A stretch of 64,000 bases of DNA from Thermococcus onnurineus NA1 (lineage in GTDB: Archaea > Methanobacteriota_B > Thermococci > Thermococcales > Thermococcaceae), in assembly GCF_000018365.1 (NCBI RefSeq), contig NC_011529.1, positions 1,054,001 through 1,118,000 on the forward strand, written 5' to 3'. The first letter of the stretch is position 1. Each line of letters begins with the position of its first letter. Positions 1 through 64,000 of the stretch are shown piece by piece. Made by a program: the position numbers and the translations under genes. The notes under the pieces were generated by a model that ran no database searches, was not told the origin of the DNA, and saw only the letters and a program-made list of their open reading frames with translations.

Positions 1-2
1 TC

Positions 3-575
3 GGCGGTGAAGTTTCAGACGAGAATGGGCGGGGCTTATTCCTGATGAAGGTTGATAGAGAAGGGAATCCTATCTGGACGAGGACGCTCGGCCCGTGGAA
101 AAACGCTGTGTTCGGCGGTTTCCTCGGGAGAAAAGACAGCCTTACCCTTATCGGGAGCGTAAATGAAGAGGGATGGAGGGTTACGGCATTTGACTTTAAC
201 GGCAAGGGCGACCTAACCGGCAAAAGAGAGCTCACAGAGGGAATCGCCCTCAGCATGACAGAGCTGGACGGCAGAACTCTAATTGCTGGCTACAATGGCA
301 AGGACTTCTGGATCGCTTTGGTTGGAGAGGGAATCTCGTGGGAGATAACGCTTGGAGAGGGCACTGCAACCGCTATCCTGCAGGAAGAGGACGGCATCCT
401 CGTCGAAGGAGAGCTTGGGGGAAAGGCCACCGTTTTGAAGCTCGACTTTGATGGAAAGCCCCTCTGGAAGAAAGAGCTCTGGGAAAACGGCTGGGTCGAG
501 GTTTTGGGCGAGGGCGTTACACTTGGGGTCAAGGAGGAAGAAGGAAAGACGGTGATGGTTGTTGAAACGATTTAG
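3..575 (+). CDS. C-terminal part of a beta-propeller-like protein (5' truncated)
   Basis: The reading frame is open from the first bases of the window, so the start lies upstream and only about 190 residues are seen. The protein has recurring blocks of the type 'L-x-x-DGKP-L-W-K-K-E' and 'REGNPIWTRTLG', spaced about 40 residues apart. Such blocks are typical of PQQ-like or quinoprotein-type beta-propeller repeats found in many secreted Thermococcales proteins. No membrane anchor or CGP-CTERM tail is visible at the C-terminus. The function cannot be told from the fragment. A short gap of 15 bases separates it from the GNAT remnant downstream. Confidence 0.7.
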   Translation, partial: GGEVSDENGRGLFLMKVDREGNPIWTRTLGPWKNAVFGGFLGRKDSLTLIGSVNEEGWRVTAFDFNGKGDLTGKRELTEGIALSMTELDGRTLIAGYNGKDFWIALVGEGISWEITLGEGTATAILQEEDGILVEGELGGKATVLKLDFDGKPLWKKELWENGWVEVLGEGVTLGVKEEEGKTVMVVETI

Positions 576-590
576 GGGAATTGATTCAGC

Positions 591-801
591 ATGAGGCCCG
601 TAATCCTCAAGGGCGAGAAGATTTCGCTCGCAGTACTCCTCCGTGAGGATCTGAAGAAAAGCTGGGAGTGGTTCAACGACAGGAGCACTGTTAAGTACCT
701 CTTCAACTCCGCCTGCACGCCGGAGCGACGGGCGATACATTGACGAGCTGATCTACGAGAGATTCCGGGAGGAGTCGCGTGATAAGGAAATTAAGCCTTA
801 A
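591..801 (+). pseudogene. GNAT-family acetyltransferase remnant (frameshifted N-terminus)
   Basis: An ATG at 591 opens a 50-codon frame (MRPVILKGEKISLAVLL...) that matches the usual N-terminus of a GNAT acetyltransferase, including the segment 'KSWEWFNDRSTVKYL'. It stops at 741-743. A second frame beginning near 733 continues with 'RYIDELIYERFREESRDK' and stops at 799-801, as if one base had been gained or lost between about 718 and 733. The acetyl-CoA-binding part (motif A) is absent, so even a corrected frame would be a truncated protein. The remnant overlaps the GTG start of the next gene by 23 bases. I read it as a decayed gene. Confidence 0.6.
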
Positions 802-1924
802 GCTAACCCTCGACTTCGATGCTGGGACCCTCTATGCGGAGGTTAACGAGAACCTGGGAATAGAAGCCGGGACACTCCTTCTCAACAGGGGGCTGAAGGT
901 GGAAAAAGCTCCGGTCAAGTTCTCCCAGGAAATTAAGGGGTTCAAAGGCATTGAAGCCTTCAGGGCCAACGTCGTGAGGCTGGATAGGCCTGTCGAGAAT
1001 ATTAAGCTTTCCTATTCGGGCAAACTTGGAAGCTATAAAGATGTGCTCCCCTATCTAAAGGACTCCATAAGCCAGGACTACACACTGCTGAGGACGGATT
1101 CTCTCTTCTACCCGATTCCGGCTGAGCCAAGCTTTGAAAGCCTCGTTAAATCCGTTGTGAGTTCTGAGTTTGACGCGGAGATAACTATTGAGGGCGTCCC
1201 GAACGACCTAACGGTTGCCTTCGGCGGGGAAATTCACGGAGAGAGGCTCAGGATTGAAGGAACCAACAGGCTTGACATAGCGGTAGCTCCCTTTGAGGTC
1301 ATCGAGGAAGAGCCCTTCAGGCTCTTTGTCCTCAGCGGGGAGGGCGTTGAAAGAACCGTTGGACTCCTCAGGGGAGCTTACGACTTCTATTCCTCGCTCC
1401 TCGGGCGGAGGGGGTTCACGTACACCGTCATCGAGACGCCCGAGAACTACGGTGGGCAAGCTGGCAAAGGCTACATGCTCGTCTCAGGAAGCTCTTTGCG
1501 GGCGGAGGTTCCTGCCAACATCTACCACGAGCTGGCCCACCTCTGGAACCCGAGAGCAACTCAGGAGGCCCATCTAAGCAGGTTCTTCGACGAGGCCTTT
1601 GCGAACTACCTGACGGCCCTCGCGATTAGGGAAATTCACGGGGAAGACGCCTTCAGGCGCTTCATGGAGAACCTGCGGAGGAATTACGAGGCCATAGTTA
1701 GGAAGTTCCCCGAGGCGGAAAGGCTTAAGCCTTCGGAGTGGGGGAGGCTCGACCTTTGGGAGCTTCCCTACACGAAAGGAGCTTTGATTCTCCACGAACT
1801 CCACAGGAAGGCCGGCAATTTCTTCTATGAAATCCTGAAGAGGCTCGTTAGAGAGGAACGCGTTGACTTCGAGGTGTTTCGGGAGATTGTGAAGGAAACC
1901 ACCGGGCTTGAGCTAGATATTTAG
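779..1924 (+). CDS. M1-like zinc metallopeptidase
   Basis: The 381-residue protein has a gluzincin active site: HELAH at residues 250-254 (zinc ligands H250 and H254, catalytic E251), followed by D-E-A-F-A-N-Y with E272 as the likely third zinc ligand. A later 'LPYTKGALILHEL' segment resembles the conserved Y-x-KG helix of M1 aminopeptidases. The usual M1 GxMEN exopeptidase motif is not obvious, so endo- or aminopeptidase activity is uncertain. The N-terminal 200 residues look like a beta-rich domain, and no signal peptide is seen, which suggests a cytoplasmic enzyme. The start is a GTG at 779 within the upstream remnant. A weak ribosome site leaves the exact start open. Confidence 0.75.
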   Translation: MIRKLSLKLTLDFDAGTLYAEVNENLGIEAGTLLLNRGLKVEKAPVKFSQEIKGFKGIEAFRANVVRLDRPVENIKLSYSGKLGSYKDVLPYLKDSISQDYTLLRTDSLFYPIPAEPSFESLVKSVVSSEFDAEITIEGVPNDLTVAFGGEIHGERLRIEGTNRLDIAVAPFEVIEEEPFRLFVLSGEGVERTVGLLRGAYDFYSSLLGRRGFTYTVIETPENYGGQAGKGYMLVSGSSLRAEVPANIYHELAHLWNPRATQEAHLSRFFDEAFANYLTALAIREIHGEDAFRRFMENLRRNYEAIVRKFPEAERLKPSEWGRLDLWELPYTKGALILHELHRKAGNFFYEILKRLVREERVDFEVFREIVKETTGLELDI

Positions 1925-1996
1925 GTTAGCGCCGTAGGAACAACTTGCGGAGGAAAAGTATTTATGATCCAAAATCCAAAAATATCCGGGGTTCCC

Positions 1997-3888
1997 ATGA
2001 GACGCATCAAACTTATTGTTTCACTTATCCTTATAGTTCTAATCACAATGTCCAATGGGTGCATCAACAGTCCCGGAGAGGAAAAACAGAAAGCCCGGTG
2101 ATTGAGACGGTCCACGAAGGCGTGGACGAACGTATCTCCGAGAACACGTCACCTCTGGAAGGAGCAAAAGCCACGTCCCCCACGGGAACGTTCGGGCCGA
2201 AGCCGTTTGAATGGTTCTCGTATTCTCCAAAGTACGCAGTTCTCGACGTGATCTCCAGGATTTCGAAGAGATACAACGTCACAGAAAGTCCCGCGAACAT
2301 ACCCCTGCCCCCAGGGAGCCTCTCAAGCTTTACCGGAACAGCAAACGACACCGAGTTCGGCCTCTTTGTTTACCCCAACTCAACCGCGGCCAGGGAAGCC
2401 ATGGAATACGTGGTGGAAACCCTAAGGGAGAACGGCTTCCAGCAGGGAGGCGGAGGGGGAGCCTTCTGGGAGAGGGGAAACGAGAGCTACACTGTATTCT
2501 ACACCTACGAGCGCTACTTCTACGTCCTGTTCGTGGCGAGGATCGCTGGAGGGAGCGCGGAGGAGAGAACGGCACGCCTCTCAGAATTCGTGTGGAGCGT
2601 CATCACGGTTGGACCCAGTCCCGGCAAAGTTCTTGGTCTCTTCCTGCCCCTCAAAGTGATCGAGGGCAACTGGAGCGAGGGGAGGGGTTTGGGGTTCTCC
2701 GGCTACTTGGAAGCCCTGGAGGGAACCGTTGAGGGAACCAACGTGAGTGCAGTTTTCCTTGTTTACCGTCCCCGTGAAGGGAGGGATGTTTACCTCCAGC
2801 TCAAGAAGGCTTTCCTGGACAACGGCTGGGTTGAGAGGGAGTACGTCAACACATACACCCGGAATCCGGCTGGACATCTCATGACGAGCGACTACTTCGA
2901 GGCCAACGGCTCTGGAGTCTACATTGAACTGGCCGATGTGGCAGGAATGGAAAGGCTGACCCTTCTCTTCGGAGACGAGAGCGAGATTAAGGAAACCGTC
3001 CGGGAACTGCGGGGGTGGGGCGACCCAACGAAGGGCCTGTCTGTTGAAGGAAACGGACTGCCGAGGGGAACCTTCCGGCCGGTCAGTGAGAGAGGCGTGA
3101 GGCCGGAAACGGTAATATCGATGGTCCTCGATGACCTCAGAAAGGACTTCAACATCACGACCGACTTCGTGGATATCCCCGAAGTTCCCGCAGCGGCCGG
3201 GTACACAGGCAGAACCGGCGACGTCGAGTTCATGCTCCTCGTTTATCCAAACGCCACGGCCTACCTCACCGCGCTCGACGAGCTGACCGAAAAGCTCCTG
3301 GCTGAGGGCTGGGAGAGAACCGACGACGGAAGGGAACCCTACGCGAGAACCTTCGCCCGGGACTCAGACACCCTAACGGCCTTCGTCCAGTACCGCTACA
3401 ACCACTACCTCGCGATCATCGTCAAGAAGCCCAAGTACTCGACCAGCGACTTCTTCTGGCACGTGGTTAGCACGGGTGGAGCCAGTCCAGGTGAACTGCT
3501 CTCCTTCAGCAAACTGAGGAACGACGTGAAGCCCTGGAACTGGACGGCGGAGCAGGGACTGAGGTTCAACGGATACATATACAAGCTGGAGGGAAACGTT
3601 TCCTCTGGAGGCGCAAGGGCCGTGGTGCTGTTCTATCCCCATGACCTCGGCCGGGAAGTCTATCTCCAGCTAAAGAAAGCGTTCCTTGAAACGGGGTGGG
3701 CCGAGGGGGACTACGTCAAGCTTCCGTCCCACGATGAAAGGAGACACCTTGTGGCCAACGACCTCTTCGAGAAAAACGGGAAAGCGGTTTACATTGAGAT
3801 TTCCACCTACAGGGACATGGACGTCCTGATACTGCTCTACGGGGACAAGTTAGGTGTTAAAACTTCCGCCAGGGCAATGTGGAAGTGA
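1997..3888 (+). CDS. Two-domain repeat lipoprotein, frameshifted after the signal peptide
   Basis: An ATG at 1997 starts a lipoprotein signal peptide (MRRIKLIVSLILIVLITMS-NGC, lipid-accepting C22) preceded by a TATA-like stretch near 1956-1966. This frame ends at 2099-2101. The long mature protein lies in the -1 frame and joins smoothly at the run of five A at 2082-2086, giving ...GEEK/TESPVIE. The mature part carries two tandem repeats of about 290 residues. They share 'FVYPN(S/A)TA', 'SPG(K/E)(V/L)L', 'GRDVYLQLKKAFL(D/E)' and 'GVYIE'. It is probably anchored to the outer face of the membrane. The family is not recognised. Whether the shift is a mutation, an assembly error or slippage on AAA is unknown. 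Confidence 0.65.
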
Positions 3889-3901
3889 AAAGGGGAAGTG
3901 G

Positions 3902-4123
3902 CTATCTCCTGGAAAACCTGAAAAGCGTCTCCCTGAGCGGCGTGGAGGGGTCAAAGTGCTCCACGAGCACCTCGACAACATCGTCGGGAAGATCGTAATC
4001 AGCGAGCGCCCTCCGGAACCGCCGCTTCGCCCTGCCGGTCACCCTAGCTATGCCTGCCGCCCTGAACAGAATCACCGGGACGCGAAGAAACAGAAGATGA
4101 AGGGCGGAGCAGAGGAACCTCAC
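3902..4123 (-). CDS. Small conserved basic protein
   Basis: This 73-residue protein begins with a hydrophobic stretch (MRFLCSALHLLFLRVPVILF) followed by a basic segment (RVTGRAKRRFRRAL) and an acidic-hydrophobic tail (LPDDVVEVLVEHFDP). Its start overlaps the stop of the upstream gene by four bases (ATGA-type overlap at 4120-4123), so the two are probably translated together. The N-terminal stretch could be a membrane helix. I do not recognise a named family, but the composition and coupling argue that it is a real gene rather than a chance frame. Confidence 0.6.
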   Translation of the reverse strand: MRFLCSALHLLFLRVPVILFRAAGIARVTGRAKRRFRRALADYDLPDDVVEVLVEHFDPSTPLRETLFRFSRR

Positions 4124-4611
4124 TCACCCTCCCCCTTTCGTTTATCCCCGTATTCGTCCTGGACGATGTTGATGGGGCCGAGGTGCCGCCCCCCGCCCAC
4201 CATTTCGCCGAGCATCTCCATCAACTTCTTGCCGGGGTTTATCGCGTCCATGTACTCCTTCGTCAGCTCAAGGGCGGCATCTTTATCCATTCCGGCCTCG
4301 GTTAGGTTCTTGTAGAACTCCGCCACGCTCCTGCCCATCGCCTGAACCCTCTCAGGGCTGTAGAGCTCGTTGAGGAGCTCCTTAAGCGGTTCGAGTATGT
4401 CCTCCACCATGTCGCCGACCTTCTCCATAAGCAGAGGTATCTTGTCGAGGTCTTTGTCTCCCTCGTAGGCCTCGATGAGACCCCGGAGTATCTTGGCCTT
4501 CTCCCCGAGAACCTCGACCTCCTCCGGCGTCTTCGCGTTCTTCATGTCCTCCACGAGCTCGTTTAGGAGTTCCTCCAGCTTCTTTGGGGTTCCTACCTTT
4601 TCATCAACCAT
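4120..4611 (-). CDS. Alpha-helical protein, function unknown
   Basis: The predicted product of 163 residues is almost wholly helical and rich in Glu and Lys (KLEELLNELVEDMKNAKTPEEVEVLG...). It has a helical middle part, a 'GMDKDAALELTKEYMDAINP' segment and a Gly-rich 'EMVGGGRHLGP' loop near the end. An ATG at 4632 overlaps the stop of the upstream regulator, but the ATG at 4611 lies just after a strong GAGGTGGT ribosome site, so I chose 4611. It sits between a winged-helix regulator and a small basic protein, all on the minus strand and nearly touching. I do not recognise the family. Confidence 0.6.
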   Translation of the reverse strand: MVDEKVGTPKKLEELLNELVEDMKNAKTPEEVEVLGEKAKILRGLIEAYEGDKDLDKIPLLMEKVGDMVEDILEPLKELLNELYSPERVQAMGRSVAEFYKNLTEAGMDKDAALELTKEYMDAINPGKKLMEMLGEMVGGGRHLGPINIVQDEYGDKRKGEGE

Positions 4612-4621
4612 ATCAACCACC

Positions 4622-5059
4622 TCAGTAATCATTAAGCTGGTCAAGCCTAATCGGCATTCCGATTAGTTCGAGCCACCTTTTGACCACCCGCTTTGAGAGG
4701 GCGTAGGTCTTTCCCCTCTCGCCGGGAACCTCGACGACGATGCCAAGCTCAACCAGTTCTCTCAGCTTTGCCCTAACCGTGTTCCGCGAGGCCTTTCCGC
4801 GCCTCCCCTTCAGCTCCCGGGCTATCTGGCTGACGTTCGCCCTCTTCAGGTCGAAGAGAATCCGGACGATTTCGCGCGCTATAGGGTCGGTAACCTCGGG
4901 CACGGCCACCTCTACCCCGAGCCCACCGTACTGGGCGTAGAGGTTGATGAGCCTCAGATAGGCCTGTGCCATCTGAGAAACCACCGCGAAGCTCTCCCTG
5001 AGTTCTTCAAGGGCTTTTCTGAGCTCCTGGACTTCCCTGGTGAGGTCATCGTCAGGCAT
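4622..5059 (-). CDS. Winged-helix (ArsR-like) transcription regulator with N-terminal helix
   Basis: The protein starts with a helical, coiled-coil-like stretch (REVQELRKALEELRESFAVV) and then a winged helix-turn-helix: 'EIVRILFDLKRANVSQIARELKGRR' and 'SRNTVRAKLRELVELGIVVEVPGERGKTYALSKRV', where the final beta-wing pattern is clear. It is probably a DNA-binding regulator of the neighbouring genes. The open frame extends upstream to 5125, but the ATG at 5059 (MPDDDLTREV) gives a more natural N-terminus and avoids overlap with the methyltransferase. There is no good ribosome site, so the start is not certain. Confidence 0.65.
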   Translation of the reverse strand: MPDDDLTREVQELRKALEELRESFAVVSQMAQAYLRLINLYAQYGGLGVEVAVPEVTDPIAREIVRILFDLKRANVSQIARELKGRRGKASRNTVRAKLRELVELGIVVEVPGERGKTYALSKRVVKRWLELIGMPIRLDQLNDY

Positions 5060-5084
5060 GTTTAAGGCTAGGGTGCTCAATCCT

Positions 5085-5693
5085 TTAGCCTTTCCGGTCA
5101 GGGGTGAGCAGTTCAATTTCTGCAATCCAGACGTATCTATTTACCCTCCCGAACCGGTATCGGAGACCAAGCTTTCCGCAGATTTCCCGCAGGTGCTCTA
5201 AGGTTGCGAAGTACTCGTCCTCTATCTCCTCCTTTAGGCCGTCCTCCGCACTTATACGCCTCTTTTCCTCCCCCGATTCGAACATCACGTCGGCGATAAG
5301 GATCTTCCCGCCGGGCTTAAGAACGCGGAGCATCTCCTTTATCGCGTCCGTCTTTTCCCCATCGGGAACATGGTGGAAGGCGTGGGTCGTTATCACGGTG
5401 TCCACACTTTCGTCCGTGAGTGGAATCCTTAAGAAGTGCCCGTCGAGGGGCTCGAAGCCGTGCTTCACCCTGAACTTCTCACGCATTCCGACGGAAGGCT
5501 CGACGCCAATGTACTTCTCAGGGTCGAGAAAGCGCAGAACGTTCCCGGTGCCACAGCCGATGTCCACAACAAGCCCCCTAGCTCGTTCAGCAACGAGTTT
5601 GAGGACCTTCCAGTAATCCTTGTGTATCCAGTCCTCCCTTTCTACATCTTCATCGTAGCTCCTGGCCCAACCGTCGAAGTCCCAGCGCTCCAT
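5085..5693 (-). CDS. Class I SAM-dependent methyltransferase
   Basis: The 202-residue protein has a typical class I methyltransferase fold. Motif I is 'VVDIGCGTGNVLRFL' near residue 40, with an acidic loop 'YIGVEPSVGM', then 'HHVPDGEKTDAIKEMLRVLKPGGKILIADVMF' as motifs IV to VI. It belongs to the broad Methyltransf_11 group. The substrate cannot be told. The ATG at 5693 follows a GGAGGTATCCTC ribosome site. It lies just upstream of the winged-helix regulator on the same strand and may share its transcript. Confidence 0.8.
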   Translation of the reverse strand: MERWDFDGWARSYDEDVEREDWIHKDYWKVLKLVAERARGLVVDIGCGTGNVLRFLDPEKYIGVEPSVGMREKFRVKHGFEPLDGHFLRIPLTDESVDTVITTHAFHHVPDGEKTDAIKEMLRVLKPGGKILIADVMFESGEEKRRISAEDGLKEEIEDEYFATLEHLREICGKLGLRYRFGRVNRYVWIAEIELLTPDRKG

Positions 5694-5716
5694 GAGGATA
5701 CCTCCAAAACCTCGCC

Positions 5717-6217
5717 TCAGCTTGATAGCCTCTGCGTCAGGTTGAACAGCCTCTCCGCGCGGGCGGGGGACAGTTCACCCACCCCTCCGTTTTCGAGTAT
5801 CGCACCCAGTTCTCTTGAGATTTCATCGAGGAGTTTCACGTCGTCCGAGAGCACTTCATCGGGATTTGGACTGTTCATGGCCGTGTGGAGGTAGACCTCC
5901 AGATTACTGGCCGCCACATGGAGCCTCCAGTACCTCTCATCTTCATTCAGCAGATAGAAGGAGAACGCTGCCTTTTCCAGCATCAAGGAGCAGTAAGCGT
6001 ACCGGCTCAGCCTTTCCCTAAGGACATCATTGCTCACGTTGCCATCGAGCATTATCCCGATGGTGTTCATGTCTTCCAGGCAGAAGACCGCGATGTTTGA
6101 AACATCGAGTATGCCATTCAGAGTGGCCTCAAACTCCCTTTCCTGCTGATGGTATGCGTAGCCGAGGGAGGCGGAAATGATGAGCAACGCGACGGCGAGC
6201 GCGAGGAGGCGATTCAT
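5717..6217 (-). CDS. Membrane-anchored or secreted helical protein
   Basis: The 166-residue product begins with a clear hydrophobic signal or anchor (MNRLLALAVALLIISASLGYAYH) and continues as a mostly helical extracellular domain with two to three Cys residues (FCLEDM, YAYCSLML). The frame is open to 6274, but the ATG at 6217 follows GGTG at a suitable distance and puts the hydrophobic stretch at the very N-terminus. I do not recognise the family. It is divergent from the GNAT gene that starts at 6286, and the two share a short promoter gap. Confidence 0.6.
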   Translation of the reverse strand: MNRLLALAVALLIISASLGYAYHQQEREFEATLNGILDVSNIAVFCLEDMNTIGIMLDGNVSNDVLRERLSRYAYCSLMLEKAAFSFYLLNEDERYWRLHVAASNLEVYLHTAMNSPNPDEVLSDDVKLLDEISRELGAILENGGVGELSPARAERLFNLTQRLSS

Positions 6218-6285
6218 TAACACCATCAAACGTAATAACGAAAGGTGCTTAAAAGTGTTTTTCCAATCAGGCAACGGGTGGTGGT

Positions 6286-7098
6286 ATGGAACCTCCCATA
6301 AGGGAAGCCAGACCTGAGGACAGACCCTTCATCGAGGAGATAGCAAGGCTCACCTGGAACGGCGAAGACTACCTGGCGAGGGTTTTCGACGAATGGCTTA
6401 GCGATGGCGGTTTTTACGTGCTTGAGGTCGATGGAAGGGTCATCGGAACCGCTAAGATAACGCTTCTGCCCGGGAAGGTCAGCTGGCTCGAGGGGCTGAG
6501 GGTCCATCCGGACTACAGGGGAAGGGGCTACGGGAAAAAGCTCCACAGCTTCATGCTCGAGCTCGGGGAGAGGCTCGCAAGGGAGGGGAAAATAGAGGCC
6601 CTCGAGTTCGCAACATACTTCCTAAACCGCGAGAGCATAGCAATGGCCGAAAGGACTGGTTTCCACGTCAAGGCCAGGTTCTTCGTCTTCGGGGCAAAAA
6701 CCGAGAGCTTCGAGCCGGAGGAGCCGAAGCTGGTAGAGCCAGCCCTTGAGGACCTGACCCTTGGCCTGATTCCCGTCGGCTGGCGCTTCGTGAGAAGGAG
6801 CGAAGAGGCCCTAGAGTGGATTAAGCTTAACGCAGAGCTTTACGACTTCAACGGCTTCCGCTTCCTCGTCTCGAAGAAGGGAACTACTTTCACGCCCCTC
6901 GACGTCGGTTTAGCCACGCTCAAGGCGATGCTTCCGGCGATGGCGTGGGTTGCAAAGGAGAGAGAAAGAGAGAGCTTTGACGTAATGCTCCCGAGCGGGG
7001 TCAAACCGCTCCTGCCCGGCCTTAAAAGGCTTGGTCTCCTACTCTGGGACGAGACGGAGGAGCCAAACGTCCTAGTGTTTAGGAAGAGGCTTAGGTGA
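6286..7098 (+). CDS. GNAT-family N-acetyltransferase, two-domain
   Basis: The N-terminal 150 residues form a GNAT domain, with motif A 'LRVHPDYRGRGYGKKLHSFML' for acetyl-CoA binding and 'NRESIAMAERTGF' as motif B. The C-terminal 120 residues are an extra domain (EEALEWIKLNAELYDFNGFRF...) that is not a second obvious GNAT motif A. The ATG at 6286 follows GGGTGGTGGT closely. The acceptor substrate is unknown. A second, shorter GNAT gene lies immediately downstream. Confidence 0.8.
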   Translation: MEPPIREARPEDRPFIEEIARLTWNGEDYLARVFDEWLSDGGFYVLEVDGRVIGTAKITLLPGKVSWLEGLRVHPDYRGRGYGKKLHSFMLELGERLAREGKIEALEFATYFLNRESIAMAERTGFHVKARFFVFGAKTESFEPEEPKLVEPALEDLTLGLIPVGWRFVRRSEEALEWIKLNAELYDFNGFRFLVSKKGTTFTPLDVGLATLKAMLPAMAWVAKERERESFDVMLPSGVKPLLPGLKRLGLLLWDETEEPNVLVFRKRLR

Positions 7099-7109
7099 TG
7101 TCGGGGGCA

Positions 7110-7115
7110 CTTTTT
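7110..7115 (+). terminator. T-rich stretch between the two GNAT genes
   Basis: Six T residues follow the stop of the first GNAT gene by 12 bases. Archaeal termination often occurs at such U-tracts, but the tract is short and no test was possible. Confidence 0.3.
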
Positions 7116-7149
7116 TCAAGTATCGTTCACGGCAGAGGGGGTCTGCATC

Positions 7150-7620
7150 ATGGACATTCGTCTCCTCAGTAGAGCGGATGAGAGAACTGACTGCCTCCAG
7201 ATAGCCAAGGGTCTTCCGGAGTGGTTTAACGAGGCCGGCCTAAAGGCAATGGAAAGGGATTTGCAGAGGGAAACAACTTTCGTTACGGTTGAGAAAGACC
7301 AAGTTCTCGGCTTCATAACTGTCAAACCCCTCAATGAGAAGGCCCTCGAAATCCTCTGGATGGCCGTGAAGCGTGAGAAGCGAGAGAAAGGAATAGGCTC
7401 GGAACTGCTGGCCTTCATTGAGGGATGGGCCCTTGAGAAGGGCTTCGAAGTTCTCGTAGTGAAAACCTCAGGCGATCTATTTTACAAGCCCTACGATGAA
7501 ACGAGGAAGTTCTACGAAAAGAGAGGTTTTGTCAGGGTTGCTTTAATAGACCCTTATCATGAGTGGGGCGAGCCGGCTCTGATTTACGTGAAGTGCCTAA
7601 AGGGAAAGGAAGAGCGTTAG
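7150..7620 (+). CDS. GNAT-family N-acetyltransferase
   Basis: This 156-residue single-domain GNAT carries 'AVKREKREKGIGSELLAFIEGWA' as the acetyl-CoA motif (R/Q-x-x-G-x-G/A pattern) and 'RKFYEKRGFVRVALIDPY' as motif B. It acts presumably in the cytoplasm on a small molecule or protein amine. It is not closely similar to the upstream GNAT. It has its own 51-base leader after a T-rich stretch at 7110-7115 that may end the previous transcript. Confidence 0.8.
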   Translation: MDIRLLSRADERTDCLQIAKGLPEWFNEAGLKAMERDLQRETTFVTVEKDQVLGFITVKPLNEKALEILWMAVKREKREKGIGSELLAFIEGWALEKGFEVLVVKTSGDLFYKPYDETRKFYEKRGFVRVALIDPYHEWGEPALIYVKCLKGKEER

Positions 7621-7658
7621 GCTTATAGGTCCGTTCTAAAAACCCATATGGTGTTCCT

Positions 7659-8846
7659 ATGCACTGGAGCGAGATTCCGCGAGATGCCAAAGCCTACATG
7701 CTCTACCACACCATCATAGCGCCCCAGCTCATAGTCTGGATTCTTCTGCCCCTCTATATGATGTACTCCGGCTACTCTGTCCTCGAGGTCGGGGCGTTCT
7801 TCACAGCCGTCAACATCATCGCGATTCCGCTCACCTATCTCCTCGGCAGGGCGTTCAACAGATGGGACATCAAGAAGGGACTCATGGTGATTGACGCCCT
7901 CGATGGAATAGCTTACATCCTCTACGGCTTTGCCAAAGGTGCTATAGCTCCGGTCATGCTCTTTGCGGGAAGAACAGTCGAGAAGCTCTCGACGGTGCTT
8001 TACCCTCTCTACCGTGCCTATGAGCAGATTATCTACCCGGAGGACAGGTACGAAGAAATCTTCGCCTGGCACCTGCGCCTGCCCGAAATCAGCAGGCTGG
8101 TAACCTTCCCGATCCTCGGCTACCTCTTCGGCTACGTCTGGAGCTCAGCAGAGCACTACCGCTTGGCGTTCCTCTTCTTCGGCCTGCTCTCGATACCGAC
8201 CATCGCCTACATCTGGCTCTTCCTTCCGTCGGTTGGCAAAGAGGAGAGGATAACCCCTGAGGGCTTCACCTTCAGGATCGGCGAGTTTAAGCTCCTGCTG
8301 GCCTTTGAAGCGCTGCTGACTCTGGCGTGGTCCCTCGCGCCTGAGCTGGTGCTCATCAACTACGTTGTCTTCGTGCTCCACAAGACGGTCTTCGAGGTAA
8401 CGCTGATAGCCTGTGCGAGCAGTCTGGCCTCGATAATTGGAACCTACGCCAGCGAGAGAGTCCCGAAGGAGAGGGGTTTTCAGGCGATTGGCCTAGGAAT
8501 GTTCCTCAACGCGGTCTATGCCCTCGTCATGGCGCTCTCGCCGCCATTCTGGCTGGCGCTGGCGGTGTACGCCCTCGGCGATTTCGGGAACACGCTCTGG
8601 TTCCCGTTCTACCGCTCGTGGCAGTTCTCGCTGATTCCGAAGGAGCGGGCCAGCGAGTTCCACGCGGCGATATCGAGCTACAACAGGCTGATTGGCCTCA
8701 TCACGCCATTCATTGCCGGCGCACTGGCGAGCGTACATGCGACGCTTCCTTACGCGGCGAGCTTGGGGCTGTTCCTCTTAGCCGGGGTACTTTTCGTTAG
8801 AGGGGAAGCCTTTAGAAAGGCGAAGGTAAGAAGCAGCCTCCAGTGA
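7659..8846 (+). CDS. Major facilitator superfamily transporter
   Basis: The 395-residue protein has about 11 to 12 hydrophobic segments in two halves, with a loop near residues 180-205 (FLPSVGKEERITPEGFTF) between them. The loop between helices 2 and 3 (LGRAFNRWDIKKGLMVID) resembles the MFS motif A region. Pro- and Gly-rich helices support a transporter. The substrate is unknown. The ATG at 7659 follows GGTG. The stop overlaps the ribosome site of the HAD gene downstream, which suggests one transcript. Confidence 0.75.
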   Translation: MHWSEIPRDAKAYMLYHTIIAPQLIVWILLPLYMMYSGYSVLEVGAFFTAVNIIAIPLTYLLGRAFNRWDIKKGLMVIDALDGIAYILYGFAKGAIAPVMLFAGRTVEKLSTVLYPLYRAYEQIIYPEDRYEEIFAWHLRLPEISRLVTFPILGYLFGYVWSSAEHYRLAFLFFGLLSIPTIAYIWLFLPSVGKEERITPEGFTFRIGEFKLLLAFEALLTLAWSLAPELVLINYVVFVLHKTVFEVTLIACASSLASIIGTYASERVPKERGFQAIGLGMFLNAVYALVMALSPPFWLALAVYALGDFGNTLWFPFYRSWQFSLIPKERASEFHAAISSYNRLIGLITPFIAGALASVHATLPYAASLGLFLLAGVLFVRGEAFRKAKVRSSLQ

Positions 8847-8857
8847 GGGGATGGAAA

Positions 8858-9442
8858 ATGAAGAAGGTCGCGGTAATAGACATCGAGGGGACTTTAACAG
8901 ACTTCGAGTTCTGGAGGGAGATGGCCAGAATAACCGGAAAACGGGAGATAGAGGAGCTTCTTGAAAAGGGCCTCTCCGGGGAGGTGGAGTGGCTGGATTC
9001 CCTCCTCAAACGGGTGGGGCTCATAAGAGGTATCGACGAGGGGACGTTCCTCAGGACGAGGGAGAAGGTAAACGTGAGTCCTGAGGCGAGAGAGCTCGTT
9101 GAAACGCTCAGGGAGAAGGGCTTTAAGGTGGTTCTCATCAGCGGTTCCTTTGAGGAGGTTCTTGAGCCCTTTAAGGAACTCGGAGATGAGTTCATGGCCA
9201 ATCGGGCAATCTTTGAGGATGGGAAGTTCCAGGGAATAAGGCTAAGATTCCGGGATAAAGGGGAGTTCCTCAAAAGATTCAGGGATGGTTTTATCCTCGC
9301 TATGGGAGATGGTTACGCGGACGCCAAGATGTTCGAGAGGGCCGACATGGGGATAGCCGTCGGCAGAGAGATACCCGGGGCAGATCTTCTGGTAAAAGAC
9401 CTGAAAGAGCTGGTGGATTTTATAAAGAATCTAAAGCCTTAG
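8858..9442 (+). CDS. HAD-superfamily phosphatase, SerB-like
   Basis: This protein of 194 residues has the HAD motif I 'VAVIDIEGTLT' with the DxE variant, motif II 'KVVLISGS', a Lys in the middle region, and motif III/IV 'AMGDGYADAKMFERADMGIAVG'. It resembles archaeal phosphoserine phosphatase-like enzymes (DxEGT group). The frame opens at 8843 with a GTG, but the ATG at 8858 sits behind GAGGGGAT at good spacing, so I chose it. A second HAD of the same kind lies at 18044-18667. Confidence 0.75.
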   Translation: MKKVAVIDIEGTLTDFEFWREMARITGKREIEELLEKGLSGEVEWLDSLLKRVGLIRGIDEGTFLRTREKVNVSPEARELVETLREKGFKVVLISGSFEEVLEPFKELGDEFMANRAIFEDGKFQGIRLRFRDKGEFLKRFRDGFILAMGDGYADAKMFERADMGIAVGREIPGADLLVKDLKELVDFIKNLKP

Positions 9443-9803
9443 TTCTCAGCCGCCAGCCGTTGATATTGAATCCTCCCATTCTCTTGAAGATGTGCGTTAT
9501 GACTCTCTCCAGATTTTCAGCCTTGCTTCTCTCAAGAGCATTCAGGAACAGCCCTACGAACTCCCTATCGGGGAATTCCCCAAACATGTACGCTTTTCTG
9601 AACCCTTTGTCCCCGAAAAGGTGGCAAACTTTGCTCGCTGGAGGAATTTCAACACCCAAGAACTTCGAATAAACCTCAAGGGCTCTGCTGAGAGCCAGGT
9701 GGTAGAGGTAGCCAGAACTGGGATCGTTTCTGTCTTCAGCGCCCTTCAGACTGTCAAGCATGTCCCAGAGAGAGTACTTAGCTACTTCCATTCCAGGTCT
9801 CAT
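9420..9803 (-). CDS. HEPN-like helical domain, probably the C-terminal half of a split nucleotidyltransferase
   Basis: The product is helical (EVAKYSLWDMLDSLKGAED..., YHLALSRALEVYSKFLGVEIPP) and matches the C-terminal substrate or partner domain often fused to minimal nucleotidyltransferases. The frame overlaps the nucleotidyltransferase gene upstream. There is no ribosome site before ATG 9803, ATG 9791 or TTG 9815. Removing one G near 9790 would join the two frames as ...DETWNEVAKYSLWD. I therefore think this is one gene of about 250 residues broken by an indel, though a two-gene HEPN/MNT pair cannot be excluded. Confidence 0.5.
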   Translation of the reverse strand: MRPGMEVAKYSLWDMLDSLKGAEDRNDPSSGYLYHLALSRALEVYSKFLGVEIPPASKVCHLFGDKGFRKAYMFGEFPDREFVGLFLNALERSKAENLERVITHIFKRMGGFNINGWRLRTKALDSL

Positions 9804-10185
9804 CGGGCCGTTCAAAGGGTCTCTTCATGTATTCCAGCGCTTCCGCTTTGAGAACCTCAGCTATTCCAGTCCTGTCAAAGAGCACTTTCCCAATTACTAT
9901 AATCCTCGCCGTGGCCCGGCTGTTCTGGGCAAACTCATCCTCAAAGTAGTGTCTGATCTGTCTCGCGGGATTTGCGAAGTACTCAATTAGAGTCCCATCT
10001 ATAACGACGTTTCCCCTCTCCCTCCATTCCACGTCATCGGAGAGCACGATGTAAACGTCTACATCGGAGTATCTGGTCTGTAGCCCCACTGCATAACTTC
10101 CAGTTAGCAGAGCGGCCTCAACGAAGTCCTTAATTTTCCAGTCCTCGATGAACTGTTCCAAAGCGAGTTTCCAGTCTGCCTCCAT
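9778..10185 (-). CDS. Minimal nucleotidyltransferase domain protein
   Basis: The 135-residue product carries the nucleotidyltransferase signature 'GSYAVGLQTRYSDVDVYIVL', that is GSxxxG...SDxDx, where the two Asp bind metal, and a third acidic position in 'GTLIEYFANP'. Such domains act as antitoxins that AMPylate a HEPN partner, or as general nucleotide transferases. The C-terminal end (DETWNGSS) looks like read-through after a frameshift. See the overlapping helical domain for the likely continuation. Confidence 0.65.
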   Translation of the reverse strand: MEADWKLALEQFIEDWKIKDFVEAALLTGSYAVGLQTRYSDVDVYIVLSDDVEWRERGNVVIDGTLIEYFANPARQIRHYFEDEFAQNSRATARIIVIGKVLFDRTGIAEVLKAEALEYMKRPFERPDETWNGSS

Positions 10186-10229
10186 ACATATCTCCTCTAT
10201 TCAAAGTAAAATAAAGAGATCCAAGGCTT

Positions 10230-10793
10230 CTAAAACTCCGGAATCCTTATCGGCGCCTGAAGTTCCTTCTCCGAGTTTTCAAGATTTGTGGCGAGCATCT
10301 TTATCCTTTCAACACCCTTGATTTCCTTTATGAACTCGGCGACGCTCTTCGGCACGAGCTCCTCCCAGGGTTCTCCTTCCACCATACGCTTCCTTATTTC
10401 GGTTGCCGAGAGGATGTCCTTCCTGAACATGGGTTGTACTATGACCTCGTATCCCCGCTCACGGAAGAGCTGAGCGACAAGAGAGTTTCCAGTGAAGACG
10501 ACGTCAAATCTTGGAACCATGCTCTGGACGTAGGTTGACCAGATGGCGTTGAAGTTGATGTCTGGTAGCGGAATCAGGTAGTAGCGCTTCTCCAGACCCG
10601 CCTCGTCCAGAGCCCTTATGAGCATCTCCATCCTTTCGCTCGTCGTGAAGGGATTCTTGAGCGTGTGGCTGGCCTGGGCGCTGCCGATGCCTATTATTAC
10701 CTCGTCCACCTGCGAGAAAACAAACTCAAGGGCCTTTATGTGCCCGTTGTGAACCGGCTGGAAACGGCCGACGAACAGACCGCGCTTCGGCAT
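10230..10793 (-). CDS. nadM: Nicotinamide-nucleotide adenylyltransferase
   Basis: The 187-residue protein is the archaeal NMN adenylyltransferase. It has 'GLFVGRFQPVHNGHIKALEF' at the N-terminus with the (H/T)xGH nucleotide-binding motif, 'NPFTTSERMEMLIRAL', and 'DILSATEIRKRMVEGEPW' with the second ISSTxIR-like motif. It makes NAD+ from NMN and ATP in the cytoplasm. The start is ATG 10793, which follows GAGGTGA at six bases. It is 12 bases downstream of the SAM hydrolase-type gene on the same strand and probably shares its transcript. Confidence 0.92.
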   Translation of the reverse strand: MPKRGLFVGRFQPVHNGHIKALEFVFSQVDEVIIGIGSAQASHTLKNPFTTSERMEMLIRALDEAGLEKRYYLIPLPDINFNAIWSTYVQSMVPRFDVVFTGNSLVAQLFRERGYEVIVQPMFRKDILSATEIRKRMVEGEPWEELVPKSVAEFIKEIKGVERIKMLATNLENSEKELQAPIRIPEF

Positions 10794-10805
10794 TTTAATC
10801 ACCTC

Positions 10806-13232
<2,427 letters not shown>

Positions 13233-13236
<4 letters not shown>

Positions 13237-13772
13237 TAGTAGTACTTCGCCTTGGACACAGACCGGAGAGGGATAAAAGGATAACCACACATGTGGCCTT
13301 AACAGCTAGAGCCTTCGGGGCAGATAAAATAATAATCGCGGCTGAGCTCGACGAGCACGTTAAGGATAGTGTAGAGGACGTCGTTGAGAGGTGGGGCGGA
13401 CCCTTTGAGATAGAATTCAACCCGAGCTGGAAAAAAGTGATGCGCGAGTGGAAAGAGATGGGCGGAATAATGGTCCATCTGACCATGTACGGTATTCACA
13501 TCGATGATGCCGTTCCGAAGATTAAGGAAGAACTGAAATCGGGAAGAGACATTATGGTGATCGTCGGCGCCGAGAAGGTGCCAAAAGAAGTTTACGAAAT
13601 GGCCGACTACAACGTGGCCGTAGGAAACCAGCCCCACAGCGAGGTGGCTGCTTTAGCAGTCTTCCTCGACAGACTTCTCAATGGTGCTGGCCTGAGGAAG
13701 GAGTTCCAGAACGCAAGGCTCAAGATAATACCTCAGGAGAAGGGCAAGAAAGTGGTAGAGCTGGGGGAGTAA
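13233..13772 (+). CDS. trm56: tRNA (cytidine(56)-2'-O)-methyltransferase
   Basis: The 179-residue protein matches archaeal Trm56 (SPOUT family), which methylates the ribose of C56 in the T-loop of tRNAs. Visible features are the N-terminal '[28 protein letters not shown]' and the knotted SAM-binding region '[42 protein letters not shown]'. The ATG at 13233 overlaps the stop of the lipoprotein gene by four bases, and the phosphatidyltransferase gene follows at three bases, so the three are likely co-translated. Confidence 0.88.
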
Positions 13773-13775
13773 GGC

Positions 13776-14339
13776 ATGGTGCTCAACAGGTACAGGGCCA
13801 ACGTCAAAGGCTTCCTTGAGGCCATCGTAAGGCCACTCGCAAAAGCTGGGGTTACACCAAATCAGATAACCTTCGTCGGGCTTTTGATAAGTTTAATCGG
13901 CGCCTACTTCTTCTACCGCGGCGAGCAGTTTATAGCCGCCCTCGTCCTTCTCTTTGGTTCTCTCATTGATGCACTCGACGGAACTCTCGCCAGAATGACG
14001 GGCAAGACGAGCAAGTTTGGAGCATTCCTAGATTCAACCTTTGACAGGATAAGCGATGGGGCCGTGCTCTTCGGAATAGCCCTCGGAAACCTTGTTGACT
14101 GGAGGATAGCTTTCATCGCCTTCATGGGGAGCTATCTCGTCAGCTACGAGCGCTGCAGGGCCGAGCTTGCCGGCTCCGGAACTTTGGCGGTGGGAATAGC
14201 GGAGAGGGCAGAAAGACTCCTCATACTTATAATCACCGCCCTGTTCGGATACGTGGAGTACGGCGTCTACATCGTCGCCGTTCTGGCATGGATAACAGTT
14301 CTCCAGAGGATGTGGGAGGCCTACAAAAGATTGAAGTGA
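13776..14339 (+). CDS. CDP-alcohol phosphatidyltransferase, archaetidylinositol phosphate synthase type
   Basis: This 187-residue membrane protein carries the CDP-alcohol phosphotransferase signature D-x2-DG-x2-AR-x8-G-x3-D-x3-D, seen as 'DALDGTLARMTGKTSKFGAFLDSTFD'. About six membrane segments are visible. The archaeal family joins CDP-archaeol and inositol phosphate in ether-lipid head-group synthesis; that exact substrate is inferred from the family. The gene follows Trm56 directly. Right after the stop lies a C/D box sRNA. Confidence 0.8.
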   Translation: MVLNRYRANVKGFLEAIVRPLAKAGVTPNQITFVGLLISLIGAYFFYRGEQFIAALVLLFGSLIDALDGTLARMTGKTSKFGAFLDSTFDRISDGAVLFGIALGNLVDWRIAFIAFMGSYLVSYERCRAELAGSGTLAVGIAERAERLLILIITALFGYVEYGVYIVAVLAWITVLQRMWEAYKRLK

Positions 14340-14342
14340 AAA

Positions 14343-14424
14343 GAAGGGGGAATGACGAGAATTTCGCTAGCTGAAACGCGCTTTGCACTGGATGATGAGC
14401 CCTGCCGTTGCCGACCCCTTTCTC
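14343..14424 (+). ncRNA. C/D box guide sRNA 1
   Basis: The segment has all boxes in order: C box ATGACGA (14352-14358), a 12-nt guide GAATTTCGCTAG (14359-14370), D' box CTGA (14371-14374), a 17-nt spacer, C' box ATGATGA (14392-14398), a 12-nt guide GCCCTGCCGTTG (14399-14410), and D box CCGA (14411-14414). Flanking GAAGGGGG and CCCCTTTC can form the end stem. The first guide is complementary to TAGCGAAATTC, a universally conserved 23S rRNA stretch near helix 69-71; this is from memory of the rRNA. It lies in the convergent gap before the HAD gene. Confidence 0.75.
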
Positions 14425-15133
14425 ATTTCTCGAGCATGCCCCTGGCTATCTCGACGACCTCTCCAAGCTTTGAGACGACAAAATCGCAGTTCTCCCAGAG
14501 CTCACGCTTTGTCCCACTCGGGTCGAGCAGGACGCTAATCATGCCGACGCTTTTCGCTCCGACGCAGTCCTTTGCCGGATTATCGCCGACGTAAATGGCC
14601 TCCTCGGCTTTAACTCCCGCCTTCTCCAGGGCAAGCTGGAAGGGCCTAGGATGAGGCTTGTAGTAGCCAGCGTCCTCGCTGGTCGTTATGCTGTCGAAGA
14701 GCTCGTAGATGCCGAGAGCCTTAAGGTGAGCCTCGATGTAGTCGTTGTCAGAGTCGGTTATAATGCCAACATGGAGGCCAAGGTCTTTCAGGACCTTAAT
14801 CGTTTCAACGGCATCGTCGAAGAGTTTTCCGTATTTTTCGTGCATGGCGATGCTTATCTCCCAGAAATCCTCGGGAACGGAGAAGCCGTAGCGCTCGGCA
14901 ACCTTCCGCATGGCCTCGGTGTCGACGTCCCTTATCTTAACGTAGGGCTTTCCGGCGAGCTCCTTGAAGAGAGCCGAGCTTTCAGCCTCGTACTCCCCCC
15001 AGACTTTAACGACGTCCAAATCTTCCCTGCCGGCCCTTCTGAGAACATCCCCAACGATGCGTTGGTGGGTTACGTTTTCCCCCTCCTTTGTTATAAGCGT
15101 GCCGACGAAATCGAAGAAGACCGCTCTGAGCAT
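14423..15133 (-). CDS. HAD-superfamily hydrolase (subfamily IA)
   Basis: The 236-residue protein has HAD motif I 'AVFFDFVGTL' (DxV variant with Asp at both ends of the nucleophile loop), motif II 'HVGIITDSDND', a Lys in 'GYYKPHPRPFQLAL' and motif IV 'AIYVGDNPAKDCVGAKSVGM'. A helical cap lies between motifs I and II. It belongs to the subfamily IA hydrolases common in Thermococcales; the substrate is unknown. ATG 15133 follows GGTGG and is preferred over the upstream start at 15142. Confidence 0.78.
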   Translation of the reverse strand: MLRAVFFDFVGTLITKEGENVTHQRIVGDVLRRAGREDLDVVKVWGEYEAESSALFKELAGKPYVKIRDVDTEAMRKVAERYGFSVPEDFWEISIAMHEKYGKLFDDAVETIKVLKDLGLHVGIITDSDNDYIEAHLKALGIYELFDSITTSEDAGYYKPHPRPFQLALEKAGVKAEEAIYVGDNPAKDCVGAKSVGMISVLLDPSGTKRELWENCDFVVSKLGEVVEIARGMLEK

Positions 15134-15227
15134 CTTTACCACCGCAGGAATTTAGAAAGGGACGTTAAAACCGTTCCCTTGGCACAACGACAACTTTTAA
15201 TCGAAAAGTTTTCACGAACTTGCCTCG

Positions 15228-15296
15228 ATGACAGAAAAACTTTGGAAAGGCTTTTATCAATGGGTAGAGCACAAAGGGGAAAGGGAAGGGGGGTGA
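15228..15296 (+). CDS. Candidate 22-residue peptide upstream of the RAM-domain gene
   Basis: An ATG at 15228 opens a short frame (MTEKLWKGFYQWVEHKGERE-GG) whose TGA at 15294-15296 overlaps the GTG start of the next gene at 15293. A TATA-like AACTTTTAATC at 15192-15202 lies about 30 bases upstream, so the message could begin at or just before the ATG. The composition (Trp, Tyr, Lys, Glu) looks protein-like and the tight stop-start overlap is typical of coupled genes. It may be a leader peptide or chance. Confidence 0.3.
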   Translation: MTEKLWKGFYQWVEHKGEREGG

Positions 15297-15574
15297 GCAA
15301 AATCGAAGCAATACTCCTCGTCTGGGGTGTCCGGGACGAGGTTTTAGAGAAGCTCCCCGTCGAAGGTTACTGGCTCTACGGGGAGTACGACTTCATAGCG
15401 AAAGTAGAGTTCATGAGCGAGAAGGAAGCCGAGGAGTTTGAGAGGAAGCTTAGAAGGCTTATTCACGGAGGAACCTTCAAGCTCATTCCGGTAAAGCTCT
15501 CCGCCGTCAAGAACAGTGAAGGAGAAGGAGTTAAAGTGAGCATGTTCGAGAGCGTCAGAGCTTCGGCCCCATGA
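15293..15574 (+). CDS. Stand-alone Lrp/AsnC-like effector (RAM) domain protein
   Basis: The 93-residue product (MSKIEAILLVWG..., GYWLYGEYDFIAKVEFMSEKEAEEFERKLRRL) matches the alpha-beta effector domain of Lrp/AsnC regulators, the phrase G-xYD-hh-hh-V being typical. No helix-turn-helix is present, so it could bind a ligand or pair with a full-length regulator. The frame is open far upstream, but that part is antisense to the HAD gene and not coding. GTG 15293 follows GGGAAGGGGG; an in-frame ATG at 15260 is a less likely start. The 3' end overlaps the convergent ASCH gene by 20 bases. Confidence 0.65.
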   Translation: MSKIEAILLVWGVRDEVLEKLPVEGYWLYGEYDFIAKVEFMSEKEAEEFERKLRRLIHGGTFKLIPVKLSAVKNSEGEGVKVSMFESVRASAP

Positions 15575-16124
15575 GGCCCCTTTTTTTCAGCTCTTCGTAG
15601 GCCCTCCTCAACGCGTCTCTTATCAGATAGCGCTTGTTCAAACCTCCAAGTCTGTAGGCAGCTTTCCTTAGACTGCCCGCCTGAAGGAAGAGCTCAATGA
15701 GCTTTCTGTCCCCCTCAGGAAGGTCAAGATGCTTCAGGGCCATCTCGGCTATCTCAATCGGCAGGTTCCCCTCGTAGGCGTAGTCAGATGAGGTAACCGG
15801 CTTATCAAAGCGCTCAACGATGCGGAATACTATCACGTGGGCCTTTGAATCATCGTTCACGTACCTGTAGTGCTCCTTCAAAGCTTTAATCAGCTCCTCC
15901 CTGCTTGAAAATCCGTCGAGAAAAGCGTCCTCATCTGTGAGCTCCCCAACTGTCTTGCTTTCGACCCTCTCGATTACGGCCTTTGCTATAGCGTAGCCAC
16001 CTGAGTGGATGAGCACTTCGTCGCCGGACTGGAGGTTTGGTCTTCTGCCCAACCTCACTGTGGCTCTTTTCTTGCCCTTGAGGATTAAATCGGCGTATTT
16101 ACCGTCGAACTCGAGGTGCTTCAT
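15555..16124 (-). CDS. ASCH-domain protein with C-terminal helical domain
   Basis: The N-terminal 115 residues form an ASCH domain (FDGKYADLILKGKKRATVRLG..., SGDEVLIHSGGYAIAKAVIERVESKTVGEL), a beta-barrel related to PUA that is thought to bind RNA or nucleotides. The C-terminal part (RKLIELFLQAGSLRKAAYRLGGLNKRYLIRDALRRAYEELKKRGL) looks like a helix-turn-helix. Together they suggest an RNA- or DNA-linked regulator. ATG 16124 follows GGGGTGA. It is three bases downstream of another ASCH gene. Confidence 0.75.
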   Translation of the reverse strand: MKHLEFDGKYADLILKGKKRATVRLGRRPNLQSGDEVLIHSGGYAIAKAVIERVESKTVGELTDEDAFLDGFSSREELIKALKEHYRYVNDDSKAHVIVFRIVERFDKPVTSSDYAYEGNLPIEIAEMALKHLDLPEGDRKLIELFLQAGSLRKAAYRLGGLNKRYLIRDALRRAYEELKKRGLMGPKL

Positions 16125-16127
16125 GAC

Positions 16128-16463
16128 TCACCCCTCGCCGATCAGCTTGAACCTTATGGCTATTACCCCATACCTGTTCTCCTTCCACTTGGGGTACATG
16201 TTGTGGAACCTCTTAAGGGCCCTTTCAAAGCTCGGCTCATCAGGGAATATCTTCTTAATCTGCTCCTCGCGGAGAACCTGTCTGAACGTCTCGTAGCGCT
16301 TCACTCCCGTAACAACGGCAGGAACTTCGTTGTTGAAGAGTATCTTGTCACCCGGTTTTATGTTCCTCAGCTGGGGATATGCCACCCTAACCTCTATTCT
16401 CTTCTCTCCGGACTTGATGTAGTCGAGGTATTCGTCTCTCACGCGAAGTCTGTAAACCTTCAT
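16128..16463 (-). CDS. Small ASCH-domain protein
   Basis: The product of 111 residues is a single ASCH fold: '[57 protein letters not shown]' contains the typical GxK-x-hEVR and GD-x-I-x-F elements. Later '[19 protein letters not shown]' closes the barrel. It probably acts in RNA metabolism or translation, but this is only inferred. The start is ATG 16463 (MKVYRLRV). It forms a two-gene unit with the larger ASCH protein, the result perhaps of an old duplication. Confidence 0.72.
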
Positions 16464-16556
16464 TTTCACCACGCTTCCATTTTTCGCTCCGCTTAAAAGC
16501 TTAGCCGATGGAAACTTTTAAATCCTTTAGCGCCGCAGATAGTTTAGGTGTGAGAG

Positions 16557-16724
16557 ATGATAAGAAAAGCCCAGAGCGCGATTGAGTACCTTTTCATGCT
16601 GGCCGCTGTGCTCGTGCTCGTAGTCATGGCGGCTAGAGTCGTGCTCAACGGAACGAAGAACCTCAACGAGGCAATATCTAATTACACCACTCAGGTCAGA
16701 AAGCAGATTCTCGAAGACCTTTGA
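16557..16724 (+). CDS. Small class III signal peptide (pilin-like) protein
   Basis: This 55-residue gene (MIRKAQSAIEYLFMLAAVLVL...) has the archaeal class III prepilin signal: short basic leader, the Q-S-x-I-E motif, then a hydrophobic helix starting right at the cleavage point (before Q6). The rest is a short polar tail with an N-glycosylation-like NGT. TATA CTTTTAAATC at 16515-16524 and ribosome site GGTGTGA support it. It lies nine bases upstream of a prepilin peptidase gene, which would be its natural processing enzyme. It could be a minor pilin or pilus core subunit. Confidence 0.75.
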   Translation: MIRKAQSAIEYLFMLAAVLVLVVMAARVVLNGTKNLNEAISNYTTQVRKQILEDL

Positions 16725-16733
16725 GGTGGGATT

Positions 16734-17864
16734 ATGGACTACGTTCCACTCATTCTGGGGCTGGTTATGGGAGTAGCTACCTCGTACACTGACATGAAGA
16801 CCGGCTTTATCGACGACCTCCATGTATTTCCGATAGCTGGTCTGGGCATAGTTTACTACCTCTACAGGGGTTTCTTCGTTGAGCACAACACCATGCTTGC
16901 GCTCTCAGGGCTTATCGGTTTCTTCATCGGGCTTGTCCTGGGCCTTGTTCTATACTTCCTCGGCGCTTGGGCGAGCGGAGACGTTGTAATACTGGCGGGT
17001 TTCTCCGCCCTGCTGCCATATCCCCCATCAACGGCCTCCCTAATCCCGCCATATGCCTTGAACTATCCGCTCTACCCCATCTCCATACTCCTCAACAGCA
17101 TCATCGCGATATTCCCCTTCATATTCCTCTACTCTCTGGGAGTGCTGATTGTCAGGAAAAAGTTCGCCGAGCTGAAGGAGATACTCACCAGTGGAGCAAG
17201 GCTCACAGTTGAAGTGGCACTCTGGATAACCGCGGCGCTGGGATTGCAGATAGTCCTCTACGAGACTATTGGAATAGCGCTTGGCGGCATCCTCTGGTGG
17301 CTGACAACCGTTGTCATCATAATTCTCCTCGGAAAGGCAGGGAAAATCGGAGACGTACTCGGGTTCATCGTCCTCGGCTACCTCATCTACCTCGACCCAG
17401 AAAGGGTTCTCTGGATCTTCGTCAGACTGCTCACCACGATATACCTCTTTAAGGTGTTCCTCTCGACCGTAAAGTTCATGCGCACCGAGGTTCTTATGGA
17501 GGAGATTCCAGTTGAGGAGCTGGAAGAGTGGGATATCTTAGGCGAGACTATATTCGAGAAGGACGGAATGATTGGAAGGGACAGAACGGATCCATTCACG
17601 CGCATGAAGACTGCCATCTTGACAGCCAACCTCGAACTGCTCAAACCTAACTACGGCAGGGTCATAGCATCTCCCACTGCAGAGGGGCTGAAGAAGGAGC
17701 AGATTGAGGAGCTCAAGCGCCTTGTTGAGGAAGGGAAACTCGAAAACAGCTTTTTAAGGAAAAAGGCCATGCCATTTGCCCCCGCACTCTTCATTGGCTT
17801 CCTGATAGCATACTTCTGGGGCGACATCTTCTGGTGGATACAGCTCAAAATAGCCGGGCTTTAG
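16734..17864 (+). CDS. Prepilin/prearchaellin peptidase, A24 family with C-terminal extension
   Basis: The 376-residue membrane protein has the two Asp motifs of type IV prepilin peptidases: 'YTDMKTGFIDD' near residue 20, and 'WASGDVVILAGFSALLP' near residue 82, a GxGD-like site in which ASGD replaces GxGD. About eight membrane segments and a cytoplasmic C-terminal part (residues 250-350) are seen; archaeal EppA-like and FlaK-like peptidases have such extensions. It probably cleaves class III signal peptides, possibly of the adjacent 55-residue pilin. Whether it also processes the archaellins is unknown. Confidence 0.78.
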   Translation: MDYVPLILGLVMGVATSYTDMKTGFIDDLHVFPIAGLGIVYYLYRGFFVEHNTMLALSGLIGFFIGLVLGLVLYFLGAWASGDVVILAGFSALLPYPPSTASLIPPYALNYPLYPISILLNSIIAIFPFIFLYSLGVLIVRKKFAELKEILTSGARLTVEVALWITAALGLQIVLYETIGIALGGILWWLTTVVIIILLGKAGKIGDVLGFIVLGYLIYLDPERVLWIFVRLLTTIYLFKVFLSTVKFMRTEVLMEEIPVEELEEWDILGETIFEKDGMIGRDRTDPFTRMKTAILTANLELLKPNYGRVIASPTAEGLKKEQIEELKRLVEEGKLENSFLRKKAMPFAPALFIGFLIAYFWGDIFWWIQLKIAGL

Positions 17865-17870
17865 TAATGC

Positions 17871-17877
17871 TTTTTAA
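17871..17877 (+). promoter_or_regulatory. TATA box for the H/ACA-C/D sRNA pair
   Basis: TTTTTAA at 17871-17877 lies about 23 bases upstream of the first base of the H/ACA stem at 17897, which is the usual archaeal TATA to start-site distance. It is the only AT-rich stretch in a GC-rich gap. Confidence 0.5.
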
Positions 17878-17895
17878 CTCCTCGCCGAACTCTCT

Positions 17896-17957
17896 ATCGG
17901 CCCGGCTGCCCGCCCTCTCCGCTGAGGAGTGAAGCGGGGGTTCCGGTCGGGCCGACA
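17896..17957 (+). ncRNA. Probable H/ACA box guide sRNA
   Basis: TCGGCCCG (17897-17904) pairs perfectly with CGGGCCGA (17948-17955), and the sequence ACA (17955-17957) closes the 3' end as an ACA box should. Above it CCCGC (17909-17913) can pair with GCGGG (17934-17938), leaving an internal loop whose 3' strand places the base of the upper stem about 16 nt from ACA. This fits the 14-16 nt rule of pseudouridine pockets. The tip contains two UGA triplets (17923-17925, 17930-17932) as in an L7Ae K-loop. The target was not identified. Confidence 0.5.
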
Positions 17958-18027
17958 GGGGGATGACGAGCTTTTGCTTTGCTGAAGCCGCGCTGCGTCG
18001 TGATGACCACGCCCTTCACCGACCCCG
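17958..18027 (+). ncRNA. C/D box guide sRNA 2
   Basis: The box order is C ATGACGA (17963-17969), guide GCTTTTGCTTTG (17970-17981), D' CTGA (17982-17985), spacer of 15, C' TGATGA (18001-18006), guide CCACGCCCTTCA (18007-18018), D CCGA (18019-18022). GGGG (17959-17962) and CCCC (18023-18026) form the end stem. C to D spans 60 nt, typical for Pyrococcus sRNAs. The D guide is complementary to TGAAGGGCGTGG, which occurs in the 5' part of archaeal 23S rRNA as I recall it. It follows the H/ACA candidate directly, so one transcript may hold both. Confidence 0.75.
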
Positions 18028-18043
18028 AGAAAAGCATAGAAAA

Positions 18044-18667
18044 TCAGCCAAGGAGTTCCTTGATGATCTCCATGACCTCATGCAGACTCTCGACGTTGTG
18101 GTCTCCCTCGACTCCCTCGTGCGGGTTTATGGCGATGCTGACATCCGCAACGCTGAACATGCTGAGGTCATTGTAGCCGTCGCCGACTGCTACCGTCAGC
18201 TCAGGATCGAGCTCCTTCTTGAGGTTCTCCAGAATTTTTCCCTTGCTCTGGAAATCCACAGCAGGATTTACCTCCCCAGTAATAACCCCGTTCTCGTCAA
18301 AAATCAGCTCGTTGGCAAAGACGTAGTCAACGCCAAGCTCGCTGGCTATCCTCCTTGCAAGGCACATCAGCCCGCTGCTTAGTATTGCTATTTTGAAATT
18401 ATTCTTCCTCAGAAATTCAATGAGCTCCCATGCACCATCCATGTACTCCACGGAGTTAGCCCACTCCATTATCTCCTCTTTTGTATGGCCCTTCCAAAGC
18501 AAAGCGTCGAGCTCTGCCCATGTTGCGTAATCAAACTCCCCAGCGAAGAAGCGCTCAGCATACTCCTTACCCTTATCCCAGGTTCCAAACTTCTTGTGAA
18601 GCTCTACCCAGCTTGAGACGGATTTGACCAGCGTTCCCTCAAGGTCAAAGGCAATCAGTCTCACCAT
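18044..18667 (-). CDS. HAD-superfamily phosphatase, phosphoserine phosphatase-like
   Basis: The 207-residue protein has motif I 'LIAFDLEGTLVKS' (DxE variant), motif II 'KIAILSSGLMCLARRIASELG', Lys in 'VDFQSKGKILENL' and 'TVAVGDGYNDLSMFSVADVSIAIN' as motif IV. A helical cap (residues 20-85) is like that of archaeal SerB-like Mg-dependent phosphatases. The substrate is likely a phosphorylated small molecule. ATG 18667 follows GGTGGTATC, so I did not use the longer start at 18694. It lies between the sRNA pair and the pcm gene. Confidence 0.78.
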   Translation of the reverse strand: MVRLIAFDLEGTLVKSVSSWVELHKKFGTWDKGKEYAERFFAGEFDYATWAELDALLWKGHTKEEIMEWANSVEYMDGAWELIEFLRKNNFKIAILSSGLMCLARRIASELGVDYVFANELIFDENGVITGEVNPAVDFQSKGKILENLKKELDPELTVAVGDGYNDLSMFSVADVSIAINPHEGVEGDHNVESLHEVMEIIKELLG

Positions 18668-18705
18668 GATACCACCAGAGGAAAAACTCATCACGACTTA
18701 AAAGC

Positions 18706-19398
<693 letters not shown>

Positions 19399-19417
19399 TC
19401 AACCTTGCCCTTCCTCT

Positions 19418-21352
19418 TCAGACTTTCTTGGCTTGGTACCAAGCAAGGGCTATGATGACAAGGGCACCCAGGACAAAGCCCAAGACACCCCACATAGCCT
19501 TTGCAGACGTCGGGGTGTAAGGAACGGTCTGAACGTTGGTAACAGTAGTCTCAAAAGTCTGGGTTTCCGTCGTGGTGTACGTCTCTGTTACAGTCACAGT
19601 GCCATTGGAAGGAACTGCAGTGGTTTCGATTACAGTAGCTGTGGTCTCGTTTCCCTGGGAAACAGTTACATCGAGATTAAGAACTGTTGAGTCCATGATC
19701 CCAAATGGGGTCTCAATCCGAAAGATGAATTCCTTTGTCCCCTCGGTGTACGGGATTGCCTTCAAGCTGAGGGTAACGTTCTCGCCCGAAAGGAGGGAGA
19801 GGGGGGCGATCATAATGTCTCCCCTAGAAGAGAACGCATCATCTAGCCCAACGGCAACACCCTGAGGCAGAGCTACTGTGAGGTTTGCAGGAACCGAAAC
19901 GTCCCCCGTGTTGGTAACTGTAACCATAATTAGGGCAGGGTGGTATATAGGAACCTGGTTGGGGGCCTCAACGCTCAGCTCATACGAAATGTTGGACGGT
20001 TCGATACTAACCTGGAGATCGTTTGAGCGGAAATTCAGAACTGTGTATCCCCCACAAGCCAATTCGGAAGGGGCAACTGCTTCAGCCTCAACGTGTCCCA
20101 GGGTGAGGCTGCCGGAGCGATGGGGGAGAAGTTTGACCTCAAAGGTCTTTTTCTCACTGGGTCTGATCCTCTGAAGGAACAATTCTTCCCCCGATAGTAT
20201 CTCGACGTCACCCTCTGGGACAAATTTCAGGGAAACGTTTGAGAGATCCACGGTACCAGTGTTCTGAACTGTCACCATTGCAGTCATGGGGACGTACTGC
20301 TTGCCGCCATCAGAGGAGACGCTTATCAACAGGTTCGCAACCTTGTCCACGCTAGGTATCTTGGTCTCATCCACCATGGCAAAGAAAGTCGCGGTTCCGT
20401 TGCTGGCTATACTCTCAAGGCCCACGGCGGCGCCACCATAATAGAGGAGAGCTGAGATCGGATCTGCCGAAAGCTTGGCACTTCTTAGTACTTCACCACA
20501 TGAGTTGCGGAGTGACACAGTGGCGCCACCGAAGTAATAGTCGTAGCTGATTATGTAGGGCCCGACTTTCTGGGTCTGACCTGGGGAAAGCATGAATGTC
20601 AAATCAGGAACCGTTTCAACGTCAATAGAGGCACCGATGAAGTTAACCACGACCTTCACATAATCAACACCCACGAGTTCCTCAACTTTAACGTGGAAGA
20701 CCCCTACATTAGCCTCTTTTCCAACCTCAATGGGATATGTATTGTTTTTATAGGTGAAAAAAACAGTCTCAATGAATCCACCGGTTGTGTTCTCAACGGT
20801 GGCGTTTGAGAACGTTAGGATATGGCCATAAGCACTGACGTCCTGACCCCGCTTCAGGTATCCCTCAAAAATCTTGGGGTACGCAGACACCTTAACGCGG
20901 ATATCTCCAAAGGTGAAGTCAGAGGATGTGAACTCCTTCGACTCGTTGCCTTTACTCACCCTCAGCTTTGCTCCCGAGCTGTCTACGGACAGTACTGAGA
21001 TCGTGTAGTCTACAAAGGTGACGTTCTGGCCCGGGAAAACATGGGAGAAGTTAACTTTGATGAGCACAAGCGACTCACTGTTTGCAAGGACACGGAAATA
21101 CGTGAGACTAGTCTGGCCAAAGGTGAGACTCTCCCCAAGTTTAACAATGAAAGTATTTGACGTGCTACCATTCAGCAGAACCACCATCAGCGAACCGTCA
21201 TCAAAGGAGACGTCCCTCAGCTCTATGATGGTGTCCTCGAGAGTTATAACACCGGGAACACTCATCCAGCCTGTGAAGGAGGAAGCACCTACTCTCCCTA
21301 TCAGTGGAAAAAGGAGGATCATCACCGCAGCAATAGCCATAAACTTCCTCAC
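19418..21352 (-). CDS. S-layer-like surface protein at the end of the archaellum operon
   Basis: The 644-residue protein has a signal peptide (MAIAAVMILLFPLIGRVGAS), several CARDB or COG1361-type beta-sandwich domains (for example 'TVQNTGTVDLSNVSLKFVPEG', 'TVTNTGDVSVPANLTVALPQG'), a Thr-rich linker near residues 575-620, and one C-terminal membrane helix ending in KKV. The GTG start at 21352 overlaps the stop of arlJ (TGA 21349-21351) in a GTGA-type overlap and has GGGGGTGATA upstream. It is therefore translationally coupled to the motor genes and may be an envelope partner of the archaellum. That role is inferred from position only. Confidence 0.75.
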   Translation of the reverse strand: MRKFMAIAAVMILLFPLIGRVGASSFTGWMSVPGVITLEDTIIELRDVSFDDGSLMVVLLNGSTSNTFIVKLGESLTFGQTSLTYFRVLANSESLVLIKVNFSHVFPGQNVTFVDYTISVLSVDSSGAKLRVSKGNESKEFTSSDFTFGDIRVKVSAYPKIFEGYLKRGQDVSAYGHILTFSNATVENTTGGFIETVFFTYKNNTYPIEVGKEANVGVFHVKVEELVGVDYVKVVVNFIGASIDVETVPDLTFMLSPGQTQKVGPYIISYDYYFGGATVSLRNSCGEVLRSAKLSADPISALLYYGGAAVGLESIASNGTATFFAMVDETKIPSVDKVANLLISVSSDGGKQYVPMTAMVTVQNTGTVDLSNVSLKFVPEGDVEILSGEELFLQRIRPSEKKTFEVKLLPHRSGSLTLGHVEAEAVAPSELACGGYTVLNFRSNDLQVSIEPSNISYELSVEAPNQVPIYHPALIMVTVTNTGDVSVPANLTVALPQGVAVGLDDAFSSRGDIMIAPLSLLSGENVTLSLKAIPYTEGTKEFIFRIETPFGIMDSTVLNLDVTVSQGNETTATVIETTAVPSNGTVTVTETYTTTETQTFETTVTNVQTVPYTPTSAKAMWGVLGFVLGALVIIALAWYQAKKV

Positions 21353-23079
21353 GGTATCACCCCCAAGAGGTGAAAGGCGATCTGGGCAGTTTCCCCACCA
21401 GAGCTTATCCCCATCATCCTCGCCATAAGGGTCTGGCCGAGGTACATTCCCACGGCAAATATCCATGAAAGTATTACAAAGTACCTCACAGTACCGAGGA
21501 TGTGACCCCCGTCGGCCAGCTTAATGACCAAGCCCGAGAGGAGAGAGTGGAGCACCATCATAACGAGCATCAAGTACACGAGGAACCTCATTCCTGAAGG
21601 TGAGATGACATGGATTATATCGCCTATGTACTCCGTTGGTACCTCCATCTGAGAAAACATCTGGCTTATCGAGACCGCCACCTGAAAGGAGGCCGCCAGT
21701 GCGAAGGCAAAGGCGCCTGTGAGACCGTAGATTATACCTACAAAGCTCGCTATGCTCTGCTGCCTCTTTCTCCTTAGACGAACGAGCCTCTCAAAGTTCC
21801 TGCTTATGATCAGACCAACGTAGTCGGGCTCGGCACCCATCCGGAGGCTCTCACGGAATATCTCGGAGAAAATTCCGATGAGCCAGCTTCCGGTCCCCGC
21901 TATGAAGAAGTCCCATGCTCTGTCCCTGTCCACGCGGACGGCAAGGCGTCTGTAGAGAGCCCGGATATCCTGTGTAAGGGAACCAAAGTCGTGGGCGCTG
22001 AGGTACTTAAGGACGAGGACAAGGGAAGCACCGCTTGCAGCGAGGGATGAACCCATGCTCCTAATAAAGGCTGGGAAGTTCTCATCTTTCCTGAATATTG
22101 ACCCTTCTTCCCTATTGACGACGTGGCCCAGGTAGAAAAACGGAGTTAACACTCCAGCGAGGATGAAGGGTTCAGGAATCGAGTAGCGCGGCCTTAGAAC
22201 CGCCAAGTAAAGAAGAGCCACAATGATACTGCCGAAAACAGAATAAATCGCCGCCATTTTTATCCTCTTCCGGCGCGGGTCTTCTATTCCTCTGCGGTCT
22301 GCCCATATTGGGTCTTCAGGCATTCTGAACTTAACGACGAGGAGTATACCGACCTCAGCCGCAAGGATCATCGTGACCGCGTAGAGTCCCATGGTAGCAA
22401 TATCCATGCCGGTGATTATCGGGCCGATGATGACAAAAGAGGCTATAAACACAACCGAGATGATTATGGATTCATATATCTCCTTAAAGATGTCAAGGTC
22501 GTAAAGCGCGCCCTCATAAAAGGTTTGATAGTCGTCCATAACCGTCTGCTGCTCCTGAAAGAGGTAATCTTTCAAGTCAACACCACTGTCAAGGGAATAG
22601 GCTAGCCTGTCAAGGAAGTCAGCGAACATCGTGCTCGGAGTTCTCCTCGCAAGGAAACGGAAGGCTTCAGGCATAGAGAGGTGGAGCCTGTTGACTATTG
22701 TGTGAACCTTTTTCAGCTCGTCCGCTATGGCGCCGAGCTTGGGGTCGTGGGAGAGTACCGCGATGAGGTCGGCACGGCCCATCTCGCTCGTAGATAGAAC
22801 CGCGAAGTAGGTGATGAAGTACGGCATTTTTGAGTTTATTGATATCCTCTTTGAATCGGCCACGATGTAAGGATAAGCAGCAGCGTAAACGAGGAGGACA
22901 ACTGGTATTAGGAACATGAGAACCTTAAGGGCAGTGGGCATGTAGAGGAAGGTCGTTATAACTCCAACGGCGAGAAAAATGGCTGCCGAGATGGCCATGT
23001 AGGGTAGGAGCACTTTCCTTAGGTATGTCCCCATGTCAAGGTCTGCCTTAGTGAAGATGCTGATCTTCCCGTCACTCAT
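21349..23079 (-). CDS. arlJ: Archaellum membrane platform protein ArlJ
   Basis: The 576-residue polytopic protein (formerly FlaJ) is the TadC/GspF-type membrane core on which the ATPase ArlI acts. Two T2SSF-like domains are visible: 'MADFLDRLAYSLDSGVDLKDYLFQE', and later 'NFPAFIRSMGSSLAASGASLVLVLKYL' with 'LAVRVDRDRAWDFFIAGTGSWLIGIFSEIFRESLRMGA'. They are separated by membrane helices, with more at both ends. The start ATG 23079 follows GAGGTGAGGGTT. It lies 13 bases after arlI. Confidence 0.92.
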   Translation of the reverse strand: MSDGKISIFTKADLDMGTYLRKVLLPYMAISAAIFLAVGVITTFLYMPTALKVLMFLIPVVLLVYAAAYPYIVADSKRISINSKMPYFITYFAVLSTSEMGRADLIAVLSHDPKLGAIADELKKVHTIVNRLHLSMPEAFRFLARRTPSTMFADFLDRLAYSLDSGVDLKDYLFQEQQTVMDDYQTFYEGALYDLDIFKEIYESIIISVVFIASFVIIGPIITGMDIATMGLYAVTMILAAEVGILLVVKFRMPEDPIWADRRGIEDPRRKRIKMAAIYSVFGSIIVALLYLAVLRPRYSIPEPFILAGVLTPFFYLGHVVNREEGSIFRKDENFPAFIRSMGSSLAASGASLVLVLKYLSAHDFGSLTQDIRALYRRLAVRVDRDRAWDFFIAGTGSWLIGIFSEIFRESLRMGAEPDYVGLIISRNFERLVRLRRKRQQSIASFVGIIYGLTGAFAFALAASFQVAVSISQMFSQMEVPTEYIGDIIHVISPSGMRFLVYLMLVMMVLHSLLSGLVIKLADGGHILGTVRYFVILSWIFAVGMYLGQTLMARMMGISSGGETAQIAFHLLGVIP

Positions 23080-23092
23080 AACCCTCACCTCG

Positions 23093-24733
23093 TCAGATTC
23101 TAAAGCTCAGTCCCTCAATACCGCGCTGGTAGAATGCCTTGATCTCCCTGTAGACGTCCCAGTAGTTTGTTATACCCAGTTCGACCATCCTCTGAAGGAT
23201 CTTCGCACGTAGGAATAGCTCATTGTAAATCTCCTTTGGGTCCTCGTAGCCCGCTATTTCGGCTATCTTCCTCTCTAAGATGTAAGAGTTGTTGAAACCA
23301 CGGAAGATGTGCCTGTCTGATACTGGATCCCACTCGAAGACGTTCCTTGTGGCCACACCGCCGAGCTCCTCGTAGTAGCCCTCGATCTCGACGACGTTGA
23401 TGGTCCTCCTAAGGAACTTACCCTTGACATAGACCGCCTGCTGGAAGACTGCTATGTTAAGGTTGTCAATGAATGTTATCGGGACGTTGATCGGATGCCC
23501 AGTGAAACGCTGTATCATCTTCTTAATGTCACCCGCGTGGAAGGTGCTCATGACAGGATGGCCTGTCTGCATGGCCTGGAACGCGATGGCACCCTCAGCG
23601 CCACGGATCTCACCGACGATTATGTAGTTCGGCCTTGAACGGAGTGCCGCCTTTAGGAGGTCAAAGAGCGTAACCCTGCTTTCCTCAGGACCGCGCTCAC
23701 GGGTTATAAGGCGCTGCCACACCGGATGCGGAACCTGAACCTCTGGCGTATCCTCGGCAGTGTATATCTTTGAGCCAGGTTTGATGAAGGGAATAATCGA
23801 GTTCAAAAGCGTAGTCTTACCGGAAGCTGTTTCACCACAGACAAAGACACTCATACCGTATTCGAGGGCTATCCAAAGGTAGGCGGCAACCTCGGCGCTC
23901 AGCGTTCCCCAGGCTATCAGTTGAACAATGCTTATCGGAGTTGCCGAGAACTTACGGATGGTTGCGCTTGGGCCCTTGATGGATATGTCCGGTGAGTAGA
24001 TTATGTTGATACGGGAACCGTCTGGGAGAGCACCGTCAACGATGGGCGTTCTATCACTTACAGGCCTTCCGATGCGCTCAGATATGTTCTTGAAGTAGTC
24101 GGCTAGCTTGACGTCGTCGCCGAAGGTTATGTTGGTCTGCATCATCTCGAATATTTTATGAACAAGAGAGACATTGTTGGCACCGATGATATGGATGTCC
24201 TCAATATAGGGGTCCCTGGCTATCGGCTCGAGGGGGCCAATTCCGATGATATCGCGCTTGATGAGGTAGCGGAACTTCTCCATCTCGTCCTTGGTGATCG
24301 TGAAGCGCTGTCCTCTGCTGAAGAGGCCGCCCTTGCTCGACTTGATGAGGGCCAACACCGCCTCGTCGAAGAGGGCATCAAGAAAGCGCTCGAACTCCTC
24401 CTGCTCTTCCGGTATCTCCCTCGATGGGGCCAGCTCCAGTATCTTGTCGCGGATCATGCTGTACTTTTGCTCCTCTTCCCTGCTTTCGATACGGGGCTCT
24501 ATGACGATGTACTTCTTTTCGGCGGTGGCAGGGTCGCCGTAGATGTGGATGAATATCGGATCACCGACGGGGTAGAGTATGTTGGGGTAGAGGATTTCCT
24601 TCATGTCCCTGCTGAGCTGGGCGTGAAACTCAGGCAACTTACCGTACTTACGCCTGAACTGGTCAACATACTTTCTGAGATGCGGGTTCCTCGCCATCGC
24701 TTCCTCAAAGGTGTCGCTGAACGCCTGCGCCAT
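23093..24733 (-). CDS. arlI: Archaellum motor and secretion ATPase ArlI
   Basis: The 546-residue protein (formerly FlaI) is a VirB11/GspE-type ATPase that drives assembly and rotation. Walker A is 'CGETASGKTTLLNS' near residue 300. The Asp box and Walker B region is 'PNYIIVGEIRGAEGAIAFQAMQTGH', followed by His-box 'MSTFHAGDIKKMIQRF'. N-terminal residues 1-200 contain the helical domain and 'IKRDIIGIGPLEPIARDPYIEDIHI'. Start ATG 24733 follows GGTGGTGTAAT; the open frame extends only six codons further. It overlaps nothing and sits directly after arlH. Confidence 0.95.
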   Translation of the reverse strand: MAQAFSDTFEEAMARNPHLRKYVDQFRRKYGKLPEFHAQLSRDMKEILYPNILYPVGDPIFIHIYGDPATAEKKYIVIEPRIESREEEQKYSMIRDKILELAPSREIPEEQEEFERFLDALFDEAVLALIKSSKGGLFSRGQRFTITKDEMEKFRYLIKRDIIGIGPLEPIARDPYIEDIHIIGANNVSLVHKIFEMMQTNITFGDDVKLADYFKNISERIGRPVSDRTPIVDGALPDGSRINIIYSPDISIKGPSATIRKFSATPISIVQLIAWGTLSAEVAAYLWIALEYGMSVFVCGETASGKTTLLNSIIPFIKPGSKIYTAEDTPEVQVPHPVWQRLITRERGPEESRVTLFDLLKAALRSRPNYIIVGEIRGAEGAIAFQAMQTGHPVMSTFHAGDIKKMIQRFTGHPINVPITFIDNLNIAVFQQAVYVKGKFLRRTINVVEIEGYYEELGGVATRNVFEWDPVSDRHIFRGFNNSYILERKIAEIAGYEDPKEIYNELFLRAKILQRMVELGITNYWDVYREIKAFYQRGIEGLSFRI

Positions 24734-24734
24734 A

Positions 24735-25433
24735 TTACACCACCGCCGCAATTTCTACTATCAGTCCAACCTTCGGCTCCACGCGGAACGGGATAATCTT
24801 CTGGAATATGCCCTTGGCGTTGTTGTACTTGACTATAGTTGCCGAGTTTTTGAGATCACCACCGAAGACCTTAACGCTGAGCCTTATCAGCATGGTGGAG
24901 GCTTCCTCAAGGACGAAGAGGGAATCCCTGTCGACTTCCTCGGTATTGGCGGTGAGTATTATCACCTTGCCGAGGGAGGCCATCTTCTTGACGTAGAGGA
25001 GGAAGTCGCGGACAGCGCTTGGGTCCTGCTCGCGGGAGAAGAGGGAGGAGAATGAATCAATGATCATGATGTCCGGCTCCCAGAGGCGGGGCTCCCCGAA
25101 GAGTCTGCTAAAGAACTTTCTCTTCTCACTCACACCAGTGAGTAGTGGGTAAAGAGAGACGAACATGAGCTTCTTCCTGATTAGAAAGGGGATTATACCA
25201 TAACCGAGGGACTCCATCTGCTTTATGTACTCAACGGTAGTGTACTGACTTGAGATGTAACTGGCGGTGTAGCCGTTCATGAGAAAGCCATAGAGAAGGC
25301 GCTGAACAAATATGGACTTACCGCTACCCCTGTCACCCTCGACGAGCATGATGGTGCCCGCGGGAATGCCCCCGCCGAGACGCCTGTGGAGCTCATCGCC
25401 CTTAAGCTCAATCTTGAGGAGTTCCTCGACCAA
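24735..25433 (-). CDS. arlH: Archaellum ATP-binding protein ArlH
   Basis: The 232-residue RecA/KaiC-like protein (formerly FlaH) works with ArlI and ArlX or ArlC/D/E at the motor base. Walker A is 'VEGDRGSGKSIFVQRLLYG' (K39), Walker B 'PDIMIIDSFSSLF'. The best start is TTG 25433 because GGTGGTG lies six bases upstream, although the frame could begin with GTG at 25445. It ends one base before arlI starts, as is usual in this operon. Switching through nucleotide binding is known from Pyrococcus and Sulfolobus homologues. Confidence 0.93.
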   Translation of the reverse strand: MVEELLKIELKGDELHRRLGGGIPAGTIMLVEGDRGSGKSIFVQRLLYGFLMNGYTASYISSQYTTVEYIKQMESLGYGIIPFLIRKKLMFVSLYPLLTGVSEKRKFFSRLFGEPRLWEPDIMIIDSFSSLFSREQDPSAVRDFLLYVKKMASLGKVIILTANTEEVDRDSLFVLEEASTMLIRLSVKVFGGDLKNSATIVKYNNAKGIFQKIIPFRVEPKVGLIVEIAAVV

Positions 25434-25488
25434 GATGACCACCACCGTCTCGCGTTATTTTACCCGAGGATGATAAAGGCCGCCGACG

Positions 25489-25968
25489 TCATGGGGCCTT
25501 GAAGACCAGGCTGCGCCTCTTGCCGTTTTCAAGAACCACCATGATGGTGTAGTACTGTCCAGATGTAAGGGGACTACCTTTGGTGACTTTTATCACGCCG
25601 ACCTCGTAGGGGCCGAGAGTAGTTATTGTGTTCCCAGAGACATCGGTGAAAGTGAGGTTCGCAGGGGGCACCATATCCCCGTCAATAAACACCTGAACTG
25701 CATCGGCAGTGAATGGAAAGGGTTCCTTCCCTATGTTCTTGATGTAAAACGTATACGTGTAGGGCCCAGTTCCACTTACTGGTATGTTGTTCGGGTCATT
25801 TATGATGGAGAAGTCGGTCCTGAGCTGATCTGCCAGCATTGCCCCTCTGTCGTTCATGCCGTGGGCTATGTCGTTGGTGATATAAGCTAATCCGCCGGCG
25901 ACGCTGCCGGCAACGATCACAGCCACAATGAACATAATCAGCTCGCTCGCTGGCCCTCCTGCGGCCAT
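25489..25968 (-). CDS. arlG: Archaellum stator protein ArlG
   Basis: The 159-residue protein (formerly FlaG) has an N-terminal membrane helix (ELIMFIVAVIVAGSVAGGLAYITND) followed by a beta-sandwich outside the cell (YTYTFYIKNIGKEPFPF..., QYYTIMVVLENGKRRSLVF). In Sulfolobus and others ArlF and ArlG form filaments that bind the S-layer and act as a stator. Start ATG 25968 overlaps the stop of arlF by one base (TGATG). Confidence 0.9.
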   Translation of the reverse strand: MAAGGPASELIMFIVAVIVAGSVAGGLAYITNDIAHGMNDRGAMLADQLRTDFSIINDPNNIPVSGTGPYTYTFYIKNIGKEPFPFTADAVQVFIDGDMVPPANLTFTDVSGNTITTLGPYEVGVIKVTKGSPLTSGQYYTIMVVLENGKRRSLVFKAP

Positions 25969-26444
25969 CAGCTCACCCCCATTGGACACTGGGTCGAGTA
26001 GCCGTTCACAATATAGGCCAATTTGGCTGAGTCATAATAATACTCAACCAGCAGCATACATCCGTTGTCAAATCCAAACGTGGCATAGTTAATGGCACCG
26101 CTGGTATCAGCCCCCCCAGTGACCGTAATGGTGTAATAATTGTTTGGTATCAGATAGCCAAGATTAACGGACGACACGTAGGTTCCATTATGAAGTACAA
26201 CAACGGTTCCACTAATGGTCTGACCCAAATACTTGAAAGACACGCTCACATCAGAGGAACCGGACGCAGTAATGCTTACATCACCAACATCGAAATGAAC
26301 CTGAGAAAGCCTGAGCTCGTACCAGTCCTCGCGGGCGGCCTGGACGTTGGAGTAGCTGTTTTCCCACGCGGTGTAAAGGGTGCTGGCGGCTATTAAAAAA
26401 GAAATAAAGATTATGGCCGTACTCGCTGATACGCTGAATCCCAT
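25968..26444 (-). CDS. arlF: Archaellum stator protein ArlF
   Basis: The 158-residue protein (formerly FlaF) begins with a membrane helix (STAIIFISFLIAASTLYTAW) and continues as a beta-sandwich domain (HFDVGDVSITASGSSDVSVSFKYLG) that in homologues binds the S-layer. The C-terminal part is longer than in some archaea (GFDNGCMLLVEYYYDSAKLAYIVNGYSTQC) and has two Cys that could form a disulfide. It follows arlD/E after 32 bases. Confidence 0.9.
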   Translation of the reverse strand: MGFSVSASTAIIFISFLIAASTLYTAWENSYSNVQAAREDWYELRLSQVHFDVGDVSITASGSSDVSVSFKYLGQTISGTVVVLHNGTYVSSVNLGYLIPNNYYTITVTGGADTSGAINYATFGFDNGCMLLVEYYYDSAKLAYIVNGYSTQCPMGVS

Positions 26445-26476
26445 AGGCCGCCCCCCTCTCCCCGAAGTCCTGCACC

Positions 26477-26905
26477 TCAGATACCGTAAAACTCGTCGAG
26501 GGTCTTTTCGAGCATCTTGATTTCGCGCTCAAGCTTGTCTAGGACGTTCCTGTTTATCTTGAGTCCTCTGAGCCTCTCGAGGAAGAGCAAGCTTATGAGG
26601 TGATCCTGGACGGTGAGCTTCTCGGCCGGCTTCCACTCGGGGTCCCTGTGGTGCGGCCTGGTACCCTTGGCATAGCGCAGGAGCTGGTTGAGCACTTCCT
26701 CACTTATCCAGCCTATCTCATAGTAAAACTCAAGCACTCTCTCAAGGTTCTGGATACCAACCCTGTCGATGAGGAATCCGAGCCACTTAAGGGCTATCAT
26801 GGTGGAAACGATGTCCTCGGGGAGCTTTTCAAGGCGTGCCTTCTTTGGCTCCTCCTCAAAGAGCAGGCTTGCGATGTCCTCCGGGATCTGGATCTTCTCA
26901 GCCAT
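26477..26905 (-). CDS. Internal in-frame start giving a short ArlE-like C-terminal protein
   Basis: Within arlD an ATG at 26905 (MAEKIQIPEDIASLL) is preceded by GGAAGGTGGTGTTGAG, a ribosome site as strong as those of true genes, exactly at the border between the acidic linker and the C-terminal domain. Use of it would yield a 142-residue protein with only the FlaD/E domain. A shorter FlaD made from an internal start is known in Methanococcus, so this is plausible. I see no independent promoter. Confidence 0.45.
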   Translation of the reverse strand: MAEKIQIPEDIASLLFEEEPKKARLEKLPEDIVSTMIALKWLGFLIDRVGIQNLERVLEFYYEIGWISEEVLNQLLRYAKGTRPHHRDPEWKPAEKLTVQDHLISLLFLERLRGLKINRNVLDKLEREIKMLEKTLDEFYGI

Positions 26906-27808
26906 CTCAACACCACCTTCCTCCCTTTTGATTTCCTCAGGTTTAACCTCATGAGCGGGAACCTCTTCAATCGAAACTTCCTCGGCTACCTCGGGGACGG
27001 CCTCAACTTCCCCAACAATTCCTTCCTGCGGAGCCTCTTCGGGAAGTTCCTCCACGTTTCCAATCTCTTCCGGAAGCACCTCGACTTCTTCCACCCCTGG
27101 GACTTCCTCAGTCTCTTCAACTTCCTCAGGGGCAGTCTCTTCAGTGGGAGCCTCTACCTCCTCAACGCCCCTTATTTCTTCCACCGGGGCTTCCTCTGCT
27201 GCAGCTTGGGCCTCGGCAACCGCCTGTTCGGCGGCCGCAAGCTCCTCCTCACTGATTTCTTCGCCGGCCTCTATCTTGGCCTGAAGCTCCTCCAGCTTCT
27301 CCTGGGCTTCTTCAAGTTTCTCGGCTGCCGTCTGAACCTCGACCTTCTCGGCAATCTCATCGACCTTTCTGTGGAGCTCCTCGAGCTTTTCGGTGAGTTC
27401 CTCAGGAACTTCCTCTTTCTCCTCCCCTTCGAGGAGTTCCTCAAGCTTCCCGATCTTCTCGTGGACTTCGTCGACTTTCTGGGAGACCTTCTCAGCCTTC
27501 TTCTCTTGAACATCGAACTTCGCAGATTCGAGAGTCTCAACGAGCCTGCTCAACTGAAGGCTCAGATCGGTGAGCCTCTTGCCTAGTTCATCAACGCGTT
27601 TGTTGAGCTGTTCGTACTTTGTGGCCTGGCTTCCATAGGTGTCAAGGACTTTCTGGATTATCTTCTCAAGCTGGTCGTAAGTGAGGTTGTCCTTGCGTGC
27701 TATGAGCTTCTCGCGGAGGTCGTTGATGACGACTGTTGGAACCTTGCCCTTGAGCTCCGCGAGCTTGGCGTTGATGTCAGCCTCTGTAACGAGCCTGCTA
27801 ATCTCCAC
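26477..27808 (-). CDS. arlD: Fused ArlD/ArlE cytoplasmic motor-ring protein
   Basis: The 443-residue protein starts at GTG 27808 after GGAGGTG. The N-terminal 180 residues are a coiled coil (QLNKRVDELGKRLTDLSLQLSRLVE...). A Glu/Pro/Val-rich low-complexity linker spans about 190-300. The C-terminal 140 residues form the conserved FlaD/E domain ('LPEDIVSTMIALKWLGFLIDRVG', 'ILFYYEIGW'-type segment). It links the motor to CheF and the chemotaxis switch in haloarchaea. An internal start at 26905 is described separately. Composition is strongly biased (Glu-rich), which gives long antisense frames that are not genes. Confidence 0.9.
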   Translation of the reverse strand: MEISRLVTEADINAKLAELKGKVPTVVINDLREKLIARKDNLTYDQLEKIIQKVLDTYGSQATKYEQLNKRVDELGKRLTDLSLQLSRLVETLESAKFDVQEKKAEKVSQKVDEVHEKIGKLEELLEGEEKEEVPEELTEKLEELHRKVDEIAEKVEVQTAAEKLEEAQEKLEELQAKIEAGEEISEEELAAAEQAVAEAQAAAEEAPVEEIRGVEEVEAPTEETAPEEVEETEEVPGVEEVEVLPEEIGNVEELPEEAPQEGIVGEVEAVPEVAEEVSIEEVPAHEVKPEEIKREEGGVEMAEKIQIPEDIASLLFEEEPKKARLEKLPEDIVSTMIALKWLGFLIDRVGIQNLERVLEFYYEIGWISEEVLNQLLRYAKGTRPHHRDPEWKPAEKLTVQDHLISLLFLERLRGLKINRNVLDKLEREIKMLEKTLDEFYGI

Positions 27809-27811
27809 GCG

Positions 27812-28288
27812 TCACACCTCCGCAAGCACCTCGTAGATTATCGAATCGAGGTCAACCCCATATCCCGCAAGCACCTTGATGTCGTTTTTTATCTGAGCGA
27901 TCTCAAGCTTTAGGTCTTCCAGTTCTTTCCTGAGATCCTGTATCTCATTGGTGAGTGGGTTCTCCTGTCCCATCTGGTCCTTAAATGGATTTATCTCCTG
28001 GCTGATAACCTCATAGAGCATCATGACGTCCTTAATGGTCTTGTCAAGCCTGTCGATGTCGTCGCGGAGTTCCTGCATCTGCTTCTTTATCGTGTCTATG
28101 CTTATCTTTATCCTTGGGATGTCGTTCTCGATCTCATTGATGCGCTCCATGAGTTGTCTTATCTGCTCGTTTTCCTCCCTGTGTTCGACACGCTCTTCTA
28201 GTTCCTCTTCAAAAATGGGCTCCTCCGGAGGGGTGGCCTCTTCCTTTGGCTTCTTCTTGAACAAAGACGAGAGGAAGTCCAGCGCCAT
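27812..28288 (-). CDS. arlC: Archaellum cytoplasmic protein ArlC
   Basis: The 158-residue protein (formerly FlaC) has the N-terminal basic patch 'FLSSLFKKKPKEE', an acidic region, and a long coiled coil (QIRQLMERINEIENDIPRIKISIDTIKKQMQEL...). With ArlD/E it forms the cytoplasmic ring around ArlH and ArlI and receives the CheY/CheF signal. ATG 28288 follows GGGGGTGGC. It is coupled to arlD by a three-base gap. Confidence 0.9.
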   Translation of the reverse strand: MALDFLSSLFKKKPKEEATPPEEPIFEEELEERVEHREENEQIRQLMERINEIENDIPRIKISIDTIKKQMQELRDDIDRLDKTIKDVMMLYEVISQEINPFKDQMGQENPLTNEIQDLRKELEDLKLEIAQIKNDIKVLAGYGVDLDSIIYEVLAEV

Positions 28289-28301
28289 GGAAGCCACCCC
28301 C

Positions 28302-29099
28302 TCATTGCAGCTCCATCAGGTTGTCCGTGTAGGTGCTTGGAGTGGTAAAGTCTATAACCCCACCTGCACCGTTCTCGGGTATGACCTTACCGGTGACCTT
28401 GGTGCTTGGACCAAGGCCGTAGCCGGTAGTCGGGTCACCATCATCGTCAAACGGTATCGTCCAGAGGGCTATTGCTGCTATGTCACCCCAGCTGAGGGTC
28501 GGGTGCGCTGGGCTTCCGCTGAGGCTCTGGTCGCCGTCGCTGACGACGATGATACCAAAGAGTATCCTTTGGCCATTACCGTCTGCATTCGTATTGTAGT
28601 AGTACAGGTTCTTCCAGAGGATTGATATGTCGCTGGCCGTGGTTGGGGTATATGTGCTGACGTCAACAGCACCTGTTGCTGGGTCCTCACCAACATCGGC
28701 GAACACGTTGCTCACGTCACCGGAGTAAATGAAGTAGTCTGCCTGAAGGTCTGGATCCTCGTTCGGATCGTAATACCTGTAGACGGCCATCCTCTTGCCG
28801 TCGCTGAGGACAACCCTGACGTGGGCAAGGTCTATGCCGCCAGAACCGGCGTTGGGGGAGACATAGAGCACCATCCTAGTTATCTTACCGCTCCCGGCTG
28901 GGTCAGCAGGGGTGTAGCCGTAGACGTTCATCACCTTGATGCCGCTCGCTACCTCCTGGGTCGTTTGCCTGCCGGTGGCCATCGCCTTCTGCTGGAGGTA
29001 GCCAGAAGTGCTTATGAGCACACCAGCGGCAACGGCAGCCACCAGCACCATTGCGATGAACACGATGAGCGTCCCAATACCAATGGCACCGCGCCTCAT
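28302..29099 (-). CDS. arlB: Archaellin, fifth in the cluster
   Basis: The product of 265 residues has the class III signal peptide ([28 protein letters not shown]), cleaved before the hydrophobic core at the R-R-G-A-I-G site, then the '[21 protein letters not shown]' spoke and a variable outer domain with Asp-rich Ca-like patches ([14 protein letters not shown]). The C-terminal '[18 protein letters not shown]' is shared by all five archaellins. It is the last archaellin before arlC. ATG 29099 follows GAGGTGATT; upstream Met is less suited. Confidence 0.92.
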
Positions 29100-29109
29100 G
29101 GCAATCACC

Positions 29110-29775
29110 TCACTGGAGCACCATCACATTGTAGTTGTACGTCGCGGGGGTGGTGAAGTCTATAACTCCCGCGGCGCCGACTTCGGGTATGACCTTACCA
29201 ACCATCTTGGTCGCTGGACCTATTCCCTTCTCCCCGTTCTCGGCGCTGAACACAGTGGTCTTTACGAGGAGCGCCACCAGGTCACCCCACTCGAGGTTCG
29301 GGTGGTTGGCGTCCATCTCACTGGCGCCGTCGTGGATGACAACTATTGCGAAGTTGGTGTCTGAAAAGCTGGAGTTGTCCCATATCTTGCTGCTTATCTC
29401 CGTGCCGTTGAAGAGATCGTCCACGACACCCTTATAGAGTATCCCACTGTAGTTGTAGACGACGAGCTTTATTCCGTCGCTAAGGACTATCTTGACGTTG
29501 CTCAGATCGATGCCCTCGCTGCCGGAGTTGGGGGCGATGAACACCGCCATCCTGCTTATGGTACCCTTGCTCGGCGGGGTAGCGTTGGTGTAGCCGTATA
29601 TGTTGAGGACTTTGATGCCGCTGGCGACCTCCTGAGTGGTCTGCCTTCCAGCGGCTTGAGCTTTCTGCTCTAGGTAGCCCGCTGTGCCTATGATTACCCC
29701 TGCCGCTACTGCCGCCACCAGCACCATTGCGATGAAGACGATAAGCGTGCCAATGCCTATTGCTCCCCTACGCAT
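29110..29775 (-). CDS. arlB: Archaellin, fourth in the cluster
   Basis: The 221-residue protein is the shortest of the five. The signal peptide ([17 protein letters not shown]) is the same at residue level as in the fifth, but the mature domain differs ([22 protein letters not shown]). N-x-S/T sites (NATP, NYSG, NGTE, NSSF) suggest heavy N-glycosylation. Start ATG 29775 has GGAGGTGGT upstream. It may be a minor archaellin or form a basal segment of the filament. Confidence 0.92.
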
Positions 29776-29829
29776 AGCACCACCTCCTGAAAATTTTCAA
29801 AAAACGAAAGATAGAGAGAAGCGGTGGAG

Positions 29830-30570
29830 TCACTGGAGCTCCATGACGCTCTGGGTGTAGGTTGATGGAGTGGTGAATTCAATGACGCCTGGAGCACCGA
29901 ACTCCGGAATGACCTGGCCGGTGATCTTGGTGTTGGGGGCAATACCATCAACATTCTGCTCGTCGTAAATGCCATCCCCGTCGTTGTCAAAGACTGCTCC
30001 AGTCCTGACGGCAAGGACAACTAGGTCGCCCTTGCTGAGGGTTGGGTAATTCATCTGGACGCTACCGTCATCGTCCTGGAGAACTATGATGCCAAAGGTG
30101 GTTGGGGCTAGGGCAGTCCAGTCAAACGTGTAAGTGGTTCCGAAGGAGTTAGCGAATATATTGCTAACGGGGTCGTTGGTGTAGGTGTTGACATCCTGAG
30201 TACCATCATCGTTAGTGTCCGGGTCGGCCCACTCAAGGGTGGCCTCCTTGTTGCCGTCACTGAGGACTATCTTAACCTTCCTAAGGTCTATGCCGTCACT
30301 GCCCGCGTTCGGGCTGACGTAAATGGCAAGCCTCATCATGTTGTCATAGACACCAGTAGTAATCTCAGGAGCGTATCCAACGACGCTGGTGACCTTTATT
30401 CCGCTCGCAACTTCCTGGGTGGTCTGCCTTCCGGTGGCCTGGCTCTTCTGCTGGAGGTAGCCGCTGGTGTTAATGAGCACTGCGGCAGCGACCGCCGCGA
30501 CAAGCACCATAGCGATGAACACTATCAGGGTACCAATTCCGACAGCACCCCTCTTCTTTTTACCGAACAT
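29830..30570 (-). CDS. arlB: Archaellin, third in the cluster
   Basis: The 246-residue protein starts with [21 protein letters not shown]. The cleavage site is between the basic leader and the G-x-G-T-L-I-V-F core. The outer domain is Asp-rich ('[19 protein letters not shown]', a DxDxDG Ca-binding-like loop). The end '[20 protein letters not shown]' is shared. Start ATG 30570 follows GAGGAGGTGGTG. Confidence 0.92.
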
Positions 30571-30606
30571 TCACACCACCTCCTCACGAAAATATTGGAA
30601 AGGGCA

Positions 30607-31638
30607 TCACTGGAGCTCGATAATCTCGTCCGTGTAGCTGGTCGGAGTGGTGAACTCGATGACGCCTGGAGCACCGAACTCCGGAACAACCTTACCTGTA
30701 ATCTTGGTCCTCGGCTGGATACCCTGACCAAAGATAGCGGTTCCAGCGTCGTTTCCAACATAGAACGTTAGTGCAACCATGTCACCCTTGTTGATGGTTG
30801 GGTAGAGCGGCTGGACACTGTTGTCAGCGTCCTGGATGACGATGATACCGTAGTCAGTGGCAGCGCTGAGGCCGAGCCAGGCAAGCTTATCACTAGCAAA
30901 GACACCACCAGCGATGAGGCTGGCTGGAGTGTAGGCGCTATCAATCACGCTGAGTTTAACATTAGCAGAGGCACCTGAACCTATATCGTAGATTACCATC
31001 TGGTTGCCGTACTGGTCAGTTATGATAAGGTCATTAGTCCCGGTAACTCCTCCAACATCCTGAGTTCCATCAAGGGTAATTGTACTCTGAACCACTATGT
31101 AACCTTTGCCGATGGTATTATCCGCAACAGCAAGCATTGCAGTTTCGGTGTCCTGAATAGTCCCTCCATTGGCTACAGTAACAGTAGTTGTTCCGTCACT
31201 GAAGCTAACCTGATTGTTGATTGAATCATATGTGATTGTTATTGTTTGCCCATCGCCAATCGTAAGTGAGTTAGTACCATTTGAAATCGTGGTCTGCCCA
31301 TCACCGACCTTGTAGTTCAGAACGGCCTGCTGGCTGCCGTCGCTGATGATTATCCTGGTCTTCCTGAGGTCGATGCCGGCACTGCCAGCGTTCGGGCTGA
31401 CGTAGATGGCGAGCTGCTGGATGTTGAGCTTGGCCGCGTCGGTCTTACCGACTATCCTCTCGACCTGTATGCCGCTGGCTACCTCCTGAGTGGTCTCCCT
31501 GCCGGTGCTGGAAGCCTTCTGCTGGAGGAACCCGCTGGTGTTAATCAGAACCGCAGCAGCAACTGCCGCCACTAAAACCATGGCTATGAACACAATCAGG
31601 GTGCCTATTCCCACAGCACCCCTCTTCTTCTTAAACAT
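30607..31638 (-). CDS. arlB: Archaellin, second in the cluster, with long insertion
   Basis: The 343-residue protein starts at ATG 31638 ([12 protein letters not shown]). It is about 100 residues longer than its neighbours because of a Gly/Thr/Asn-rich insertion (roughly residues 110-245) made of short beta-like repeats such as 'TISNGTNSLTIGDGQTITITYD' segments, in the place where the others have a short surface loop. Its 5' part is 147 bases identical to that of the first archaellin gene. The insertion likely forms an extra domain on the filament surface. Confidence 0.9.
   Translation of the reverse strand: MFKKKRGAVGIGTLIVFIAMVLVAAVAAAVLINTSGFLQQKASSTGRETTQEVASGIQVERIVGKTDAAKLNIQQLAIYVSPNAGSAGIDLRKTRIIISDGSQQAVLNYKVGDGQTTISNGTNSLTIGDGQTITITYDSINNQVSFSDGTTTVTVANGGTIQDTETAMLAVADNTIGKGYIVVQSTITLDGTQDVGGVTGTNDLIITDQYGNQMVIYDIGSGASANVKLSVIDSAYTPASLIAGGVFASDKLAWLGLSAATDYGIIVIQDADNSVQPLYPTINKGDMVALTFYVGNDAGTAIFGQGIQPRTKITGKVVPEFGAPGVIEFTTPTSYTDEIIELQ
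31456..31602. repeat. 147-bp direct repeat copy 1 (archaellin 2, 5' part)
   Basis: This 147-base stretch is, base for base by eye, the same as 32200-32346. It encodes the signal helix end and the first spoke of the archaellin. The flanking sequence on both sides diverges at once, as expected for recent gene conversion or slow-turnover homologous exchange. Confidence 0.75.
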
Positions 31639-31677
31639 CGCCTCCCACCTCCTCAAATAAGTTGAAAGGAAAGGGCA

Positions 31678-32385
31678 TCACTGGAGCTCCATAACGGCGT
31701 CGGTGTAGGTGCTCGGGGTGGTGAACTCTATAACACCGGGAGCACCGAACTCCGGAACGACCTGGCCGGTGATCTTCTTGCCCGGAGCAATACCTGGGCT
31801 GAAGACACCGCTGTCGGTAGTTCCATCACCGTTGACGTCAAGGTCTCCAACGAGGACGGTGAGTATGACAAGGTCGCCCTTGTTGAGGGTCGGGTGGGCA
31901 TCAGTAAGACTTGTATCAGCATCTTGGAGAACTATGATACCAAACTCAGAAGTTGGCTCATCTGCCAGCTGTGACCAAGCATTCAGTGTTGTGCTAAATA
32001 TGTCACTGACAACACCGGTATCAAAGGCATAAGCAACATCTGCAGTATCATACTTCAGAACAGCCTCAGTGGACTCACTCCTGAGGATTATCTTGGTGTT
32101 GCTGAGATCAATTCCAGAGCTGCCTGCGTTCGGGGTAACGTAGATGGCAAGCTGCTCGATGTACTGGTTGCTCGGAAGGTTGTTAGCCTTACCAACGACC
32201 CTCTCGACCTGTATGCCGCTGGCTACCTCCTGAGTGGTCTCCCTGCCGGTGCTGGAAGCCTTCTGCTGGAGGAACCCGCTGGTGTTAATCAGAACCGCAG
32301 CAGCAACTGCCGCCACTAAAACCATGGCTATGAACACAATCAGGGTACCGATACCCACGGCACCTCTCCTTGTCCTGGCCTTCAT
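31678..32385 (-). CDS. arlB: Archaellin, first in the cluster
   Basis: The 235-residue product ([21 protein letters not shown]...) is the first gene after the operon promoter and so probably the major archaellin. The hydrophobic N-terminal helix, '[30 protein letters not shown]', and the C-terminal '[27 protein letters not shown]' are clear. It has a DxNxDG loop ([12 protein letters not shown]). Start ATG 32385 is behind GGGGGTGCGTGGAGA. Confidence 0.93.
32200..32346. repeat. 147-bp direct repeat copy 2 (archaellin 1, 5' part)
   Basis: Second copy of the repeat at 31456-31602, located in the 5' part of the first archaellin gene. It is 744 bases away in the same orientation, so unequal recombination could delete or duplicate an archaellin gene. 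Confidence 0.75.
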
Positions 32386-32430
32386 TCTCCACGCACCCCC
32401 TAGGGTTGTCTGCGTCGTTGATTACGTTAT

Positions 32431-32442
32431 GTAAATATAAAG
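32431..32442 (-). promoter_or_regulatory. TATA box of the archaellum operon
   Basis: On the minus strand CTTTATATTTAC lies 46-57 bases before the first archaellin ATG, so the message would start about 20 bases upstream of the ATG. It is the strongest TATA element in the gap before the operon and lies 18 bases downstream of the triple hexamer repeat. Confidence 0.7.
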
Positions 32443-32460
32443 GTCTTTTTTGTTCTTAGT

Positions 32461-32490
32461 AGTGTAGGTGGTTGTGTAGGTGCATATGTA
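32461..32490 (-). promoter_or_regulatory. Triple 12-bp-spaced hexamer operator of the archaellum operon
   Basis: Read in the direction of transcription the site has TACATA (32490-32485), TACACA (32478-32473) and TACACT (32466-32461), starting exactly 12 bases apart and joined by TGCACC and ACCACC. A nearly identical 30-base site stands before cheR. TACACA-type repeats are the reported target of the activator EarA in Methanococcus; an EarA homologue is encoded next door. The binding is inferred. Confidence 0.65.
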
Positions 32491-32600
32491 GGTACCTGAA
32501 AGGACATCCAAAACTCACTGGGAGATGTGCCAAAAACAACAAGGGACAAAGACATTAATTAAGGATGGTACAAAGTAGTGAAAAAGCAGAGACTATGGAA

Positions 32601-33554
32601 TTACATCTTCTTAACGACCAGCATGCTCCTCGCTGGCTGGCTTATCTCAACGTCAAAGCCCTCATTCAGGATGGCATCTTTCACATCCCGGGCGGACGGG
32701 AAGCCAATGAAGTCCTTGTTGAGGCCCTCGAAGAACTCCAGGGCCTGGACATACTTGAAGGTGTCTCTGAAGGGCTCAAGGATTACCATCCTACCACCAG
32801 AATTGAGGGCCTCCATGGCGCGCTTGAGTACCATGGGAAAGTCATCGATGTACTCAAGGACGAAACTGAGGAAAACAGAGTCGTACTCGTTCACAGGCCT
32901 TATGAGCTTCGCGTCCATCTCCTTGAGCTCCACCGGCAGGCTCTTATCCTCGATACGGGCGCGAGCTATCTCAATGAGCGCCGGGGAGTAGTCGATGCCG
33001 AGGTAGAAGCCGTTGTATCCTATCATCTCCCCGAACTGGAGCGGGGAATATGAGCCACAGCCAATGTCAAGAACATGCATCCCCTGTCTAAGGCCGGCCA
33101 CCTGGGCCATCGCCTCGCGGTAGATGCGGGAGAACCTTGTGCTCATACGTATGTCCCAGAAGTCAGCGTCCTTGTCGAAGTCCATGAGAACGTGGGGGTG
33201 AATGGGAGTTATGAATGCATAATCCACCATGCGGTAGATCTCCTCCTGGATGGGAACCCAGTCCGGGACGAGAAGGTCGTACTTCTCATCTGGTACGTTG
33301 ATGGTATATGAGAAACCATCGAGGTACAGCCTGCCGTTTTTCTCCTTGACTATCTTCAGGCTCTCGAGGGTCTCTATGAAACCGAGTAGAAGGCGCCTGT
33401 TGGGAAGATCCACTTCATCTATCAGCTCCTGAATCGTTGGCCCCCTTGCAAGAAGTGGAAACACACCATGCTTGGTTCCAAGGCTGATTATTTCAAGCAC
33501 CGAGAACTTAATCATCTGCTCGATGTTGGCATCGACGGCATCGATGGGATTCAT
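32601..33554 (-). CDS. SAM-dependent methyltransferase linked to the archaellum cluster
   Basis: The 317-residue protein has an N-terminal winged-helix-like dimerisation part (SVLEIISLGTKHGVFPLLARGPTIQELIDEVDLPNRRLLLGF) and a class I methyltransferase domain with 'MHVLDIGCGSYSPLQFGEMIGY', 'YLGIDYSPALIEIARARI' and 'GGRMVILEPF'. A similar methyltransferase sits beside archaellum genes in Pyrococcus. The substrate is unknown; a modification of archaellin glycan or another motility component is a guess. It starts nine bases after earA and both read toward the archaellin genes. Confidence 0.75.
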   Translation of the reverse strand: MNPIDAVDANIEQMIKFSVLEIISLGTKHGVFPLLARGPTIQELIDEVDLPNRRLLLGFIETLESLKIVKEKNGRLYLDGFSYTINVPDEKYDLLVPDWVPIQEEIYRMVDYAFITPIHPHVLMDFDKDADFWDIRMSTRFSRIYREAMAQVAGLRQGMHVLDIGCGSYSPLQFGEMIGYNGFYLGIDYSPALIEIARARIEDKSLPVELKEMDAKLIRPVNEYDSVFLSFVLEYIDDFPMVLKRAMEALNSGGRMVILEPFRDTFKYVQALEFFEGLNKDFIGFPSARDVKDAILNEGFDVEISQPARSMLVVKKM

Positions 33555-33563
33555 GTTATCACC

Positions 33564-33893
33564 TCACATGAACCTCCTGTAATAGCGGTAATATTCCTTG
33601 AGGTAGTCCACAACCTTCTTCCCGTAGTCTGTCAGGCGGTAGTATTTGAAGCCGTTATTAGAAACCTCCTCCACGAGGCCAAGGTACACAAGAGAGCTCT
33701 CACCGTTGTAGCGGTTGCCGAGGCCAACCAGGGCACCTCTGACGTTCGATGGATCAGAACCGACCACCCTTGCTATCTCCGAGAGGTACGTCGCAGAAGG
33801 ATATATTTCGCTCAAGTACATCAGTATCTTCTTCCTCAGTTCGCTGCGGTGGATAGAACGCAACACCTGTGGATCAACGATCACTGCGTTCAT
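33564..33893 (-). CDS. earA: EarA-type transcription activator of archaellum genes
   Basis: This 109-residue winged-helix protein matches euryarchaeal archaellum regulator A. The first helices are 'RSIHRSELRKKILMYLSEIYPSATYLSEIARVVGSD', recognition helix 'PSNVRGALVGLGNRYN', wing 'LVYLGLVEEVSNNGFKYYRLTDYGKKVVDYLKEYY', and a Tyr/Arg-rich end. In Pyrococcus and Methanococcus EarA binds TACACA-like sites upstream of the archaellin promoter. Such sites occur here before arlB and cheR. The ATG is behind GGGGGGAGGGAGG. A possible TATA on the minus strand lies at 34006-34016. Confidence 0.82.
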   Translation of the reverse strand: MNAVIVDPQVLRSIHRSELRKKILMYLSEIYPSATYLSEIARVVGSDPSNVRGALVGLGNRYNGESSLVYLGLVEEVSNNGFKYYRLTDYGKKVVDYLKEYYRYYRRFM

Positions 33894-34245
33894 CCTCCCT
33901 CCCCCCGAAGTTCATGGCCAGCTTCGGCGTCCCTGATTATAGCCACTGAATGATCACTGAGGATCATGGACACACCACTCCCGTACATAACATTGCCATT
34001 TGTAGAATATATAACGTTTTTGGTCAGACCATGGGAATAACTCATCAATGATAATCTTTGATTGTAGAATTTTCATTCAGAAGTTGAACAAAATTGGTAT
34101 CAAGAACAATCATCCAATGATATGGATAATTTCCAATTCACTGTTTGGTTCTCTGTGGCATATATCGACTCACTACGGTAGAAGAGCATAAAATCTAAAT
34201 ACCATAACGCCGCAGATTACACGGCTGAAGCCAGGTGGTATGGAT
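33894..34245. other. Divergent regulatory gap between earA and the coiled-coil gene
   Basis: This 352-base stretch has no gene. It holds a minus-strand TATA-like GTTATATATTC near 34006-34016 for earA, leaving a leader of about 90 bases. It also holds a plus-strand element ATAAAATCTAAATACC at about 34189-34204 for the coiled-coil gene. An imperfect inverted repeat ATCAATGATAATCTTTGAT lies at 34044-34062. No TACACA triple is present, so these two genes do not seem to share the archaellum operator. No RNA gene was recognised. Confidence 0.55.
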
Positions 34246-35325
34246 ATGATAATCGAGCTCGCCGTTACCGCGGGAGTTGCCATTGTTCTGGCGTACTACG
34301 TCAGGGACGTGACGGACAAAGTCCTGGCCAGACACTTTGAGCTCAAAGAGGAGCTCGGCGAGCTTGAGTCCAAGCTCTCAAAAGTGAGGGACGAACTAGA
34401 ATCAGAGATAAGGGACGTCAGGTCGAGTGTTTCTTCAGGGGAAGCTGGGGTCAAGGAAGAGGTCAGCCAGATGCTCAGGGCGGTAGAAGAGAAGCTCAGG
34501 AGACTAGAGGATTCCCTTAAAGAGCTCCAAAAGTTCGAAACAAGGGTGGACTACGAGCTTGGTAACGTCAGGCTTGAACTGGACAAGACAAACCAACGCC
34601 TCGAATCTCTCAAAGAGGAACTAGAGAAGACCAAGAGCGTACTCAGGGAAGAACTCAAGAGGGAGCTCCTTTCAGAGCTCGAGGAAGAGATAGAGCACCT
34701 CGAGGAAGCCATAGAAAGGAGGAAGCAGACAGAGGTTGAGGAGTTCTTGGAAGTCATCAAGGCGACTGTGACCCTTCAACCAGAGAAGCTCAGCGCTGGC
34801 ATGGCCGAAGCAAAAAGGGCCCTGTTATCTCTGAGGGACATAGCCAAGGTCTACGTCCTTACCGGACACGGACAGATGGAGTTCAGAGAGCTCAAGGAGA
34901 ATATCATAGAACTCCTGAAGAACCTGCGTAAGCTGGCCATAGTGTCCCTTCCAGACGAGAATGTCTATGCAACGTTCAACGATATAATCGTTAGAGTGAA
35001 GAGGCTCGATATACCAATGAAAGTAGACAGGGATGGGAAAGAGAAAGAACTGAACCCGGAGAAAAGCTTCATCCAGATCCACAGGATAGTCTATGAACTC
35101 GCCGGTGAGCTTGACAGAATAGCCGGGGAGCTTCAAGAGCCGATACCGGTTACGCCAGTCGAGAAGGAGTTCTACGAGAAGCTACGGCACCAGTTCGAAG
35201 AACTAAGAAGGCTGGAAGAGCAGGTGCAGAGACTTATGCTAAGACTCGGTGCCGAAAAAGAGAACATCGGAGGAGCAAAGGACAGAAGCGTGGAGGAAAT
35301 ACTCAGAGAGCTCGACCTACTTTAG
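34246..35325 (+). CDS. Membrane-anchored coiled-coil protein, motility-locus family, member 1
   Basis: The product of 359 residues begins with one membrane helix (IIELAVTAGVAIVLAYYV), then a long coiled coil to about residue 165. A conserved C-terminal domain follows: 'LRDIAKVYVLTGHGQMEFRELK', 'IPMKVDRDGKEKELNPEK', 'AGELDRI'. The same domain, at the same relative positions, ends the protein encoded at 46033-46782. ATG 34246 is preferred over 34240 because AGGTGGT is then six bases away. It is convergent with cheW. I do not recognise a named family; its location suggests a role in chemotaxis or motor placement. Confidence 0.7.
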   Translation: MIIELAVTAGVAIVLAYYVRDVTDKVLARHFELKEELGELESKLSKVRDELESEIRDVRSSVSSGEAGVKEEVSQMLRAVEEKLRRLEDSLKELQKFETRVDYELGNVRLELDKTNQRLESLKEELEKTKSVLREELKRELLSELEEEIEHLEEAIERRKQTEVEEFLEVIKATVTLQPEKLSAGMAEAKRALLSLRDIAKVYVLTGHGQMEFRELKENIIELLKNLRKLAIVSLPDENVYATFNDIIVRVKRLDIPMKVDRDGKEKELNPEKSFIQIHRIVYELAGELDRIAGELQEPIPVTPVEKEFYEKLRHQFEELRRLEEQVQRLMLRLGAEKENIGGAKDRSVEEILRELDLL

Positions 35326-35762
35326 AACTCCTCGCCGAGGAGCTTGTCAAGGTCGACCATTATGAGGAGCCTCTCCCCGTTGTTTATTTTGGCTATGCCC
35401 TTTATGTAGCGGATGTCGACCCTGTTGCTAAGAGTCTTCGGCGGCTGGTCTATCTGCTCGTCGGTCAGGGTTATGACGTCCGAGACCGAATCCACGATTA
35501 TGCCTATTATCTCGTCCTTGACTTCTGCAATGATTATTTTCTTCTTTGAGAGGTCTCCATCAGGGTCATGGTAACCAAGGAGCTTCTTGAGATTGACGAC
35601 GGTCGTTATCTGTCCGCGAAGGTTTATGACACCCTCAACGAAGTCCGGGGAGTTAGGCACACGAGTTATTGGCATCATTTCCTTTATCTCCCTGACCTTT
35701 GAGATATCAAGACAAAACTCCTCGTTTCCAACCATAAAGGCCACGACCTGAATCTCGGCCAT
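35322..35762 (-). CDS. cheW: Chemotaxis coupling protein CheW
   Basis: The 146-residue protein is a single CheW domain: 'FMVGNEEFCLDISKVREIKEMMPITRVPNSPDFVEGVINLRGQI' is the hallmark, followed by 'VNLKKLLG' and 'IIGIIVDSVSDVITL'. It links MCP receptors to CheA. Start ATG 35762 (MAEIQVV) has GGAGGTGATGGG upstream; the longer frame starts in the MCP end. It is the last gene of a two-gene minus-strand unit with the sensorless MCP and overlaps the convergent gene by four bases. Confidence 0.93.
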   Translation of the reverse strand: MAEIQVVAFMVGNEEFCLDISKVREIKEMMPITRVPNSPDFVEGVINLRGQITTVVNLKKLLGYHDPDGDLSKKKIIIAEVKDEIIGIIVDSVSDVITLTDEQIDQPPKTLSNRVDIRYIKGIAKINNGERLLIMVDLDKLLGEEF

Positions 35763-35766
35763 CCCA

Positions 35767-36993
35767 TCACCTCCGGACGGTACTAACCTTTTCAAGAAGT
35801 TCCTTTGACTCAACTATTGACTGTTCGAGGTCCTTAAGACCACTTCGTATTTCATCCAACCGTGACTGCATCATGGTGAAGGACTCAACAACCGGAAGCA
35901 TAACGTTAGATATCTCGTCCTGAAGGGCGTAGACGCCATTGATGGTGTCCATGAGCATTTGAACGGACTGGGCCTGTCCTTCTATGCTGTCGGAGAGTTC
36001 TTTTATCATGTTGGCCGTCTCGTTAGCTCGCCTAGCTATGTCGTCGAAGGCCGCTATGAGCTCTTGAACCGCGTCCTTTATCTCCTCGGTGACCCTGAAC
36101 TCCTGCTTTATCGAACTCACGACGGTATCAATGCTCTCCTGCATGTCCCTGATAAGTTCCGTAATCTGGTCAGTGGACTTTTTTGACTGATCCGCCAGCT
36201 CACGGATGTTCTCTGCAACGACAGCGAAGCCTCTACCGTGCTCACCACTTCTAGCAGCTTCAATGGCAGCGTTCAAAGCGAGCAAGTTGGTCTGCTCCGC
36301 TATACTGCTGATGACTTCGACTATCTCGCCTATCCTCTTAGAGTGCTCCACAAGTATGGAAACCGCCCTCTCCATGTCCTGATTGACCTCGGTAATGCTG
36401 GCAACGTTGAGGGCGACGTTATCAGAGATGCGTTTCCCGGTCTCGGCCATATTGGCGGTCTCAAGGGCATAGTCGGTGAGTGCCTGTGCCTGAGTGTTCA
36501 TCTCCTCTATACCCGCGGTAAGGGTCTGGATGTAGTCCCCAAGTTCGGCAACGGTGGAGCGCTCCCTTTCGAGGGCGCTCGTAAGCTCATCGTGTTCCAC
36601 ACTAACTCCAACGTCAAGAGTCGGTAGGAGGGAGGACAGCTTCTCTCTCGCCTCTTCAAGATTTTGAAGAACAGTCTCAATCTCGGGCAGGACTGAAACC
36701 CGCTGAACTTCCACATTTCTTTTGCCGAGGGCCTTTATCTTGTCCTCAATGGCAGTTATTCGGGCTGCGGTTTCGGCCCCAAGCTTTGAAAGATCAACGC
36801 TCTCCCCGTCCAACAAGGCTTCGAGGGCATCCAGAATCCTACTCAAATCATCACTTGGCCGCGAGAGGTAGGCAGAAACGGCAACGGCAGAAACTAGGCC
36901 GAGTGCAAGCCCAGCCACAGAGGATACCAAAGTCCCAGCAAGAGTAAGAAGTGATACTGAACTCACCGCTGCTATGGTGACTGCACGGGTCAA
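35767..36993 (-). CDS. Methyl-accepting chemotaxis-like protein without a sensor domain
   Basis: The 408-residue protein has two close membrane helices at the N-terminus ([39 protein letters not shown]), no room for an extracellular sensor, and no clear HAMP. The signalling domain is a long helix hairpin with the tip '[43 protein letters not shown]'. It probably senses an internal or membrane-borne cue, or another partner protein. I chose TTG 36993 over GTG 37002 because GGAGGTG lies six bases before it. The start of cheW follows its stop by four bases. Confidence 0.85.
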
Positions 36994-37111
36994 TGGCCAC
37001 ACCTCCAGTGCCGCTGTTTATTCAATACAGCACAAGGGATAAAAGATTTTCGAATGTAGATAATAACTTTTAATACGCGTTAATAGAATAATCAATTATG
37101 ACGTAACTGCC

Positions 37112-37141
37112 TACCTATGCACCTACACAACCATCTACACA
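37112..37141 (+). promoter_or_regulatory. Triple 12-bp-spaced hexamer operator of the che operon
   Basis: The plus strand has TACCTA (37112-37117), TACACA (37124-37129) and TACACA (37136-37141) with starts 12 bases apart and spacers TGCACC and ACCATC. Over 30 bases it differs from the archaellum operator at only a few positions and has the same orientation to its gene. This is the strongest shared non-coding signal in the window and points to a common regulator, plausibly EarA. Confidence 0.65.
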
Positions 37142-37150
37142 TAAAGATTT

Positions 37151-37189
37151 TTTATGCAAACAGTGCATAAATTTTTGCAAAGTTTGCAA
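37151..37189 (+). promoter_or_regulatory. Core promoter and two inverted repeats before cheR
   Basis: GCATAAATTTTT at about 37165-37176 stands 23 bases past the last hexamer and is a good TATA box for cheR. It lies within TTTATGC-(7)-GCATAAA (37151-37157 and 37165-37171) and just before TTGCAAA-G-TTTGCAA (37175-37189), both perfect 7-base inverted repeats. The second one overlaps the expected message start and could be a repressor site. Confidence 0.5.
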
Positions 37190-37236
37190 TAACCAACCTA
37201 ACGCGTGGGATAATCCCCAATGGATGCGTGACCCAA

Positions 37237-38100
37237 ATGATGGATGTAAAAGACCCCGGCTACCTAAAGATTAAGAGGGAATTGTTTCGGCACCTGAAGG
37301 TTAGTAGCGACGCCTACAAGGATACGTACCTTGTAAGGCGCATAAAGGCAAGGATGAGAAAGCTCGGTATAAACAACTACATGAATTACTACCACATGAT
37401 AAGGACAAACAAGCAGGAGCTGGACGAGCTACTACTCACGGTGGCAATAAACGTCACAGAGTTCTTCAGGGACTCAGTGGTCTGGAGAACCTTCGAGAAA
37501 AAGGTTATCCCGGAACTTGTTAGTTACAAGAAGGAGCACCACACAAGCACCATTAAGATATGGAGCGCCGCATGCTCCACAGGACAGGAGCCGTACTCCA
37601 TAGCTATGGCCCTCCACGAAGCCCTAGGTAAAAACCTCAGCGGATTCAGGGTGCAGATACTAGCAACTGACATAGACAGAGAGGCTTTGGCAACGGCCAT
37701 AAGGGGAGAGTATCCCGCAGACGTTGTGGAGAAACAGGTACCGAGGCACATGATACCCAAGTACTTCACCAGGATAAGCGAGGAGCGCTACAGGATCTCG
37801 CCCAAGATAAAGCGCCTAGTCAAGTTCCAGCAGTTCAACCTCTTCAGCCCGACGTATCCAAAGGGCTTCGATGTAATATTCATCCGCAATGTACTGATCT
37901 ACGTAAAGAGGGACGCCCAGGAGGAGATATTCGCCAAGCTCTATGACTCCCTCGAAGACCACGGTTATCTCATCCTTGGCAAGACTGAAACCATACTTAG
38001 CAACGCTGCCAAGCTGTTTAAATTATACGACCTCGTCGCGAGGATATATCGCAAGAACCTGGAGGTGAAAGGCCATGGCACGGGTTTTGGTCGTAGATGA
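37237..38100 (+). CDS. cheR: Chemotaxis protein methyltransferase CheR
   Basis: The product of 287 residues has the N-terminal helical CheR part (YLVRRIKARMRKLGINNYMNYYHMI) and the C-terminal SAM domain 'KIWSAACSTGQEPYSIAMALHEAL', with 'ILATDIDREALATAIRGEYP' and 'VIFIRNVLIYV'. It methylates Glu residues of MCPs. Start ATG 37237 (or 37240) follows GCGTGA. The 3' end overlaps the cheY start by 26 bases. It is the first gene of the plus-strand che operon. Confidence 0.94.
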   Translation: MMDVKDPGYLKIKRELFRHLKVSSDAYKDTYLVRRIKARMRKLGINNYMNYYHMIRTNKQELDELLLTVAINVTEFFRDSVVWRTFEKKVIPELVSYKKEHHTSTIKIWSAACSTGQEPYSIAMALHEALGKNLSGFRVQILATDIDREALATAIRGEYPADVVEKQVPRHMIPKYFTRISEERYRISPKIKRLVKFQQFNLFSPTYPKGFDVIFIRNVLIYVKRDAQEEIFAKLYDSLEDHGYLILGKTETILSNAAKLFKLYDLVARIYRKNLEVKGHGTGFGRR

Positions 38101-38437
38101 CGCAGCGTTTATGCGCATGCTGCTGAAGAAGATACTAACCCAGGGAGGCCACCAGGTCGTTGGAGAAGCTGCAAACGGAAAGGAGGCTGTTCAGAAGTAC
38201 CAAGAACTCAAGCCCGACATTGTAACTATGGACATAGTTATGCCCGAAATGGATGGGATTACCGCTGTGAAGGAGATAAAAAAGGTTGACCCAAACGCCA
38301 AGATAATCATGATCACCGCCGTCGGCCAGGAAGGAAAGGTCATGGAAGCACTAAAGGCAGGCGCCTCGGGCTACATAGTCAAGCCGTTCCAGGCCCCCAA
38401 AGTGTTAGAGGAAATAAATCGCGTGTTGTCAAGCTAA
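38075..38437 (+). CDS. cheY: Chemotaxis response regulator CheY
   Basis: The 120-residue single receiver domain has the acidic pair D8/D9, phospho-acceptor D53 in 'IVTMDIVMPEMDG', T81 in 'IIMITA' and K103 in 'YIVKPFQAP'. Phosphorylated by CheA, it carries the signal to the archaellum, in archaea through CheF. Its start lies inside the end of cheR. Confidence 0.95.
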   Translation: MARVLVVDDAAFMRMLLKKILTQGGHQVVGEAANGKEAVQKYQELKPDIVTMDIVMPEMDGITAVKEIKKVDPNAKIIMITAVGQEGKVMEALKAGASGYIVKPFQAPKVLEEINRVLSS

Positions 38438-38448
38438 GGGTGGGTTAG

Positions 38449-39561
38449 ATGCCGCTGAACTCACCCGGCAGAAAAATTAGAGTGCTAGTTGTCGATGATT
38501 CAGCGTTCATGAGGAAGATACTTGGAGATATAATCAACTCCGATCCCGAGCTTGAAGTCTGCTGCGAGGCAAGAGATGGAATAGAAGCCATTAACATGGT
38601 CAGGCTCCACAAACCGGATGTGATCACACTCGACATAGAAATGCCCCGGATGAATGGCCTCGACGCTCTCCGCGTAATAATGAAACAGAGCCCCACCCCG
38701 GTCATAATGGTGAGTGCCCGGACCAAGGAGGGCGCCGAGGCCACGATAAAGGCCCTTGAATACGGCGCCATTGACTTCATACCCAAGCCGAGCTCCTCTA
38801 TTTCTATAAACATGAGGGAGATGAAGGATGAAATCATCGCAAAGATCAAAGAAGCTGCCAGAGTCCCTAGGAGGTTCCTTGAGATTAGGAGGACGAGGCT
38901 CCTAAGGGCACAGAAAACAAAGGTCAGAAAACCCAGCGTCCCGGCCAGGACAGTGGTGGCTATGGCCTCATCAACCGGTGGTCCGCAGTCCCTCCTCAAG
39001 GTGTTCCCCAAGTTCCCTGACAACCTAAAGGCCGCAGTGCTCTTGGTGCAACACATGCCACCGGGATTCACCAAATCGTTCGCCAAGAGACTTGACAGTA
39101 TCAGCAAGATAGATGTCAAGGAAGCTGAGGACGGTGAGCCCATCGAGGAGGGCAAAGGCTACGTTGCCCCAGGAGACTACCATATGGAAGTGAAGATGAG
39201 AGGAGGAAAGCCTGTCATAACACTCAATAAGAAGCCGAAGATTCACGGGGTAAGGCCTGCTGCAGATCCGATGATGACAACCGCGGCAGATATCTTTGGG
39301 AGAAGAACTGTTGGAGTAGTAATGACTGGAATGGGCCGCGACGGTGCTCAGGGTATAATCGCGATTAAAAAGAAGGGGGGCATCACCATAGCCCAGGACA
39401 GGGAGACGTCGATAATCTTTGGAATGCCAAAGGCGGCCATTGAAACCGGCATGGTCGACTACGTCGTTCCCCTTGATAAAATCGCTGAGACCGTGGTGAC
39501 GGCAGTGAACAAGATTAACAGGGGTGGTACCGATGGAGGACCTCTCTCAGTACTTAGATGA
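38449..39561 (+). CDS. cheB: Chemotaxis response regulator/methylesterase CheB
   Basis: The 370-residue protein has a receiver domain (acceptor D62 in '[12 protein letters not shown]') and a C-terminal methylesterase. The catalytic Ser175 lies in '[15 protein letters not shown]', the His in '[19 protein letters not shown]', and the Asp in '[15 protein letters not shown]'. It removes methyl groups from MCPs during adaptation. The 3' end overlaps cheA by 29 bases. Confidence 0.95.
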
Positions 39562-41878
39562 GTTCCTTGCCGATGCGAGGGATAGGATAGACAGCCTCAG
39601 CAACGCCATACTCACGCTAGAGAAGATAGTCAAAGAAGGCGGCAGCGAGGAAGAAAAAAAGGCCATGATAGACCAGATATTCAGAGACGCACATACGCTC
39701 AAGGGTACCGCTGCAACTATGGGATTCATGAAGCTCAGCGAAGTTGCTCACAAGATGGAGAATCTGTTTGATCTTGTCAGAGGCGGGAAGATTGAGCCAA
39801 CCCCAGATCTCATAGACGTCCTTCTTGAGTTTCTTGATGTCATTGAGGGGATGGTGGACAGCATAGAGGAGAACGGGAACGAAGGGGACTTTGACGTCGG
39901 AGAGCTGTTTGAAAAGGCCCAGAAGTTCTTTGAGAGGAGCAGACCAGTAGAAAAAGCTGCCTCTAGTACACAGCCCAAAGAACCCCTGACGGGAGAAAAA
40001 ACACCCGAAGAAGCCGGGGCTGAAGCCGAGAGGACAGCACCCTCTGGGGAAAAGGGGGAGCTTCCAAGGTACAGGATTAAAGTTTACTTCCACAAAGATG
40101 CCCAGCTCAGGGGCGTACGGGCCTTTCTCATACTCTCAGACCTAGAGGAGCTTGGTGAGATAATCGAAACGAAACCGGGTAGAGAGATCATAGAGGATGG
40201 GAAGGCCGACGTTGACGTTCTGGAGTTTGTTGTGGCCACTGAGGAGAGCCCTGAAAGACTTAAGCATGTGGTGACGAGACACCCAGAGGTTGAGAGGGTC
40301 GAGGTGGAGGAGTACCATCCCGCCGCGGGACAAGAAAACAAGACGTACACTGTCACGGTGTACATCCAGAAGGACGCTCCTTTGAAAGGAGTCCGTTCCT
40401 ACCTGATTCTGCAGGATCTTCAAAAACTTGGAACTGTCCAGAGAACCATCCCCGACACTGTGGCGATTCAAAACGGTGATATCATCGATGGGCACTACTT
40501 CAAGGTTTTGATGGTATCCAATGTGTTACCCAATGACATCGTCAAAATTGTGCGCAAGCATCCCGACGTGGAAGACGTCAAGGTTGAGGAAGGGGACAGC
40601 ATCGAGGTAGAAACCAAGGAGGAGACAGAGAAATCGAGGGGTCCCGAACAGCAGGCAGAGAAGAAAGCGGAGAGCAAACCTCAGAAGCTCAAGACCGTGC
40701 AAACTCCAAAGGTTAAGGTGTCGAAGATTATCAAGGTCGATGTCTCCCACCTCGACAGGCTCATGAATCTCGTGGGTGAGCTCGTCATTACCAAGGGCCG
40801 TTTGGAGCAGATAGCCGAGAGACTGGGCGACAGGGAGCTTCTCGAAACGCTCTCAACGCTCTCAAGACTTCTTACCGAGCTCCAAGACGAGATAATGGAA
40901 ATGCGCCTTACACCTGTGGCGGAGGTCTTCAACAAGTTCCCCCGTATGGTTCGTGAGCTGGCAAGGAAGATGGGGAAGGAGGTCGAATTCATCGTTGAGG
41001 GCGCAGACATAGAGGTCGATAGGACGATACTAGACAAGCTAGGTGATGTTCTTGTCCATCTCCTGAGGAACGCCATAGATCATGGGATCGAGTCTCCAGA
41101 CGAGAGGGAGAAACTTGGAAAGCCACGCACAGGGAAGTTGGAACTCATAGCGAAACGCGAGAGAAGCCACGTCGAGATAATAGTCCGTGACGACGGCCGC
41201 GGTATCGACCCCGAGAAGATAAAACGCAAGGCCATTGAGAAAGGCCTCATAACACCGGAGCGGGCCGCGGAGATGAGCGACGAGGAGGCCATAAACCTAA
41301 TCTTCCTGCCGGGGTTCAGCACCAAGGAGCAGGTCACCGACGTCTCCGGAAGGGGCGTCGGAATGGACGTCGTAAAGGACGTCGTAAAGAGCCTGAACGG
41401 TACTATATCCGTCCAAAGCGAGGTCGGAAAGGGCAGCACGTTTATTCTGAAGCTACCGGTCAGCATGGCCATCATCCAAGCGCTTCTCATCGAAGTGCAG
41501 GGCGAGGTCTATGCAGTGCCAATAAACAACATCCTCGAGAGCATCGAGATAAAACGTGAGAACCTCAAAAGCATAGGTGGAAAGGATGTCATAGTACTCC
41601 GCGGCGAGATAATCCCTGTGATAATGCTCCACGAGCTCTTTGGACTGCCCATACCGGAGAAAGACGAGTTCCCAGCCATAGTGGTCGACCTCGGCGCCCA
41701 AAAGGTGGCAATTGGCGTCGACGAACTTCTCCACAAGAAGGACATAGTCATCAAGAGCCTCGGCAAGATGCTCTCCCATATCAGCGGCTTCGCCGGAGCA
41801 ACTATACTCGGCGACGGTAGCGTCGTTCTAATCATCGAGATAAATGGGCTGCTCGGTGGTGGTAGGAGTGGAATATGA
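39533..41878 (+). CDS. cheA: Chemotaxis histidine kinase CheA with two tandem P2 domains
   Basis: The 781-residue kinase has P1 with phospho-His54 ('[14 protein letters not shown]'), two P2-like domains at about 180-262 and 271-365 (both with '(F/I)-x-KDA-x-L-(R/K)-GVR-(A/S)-(F/Y)-LIL-x-DL'), P3 dimerisation at about 400, P4 kinase with N-box '[11 protein letters not shown]' and G boxes 'DDGRGIDP' and 'GRGVGMDVV', and a CheW-like P5 at the end. The ATG at 39533 has GGGGTGGT upstream. The doubling of P2, which docks CheY and CheB, is noted elsewhere. Confidence 0.94.
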
Positions 41879-42500
41879 AAACTACGAAGGGTACATCAAA
41901 AACCTCGACGAGTTCGCAAAGAGTGTGCTAGTTGAGACCTTCAACATAGGAGCCTCTCGGGCAGCAGATGCCCTCAGTGAGATGACTGGGTTAACTGTCA
42001 ACATAACTGTTCCGGAGATAGACATCACGCCAATCAAGAGTGTGCCGGAGAAGGTCGGAGAGGACATAAAGATAGCGGTGTACATACAGTTGAGCGGTGG
42101 CTTTAATGGCCATGCGTTCTTTTTCATGGATTTTAAGGACGCCCTTACAATGTTTGACCTCATGATGGGAATGTCCCCCGGAAGCACCACAAAGTTTGAC
42201 GAGATAGTGCAGTCCGCAGTGATGGAGGCGGGCAACATACTGATATCCGCTTTCGCAAATGCACTCAGCGAGTTCCTTGGGACCGAGATAAACCAGACGC
42301 CACCCAACTTGGCTATTGATTTCCCTCCTGCCATACTCGACTTTGCGCTCGCTGACATAGGCCAGCACTGCGACTACACCATGCTTCTAAAGACTCAGAT
42401 GACAGTAGAGGGCGTTGAGTTCAGGGAACACTTCATGATACTCCCACATCCATTCTCTATGAAGAAGATTATAGATACCCTTCTGGAGGGATTTGTATGA
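41868..42500 (+). CDS. cheC: CheY-P phosphatase CheC, first copy
   Basis: The 210-residue protein has the two CheC active-site helices: 'LVETFNIGASRAADALSEM' and 'SAVMEAGNILISAFANALSEF', each with E-x2-N. A FliY/FliM-like fold is expected. It removes phosphate from CheY and partners with CheD. GTG 41868 (MEYENYEG) follows GGTGGTAGGA; the open frame extends eight codons upstream within cheA. It overlaps cheC2 by four bases. Confidence 0.9.
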   Translation: MEYENYEGYIKNLDEFAKSVLVETFNIGASRAADALSEMTGLTVNITVPEIDITPIKSVPEKVGEDIKIAVYIQLSGGFNGHAFFFMDFKDALTMFDLMMGMSPGSTTKFDEIVQSAVMEAGNILISAFANALSEFLGTEINQTPPNLAIDFPPAILDFALADIGQHCDYTMLLKTQMTVEGVEFREHFMILPHPFSMKKIIDTLLEGFV

Positions 42501-43222
42501 GAAAGTACAAGAGCTGGTTTTCCGAATGGTACCGGGACATATTCCGTGAGGCGTCCAACATAGCGATAAGCCACGCGCTGACTGCACTCTCAAACATGAT
42601 CGGCGAGATTGAAATGGAGCCCCCTGAAGTCGAGGTTATCCCTCGGACAAAGTTCCTAGCTACCCTTGCCGCAGAGGGAATAAGCAACAGCTTCGTCGTA
42701 ATGTTTGACATAACCGAGGGACTCAGCGGCCTCACCATCCTGCAATTTCCGAAGAAAAGCGCCCAAGCACTCGTATCGCTGCTCCTTGGCATGGCGCCCA
42801 GTGATGACGGAATAGACGACATGGGGCGCTCGGCGATAATGGAGATAGGAAACATACTCATCTCAGTCTATACCGACATACTGGCCAAGCTTATTGAAGA
42901 ACCCGTTTCCCTCAGTCCGCCAAAGCAGGCCGAGAGCCCGTACGACGTGGAGAGAGAACTTGCCAGACCAGACCTCAGGGACGTTCTGGAGGTTATTATC
43001 TTCAGGACGCGCTTTTATCAGTCCAGCACAGGGGTCGAGAGCCTATTCTATCTTGTACCCACCAAGGATGCATTTGATAAACTGGTTGGACGGCTGGAGG
43101 CTCAAGTCAAAGACATCGAGCCCGTATCACAGTCTGACGAAGGCACTGGGCCCAAGTTGGATAGTTCTGTTCCCCCAGTGAATTCAAGCACACTAAAAGA
43201 AAACGAACCCGGCGAGGGTTGA
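42497..43222 (+). CDS. cheC: CheY-P phosphatase CheC, second copy
   Basis: The 241-residue paralogue keeps both motifs ('IFREASNIAISHALTALSNM' and 'SAIMEIGNILISVYTDILAKL') so it may be active. The C-terminal 40 residues form a polar, Pro/Ser-rich tail (VSQSDEGTGPKLDSSVPPVNSS...) absent from the first copy. ATG 42497 overlaps the stop of cheC1. Two CheC genes are common in euryarchaea; the exact split of labour is unknown. Confidence 0.9.
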   Translation: MRKYKSWFSEWYRDIFREASNIAISHALTALSNMIGEIEMEPPEVEVIPRTKFLATLAAEGISNSFVVMFDITEGLSGLTILQFPKKSAQALVSLLLGMAPSDDGIDDMGRSAIMEIGNILISVYTDILAKLIEEPVSLSPPKQAESPYDVERELARPDLRDVLEVIIFRTRFYQSSTGVESLFYLVPTKDAFDKLVGRLEAQVKDIEPVSQSDEGTGPKLDSSVPPVNSSTLKENEPGEG

Positions 43223-43225
43223 GAC

Positions 43226-43714
43226 TTGCAGGAGATAAAGGTCGGAATCGGCGACTACGCTGTCGGAAAGAAGGCCGGGATAATAAGCACCTATGGGTTA
43301 GGCAGCTGTGTTGGCATAACTCTGTACGACCGTCTCACAAAGGTAGGTGGCCTGCTCCATGCCCTTCTGCCTGAAGCAGCATACTATGGAAATAAAGGCA
43401 ATCCTGCCAAATATGTTGATACAGGCTTGCAGCTCCTCCTAAGGGACTTCCAAAAGCTCGGGGGCAACCCCAGAAGGACCGAGGCAAAGATCTTCGGAGG
43501 GGCGCACATGTTCACCAATGTCACTAGCGACCAGCTCATGATAGGAAAGAGGAACATAGAGGTCGCCAAGAAGGAGCTGAAGAGGCTTGGAATCAGGCTC
43601 GTGGCCGAGGATACAGGGGGAAAGGGCGGGAGAACCATCTACTTTGACCTCTCAACGGGTAAAGTCAGAATGAGGAAGGTATCAAATGGGCAGGTCATTG
43701 AGAAGATCTACTAA
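43226..43714 (+). CDS. cheD: Chemotaxis receptor glutamine deamidase CheD
   Basis: The 162-residue protein starts with TTG 43226. It has 'ISTYGLGSCVGITLYD' with the active-site Cys, 'GGLLHALLPEA' with the His, and 'AKYVDTGLQLLLRDF' with the Thr. It deamidates Gln on MCPs and is also bound by CheC. It ends 37 bases before the MCP gene. Confidence 0.93.
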   Translation: MQEIKVGIGDYAVGKKAGIISTYGLGSCVGITLYDRLTKVGGLLHALLPEAAYYGNKGNPAKYVDTGLQLLLRDFQKLGGNPRRTEAKIFGGAHMFTNVTSDQLMIGKRNIEVAKKELKRLGIRLVAEDTGGKGGRTIYFDLSTGKVRMRKVSNGQVIEKIY

Positions 43715-43745
43715 GCAGATAAACTCAAACTTCCCTCAGGGGTGA

Positions 43746-45995
<2,250 letters not shown>

Positions 45996-46032
45996 AACCT
46001 TTCATTATTTCATTTTGCCTGGGGGTGGAAGC

Positions 46033-46782
46033 ATGGACTGGGTGATGATAGCGATCATAGCCATCGTAGTGCTGATGGGAACCGCCCTGTCGGCGTACAT
46101 GATATCAAATACTATCAACAACCAGATGGGCGAGCTCTACGCAGTGCTTCTGGAAAAGGAGATGAAAGAAGGTAGGAAACCAGCCACAGCGCCGTCAAGA
46201 ACCAAAAAGGAAGAAACAAGCATTGTGGAGCAGAAAAAGACGAACGTTTCGGGTGTCAATGAGGAAGAACTCATTAAAAAGCTCAGGCAGGTTATTGACG
46301 AGAAGGTAGAAAGGGTTCTCGATGAGGCTAAACACAGGAAGGAAAAGCTTCTCATGCTCCTAGACGTGGCTAGGGGCTACACTCTGGGATATATCACGGA
46401 GGATGAATACAACGCCTTCCTCATGAAGGTACTCTCGGAGCTCGATGAGTTCAAGCGCCTCTGGCTGGCCCGCTTCCCAAGCCAGAGAGATAGAGAAAAG
46501 CTCAACCTCATGATAAACTACATCACCAAGACCAAGTTGCCCATAGTCCTTAAGAGCAAGGATGGGAAGGAAACTATTAACCTTCCTCCGGAGGAGGCGT
46601 TGATAAGGATCACAAGCAATATAAACAGCGCGGTGAATATACTCGATGAGCTCATAAGCAGCAGAGGAGAAAACCCCGCCGTCACCCCACTTGAGGTAAA
46701 ACTCTCCCAAGAGTGTGGGCAGCTCCGTGCAAAGGTCGAAAAGCTGGAGAAACAGCTCGAGGAGTACAGCGCCTTAACTTGA
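46033..46782 (+). CDS. Membrane-anchored coiled-coil protein, motility-locus family, member 2
   Basis: The 249-residue protein has one membrane helix at the N-terminus (MIAIIAIVVLMGTALSAYMI), a polar linker, then a helical domain with 'LLDVARGYTLGYITEDEYNAFLMK', 'FPSQRDREKLNLMINYI', 'LPIVLKSKDGKETINLPPEEALIRI' and 'NILDELI'. This lines up without gaps over 41 residues with the end of the protein at 34246-35325. A short coiled coil closes the chain. ATG 46033 has GGGGGTGGAAGC upstream. Located between the MCP and cheF, it is part of the che operon. No named family is known to me. Confidence 0.72.
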   Translation: MDWVMIAIIAIVVLMGTALSAYMISNTINNQMGELYAVLLEKEMKEGRKPATAPSRTKKEETSIVEQKKTNVSGVNEEELIKKLRQVIDEKVERVLDEAKHRKEKLLMLLDVARGYTLGYITEDEYNAFLMKVLSELDEFKRLWLARFPSQRDREKLNLMINYITKTKLPIVLKSKDGKETINLPPEEALIRITSNINSAVNILDELISSRGENPAVTPLEVKLSQECGQLRAKVEKLEKQLEEYSALT

Positions 46783-46802
46783 GGACATAGAGGGGATGAA
46801 CC

Positions 46803-47828
46803 ATGGCAGTGGCAGAGGCGAGGGTAAAAACCGCCATAATTTCCTCATGGAAAGGCTCAGCAGGGGTGGACTGGAGAGACGCAATAGGCATTATCCAGAA
46901 CGACAGGCTTATCCTGAGGTATCTCCGCATGGGAGAGATTGTTGGGGAAGACAATTTCCCATTCTCATCGCTCTCAGACCTGAGTGTAAACGTCCCCGAC
47001 AATTACAAGCTCAATCCCGAGAAGGAGCATTTTGGGATGAAGTTCTACATTCCCGGGAGGGGAGAGTTAACGTTAATACTCACAATAGGTGACAACCTCC
47101 TGATATACGACGAGAACAAGTTTAGGGAGTTCATTCACACAATATTCGAGATACTCATTAACGGCAAGGCAGTAAAGCTGCTGCTGGCCAGAGTCAAGGG
47201 CGGAGCGATAAACATGGAGCCCCAGTGGCAGGACGGATCGCTCAGGATAGTCTCCATAAAATCCGCCAAAAGGGGGAAGACCGAGAGGAACGTGGTAGTT
47301 CTTGATCCGGACAGGAAGCCGATACCAATATTCTCCGACGTCGAGGATATGGACGTGGAAGAGATCGACATGAACGGCAAAAAGGTTGAGGCCTGGAAGA
47401 TAAAGCACTTCTATGTGAATGAGACCATTATCTCCTATCTATACATACCAGAGAAAAAGACCAGACTGTACGTGCTCCGCTACCTGCTCAAGTATATACC
47501 CGGCTACTTCGAGTTCATCATGAGGGTGTCGAAGGAATTCCCGATGCTTCAGACGGAATTCAGAGAGGTCATGGAGAAGGAACTTAAGGAACTCGAGAGC
47601 CTCGACGAAATGGAGAAGCAGATCCTCATGGCACTCTACTCAGGTCTCAACCCGTTAGAGGTGCATCAGTTCCTCGGCCTCGATGAGAGGGAAATAGAGG
47701 AGATATACGACAGGATGATAGACAAGGGGCTCCTAAAAATAGTCATGATAAGGAAAGTCGTTGATCTCACAAGGGATGGCAGAAAGATAGTCAATAAGCT
47801 GATGGAATATGGCCTCATGGCAATGTAA
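46803..47828 (+). CDS. cheF: Archaeal chemotaxis adaptor CheF
   Basis: The 341-residue protein matches the archaea-specific CheF family (DUF439): N-terminal beta-rich part (AVAEARVKTAIISSWKGSAGVDWRDAIGIIQNDRLILRY) and C-terminal winged-helix part (LDEMEKQILMALYSGLNPLEVHQFLGLDEREIEEIYDRMIDKGLLKIV). In Halobacterium CheF binds CheY, CheD and the archaellum proteins ArlC/D/E and so joins the sensory system to the motor. It is the last gene of the operon. Confidence 0.9.
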   Translation: MAVAEARVKTAIISSWKGSAGVDWRDAIGIIQNDRLILRYLRMGEIVGEDNFPFSSLSDLSVNVPDNYKLNPEKEHFGMKFYIPGRGELTLILTIGDNLLIYDENKFREFIHTIFEILINGKAVKLLLARVKGGAINMEPQWQDGSLRIVSIKSAKRGKTERNVVVLDPDRKPIPIFSDVEDMDVEEIDMNGKKVEAWKIKHFYVNETIISYLYIPEKKTRLYVLRYLLKYIPGYFEFIMRVSKEFPMLQTEFREVMEKELKELESLDEMEKQILMALYSGLNPLEVHQFLGLDEREIEEIYDRMIDKGLLKIVMIRKVVDLTRDGRKIVNKLMEYGLMAM

Positions 47829-47850
47829 AAATTCAAGAAATAATAAAGGC

Positions 47851-49134
47851 TCAAAGCTTTCTCAGTAATAGGAGTGGTATTATAGCCAACCCGACGAAAG
47901 TGGCCGGGCCGCAAATGCCCGAACTCTTCTTCCCGGCGAGTTTCTGGATATCTATCGCATAGAAGTTTGAACTAGCCGTTCCAACGATCGCTATATTTCC
48001 TTCAACAGCGATGCTCCTGACGTAGCCGATGTCAGTAACGGCGCCTAGTATGTTCCCGGTCTTTGCATCAAGCGCGTAGAGGGAGCCGTAGGTGTAGATT
48101 ATAGTGGTTCCATTCTCCTGCCTGCTCTCAAACTTGCCAACACCGACCAAGAGCGTACCGTCGACGTATTTGACAACCTTGACTCTGAACGGAAAGGTCT
48201 GGTTCCACAACATGTTCCCTGTTTCTGGATCGATCGCTGCGAGAACACCATTGCCGTTGCCCATCCCACCGACATAAATCCTGCTATCGCCGATTTCAAT
48301 GTCCTCTGTGTAGAAGAGTTCCTTCTTCCAGACCACGTTTCCAGACGGATCAATACGATAGAGATAACCTTCGAAAGTCCCGTTACCTGTCCCTGCGATC
48401 ACGTCGTTCCCGAACAGTTCCATATCCCTGACCCACTGCCCAGTTTCAATGGTCCAGGAGAGCGTTCCATTGAGAAGAACGCCGTAAACGTAGCCAAACT
48501 GCCTTGGCCCCACGTAACCCGACGGAAAACCCGCCCCAATGTAGATTATTCCCTCCCCTACGCGAACCCTGCTCACGAGGCTCGTGAAGTTAACGATCCA
48601 GCTGTTTAGGACGACGCTATCGTTGATTATCTCTCCCCTATATAGGTGCCCCACATATGTAACGCTATCGTTCTCAAGGAAGAAGTCTCCATCAACAGCG
48701 TAAACGGTGTTGTCCAGGATTTGGAAATCGTAAAGCTTGTTAATGGTTAGATTCCTTGAGAGGAACTTGCCGTTCTCGTCAAATGTTACGAAGCCGCCGA
48801 TGGTTCCAACGATAACTTTTCCACTGGAAAGAGGATACAGCCCCACAACATAGCCTGAGTCGTTCTGCCAAAGAAAAGTTCCGTTGAACGAGTAAGCAAC
48901 CAGCTGACCGAGATAATATATACCTATCATTCCGCTCGAGTTGACCAGCTGTCTGTATGAGCAACCGGCGTACACCCTACCGTCATTGATCGCAACAGCC
49001 TCTATGCTCTTCTGATACTGGACATCATCACAGACCGTGCCCTTCCACAGTATCGGATTGTCATCCGCGGTCACGGTCCCCAGCACTGAAAGAGCTAGTA
49101 TTAACACCAGAATCACTGGAACTCCCCGTTTCAT
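47851..49134 (-). CDS. Secreted beta-propeller protein with CGP-CTERM tail
   Basis: The 427-residue protein has a signal peptide (MKRGVPVILVLILALSVLGTVTA), then repeated PQQ-like blades ('GTFLWQNDSGYVVGLYPLSSGKVIVG', 'ILGAVTDIGYVRSIAVEGN'...). The C-terminus 'SSGICGPATFVGLAIIP' plus a hydrophobic segment and basic end is the CGP-CTERM sorting signal known from Thermococcaceae, thought to guide cell-surface anchoring. The ligand or function is unknown. N-glycosylation sites are frequent. It is convergent with cheF. Confidence 0.85.
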   Translation of the reverse strand: MKRGVPVILVLILALSVLGTVTADDNPILWKGTVCDDVQYQKSIEAVAINDGRVYAGCSYRQLVNSSGMIGIYYLGQLVAYSFNGTFLWQNDSGYVVGLYPLSSGKVIVGTIGGFVTFDENGKFLSRNLTINKLYDFQILDNTVYAVDGDFFLENDSVTYVGHLYRGEIINDSVVLNSWIVNFTSLVSRVRVGEGIIYIGAGFPSGYVGPRQFGYVYGVLLNGTLSWTIETGQWVRDMELFGNDVIAGTGNGTFEGYLYRIDPSGNVVWKKELFYTEDIEIGDSRIYVGGMGNGNGVLAAIDPETGNMLWNQTFPFRVKVVKYVDGTLLVGVGKFESRQENGTTIIYTYGSLYALDAKTGNILGAVTDIGYVRSIAVEGNIAIVGTASSNFYAIDIQKLAGKKSSGICGPATFVGLAIIPLLLLRKL

Positions 49135-49203
49135 GGCCTATCCCCCGAACGGTTAAGTGAAAAGCTTATATAAACCTTTGCAGTATCTCAAAACGGTGGT
49201 TGG

Positions 49204-49950
49204 ATGGAAAAAGAGCTGGACATCAGGGAGGCACTGGCCACAGGGGAACACATCGATGAGATTATCATACAAGCCACTCTTAACAAAGAATTCCTGAAGG
49301 AGGTACTTCACTACCTCGACGACGACCTATGGATCGTGCAGAAGAATGCCCTTAGGGTAGTTGTTGAGGCAATACGAGAGATGCCTGATCTCCATGAGTC
49401 CCTTATAACTAAACTCCTGGTGATGCTCAGAAAGAGCGAGGCAATACCTCTGACTCAGGAGATAGCGAGGGCCTTCGGTGTACTCGTGGAGATTAACCCA
49501 GAAAAGGTTGCAAAAGTTGTTCCAGCGATATTCGCCAACTATAGGGTAGGTGACCCAAAGATAAAGGTCAACATGGCGTACGTCCTTGAGGAGATAATGC
49601 GTGTGAATCCCAGCCTTCTCGGCAACGTATTTAGAGACATAGGTTACATGCTCACCTCAAAAGACACGATGGACAAACTCACTGCGCTTAATTTTATCTC
49701 GGCACTTGGAGAGAACGGTCTCAGATACATCAGCCCCTTCCTGCCGAAGCTCTTTACACTACTCTACGACAAAGATGAGATAGTTCGAGCAAGCACCGTT
49801 GAAACGCTCATCCACGTAGCCGAGCTCAATCCAAAGCTCAGGAAAATAATTCGCTCAAAACTTGAGGAAATGGACGACAGAAGTGACCTAGTTACAAAGA
49901 AGGTCAAAGAAGGACTAACCAGGCTTATTATCATCGAAAGAGGAAGATGA
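49204..49950 (+). CDS. HEAT-repeat-like helical protein
   Basis: The 248-residue protein consists of regular pairs of helices of about 37 residues ('NKEFLKEVLHYLDDDLWIVQKNALRVVVEAIREMP', 'KVNMAYVLEEIMRVNPSLLGNVFRDIGYML', 'DEIVRASTVETLIHVAELNPKLRKII'), typical of HEAT or ARM repeats used for protein binding. In Halobacterium a HEAT_PBS-family protein is encoded with CheF and interacts with the motility system (established by work on archaea-specific Che proteins), so a motility role here is plausible. TATA-like CTTATATAAACC lies upstream at 49166-49177. Confidence 0.65.
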   Translation: MEKELDIREALATGEHIDEIIIQATLNKEFLKEVLHYLDDDLWIVQKNALRVVVEAIREMPDLHESLITKLLVMLRKSEAIPLTQEIARAFGVLVEINPEKVAKVVPAIFANYRVGDPKIKVNMAYVLEEIMRVNPSLLGNVFRDIGYMLTSKDTMDKLTALNFISALGENGLRYISPFLPKLFTLLYDKDEIVRASTVETLIHVAELNPKLRKIIRSKLEEMDDRSDLVTKKVKEGLTRLIIIERGR

Positions 49951-50991
49951 AGTTTCCTCAGACTCGCTCCCTACTGACTCTTCAAGCCTCTCCTGGAAAA
50001 GAGTCTTCAGGACCTCCTTCAACTTCTCGTTTTCGATCCTGAGCCTAGCGTTTTCTTGGCGTATCTCCTCAATCTCGCTGAGAATGCCCTTGACCTCGCG
50101 TAGAGTGCTCTCAAACTTTGACTTTGGAATAAACTGGGTTTTGAGTATATTAAGGGCCTCGTCGACATCTCTCGTCCCCGTGAGGGCAGCGAGTTCCTTC
50201 TGGATACGGCTCATCTCGGCTAGCTTTGCCTCGTAGTCGGAGAGTCTCTTGCTCAGAGTATTGACGCGCTTCGACATCTCTCTAAGGACTGCCAATTTGC
50301 GCTTAAGCTCCTCAATCTCGCGTTCTTTCTCAGCCAGTGCTCTCTTTAGCTCCTCCCTCTCCTTGACGACGGAACGAAGGCGTACATTCTCAGCAACAAG
50401 TTCCTCGTAGTGTTGCTGTATCCTGAGAAGGGTTTCCGATAGGTCCACACTCACACCAAATATACTCCTCTTAAGCTCTCCCTCGAAGCTCTTAAGGCGC
50501 TCCTCAATATATGTTCTGATGAAATCGTCCATTCTCTTACTGTAATGCTCCTCAACCCGTCTGAGTATCTCCGCGGAGAGCCGCTCCATACGTTCGTCAA
50601 TCTCGTTGAGTCTTGGAACCAGCATCTCAACGCTGTCAAGGAAGAGAGTCCGCTGTTCAAGCTCAGCTAGCTGGTCTTCAAGCTCCTTAATACGTTTTTC
50701 CAGCGAATGAGTGCTTTCCTTATGGGAAGAGCTTAACTCTTCGAACTTTCTGTTAAGGATCTCAATTCGCTCTGCAAGCATCTCTCTGTCGATTCTGAGC
50801 TCGCGGATTGTGGCTGCCACTGCTTCTAGAGCTAGGACAGAATAGTCCCGGATGGTCTCTGACTCAGGAATAGCTGACTTAACGCTGTCCCAATCACGGA
50901 GGGTCTTGAGTTCATCAACGACTTCGGGATGTCGCTCCTTAATGTAATCCCAGCCAATTCCCTGCTTCTTTGACCTCTTGAGCATGAGCAT
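49915..50991 (-). CDS. Cytoplasmic coiled-coil protein, function unknown
   Basis: The 358-residue protein has a small N-terminal part (KKQGIGWDYIKERHPEVVDELKTL) and three long coiled-coil stretches (LAERIEILNRKFEELS..., ELVAENVRLRSVVKEREELKRALAEKEREIEELKRKLAVLREMS, ENARLRIENEKLKEVLKTL) with a Ser-rich tail. No membrane helix is present. TATA TATTTAAAT at 51018-51026 would start the message within a few bases of the ATG, so it is probably leaderless. It overlaps the convergent HEAT gene by 36 bases. A single TACACA lies upstream. Confidence 0.65.
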   Translation of the reverse strand: MLMLKRSKKQGIGWDYIKERHPEVVDELKTLRDWDSVKSAIPESETIRDYSVLALEAVAATIRELRIDREMLAERIEILNRKFEELSSSHKESTHSLEKRIKELEDQLAELEQRTLFLDSVEMLVPRLNEIDERMERLSAEILRRVEEHYSKRMDDFIRTYIEERLKSFEGELKRSIFGVSVDLSETLLRIQQHYEELVAENVRLRSVVKEREELKRALAEKEREIEELKRKLAVLREMSKRVNTLSKRLSDYEAKLAEMSRIQKELAALTGTRDVDEALNILKTQFIPKSKFESTLREVKGILSEIEEIRQENARLRIENEKLKEVLKTLFQERLEESVGSESEETSSSSFDDNKPG

Positions 50992-51030
50992 CGACCGTAA
51001 AAAAATCCCCGGAGGAATTTAAATAGCTTT

Positions 51031-51036
51031 TGTGTA
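51031..51036 (-). promoter_or_regulatory. Single TACACA hexamer before the coiled-coil gene
   Basis: ACCTACACAA on the minus strand (51039-51030) matches the middle of the archaellum and che operators over ten bases. It is only one hexamer, without the 12-base repeats, and lies four bases before the TATA box rather than about 20. It may be a weak site or chance. Confidence 0.3.
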
Positions 51037-51062
51037 GGTAATTACTCCAGAAGGGGTAATAT

Positions 51063-51187
51063 AGTGGCCGGCGGCGTTCCCGGTTTCCCGCCCCCTCTCG
51101 GAGGGCAGTACACCCGGGATCGCTGGCGGGCTTAACTTCCGGGGTCGAAACGAGACCGGGTGTGACCCCGCCGCTATGACCGCCGTA
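51063..51187 (-). rRNA. rrf: 5S ribosomal RNA
   Basis: On the minus strand the segment starts TACGGCGGTCATAGCGGC and continues with the strongly conserved ACCCGGTCTCG, TTCGACCCCGGAAGTTAAGC and CGATCCCGGGTGTACTGC blocks, and ends GCCGCCGGCCACT. This is the archaeal 5S rRNA with helices I, III and V visible. Length is about 125. It stands alone, as Thermococcales keep 5S apart from the 16S-23S operon. The exact ends are set by eye. Confidence 0.93.
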
Positions 51188-51210
51188 CCGATACATACCT
51201 CCCGCGGTGC

Positions 51211-51220
51211 ATTTATAAAT
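51211..51220. promoter_or_regulatory. Palindromic TATA box shared by 5S rRNA and the divergent gene
   Basis: ATTTATAAAT is its own reverse complement. Its centre is 28 bases from the 5S 5' end (51187) on one side and 25 bases from the ATG at 51241 on the other. It can serve as TATA box for both directions. Confidence 0.65.
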
Positions 51221-51240
51221 CTTACGGTCGATGAAGACGG

Positions 51241-52779
51241 ATGATGGAGAAGGAAATACTCGAACTACTGAGACTGGAACGGATGAGGGAGCCGCTGAGC
51301 CCTAGCAGAAGGGTTAGGGAGTTCCAGACGAGACTTCAGAGAATAAAAAACGGCGAAGAGACAGAGGTAGCAGGTTTCCTACTCGCGAGGAAGCCTCCCC
51401 ACGCCCCAATGGATGCTGCCTATTACCTCCTTTCCCCACTATCTCCATCGGAGCTGGCGGGTCTGGAGAAGGACGAGTTCAGGACGTACCTGATCGTTCG
51501 AGCCACAGAGAACACCAAGGTGAGCGGGGAAGTCAGGCCCGGGAGTTATGTGCTTGTCAGAGGCGTCATGGACGCGTATCCTCTGGGCAACCTAAGGATG
51601 ATCCACGCGAGCTCCATTGAGGGAAAAGACTACTCGGACTACTGGAAGGACTACCGCGAGTTCGCCCTCAGCAGGCGCGAGGTCGTTGAGCTTTTTGAAA
51701 GGACGATCTACGTCCGTGACGACATGAGGAAGGCCCTCATATACTCCCTCTACGGTGTCCCCTACATCCTCTGGGGAAGCGGAGTATCCCAGTGGGGCGA
51801 GGGCTTTGAGTACACGGTCTACAAGCACAGGGAGAACATGGGGCTCCTGGCCCTCTGGAAGGCCCTCAAGTACCTCCAGTCGAGCCTGCCCTGGGAGCTC
51901 AGGCTCGGAAAAGAAACCTCCCTCGAGATAATCGACCCCATGCTGGACATAGACTTTCGAACCCGCAACCCCAACAGGAGCGATATGAAATACTATACTC
52001 CCCCATCGAAGAGGGGCCTGGTCAGGATTCCGAAGTGGACTGAGAAGTACCTTATGAACAAGAGGGCGATCGGTCTTCTCCCCCAGGACGTGGAGGCAGA
52101 CCCCACCGACGCACTGGCCAAGATCTCCGAGACGCCTTTTGTCCTCATGCCCTGGGAGGAGAAGCCGTACTTCGAAGAGAACAGGGAGTTCAGGCAGCTG
52201 ATCCCCAATCTGCTCGTGACGATCTTCATCAACAGGGAGCGCTTTCGCTCCATGAGCCACGATGAGCTCGGCAGGCTGAGGGAGGAGCACCTAAAATGGC
52301 GTCGGTGGGGCAGGGAGGAGTACAGCGAGACCTTTGGAAAGCTGACGACGCCGAGCGGGGTGTTCCACCTCGGAATGAGGTTCTACCTCGACGCCAGGCT
52401 CTTCGGGGCCATCACAAGGTTCTACGGAAAAATCACAGACAAGGCTGTAAAGGACGTTAGGGAGATCGACGACACCATACTGAATGAATGGAACGTGGTT
52501 CTCGACGAGATTATCAGGAAACGGCCTGAGGTCATAATGAAGCTTGAGAAAGAGTACGAGCATTACATCCCCCGTGACGTCAGGGCCCAAAAGGCCCTCC
52601 AGATTTTCCATGACCTGGCATCAACAAGCCCGAACGGCGAGGTTACCAGGGAGGAGTTCCTGAGGGAGATGATGAGGGGCGGCTTCAACGAGCGGGACGC
52701 CCTCGACATGATTGAAAGGTTTATAGCCACCGGCTACATTTACGAGCCATTTCCCGGAAAGCTGAGGCTGGTACGGTGA
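51241..52779 (+). CDS. Large conserved protein with OB-fold-like and C-terminal winged-helix-like parts
   Basis: The 512-residue protein has an OB-fold-like stretch at about 60-130 (FRTYLIVRATENTKVSGEVRPGSYVLVRGVMDAYPLGNLRMI), a long mixed middle part, and an end (residues 430-512; 'DVRAQKALQIFHDLASTSPNGEVTREEFLREMMRGGFNERDALDMIERFIATGYIYEPFPGKLRLV') that resembles the winged helix at the end of MCM-type helicases. No ATPase motif is seen. It probably binds nucleic acid. ATG 51241 or 51244 would be leaderless given the TATA. I do not recognise a named family. Confidence 0.6.
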   Translation: MMEKEILELLRLERMREPLSPSRRVREFQTRLQRIKNGEETEVAGFLLARKPPHAPMDAAYYLLSPLSPSELAGLEKDEFRTYLIVRATENTKVSGEVRPGSYVLVRGVMDAYPLGNLRMIHASSIEGKDYSDYWKDYREFALSRREVVELFERTIYVRDDMRKALIYSLYGVPYILWGSGVSQWGEGFEYTVYKHRENMGLLALWKALKYLQSSLPWELRLGKETSLEIIDPMLDIDFRTRNPNRSDMKYYTPPSKRGLVRIPKWTEKYLMNKRAIGLLPQDVEADPTDALAKISETPFVLMPWEEKPYFEENREFRQLIPNLLVTIFINRERFRSMSHDELGRLREEHLKWRRWGREEYSETFGKLTTPSGVFHLGMRFYLDARLFGAITRFYGKITDKAVKDVREIDDTILNEWNVVLDEIIRKRPEVIMKLEKEYEHYIPRDVRAQKALQIFHDLASTSPNGEVTREEFLREMMRGGFNERDALDMIERFIATGYIYEPFPGKLRLVR

Positions 52780-52783
52780 TACC

Positions 52784-53188
52784 ATGTCAAAAAAGAAGTT
52801 CATACGCCAGAGAGAGCAGCGGGAGAAGAAGAGAATAGCGAGGGAGAGAGTCAACATTCTCTTCACACTCGCCGAGCGCGTCTTTCCCTACGAGCCTGAA
52901 TTAGCCAACCGCTACGTCGAAATAGCCCTGGCCGTCCAGCAGAAGGCCAAGATAAGGATGCCAAAGAAATGGAAGAGACGCTACTGCAAGAAATGCCATT
53001 CCTTCCTCGTTCCCGGCGTCAACGCTCGTGTGAGACTGAGGAGGAAAAGGATGCCTCACGTTGTGGTTAAATGCCTCAACTGCGGGCACATCATGAGGTA
53101 TCCCTACCTGAAGGAGCAGAAGGAAAAACGAAGGAAAAATACCGAGAAAAGGAAACTGTTGATGGTGGTGCCCAACGTTAAACAATGA
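52784..53188 (+). CDS. rnp4: Ribonuclease P protein component 4
   Basis: The 134-residue basic protein matches archaeal Rnp4 (Rpp21/Rpr2), a zinc-binding subunit of RNase P. The N-terminus has two helices (FIRQREQREKKRIARERVNILFTLAERVF), and the Zn site is 'RYCKKCHSFLVPG' plus 'VVVKCLNCGHIMRYP' with four Cys. It binds the RNase P RNA with Rnp1. It starts five bases after the OB/winged-helix gene, so the two form an operon. Confidence 0.9.
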   Translation: MSKKKFIRQREQREKKRIARERVNILFTLAERVFPYEPELANRYVEIALAVQQKAKIRMPKKWKRRYCKKCHSFLVPGVNARVRLRRKRMPHVVVKCLNCGHIMRYPYLKEQKEKRRKNTEKRKLLMVVPNVKQ

Positions 53189-53192
53189 AAGT

Positions 53193-54341
53193 TCAAGGCC
53201 TTCGAGGCCTCTCTCTTGGGGCATTCCTTATGGCGTCCCTGCCGTTCCTGTAGGCTTCCTGGATCATGCTCTTTATCTGGTTCATAAGCTGCTTTGCCAC
53301 GTCATACTGGCCGTTCTGGATGGCAATCCTGAGCTGCTCCATGAGGGGATTGACCTGGCTTACATCAATGCCTGCATTCTCCATAACCCGTATCTGAGCT
53401 TCAAGCTTCACGAGCTCCCTCTCGAGGGCCATCTTCTCGCTGTTCTTTATTGCTATCCTCATCTCGCCGGTCGCTGCCTTGAGGCTGAACTGGGTCCTGA
53501 CCTGGAGCTCGAGCATAAGCTGATAGGCGTAGGTGTAGTTGCCGGCCTGAAGGGCCTGGTTGGCCTTCTCCATGGCCATCTCCATGACGCGAACCTGCTC
53601 CATGAGCTGGGTGGCGTTGGTGGCATTGGCGATCTCCTCAATGGCCCTGAGTCTCTCCCTGACCTGAATCATCAGCTGGAGCACGGTCTCCTTGGTAACG
53701 TTGACCTGGACTTCGTTTGTGGTGCAGTTGCACTCCTTGAGCTGCTTCCTAACCAGCTCCATGGTCATTTCAGAGGCATGGGTGTGAACCATGGTCATGT
53801 TCCTTATCTGGAACCTCTCCATCAGCAGGGTAATGTTCGTGGTCTTGTTAACGTAGAGTATTATAGCCCTGTTCTGAACCGCTATCCTGAGGGCGTTCTG
53901 AATTGCCAGGCTGTCGTTTCCAGCTACCACAACGCTTCCATTGAACTTAAGGCCGAACTTGATTTGGGCTTGGGTCATGACCATGAGGTTTGTCTCGTAC
54001 CTGTTTTGACCACCCCAGCGCTCCACCGTAATACCCAGCTCTTGAAGATCATTAACGTACTCCTCCACCACTGCCTCAGGACCACCTATTATTATGACCT
54101 CATCCGGAGCGTAGCTCATAATCTCAGCAGTTACGTTCGGATCGTAAACACCCCACGTAGTCATCACAACAACCGCACCCGTCTCGTTGGCCAAGTACTC
54201 CGCTATACACTTATCTGCAGCGTTGTCGCTGACGAGTATCACTGTGACGCTTTCGGTGGCCGCGCTGACGCCTGTGAAGCTTACTGGCATTGCTAACATC
54301 AGCAATCCGAACAGGATTGCAAGGACTTTCTTTCCTATCAT
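53193..54341 (-). CDS. Secreted cell-wall-binding-repeat protein with helical tail
   Basis: The 382-residue protein has a signal peptide (KVLAILFGLLMLAMPVSFTGVSA) and an N-terminal domain with 'DEVIIIGGPEAVVEEYVNDLQELGITVERWGGQNRYETNL', the signature of cell wall binding repeat 2 proteins. From about residue 205 the chain is Met/Gln-rich helical repeats (ATNATQLMEQVRVMEMAMEKANQAL..., YAYQLMLELQ). It ends in a basic Arg/Pro tail. Cys pair 'KECNCTTNE' may form a link. It is probably on the cell surface. The family's exact role in archaea is unknown. Confidence 0.72.
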   Translation of the reverse strand: MIGKKVLAILFGLLMLAMPVSFTGVSAATESVTVILVSDNAADKCIAEYLANETGAVVVMTTWGVYDPNVTAEIMSYAPDEVIIIGGPEAVVEEYVNDLQELGITVERWGGQNRYETNLMVMTQAQIKFGLKFNGSVVVAGNDSLAIQNALRIAVQNRAIILYVNKTTNITLLMERFQIRNMTMVHTHASEMTMELVRKQLKECNCTTNEVQVNVTKETVLQLMIQVRERLRAIEEIANATNATQLMEQVRVMEMAMEKANQALQAGNYTYAYQLMLELQVRTQFSLKAATGEMRIAIKNSEKMALERELVKLEAQIRVMENAGIDVSQVNPLMEQLRIAIQNGQYDVAKQLMNQIKSMIQEAYRNGRDAIRNAPRERPRRP

Positions 54342-54570
54342 AACACTTCACCCCAGTTATCTTTATGAAAAAGGATATATTTAAGCTTTTTTAAGGAAAT
54401 CGTCCAGTTGTGTTACCCATTGTTTAGAAAAAAGTGTTGAGATCAGATTTTTATCCAGTAACCGTTAACAAAGGTTTCTCAATGTTTAGCTGCGTTTAAA
54501 AATCAAGGATTCACCGCCAAATCTAGAAAACGGCTGAGATGTGGAAGGCCAAACAGATATCAGCATGGAC

Positions 54571-55140
54571 TTATTTGGTTATAGCAACTGCTCGGACTGG
54601 ACTACCCGAACCCGTCCTAACTTTCAGTGGAAATGCTATGAATGTGAACTCTTCCCCCACCAAAAGCTCGAGATTGGTAAGGTTCTCGAAGATAGGTACC
54701 TCCTCACTGAGGAGTATCCTGTGCACGGCATCATCCCCTATGCTCATGGCATCTGTTCCAACAGCTCTAGCCCCCTCCGCAACAAGGAACAGGGCGACTT
54801 CAGGTGATAATTCCCTTCCTCCAGTGAGAAACAGAACGATCCTCCCCAGGAATCCAGAGTCAGGCACCTCTTCAAGCCCTACCAGTCCTTCACCGCTCCG
54901 GACATCGATAACGAGACCGGGGCCCATAAACTTCTCAAGGGGAAGCTCATCAACTGTTTTTCCCCCGGGTATGAAGTGCGCCGGCGCATCGACATGGGTC
55001 CCGCTGTGCTCACCCAGCTTTAAGACGTTCATGTAGTAGCCGTCACGTTCTATAACCGCCCAGGGCTTTATCCGTACCTCCGGGTCTCCAGGATAAACCC
55101 GGGTCTCCTCGGAGAGGGAAAGGGAAAGGTCGATTATCAT
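54571..55140 (-). CDS. Cyclase family (kynurenine formamidase-like) metal hydrolase
   Basis: The 189-residue protein has the cyclase/formamidase motif H-S-G-T-H-V-D-A-P-A-H-F (about residues 45-56), in which His and Asp bind metal, and 'MIIDLSLSLSEETRVYPGDPEV' at the N-terminus. 'GTDAMSIGDDAVHRILLSEEVPIFENLTNLELL' gives the second part. Substrate unknown; in bacteria the family hydrolyses N-formylkynurenine, isatin and related amides. It is divergent from ahcY. Confidence 0.85.
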   Translation of the reverse strand: MIIDLSLSLSEETRVYPGDPEVRIKPWAVIERDGYYMNVLKLGEHSGTHVDAPAHFIPGGKTVDELPLEKFMGPGLVIDVRSGEGLVGLEEVPDSGFLGRIVLFLTGGRELSPEVALFLVAEGARAVGTDAMSIGDDAVHRILLSEEVPIFENLTNLELLVGEEFTFIAFPLKVRTGSGSPVRAVAITK

Positions 55141-55194
55141 GGAACCACCAATGGACTTTTAACGTTAAAGGATTAAAACCCTGCGGTGATAACG

Positions 55195-56460
55195 ATGGAC
55201 TGCACGAAGGATTACTGCGTCAAGGACATCAACCTGGCACCCAGCGGGGAGAAGAAGATAGACTGGGTATCCCGCTTTATGCCGGTTCTCCAGAATATAA
55301 GGAATGATTTCGAGAAGAGGCAGCCCTTCAAAGGGGTTAGAATCGCGGCAACACTCCACCTCGAAATGAAAACGGCATTTTTACTGCTCACCCTCAAGGC
55401 AGCCGGTGCAGAAGTTTCGGCCGCGGCGAGCAATCCACTTTCAACCCAAGACGACGTTGTTGCGGCTTTGGCCAAGGCTGGCGTTAAGGTCTACGCGGTG
55501 AGGGGCGAGAGCCGGGAGGAGTACTACGAGAACATGCATAGAGCGCTGGATATTAGGCCGAACATAATAATAGACGATGGGGCAGACATGATAAGCGTTG
55601 TCCACCGCGAAAGGACGGAGCTGATAGACGAGGTTTGGGGTGCCAGTGAAGAGACTACGACCGGCGTTATAAGACTCCGCGCAATGGAGAAGGACGGCGT
55701 GCTGAGGTTCCCGATAATAGCTGTGAACGATAGCTACACCAAATATCTCTTCGACAACCGCTACGGAACGGGCCAGTCCACGTGGGATGGCATACTAAGA
55801 ACTACCAACCTACTTATAGCCGGGAAAAATGTCGTCGTTGTCGGCTATGGCTGGTGCGGAAGAGGCATAGCTATGAGAGCCCGGGGACTCGGAGCAACCG
55901 TTATCGTTGTCGAAGTTGACCCGATCAGGGCTCTCGAGGCAAGAATGGACGGCTTCATGGTCACGAACATGCTCGAGGCTGCAAAAATTGGCGATATCTT
56001 CATTACGGCAACCGGAGACATCAACTGTATCCGCAAAGAACACTTCGAACTCATGAAGGACGGTGTTATCCTTGCCAACGCCGGCCATTTCGACGTTGAG
56101 ATAAGCAAACCCGACCTAGAGGCACTGGCTGTAGAGATAAACCAGCCGAGGCCAAACATCACCGAGTACAAGCTCGCCGATGGAAGAAGGCTCTATCTCC
56201 TCGCGGAGGGTAGACTCGTCAATCTGGCTGCGGCAGATGGCCACCCTGCCGAGATAATGGATATGAGCTTTGCTCTGCAAGCTAAGGCGGCCGAATATAT
56301 CAGAAATAACCACAAGAAGCTTGAGCCCAAAGTCTATGTGCTCCCAAGAGAGATAGATGAGATGGTAGCAAGGATTAAACTCAAGGCAATGGGCATCGAG
56401 ATTGAAAAACTCACGCAGGAGCAGAGAAAGTACCTTGAGAGCTGGGAACACGGCACATAA
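55195..56460 (+). CDS. ahcY: Adenosylhomocysteinase
   Basis: The 421-residue protein is S-adenosyl-L-homocysteine hydrolase, which splits SAH to adenosine and homocysteine and so relieves inhibition of methyltransferases. Seen are '[43 protein letters not shown]' (active-site Lys and Asp), the NAD-binding '[21 protein letters not shown]' and '[36 protein letters not shown]'. ATG 55195 has GGTGATAACG upstream. Length is normal for archaea. Confidence 0.95.
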
Positions 56461-56627
56461 GGGGCAACGTTGATTTTTACTCACACAGATAATACAGAAG
56501 CCCTGCCGAATTTTATTCATTTTTGAAAACTCTTTTGTTGCTACTTGTAACGATAAGGGCTGCCATCAAGGCAAAATCTGAGGAAAATCTTTTATACATA
56601 AATCCATATTCCGCTGCGGTGGTACCC

Positions 56628-57566
56628 ATGAAGAAGTTTTCAACCATATTCGTGGTGTTAGTAGTACTGCTTAGTCTACCCATGGCTGCCTCTGTCCAGC
56701 AGAGGCACGGCATAGACTACTCCAAGCCACTCTATGCAGAGGACGTAAAGATAGGATATAAAATGACCGTAGACTATATTCCAAGGGCCGCAGGATTCCG
56801 GGGCGGACAAGGCGGTGGAACCAGTGTCACAACGACAGCTACGGGCATTCTTGGAGCCCCCGTCGAGGGAGAGAAGTACGCGATAGTCATAGGCATCGCC
56901 GATTACCCAGGTACTTCAAGCGACCTTCAGTATACTGACGATGACGCTCAGCTTGTCTATGACACTCTGATTAACGTCTATGGGTTCAAACCAGAGAACA
57001 TAATATTACTTCTAAACATGGACGCTAGCTTCTACAACATATATAACGCAGTCATGGAGCTTAAATCAAAGGTTCAGCCTGGCGATGAGGTTGTCTTCTA
57101 CTTCAGCGGACACGGTTCAAACGGAAGGGCAGAGGATGGAGATGATGAAATAATCGACGAAGCACTCGTTACCCATGACGGCAATCCAGACGGAAGCTTC
57201 ATCCTTATATGGGACGGCCAGCTCAAAGCGTGGTTCGAGGACTTCCCAACCGACAGGATAATATTCATCTTCGACAGCTGCTACTCCGGAGGAATGACCG
57301 ACCTAGCTGCCGAGGGTAGGATTGTGGTCATGGCTTCCGGAGAGAGGGAGTTCTCACTTGAGAGCTCTGAATGGCAGCACGGCCAGTTCACGTACTACTT
57401 CTTCCTTGAGGGCATAAACTACGGCTACGCTGATGTCTACGACCACGATGGAGACCCCACCACCCCGGACGTCACCGTCGAGGAGGCCTTTGACTACACC
57501 CTAGCCAACTGCGAGCAACAGACACCAGTCATCGTGGACGGCTTTACCAACGATCTCCTTCCGTAA
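56628..57566 (+). CDS. Secreted caspase-like (C14) peptidase
   Basis: The 312-residue protein has a signal peptide (KKFSTIFVVLVVLLSLPMAAS) and a caspase/metacaspase-type p20 domain: 'YAIVIGIADYPG', catalytic His162 in 'DEVVFYFSGHGS' and Cys218 in 'IIFIFDSCYSGGMTDL'. Asp/Gly-rich 'DHDGDPTTPDVTVEEAF' near the end may bind Ca. It is presumably active outside the cell. TATA CTTTTATACATAA at 56588-56600 precedes a short leader and GGTGGT. The role, for example in surface protein turnover, is unknown. Confidence 0.8.
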   Translation: MKKFSTIFVVLVVLLSLPMAASVQQRHGIDYSKPLYAEDVKIGYKMTVDYIPRAAGFRGGQGGGTSVTTTATGILGAPVEGEKYAIVIGIADYPGTSSDLQYTDDDAQLVYDTLINVYGFKPENIILLLNMDASFYNIYNAVMELKSKVQPGDEVVFYFSGHGSNGRAEDGDDEIIDEALVTHDGNPDGSFILIWDGQLKAWFEDFPTDRIIFIFDSCYSGGMTDLAAEGRIVVMASGEREFSLESSEWQHGQFTYYFFLEGINYGYADVYDHDGDPTTPDVTVEEAFDYTLANCEQQTPVIVDGFTNDLLP

Positions 57567-57607
57567 AGCGTTTTAACTCCCTCTTCTTTTCTTATTCTGG
57601 TGGTGTT

Positions 57608-58267
57608 ATGGACTTTGGGTCCCTTAAGATTATTCCCGTTGGCAGAGTCAGGAAAGAAAACGAGAAAACTTGGCTTGAACTCTATCCCGAGTTCAGCGAA
57701 GCCGTAGAAGGGCTTCGAGAGGGAGATTGGATAAAGCTCATCCTCTGGTTCCATGAAAGCGACACGCCCGAACGGAAGAGCGTCTTGAAAGTTCATCCCT
57801 ACAACAACACTAAAAATCCCCTCAAGGGCGTCTTCGCCACCCGCTCTCCCATTAGGCCAAACCCTCTGGCAATTTATGCGGTCAAAATCCATAGAATAAA
57901 AGGAAACAGGCTGTACATAGACTGGATTGACGCCCACGACGGAACGCCAATAGCCGACATCAAAATACTCGTCGAGAGGCTCGACTGTCCAAAGGAAATG
58001 CCCATCGAGGAGTGGGAACTCGACATCAAGAAATCGCGACAGGTGGGAGAGATAAACCTGATTCCGAGGAAGGACGAGCACCTCGACGAGCTGGAGGAAG
58101 TTTCTCCGGATGAATACGACGCTCTTGTGGTCGAAATCGGACCGAAGACGACGGTTCTAACTGCGGAAGAACTCGTAAAGCTCATTGAAGTGTTGGAGGA
58201 GTTCTACGATAAACTGCCCGTGGAAATTAAAGACAAGCTCAGAAGACACGAAGGGCGCTCTCATTGA
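57608..58267 (+). CDS. trmO: tRNA m6t6A37 methyltransferase family protein TrmO
   Basis: The 219-residue protein matches the TsaA/TrmO (UPF0066) family, which methylates N6 of t6A37 in tRNA-Thr. Hallmarks are 'IPVGRVRKENEKTWLEL', 'LILWFHESD', and 'GVFATRSPIRPNPLAIYAVKI'. The C-terminal extension of about 60 residues (KPSRQVGEINLIPRKDEHLDELEEVSP...) is extra compared with the bacterial core domain. The archaeal target is inferred. A T-rich stretch ends the transcript. Confidence 0.8.
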   Translation: MDFGSLKIIPVGRVRKENEKTWLELYPEFSEAVEGLREGDWIKLILWFHESDTPERKSVLKVHPYNNTKNPLKGVFATRSPIRPNPLAIYAVKIHRIKGNRLYIDWIDAHDGTPIADIKILVERLDCPKEMPIEEWELDIKKSRQVGEINLIPRKDEHLDELEEVSPDEYDALVVEIGPKTTVLTAEELVKLIEVLEEFYDKLPVEIKDKLRRHEGRSH

Positions 58268-58288
58268 GGCTCACGTAGATCTCTTTCC

Positions 58289-58295
58289 TTTTTTT
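58289..58295 (+). terminator. T-tract downstream of trmO
   Basis: Seven T residues within CTCTTTCCTTTTTTTC, 22 bases after the stop, are the best U-tract terminator candidate in the gap. No hairpin is needed in archaea and none is seen. Confidence 0.45.
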
Positions 58296-58421
58296 CAATT
58301 CCTATCACCAACATACAAAGAGCTTAAAGATAGAACTCTTCAACTGGACTCCGTATTTCACTGAAACTATCAGAGGAATGCCTAAAAGCGATTATTTAAA
58401 ATGTTTAAGCAAACAGAGACG

Positions 58422-58976
58422 TTAAAGTTTTTGTTTGTGCAGCCTTGCAAGCCCTTCCACCAACTCCTTGAAGTACTCGTAAAACTCGCTCTCCCTCAAC
58501 TTTTCAAGAGCGCTCCAGAACTCGTCGAGATTCTTAAAGCCCGTCTGCTCGTATTCCAGTGCCTGAATCAACATCTCCAGCTTGTCGGCGAACTTAACGA
58601 GTCTGCCCTCAAGGCTGAGCCCTTCCTCGTACTCGCGCCAGAGCCTGAAGTACTCCTTTGCCAAGGATCCGGCCTTAATGAACATCTCCATTGCAGCTTT
58701 CTTCTCAGCTTTTCCCTTATCAAGGTAGTACTGGGCAGTTAGGGGAACGTCCGTTATTCTTGCCTCTGCCAGATCGTGGAGTATTGCTATCTTGAGGGCC
58801 CGCTCAACATCTATCTCAATCCCATTTTCCTTCAAAGAATCTGCCAGGAAAAGGGTTATCAGGGCCACACGGTAGCTGTGGTCAGCTATGCTCTCCGGGT
58901 TTGAAACACCCCTCAGAAGCCAGCCCGTTCTCGGCAGCTTCTTGAGGTTCCCTGCTTCAAAAAACAGATCGAGCAT
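58422..58976 (-). CDS. HD-domain phosphohydrolase (YfbR/HDDC2-like)
   Basis: The 184-residue protein has 'GVSNPESIADHSYRVALITLFLAD' (first His), 'ALKIAILHDLAEARITDVPL' (HD), and a later Asp in 'RLVKFADKLEMLIQALEYEQ'. This is the pattern of 5'-deoxynucleotidases of the YfbR/HDDC2 group. It probably dephosphorylates nucleoside monophosphates. The ATG 58976 lies behind GGAGGAGTGAGC and overlaps the stop of the upstream gene (58979), so the two are coupled. The frame beyond 58976 is not coding. Confidence 0.8.
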   Translation of the reverse strand: MLDLFFEAGNLKKLPRTGWLLRGVSNPESIADHSYRVALITLFLADSLKENGIEIDVERALKIAILHDLAEARITDVPLTAQYYLDKGKAEKKAAMEMFIKAGSLAKEYFRLWREYEEGLSLEGRLVKFADKLEMLIQALEYEQTGFKNLDEFWSALEKLRESEFYEYFKELVEGLARLHKQKL

Positions 58977-58978
58977 GC

Positions 58979-59293
58979 TCACTCCTCCGTGATGAAAACG
59001 GCTTTTTCGGTCTCTATCGCGCTCGCCATTATGCAGTCGCCCAAGAACCTTCCGTAAACCCTCACCCACTCCCCTTTACCCAGACATGGGCTTCCGGAGA
59101 ACTCGACCCTGATGCCGGAAACTTTAAACGTGGCTCTGTATCCAGGAAGTTCCATGGGGAGGAACTCAATCAAAGGCTTGTCCTCAATAGTACCCTCGAT
59201 GACAACGTTCTTGCCCCTGAAACCCCTGGCATGGAGCTCATCAACCGTAACGATGTAATAATAATGATGACCGAGTTTCATCCTCTTGGGCAT
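58979..59293 (-). CDS. Small OB-fold-like protein
   Basis: The 104-residue protein is all beta (YYYIVTVDELHARGFRGKNVVIEGTIEDKPLIEFLPMEL..., GYRATFKVSGIRVEFSGSPCLGKGEWVRVYGRFLGD), and its spacing of strands fits an OB fold. The phrase 'V-x-GTIED' and 'WVRVYGRF' are common in nucleic-acid-binding OB proteins. It is translationally coupled to the HD-domain gene, so it may bind its nucleotide substrate. This is inference. Confidence 0.6.
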   Translation of the reverse strand: MPKRMKLGHHYYYIVTVDELHARGFRGKNVVIEGTIEDKPLIEFLPMELPGYRATFKVSGIRVEFSGSPCLGKGEWVRVYGRFLGDCIMASAIETEKAVFITEE

Positions 59294-59344
59294 ACTTCAT
59301 CACCTTTATAGCCCGACTTCGAGTACTATCTGTGGGGTGAGGAT

Positions 59345-59902
59345 ATGATAAAGGTTGCGATTATAGGAGCCGAAAACGTCGGTAAATCAACGCTCATGAA
59401 CGCCCTCATTGGGGGCAAAATTTCAGAGGTGGAGAACCTTCCGGGAACTACAAAGGGAACCATAAGGCGGCGCTTCGGCAAGCTGAAGATACCGAAGAGC
59501 ATGAAGAACCCGATGGGCGGTGCAGATGAGTTTGTCCTCATAGACACGGCCGGACTCTTCGATCCACAGAGGGAGCTCAGAGGGAAGGTCCTCAGTGAGG
59601 AAAAGTTCAGGGAGATTATAGAGGAGATAATATCATCGGACATCGTCATCCACATGGTTGATGCGACGGTCGGCCTCCACAGGGGTATGGAAAAGCTCCA
59701 CCACATGCTCAAGTTCAGATACGAGAAGCCAATAATAGTGGTCATCAACAAGACAGACCTTGTCCCAAGGGAGCGGGTCGAGGAGCTGAGAAGGATAATA
59801 AAGAAGCGCCTTGAACAGGAGGCCATCCCTCTCTCGCTGGTCACCTACGAAGGCTTCAACGACCTGCTGAAGGCGTTAGCCTATTACGCCCAGTACGTCT
59901 GA
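59345..59902 (+). CDS. Era/Obg-type small GTPase
   Basis: The 185-residue protein has G1 'VAIIGAENVGKSTLMNAL', G2 'GTTKGTIRRRF', G3 'VLIDTAGLFD' and G4 'IVVINKTDLVP', thus a complete TrmE-Era-type GTPase core without extra domains. It has no KH domain, so it is not Era itself. The role (ribosome, RNA or membrane) is unknown. Start ATG 59345 behind GGTGAGGAT. Confidence 0.85.
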   Translation: MIKVAIIGAENVGKSTLMNALIGGKISEVENLPGTTKGTIRRRFGKLKIPKSMKNPMGGADEFVLIDTAGLFDPQRELRGKVLSEEKFREIIEEIISSDIVIHMVDATVGLHRGMEKLHHMLKFRYEKPIIVVINKTDLVPRERVEELRRIIKKRLEQEAIPLSLVTYEGFNDLLKALAYYAQYV

Positions 59903-60307
59903 TCAGCACTTGCATATCTTTACCAGAACTTTTCTGTGCCTCGGCCCATCGAGTTCGACGAAGAGTATCCTCTGCCAAGTTCCAAGCAGAAGTTCTCCCT
60001 CGTCTACAGGCACGACGATCTCTGGGCTGAGGAAGAGGCTCGCCCTTATATGGGAGTGGGCGTTGCTGTCTATTGAGTCATGACCGTAGCCGGCCCCTTT
60101 GGGAACAAGTTCCTTCATCTTGGCCTTTATATCCTGGAGGAGCCTCTCCTCATTCTCATTTATTAAGAGGCCCGTCGTCGTGTGCTTGGTAAAAACAACG
60201 ACGATGCCGCTCGTGACGTCACTCCTCCAGACGAGGTGCTGAATCTCCTTCGTTATGTCTATTATCTGAAATCTCTCCTTCGTGGGCACCTCAATCTCGA
60301 AGAGCAT
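59903..60307 (-). CDS. YjbQ-family (UPF0047) protein
   Basis: The 134-residue protein has 'VVVFTKHTTTGLLINENEERLLQDI', 'GYGHDSIDSNAHSHIRASLFLSPEI' and 'LGTWQRILFVELDGPRHRKVLVKI', all conserved in the UPF0047/YjbQ family. Some members show thiamine phosphate synthase-like activity. The His and Ser/Thr clusters could form the site. It is immediately followed by the convergent GTPase stop (adjacent bases). The biochemical role is unsure. Confidence 0.85.
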   Translation of the reverse strand: MLFEIEVPTKERFQIIDITKEIQHLVWRSDVTSGIVVVFTKHTTTGLLINENEERLLQDIKAKMKELVPKGAGYGHDSIDSNAHSHIRASLFLSPEIVVPVDEGELLLGTWQRILFVELDGPRHRKVLVKICKC

Positions 60308-60601
60308 TTACTTCACCACGCGGAGGTTCTTCCGGATATCAATAAGGACTTCCTCCGGACTTTTAATATCCCCAGAGACTATGGCCCTTAAAAGGACTGC
60401 CTTCTCATAAGCCCTAACGAGCTCGATTCTGCCGTTATCAATAACCTCCGAGCGCAGCGTGTTGTATATCTCCTCGACGGCGTCCCTGAACAGAAGTTCG
60501 TCCGAGTAAACATCATTGTCGGTTAGGAGAAGGGTTATGAAGTCGCCTATGAACTCAACTTTACTCTCCTTCCGCCCGATCAGTGCTTTGAGCCGTTCCA
60601 T
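60308..60601 (-). CDS. Small helical protein of unknown function
   Basis: The 97-residue product (LKALIGRKESKVEFIGDFITLLL..., LVRAYEKAVLLRAIVSGDIKSPEEVLIDIRKNL) is helical. Its ATG overlaps the end of the helical-repeat gene by 22 bases and its stop touches the yjbQ gene, so all three form one transcript. The family is not recognised. Confidence 0.6.
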   Translation of the reverse strand: MERLKALIGRKESKVEFIGDFITLLLTDNDVYSDELLFRDAVEEIYNTLRSEVIDNGRIELVRAYEKAVLLRAIVSGDIKSPEEVLIDIRKNLRVVK

Positions 60602-61863
60602 GACCTAACCCTCCCCGGAAGCTCACGCTCAAGCGCTTTGATGAGTATCTCCGAGATGAGTACTGAAGAGAACTTTGGATCCCTGACTTCAACGGCGGCG
60701 TCAATGGCCTTCTCAACCTCACCATTCTTGACCAGATGATGGGCTATGTCCGCCATCACTATTGAGCGAAGCTTTCTGTCCTGGATGAGTGTCCCAACTT
60801 TCATTGCTCCCTCGAGCTTCCCAACGAGGACGTAGTAACGGGCTATCTTGGCCCATACTTCTTCGCTTGGTGTGCTCTTCCCTATTGCATTAACGATTTC
60901 CCAGCTCCCCTTTTCCGGCCTCTCGAGGATCCTGTTCATCACAGCCTTACCAACAGCATCCGCTTCCTCTTCATTCAGCGCGGATATGAACTTAGGAAGG
61001 ACGTCATGGTCTCTTTCCAGAAGTTCCAGAGCCATCTTCACGAGAAGCGACTCACTGTCCTCGAGACGCCTGATGAGCTTGACAGCCGGAATACCCTCAC
61101 CGGTGAGGGCAAAAGCAAGGGCAAGCTCCACAGTGAACTCCTTCCCAAAGCGGTCTATGAGCTCGTTGGCCACCTCCTCGAGAGAATCTATGTAATGGCC
61201 AAGAACCTCCTTATCCTTCAGGTAGAAGGAAACCTCCTTAAAGGCCTGTCTAGCCCACTCTTTAACACTGATTCCTCTGATGAGGGTTATCCCGTTCTCA
61301 TAGCTTCCAAGAATCATATAGGCCTTAATCAGCTCAAGAAGGGCCTTGGAGCGATAGGGTTCAGAATCAATATACTCCAGGGCAAGCTTACTTCTCCTGA
61401 GGCGGTAAGCGACTTTCAGCTGCTCTTTTCCAATCATCCGGGTGTTAGTGCGTATTATTTCTAGTAAAACCTCGTTCCTAAGCTTCCTATTACTGATTTC
61501 GAGGGCATACGTCACGGCCTCACCTATTTCGCCGAGGAAAAGCATGTAAGTGGCAGCGCTCTGCATTATTAAATCCCGCTGAGGAGCTGGAAGAACGCGG
61601 GAATCCTCGAGGACCTCTTGGTATATCCTCTTGGCGGATTTGAGGCCAGCCTTGCTGAGAGAGTAGCCAACCGAGAGAAGTGCTCGGAACATTTTAACAG
61701 GCTCGTCGATTTCCTTTGTAGTCTCCACGGCCCTCAAAAAGGCAGTCTTGTAGTTGTTGTCCTTCGCCTTTGCCAGCCTCTCGCCGATTTTAGCGTAGGT
61801 AATCGATTTGATATAGGGATCCTGAATTATTTCAACAGAGTCGAGTATCTCCTTAACTAGCAT
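60580..61863 (-). CDS. Alpha-helical repeat (TPR-like) protein
   Basis: The 427-residue protein is built from repeated helix pairs ('IKSITYAKIGERLAKAKDNNYKTAFLRAVETTKEI', 'IARYYVLVGKLEGAMKVGTLIQDRKLRSIVMADIAHHLVKNGEVEKAIDAAVEV'), a TPR- or Sel1-like solenoid. The 'DPKFSSVLISEILIKAL' and 'DPYIKSI(T)YAKIGERL' phrases recur at both ends. It likely binds other proteins. ATG 61863 follows GGGTGAAGG. Confidence 0.65.
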   Translation of the reverse strand: MLVKEILDSVEIIQDPYIKSITYAKIGERLAKAKDNNYKTAFLRAVETTKEIDEPVKMFRALLSVGYSLSKAGLKSAKRIYQEVLEDSRVLPAPQRDLIMQSAATYMLFLGEIGEAVTYALEISNRKLRNEVLLEIIRTNTRMIGKEQLKVAYRLRRSKLALEYIDSEPYRSKALLELIKAYMILGSYENGITLIRGISVKEWARQAFKEVSFYLKDKEVLGHYIDSLEEVANELIDRFGKEFTVELALAFALTGEGIPAVKLIRRLEDSESLLVKMALELLERDHDVLPKFISALNEEEADAVGKAVMNRILERPEKGSWEIVNAIGKSTPSEEVWAKIARYYVLVGKLEGAMKVGTLIQDRKLRSIVMADIAHHLVKNGEVEKAIDAAVEVRDPKFSSVLISEILIKALERELPGRVRSWNGSKH

Positions 61864-61978
61864 ATCCTTCACCCGTAAGAGTAAATTACCCGGGGCTCAT
61901 TTCACCAAAAATACACGTTCGATGTTATTAAACCTAACCCTCGGAACTTTTTTAAGAGTTTGACTCCATGAAGAGACC

Positions 61979-63073
61979 ATGTACGCAGTAATATTCGGTA
62001 AGAATCCCCGTCTCAGCGAGGCAGAGTTTCACTCCTTCGCGAGGAGGTTTCATCTAAAGGTTAGGCCAGTCGAGAGCGGGAGGGACTGGCTGGTTTTCGA
62101 GGCTGATCCCAACGTAGAAAGATATTTTAGGTGGCTCGGAGGCTCGCTGAAGCTGGTTAAGATACTTGGTGAGGGAGAGGGAACTATACGGGAGTTTGAA
62201 TACTCAAAGCTTTTCACAGTGAGCCTCTACGGGAAGAGCGACTGGAAGCTCTGGCGGAAGCTTGGGAGCGAGATAAAGAAGGAGTTCAAAGTCGAAGGTC
62301 CCTCAAAGTTCTTCAAACCGGCCAAAGTTTACGCCATGCCGGCCGAGCTCATCCTCAAGGGATTTCCAGAAACTAAGGACTTTGTATTCCTCTTCGGCGA
62401 GAGTCTCTGGGTTGGAGAGACGATTAAGGTCACTGACCCCTTTGAGCTGAAAAAGCTTGACGTCGAAAGGCCGATTCAGAGGCCGATACTATCCATTCCA
62501 CCCAGACTGGCGAGGATAATGGTGAACCTGAGCGGGGTGAGAAAAGGCAACTTCCTCGATCCCTTCTGTGGCATAGGAACGATAGTCCAGGAGTTCGTCC
62601 TCCAGGGGCTTTCAGCTTACGGAAGCGACAGGGACGAGAAAGCCATTAGAGACGCCAAGAAAAACTTAACGTGGCTTAGGAAGGAGTTCCACCTTAAGAA
62701 CTCGGCCCACCTTGAGGTCTGTGACGCTAGGAAGCTGAGGAGGTGCCTCAGGACAAGGTTTGACGCCATAGTCACAGAACCCTACCTCGGCAAGCCTCTC
62801 AAGAGGAACCCGAGCAGAGGGGAGGCGATAAAGCTCACCAACGAGCTTGATCGCTTCTATTATCCGGTCTTCGAGAGCTTCAGTGAGGTTCTCAAGAGGA
62901 ATGGAAAGGTTGTCTTCGTCTTCCCAGCATACAGGCTTTCCAGCGGTGGAATCTATAGAAAAGACAGGAAGTGGCTCGGGAAACTCGGCTTTGAGGTCCT
63001 GGGCAAATACACCGACTATGAAGAGAGGCACAAACTGGTCAGAGACATTCACGTGCTGAGATACAGAGGTTAA
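61979..63073 (+). CDS. Trm11/UPF0020-type RNA methyltransferase
   Basis: The 364-residue protein has a C-terminal methyltransferase domain with motif I 'NFLDPFCGIGTIVQEFVLQGLSAYGSDRDEKAI' and motif IV 'DAIVTEPYLGKPL', in which TEPY stands where DPPY is usual in Trm11/TrmG10. The N-terminal 170 residues could hold a divergent THUMP-like part. It is probably a guanine-N2 tRNA methyltransferase-like enzyme, though the change in motif IV makes substrate unsure. A TATA-like TTTTTTAAGAG lies at 61948-61958. Confidence 0.7.
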   Translation: MYAVIFGKNPRLSEAEFHSFARRFHLKVRPVESGRDWLVFEADPNVERYFRWLGGSLKLVKILGEGEGTIREFEYSKLFTVSLYGKSDWKLWRKLGSEIKKEFKVEGPSKFFKPAKVYAMPAELILKGFPETKDFVFLFGESLWVGETIKVTDPFELKKLDVERPIQRPILSIPPRLARIMVNLSGVRKGNFLDPFCGIGTIVQEFVLQGLSAYGSDRDEKAIRDAKKNLTWLRKEFHLKNSAHLEVCDARKLRRCLRTRFDAIVTEPYLGKPLKRNPSRGEAIKLTNELDRFYYPVFESFSEVLKRNGKVVFVFPAYRLSSGGIYRKDRKWLGKLGFEVLGKYTDYEERHKLVRDIHVLRYRG

Positions 63074-63500
63074 TCCCCAAGCAGCCTCACGTGCTCCTGC
63101 TTTATGTAACGGTGGGCAACTGCTATAAGTCCCGCTTCTTTCGCCTTTTTGAAGGCATCCCTGTTGTAGGTTCTAAACTGGAACCAGACGACCTTGGCGC
63201 CCTTCTCTATCGCCTGCTCAACGTAGTCCATCGTGAACTCCGGTCTGACGAAGAGGTCGACGATTTCAATATCATCGGGAATGTCAAGAACGCTCGGATA
63301 GCACTTTCTGCCGAGACCTCCTCGTAGCGCGGGTTCACCGGATAGACCTCGTAGCCACGTTCAAGCAGATAGCGCATGACGTCGTTCGCATCGCGCCCCG
63401 GCCCCGGAGAAACTCCAACGAGAGCTATCCTCCTTTACTTGGTAAGTATCTCCTTAATGTCGTCATCAGTCAGTCTGTCGACGGGCATTACCCTTACCAT
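63070..63500 (-). pseudogene. CoA-binding domain protein, disrupted by a stop codon and a frameshift
   Basis: From ATG 63500 (MVRVMPVDRLTDDDIKEILTK, with GGTGGTAGC upstream) the frame meets TAA at 63435-63437, after which it continues as a Rossmann CoA-binding domain 'RRIALVGVSPGPGRDANDVMRYLLERGYEVYPVNPRYEEV'. Near 63310-63320 one base is missing, and the rest 'GRKCYPSVLDIPDDIEIVDLFVRPEFTMDYVEQAIEKGAKVVWFQFRTYN...HVRLLGD' lies in another frame. Intact relatives are about 140 residues. Two lesions argue for a true pseudogene. The stop overlaps the convergent gene. Confidence 0.75.
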
Positions 63501-63567
63501 GCTACCACCGGAGAAACCTAGAAGTGAACCTTTAAAGGGGTAGTGGGAAAGTTCCTTTGGTGGGAAG

Positions 63568-64000
63568 ATGTCCCTTTACGAAGAAACTGTATCGAGCAGG
63601 ATGTTCCAGCTCCTGATGATCCTCCCCATGGCGGCAATGCTCTGGGGAACGTACCAGACGTACCAAGCCGGGGAAGGGTTCGAGATAATGGCGGCCTCCA
63701 CCATCGGGGCTCTTATAATCCTGCTGGACGTCATGGCAATTAGGATTGAGATAGACGACCGTGAGCTGAGGATACGTGGTGTTCTGGGGCTCTTGGTCAG
63801 AAAGACGATCTCATTGGAGAACATCGCGAGCTTTAGAGTTGGTAAGAGCTGGACCCTGTGCTACGGAATGATACACTTCAACCTTCCCGCCAAAGGCTGC
63901 GTTACGATACGCCAGAAACATGGCTGGAGCGTTTCCTTCACAACGAACAGACCAGAGGAAGTCGCGATGGTTCTCTCTACTCTGGGCATTCCACGAGAAC
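63568..64000 (+). CDS. Small membrane protein with PH-like domain (3' truncated)
   Basis: ATG 63568, behind GGTGGGAAG, opens a frame that runs off the window after 144 codons. Two membrane helices (FQLLMILPMAAMLWGTY and TIGALIILLDVMAI) are followed by a beta-rich domain (IRIEIDDRELRIRGVLGLLVRKTISLENIASFRVGKSW...) typical of bacterial PH or DUF-type domains. A different frame over the same bases is not coding. Function unknown. Confidence 0.65.
   Translation, partial: MSLYEETVSSRMFQLLMILPMAAMLWGTYQTYQAGEGFEIMAASTIGALIILLDVMAIRIEIDDRELRIRGVLGLLVRKTISLENIASFRVGKSWTLCYGMIHFNLPAKGCVTIRQKHGWSVSFTTNRPEEVAMVLSTLGIPRE

Follow-up and report, generated by a model that had tools for sequence, protein, structure and literature searches.

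Known systems closest to the promoters described here are the operators of EarA, the activator of the archaellum genes. In Methanococcus maripaludis EarA is required for archaella, the fla operon carries four 6-bp EarA sites together with a weak BRE, and binding of the protein in vitro has been reported for fla of this species only (Ding et al. 2017; PMC5512572). EarA is likewise essential for archaella in P. furiosus, and among Thermococcales the motif A(C/G)(C/G)TACA(T/C) stands one to three times before arlB0, with the regulation of che-bearing species left to future work (Stockl et al. 2023; PMC10665913). More distantly comparable are TFB-RF1 of P. furiosus and Ptr2 of M. jannaschii, which as cited in PMC10665913 and PMC5512572 bind upstream of a weak BRE/TATA and recruit TFB or TBP; these are distinct regulators with target promoters of their own, not those of motility genes. 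A separate line of work in T. kodakarensis identified a 23-bp motif, TTTGTGTABSTGBTTATGTAGGT, before fla, che, TK0156, TK2147, TK1139 and TK1605 (beyond the two operons, two MCP genes, an AAA ATPase gene and an FprA-like gene), all of which change together; its function was called unclear and sensitivity to DNA topology was suggested (Villain et al. 2021; PMC8643681). These genes rise under gyrase expression, with a fold change of about 54 for fla versus about 6 for che (PMC8643681), and the same genes fall in histone mutants, by about 7-65-fold for fla versus 2.7-10-fold for che; TK1605, which carries a metallo-beta-lactamase superfamily annotation, and the MCP gene TK1606 are among those that fall (Sanders et al. 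2021; PMC8155482).

The window analysed here, a stretch of 64,000 nucleotides from Thermococcus onnurineus NA1, contains archaellum (arl), earA and che loci with the following features.

31678-32385, minus strand: arlB0, first archaellin gene of the arl operon (PF01917, 153.2 bits)
32434-32447, minus strand: probable arl TATA box TTTATATT (32441-32434) and BRE (32447-32442), from sequence reading
32461-32490, minus strand: arl operator, three hexamers TACATA-TACACA-TACACT at 12-bp pitch (sequence and pattern scan)
33564-33893, minus strand: earA, the proposed activator (PF07381, 116.4 bits against a cut-off of 22)
35322-37002, minus strand: divergent MCP gene (411 aa) and CheW-like gene (MCPsignal PF00015, 131 bits)
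37112-37141, plus strand: che operator, three hexamers TACCTA-TACACA-TACACA at 12-bp pitch (sequence and pattern scan)
37142-37155, plus strand: probable che BRE (TAAAGA) and TATA box (TTTTAT, 37150-37155), from sequence reading
37228-47828, plus strand: che operon, cheR first and cheF last, genes overlapping or closely spaced (Pfam and gene spacing)

The ends of the che operon are supported by Pfam matches of 190.2 bits for CheR (PF01739) and 45.4 bits for CheF (PF04283), and the genes between them are named from sequence reading. With their spacers included, the two operators read TACATA-TGCACC-TACACA-ACCACC-TACACT (32490-32461, minus) and TACCTA-TGCACC-TACACA-ACCATC-TACACA (37112-37141, plus). 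The window sequence bears out the first-pass annotation, which had reported these triple hexamers with the same coordinates, strands and letters and had described the 30-bp blocks as nearly identical: 27 of the 30 positions are equal. Without mismatches, the triple-hexamer pattern occurs in the window and genome at the arl and che places only. Four matches were observed in the window versus 0.15 expected in shuffles (0 of 100 shuffles reach 4), the remaining two, each with 3 mismatches, being the arl and che sites offset by one 12-bp unit. Outside the window the genome was examined by pattern search; across its 1,847,607 bp, fewer than 3 mismatches are found only at the arl and che sites, every other match has 3, and the total is 12 matches versus 18 for the reversed control pattern.

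Consistent with the EarA operators published for M. maripaludis (Ding et al. 2016, 2017) and Thermococcales (PMC10665913), both NA1 sites consist of tandem TACAYA-type hexamers upstream of BRE/TATA, and the arl site belongs to the same hexamer family, TACATA or A(C/G)(C/G)TACA(T/C). Read against the Thermococcales motif, CACCTACAC and ACCACCTACAC agree with it, as does the central che hexamer, and the outer che hexamers TACCTA and ATCTACAC are each one base off. TACACA had initially been taken as the EarA target of Methanococcus; the hexamer cited in PMC10665913 is TACATA, and what stands of the claim is that TACACA is a variant within the Thermococcales motif. The arl site of NA1 falls in the published class and its triple-hexamer motif is already published, whereas the published operator is reported for the archaellum operon only, without a fixed pitch or a register rule for che, MCP and ODP genes.

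We posit that both 30-bp blocks represent one activator operator, most likely that of EarA, which would serve a joint motility and chemotaxis regulon (probability roughly 0.8). The regulon had been proposed in the first-pass annotation, and the presence of one conserved operator at both motor and che promoters is consistent with it, both through the conservation of the sites and through the published co-expression of fla and che. The EarA homologue assigned to 33564-33893 proved to be a true member of PF07381; across ten family members the protein shows 90% mean column identity, with a nearly invariant helix-turn-helix region. No hexamer array was seen by eye in the region upstream of earA, so there is no sign that earA regulates itself through the array element. 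Mechanistically, the operator would be made of tandem CCTACAY half-sites at a strict 12-bp pitch just upstream of BRE/TATA, and EarA bound to tandem hexamers beside a weak BRE may recruit TFB, in line with the proposal for M. maripaludis. Such recruitment would jointly switch on arl, che and sensor genes that are not linked to them (MCPs, an ODP-MCP operon and an AAA ATPase). Both T. kodakarensis studies saw che follow fla, up in one and down in the other, which argues against repression at che.

A search of 94 Thermococcaceae genomes for the exact pair CCTACAY-N5-CCTACAY returned 154 matches versus 5 for the reversed pattern, and when spacers of 0-24 were allowed in 29 che-bearing genomes almost all matches had spacer 5, equivalent to the 12-bp pitch, with the others scattered. 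The array is common to che and arl promoters of the family, as the operator claimed for NA1 would have it, and the 12-bp pitch alone is enriched. Out of 103 pair places fetched, 77 adjoin archaellin (19, an undercount, since the fetch skipped many arl places), MCP (32, in four families), ODP (22), AAA ATPase (2) or lone CheY genes (2). Many of the other 26 lie within coding sequence, and L129 and L172 are probably ODP sites with the gene beyond the fetched stretch; pair matches such as CCTACATCGGCCCCTACAC inside long ORFs were excluded as promoters, being coding false positives, and no clear motility target was found beside pair sites L085, L097, L100, L161, L086 and L170. Besides arl and che, NA1 itself carries a pair before a 419-aa MCP gene (G000:664,556) and a one-mismatch pair before an ODP gene (G000:1,620,412). 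A lone CheY-like gene near earA also carries the operator in genomes that have EarA and archaellin and in which CheR was not detected (L157 and L169, in genomes G055 and G067; L058, L059, L067 and L068).

Placement of the array relative to the TATA box differs between target classes. In all 13 arl promoters measured, 20 bp separate the end of the last TACAYA hexamer from the TATA hexamer. The corresponding distance is 7-8 bp in 27 of 30 cheR promoters (the TATA pattern missed the other three) and 8 bp at the NA1 che promoter, which places the che array one repeat unit of 12 bp nearer the TATA box. The arl array, lying one unit further out, may in this way set a different response strength, and the larger fla changes in T. 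kodakarensis would fit such an effect of register. One Cache-MCP family has its array 6 bp from TATA in 6/6 cases, and in ODP promoters the array is inverted yet close to TATA. The pair before the 419-aa MCP gene (L215, at G000:C1:664,556; L091, L121, L142) is inverted, about 63 bp from TATA and at the 3' end of the upstream gene, a combination that sets it apart from the other targets, and it misfits a simple operator geometry. A further suggestion of the first-pass annotation, that the protein binds as a trimer of sites on about one face of the helix, is not supported as a general rule, firstly because most other targets (MCPs and ODP) match as pairs, some of them inverted, and secondly because at 10.5 bp per turn a 12-bp step rotates about +51 degrees per unit beyond the full turn, so that three units spread roughly 100 degrees, on the same broad side of the helix rather than in one line.

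The one-unit shift between arl and che and the inversion of some sites could also mean that a different DNA-binding protein acts at the che, MCP and ODP sites, with EarA confined to arl. We regard this as unlikely, because arl and che use the same hexamers at the same pitch, with 27 of 30 bases identical in NA1, and EarA is found in 31 of 32 che-bearing genomes. Overall, EarA was detected in 72 of the 94 genomes, and the mean number of pair matches per genome is 3.16 with che and EarA, 1.05 with EarA only and 0.59 without EarA. Archaellin is also absent from 9 of 9 EarA-less genomes checked; EarA and archaellin are thus lost together, and co-occurrence cannot separate EarA from another motility regulator. 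One genome (G076) has che with the site while EarA and archaellin are absent from the assembly, and two (G049 and G081), whose assemblies are possibly incomplete, keep MCP or ODP sites without detected EarA. Taking sites and co-occurrence together with the published arl case, we infer that EarA would occupy and activate the che, MCP and ODP sites as well.

The operator hexamers can be traced directly in the motif of Villain et al., the reverse complement of which equals two hexamers at 12-bp pitch. Its consensus matches at 21 of 23 positions at arl and 20 of 23 at che; four places in the window score at least 19, and the next best scores 17. The target classes derived here independently (arl, che, MCPs, ODP and AAA ATPase) agree with the Villain list, which came from six promoters of one species and was drawn up without an EarA link; we found no such connection in the literature searched, subscription papers being outside reach. 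The element might instead be a promoter motif sensitive to chromatin or supercoiling and not the operator of a dedicated regulator, a reading that draws on the rise of the motif genes under gyrase expression and their fall in histone mutants of T. kodakarensis (PMC8643681, PMC8155482). The strict 12-bp pitch, the restriction to motility and sensor genes, the occurrence in both orientations and the match to published EarA sites at arl (PMC10665913) all speak against it, and a response to topology can itself run through EarA; we consider this explanation very doubtful. With respect to the AAA ATPase class, the operator was observed before a gene whose product has a Vps4-like C terminus (L153, L160), and the AAA ATPase gene TK1139 responds along with fla and che in T. 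kodakarensis (PMC8643681).

Conservation of the che site was assessed across the family, in which CheR was detected in 33 of 94 genomes, one of them (G063) by a distant 36% match. Every one of the 30 cheR loci retrieved has the array, at comparable distances before the gene, so the absence from close relatives that would have counted against the proposed regulon was not encountered. These loci include nine genomes of genus-level group g3 (probably Pyrococcus), in whose complete genomes che lies far from earA (e.g. G007, with cheR at 284,792 and earA at 346,693), and the cheR array is also kept in genomes where che is unlinked from arl. In 15 diverse cheR promoters anchored on the array, the three thirds of the array carry on average 1.31, 1.82 and 1.34 bits per column, and the flanks in this same array-anchored set mostly carry 0.13-0.65 bits, with higher values only just upstream (0.81) and at BRE/TATA (1.18 and 0.97). 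The array is the most conserved block of the cheR promoter, and its central hexamer does not vary among ten aligned sequences; the arl site is likewise conserved before arlB in related genomes. Presence of the che array at every locus retrieved, also with che far from arl, combined with its peak of conservation in the promoter, makes the cheR site look to be under selection. Chance or a recent local duplication, which the near-identity of two blocks 4.6 kb apart might suggest, is extremely improbable and was rejected: the cheR block is kept at 30/30 loci amid flanks that are not conserved, it remains in genomes that have che and arl apart, and shuffles of the window give 0.15 matches.

Extending the EarA reading, we consider it slightly better than an even bet that EarA is a Thermococcales master regulator of the motor, the chemotaxis machinery and receptors including the ODP-MCP pair, acting through a modular 12-bp array whose register relative to TATA, as in the one-unit shift between arl and che, sets output, and that in T. 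kodakarensis the motility genes responsive to topology make up the regulon of EarA. To the published picture this analysis adds the link between the Villain motif and EarA, conservation throughout the family, the 12-bp rule with its one-unit register shift, and the ODP-MCP link. If true, EarA would be a coordinator of motility and sensing rather than an archaellum-only activator, a point that Stockl et al. deferred to later work for che-bearing species (PMC10665913); the Villain 23-bp motif would gain a protein (PMC8643681), and the response of fla and che, the operons hit hardest by gyrase expression and chromatin defects, would become easier to explain. Shared control, the operon partner and co-occurrence of the genes would at the same time connect an archaeal ODP-family protein with chemotaxis.

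Directly after the NA1 ODP gene comes a 260-aa ORF that by reading has a typical MCP signalling stretch, and an inverted hexamer pair stands in front of the two genes (L214, 446-2030; G000:C1, about 1,620,445-1,622,029). Assignment to PF19583 gave 240.3 bits, above the curated cut-off, for the ODP orthologue of G024 and, with the same model, E 1.4e-69 for the NA1 gene. An ODP orthologue is present in 27 of 32 che genomes versus 3 of 62 others (Fisher p about 2e-15, uncorrected for relatedness). Genetic coupling of an ODP oxygen sensor with a soluble MCP is known from Treponema denticola (PMC7666581), and here too an ODP-family protein adjoins a soluble MCP-like protein; the present host differs in being archaeal, and both oxygen sensing and action on CheA are putative. 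We propose the ODP gene and its soluble MCP-like neighbour as a candidate archaeal oxygen-sensing chemotaxis module.

Several smaller features accompany these loci. Between earA and the che locus, window 34240-35325 encodes a 361-aa coiled-coil protein with no Pfam family above cut-off. In the divergent MCP/CheW promoter (window 37000-37100, minus) a lone CTACAT hexamer is spaced from the TATA box much as at che; it is kept in close relatives only and missing in more distant genera. Many che and MCP arrays have, 12 bp upstream, a CGTAAY element (window 37103-37108), which is also found just 3' of the TATA box in arl promoters (L081, L087, L095).
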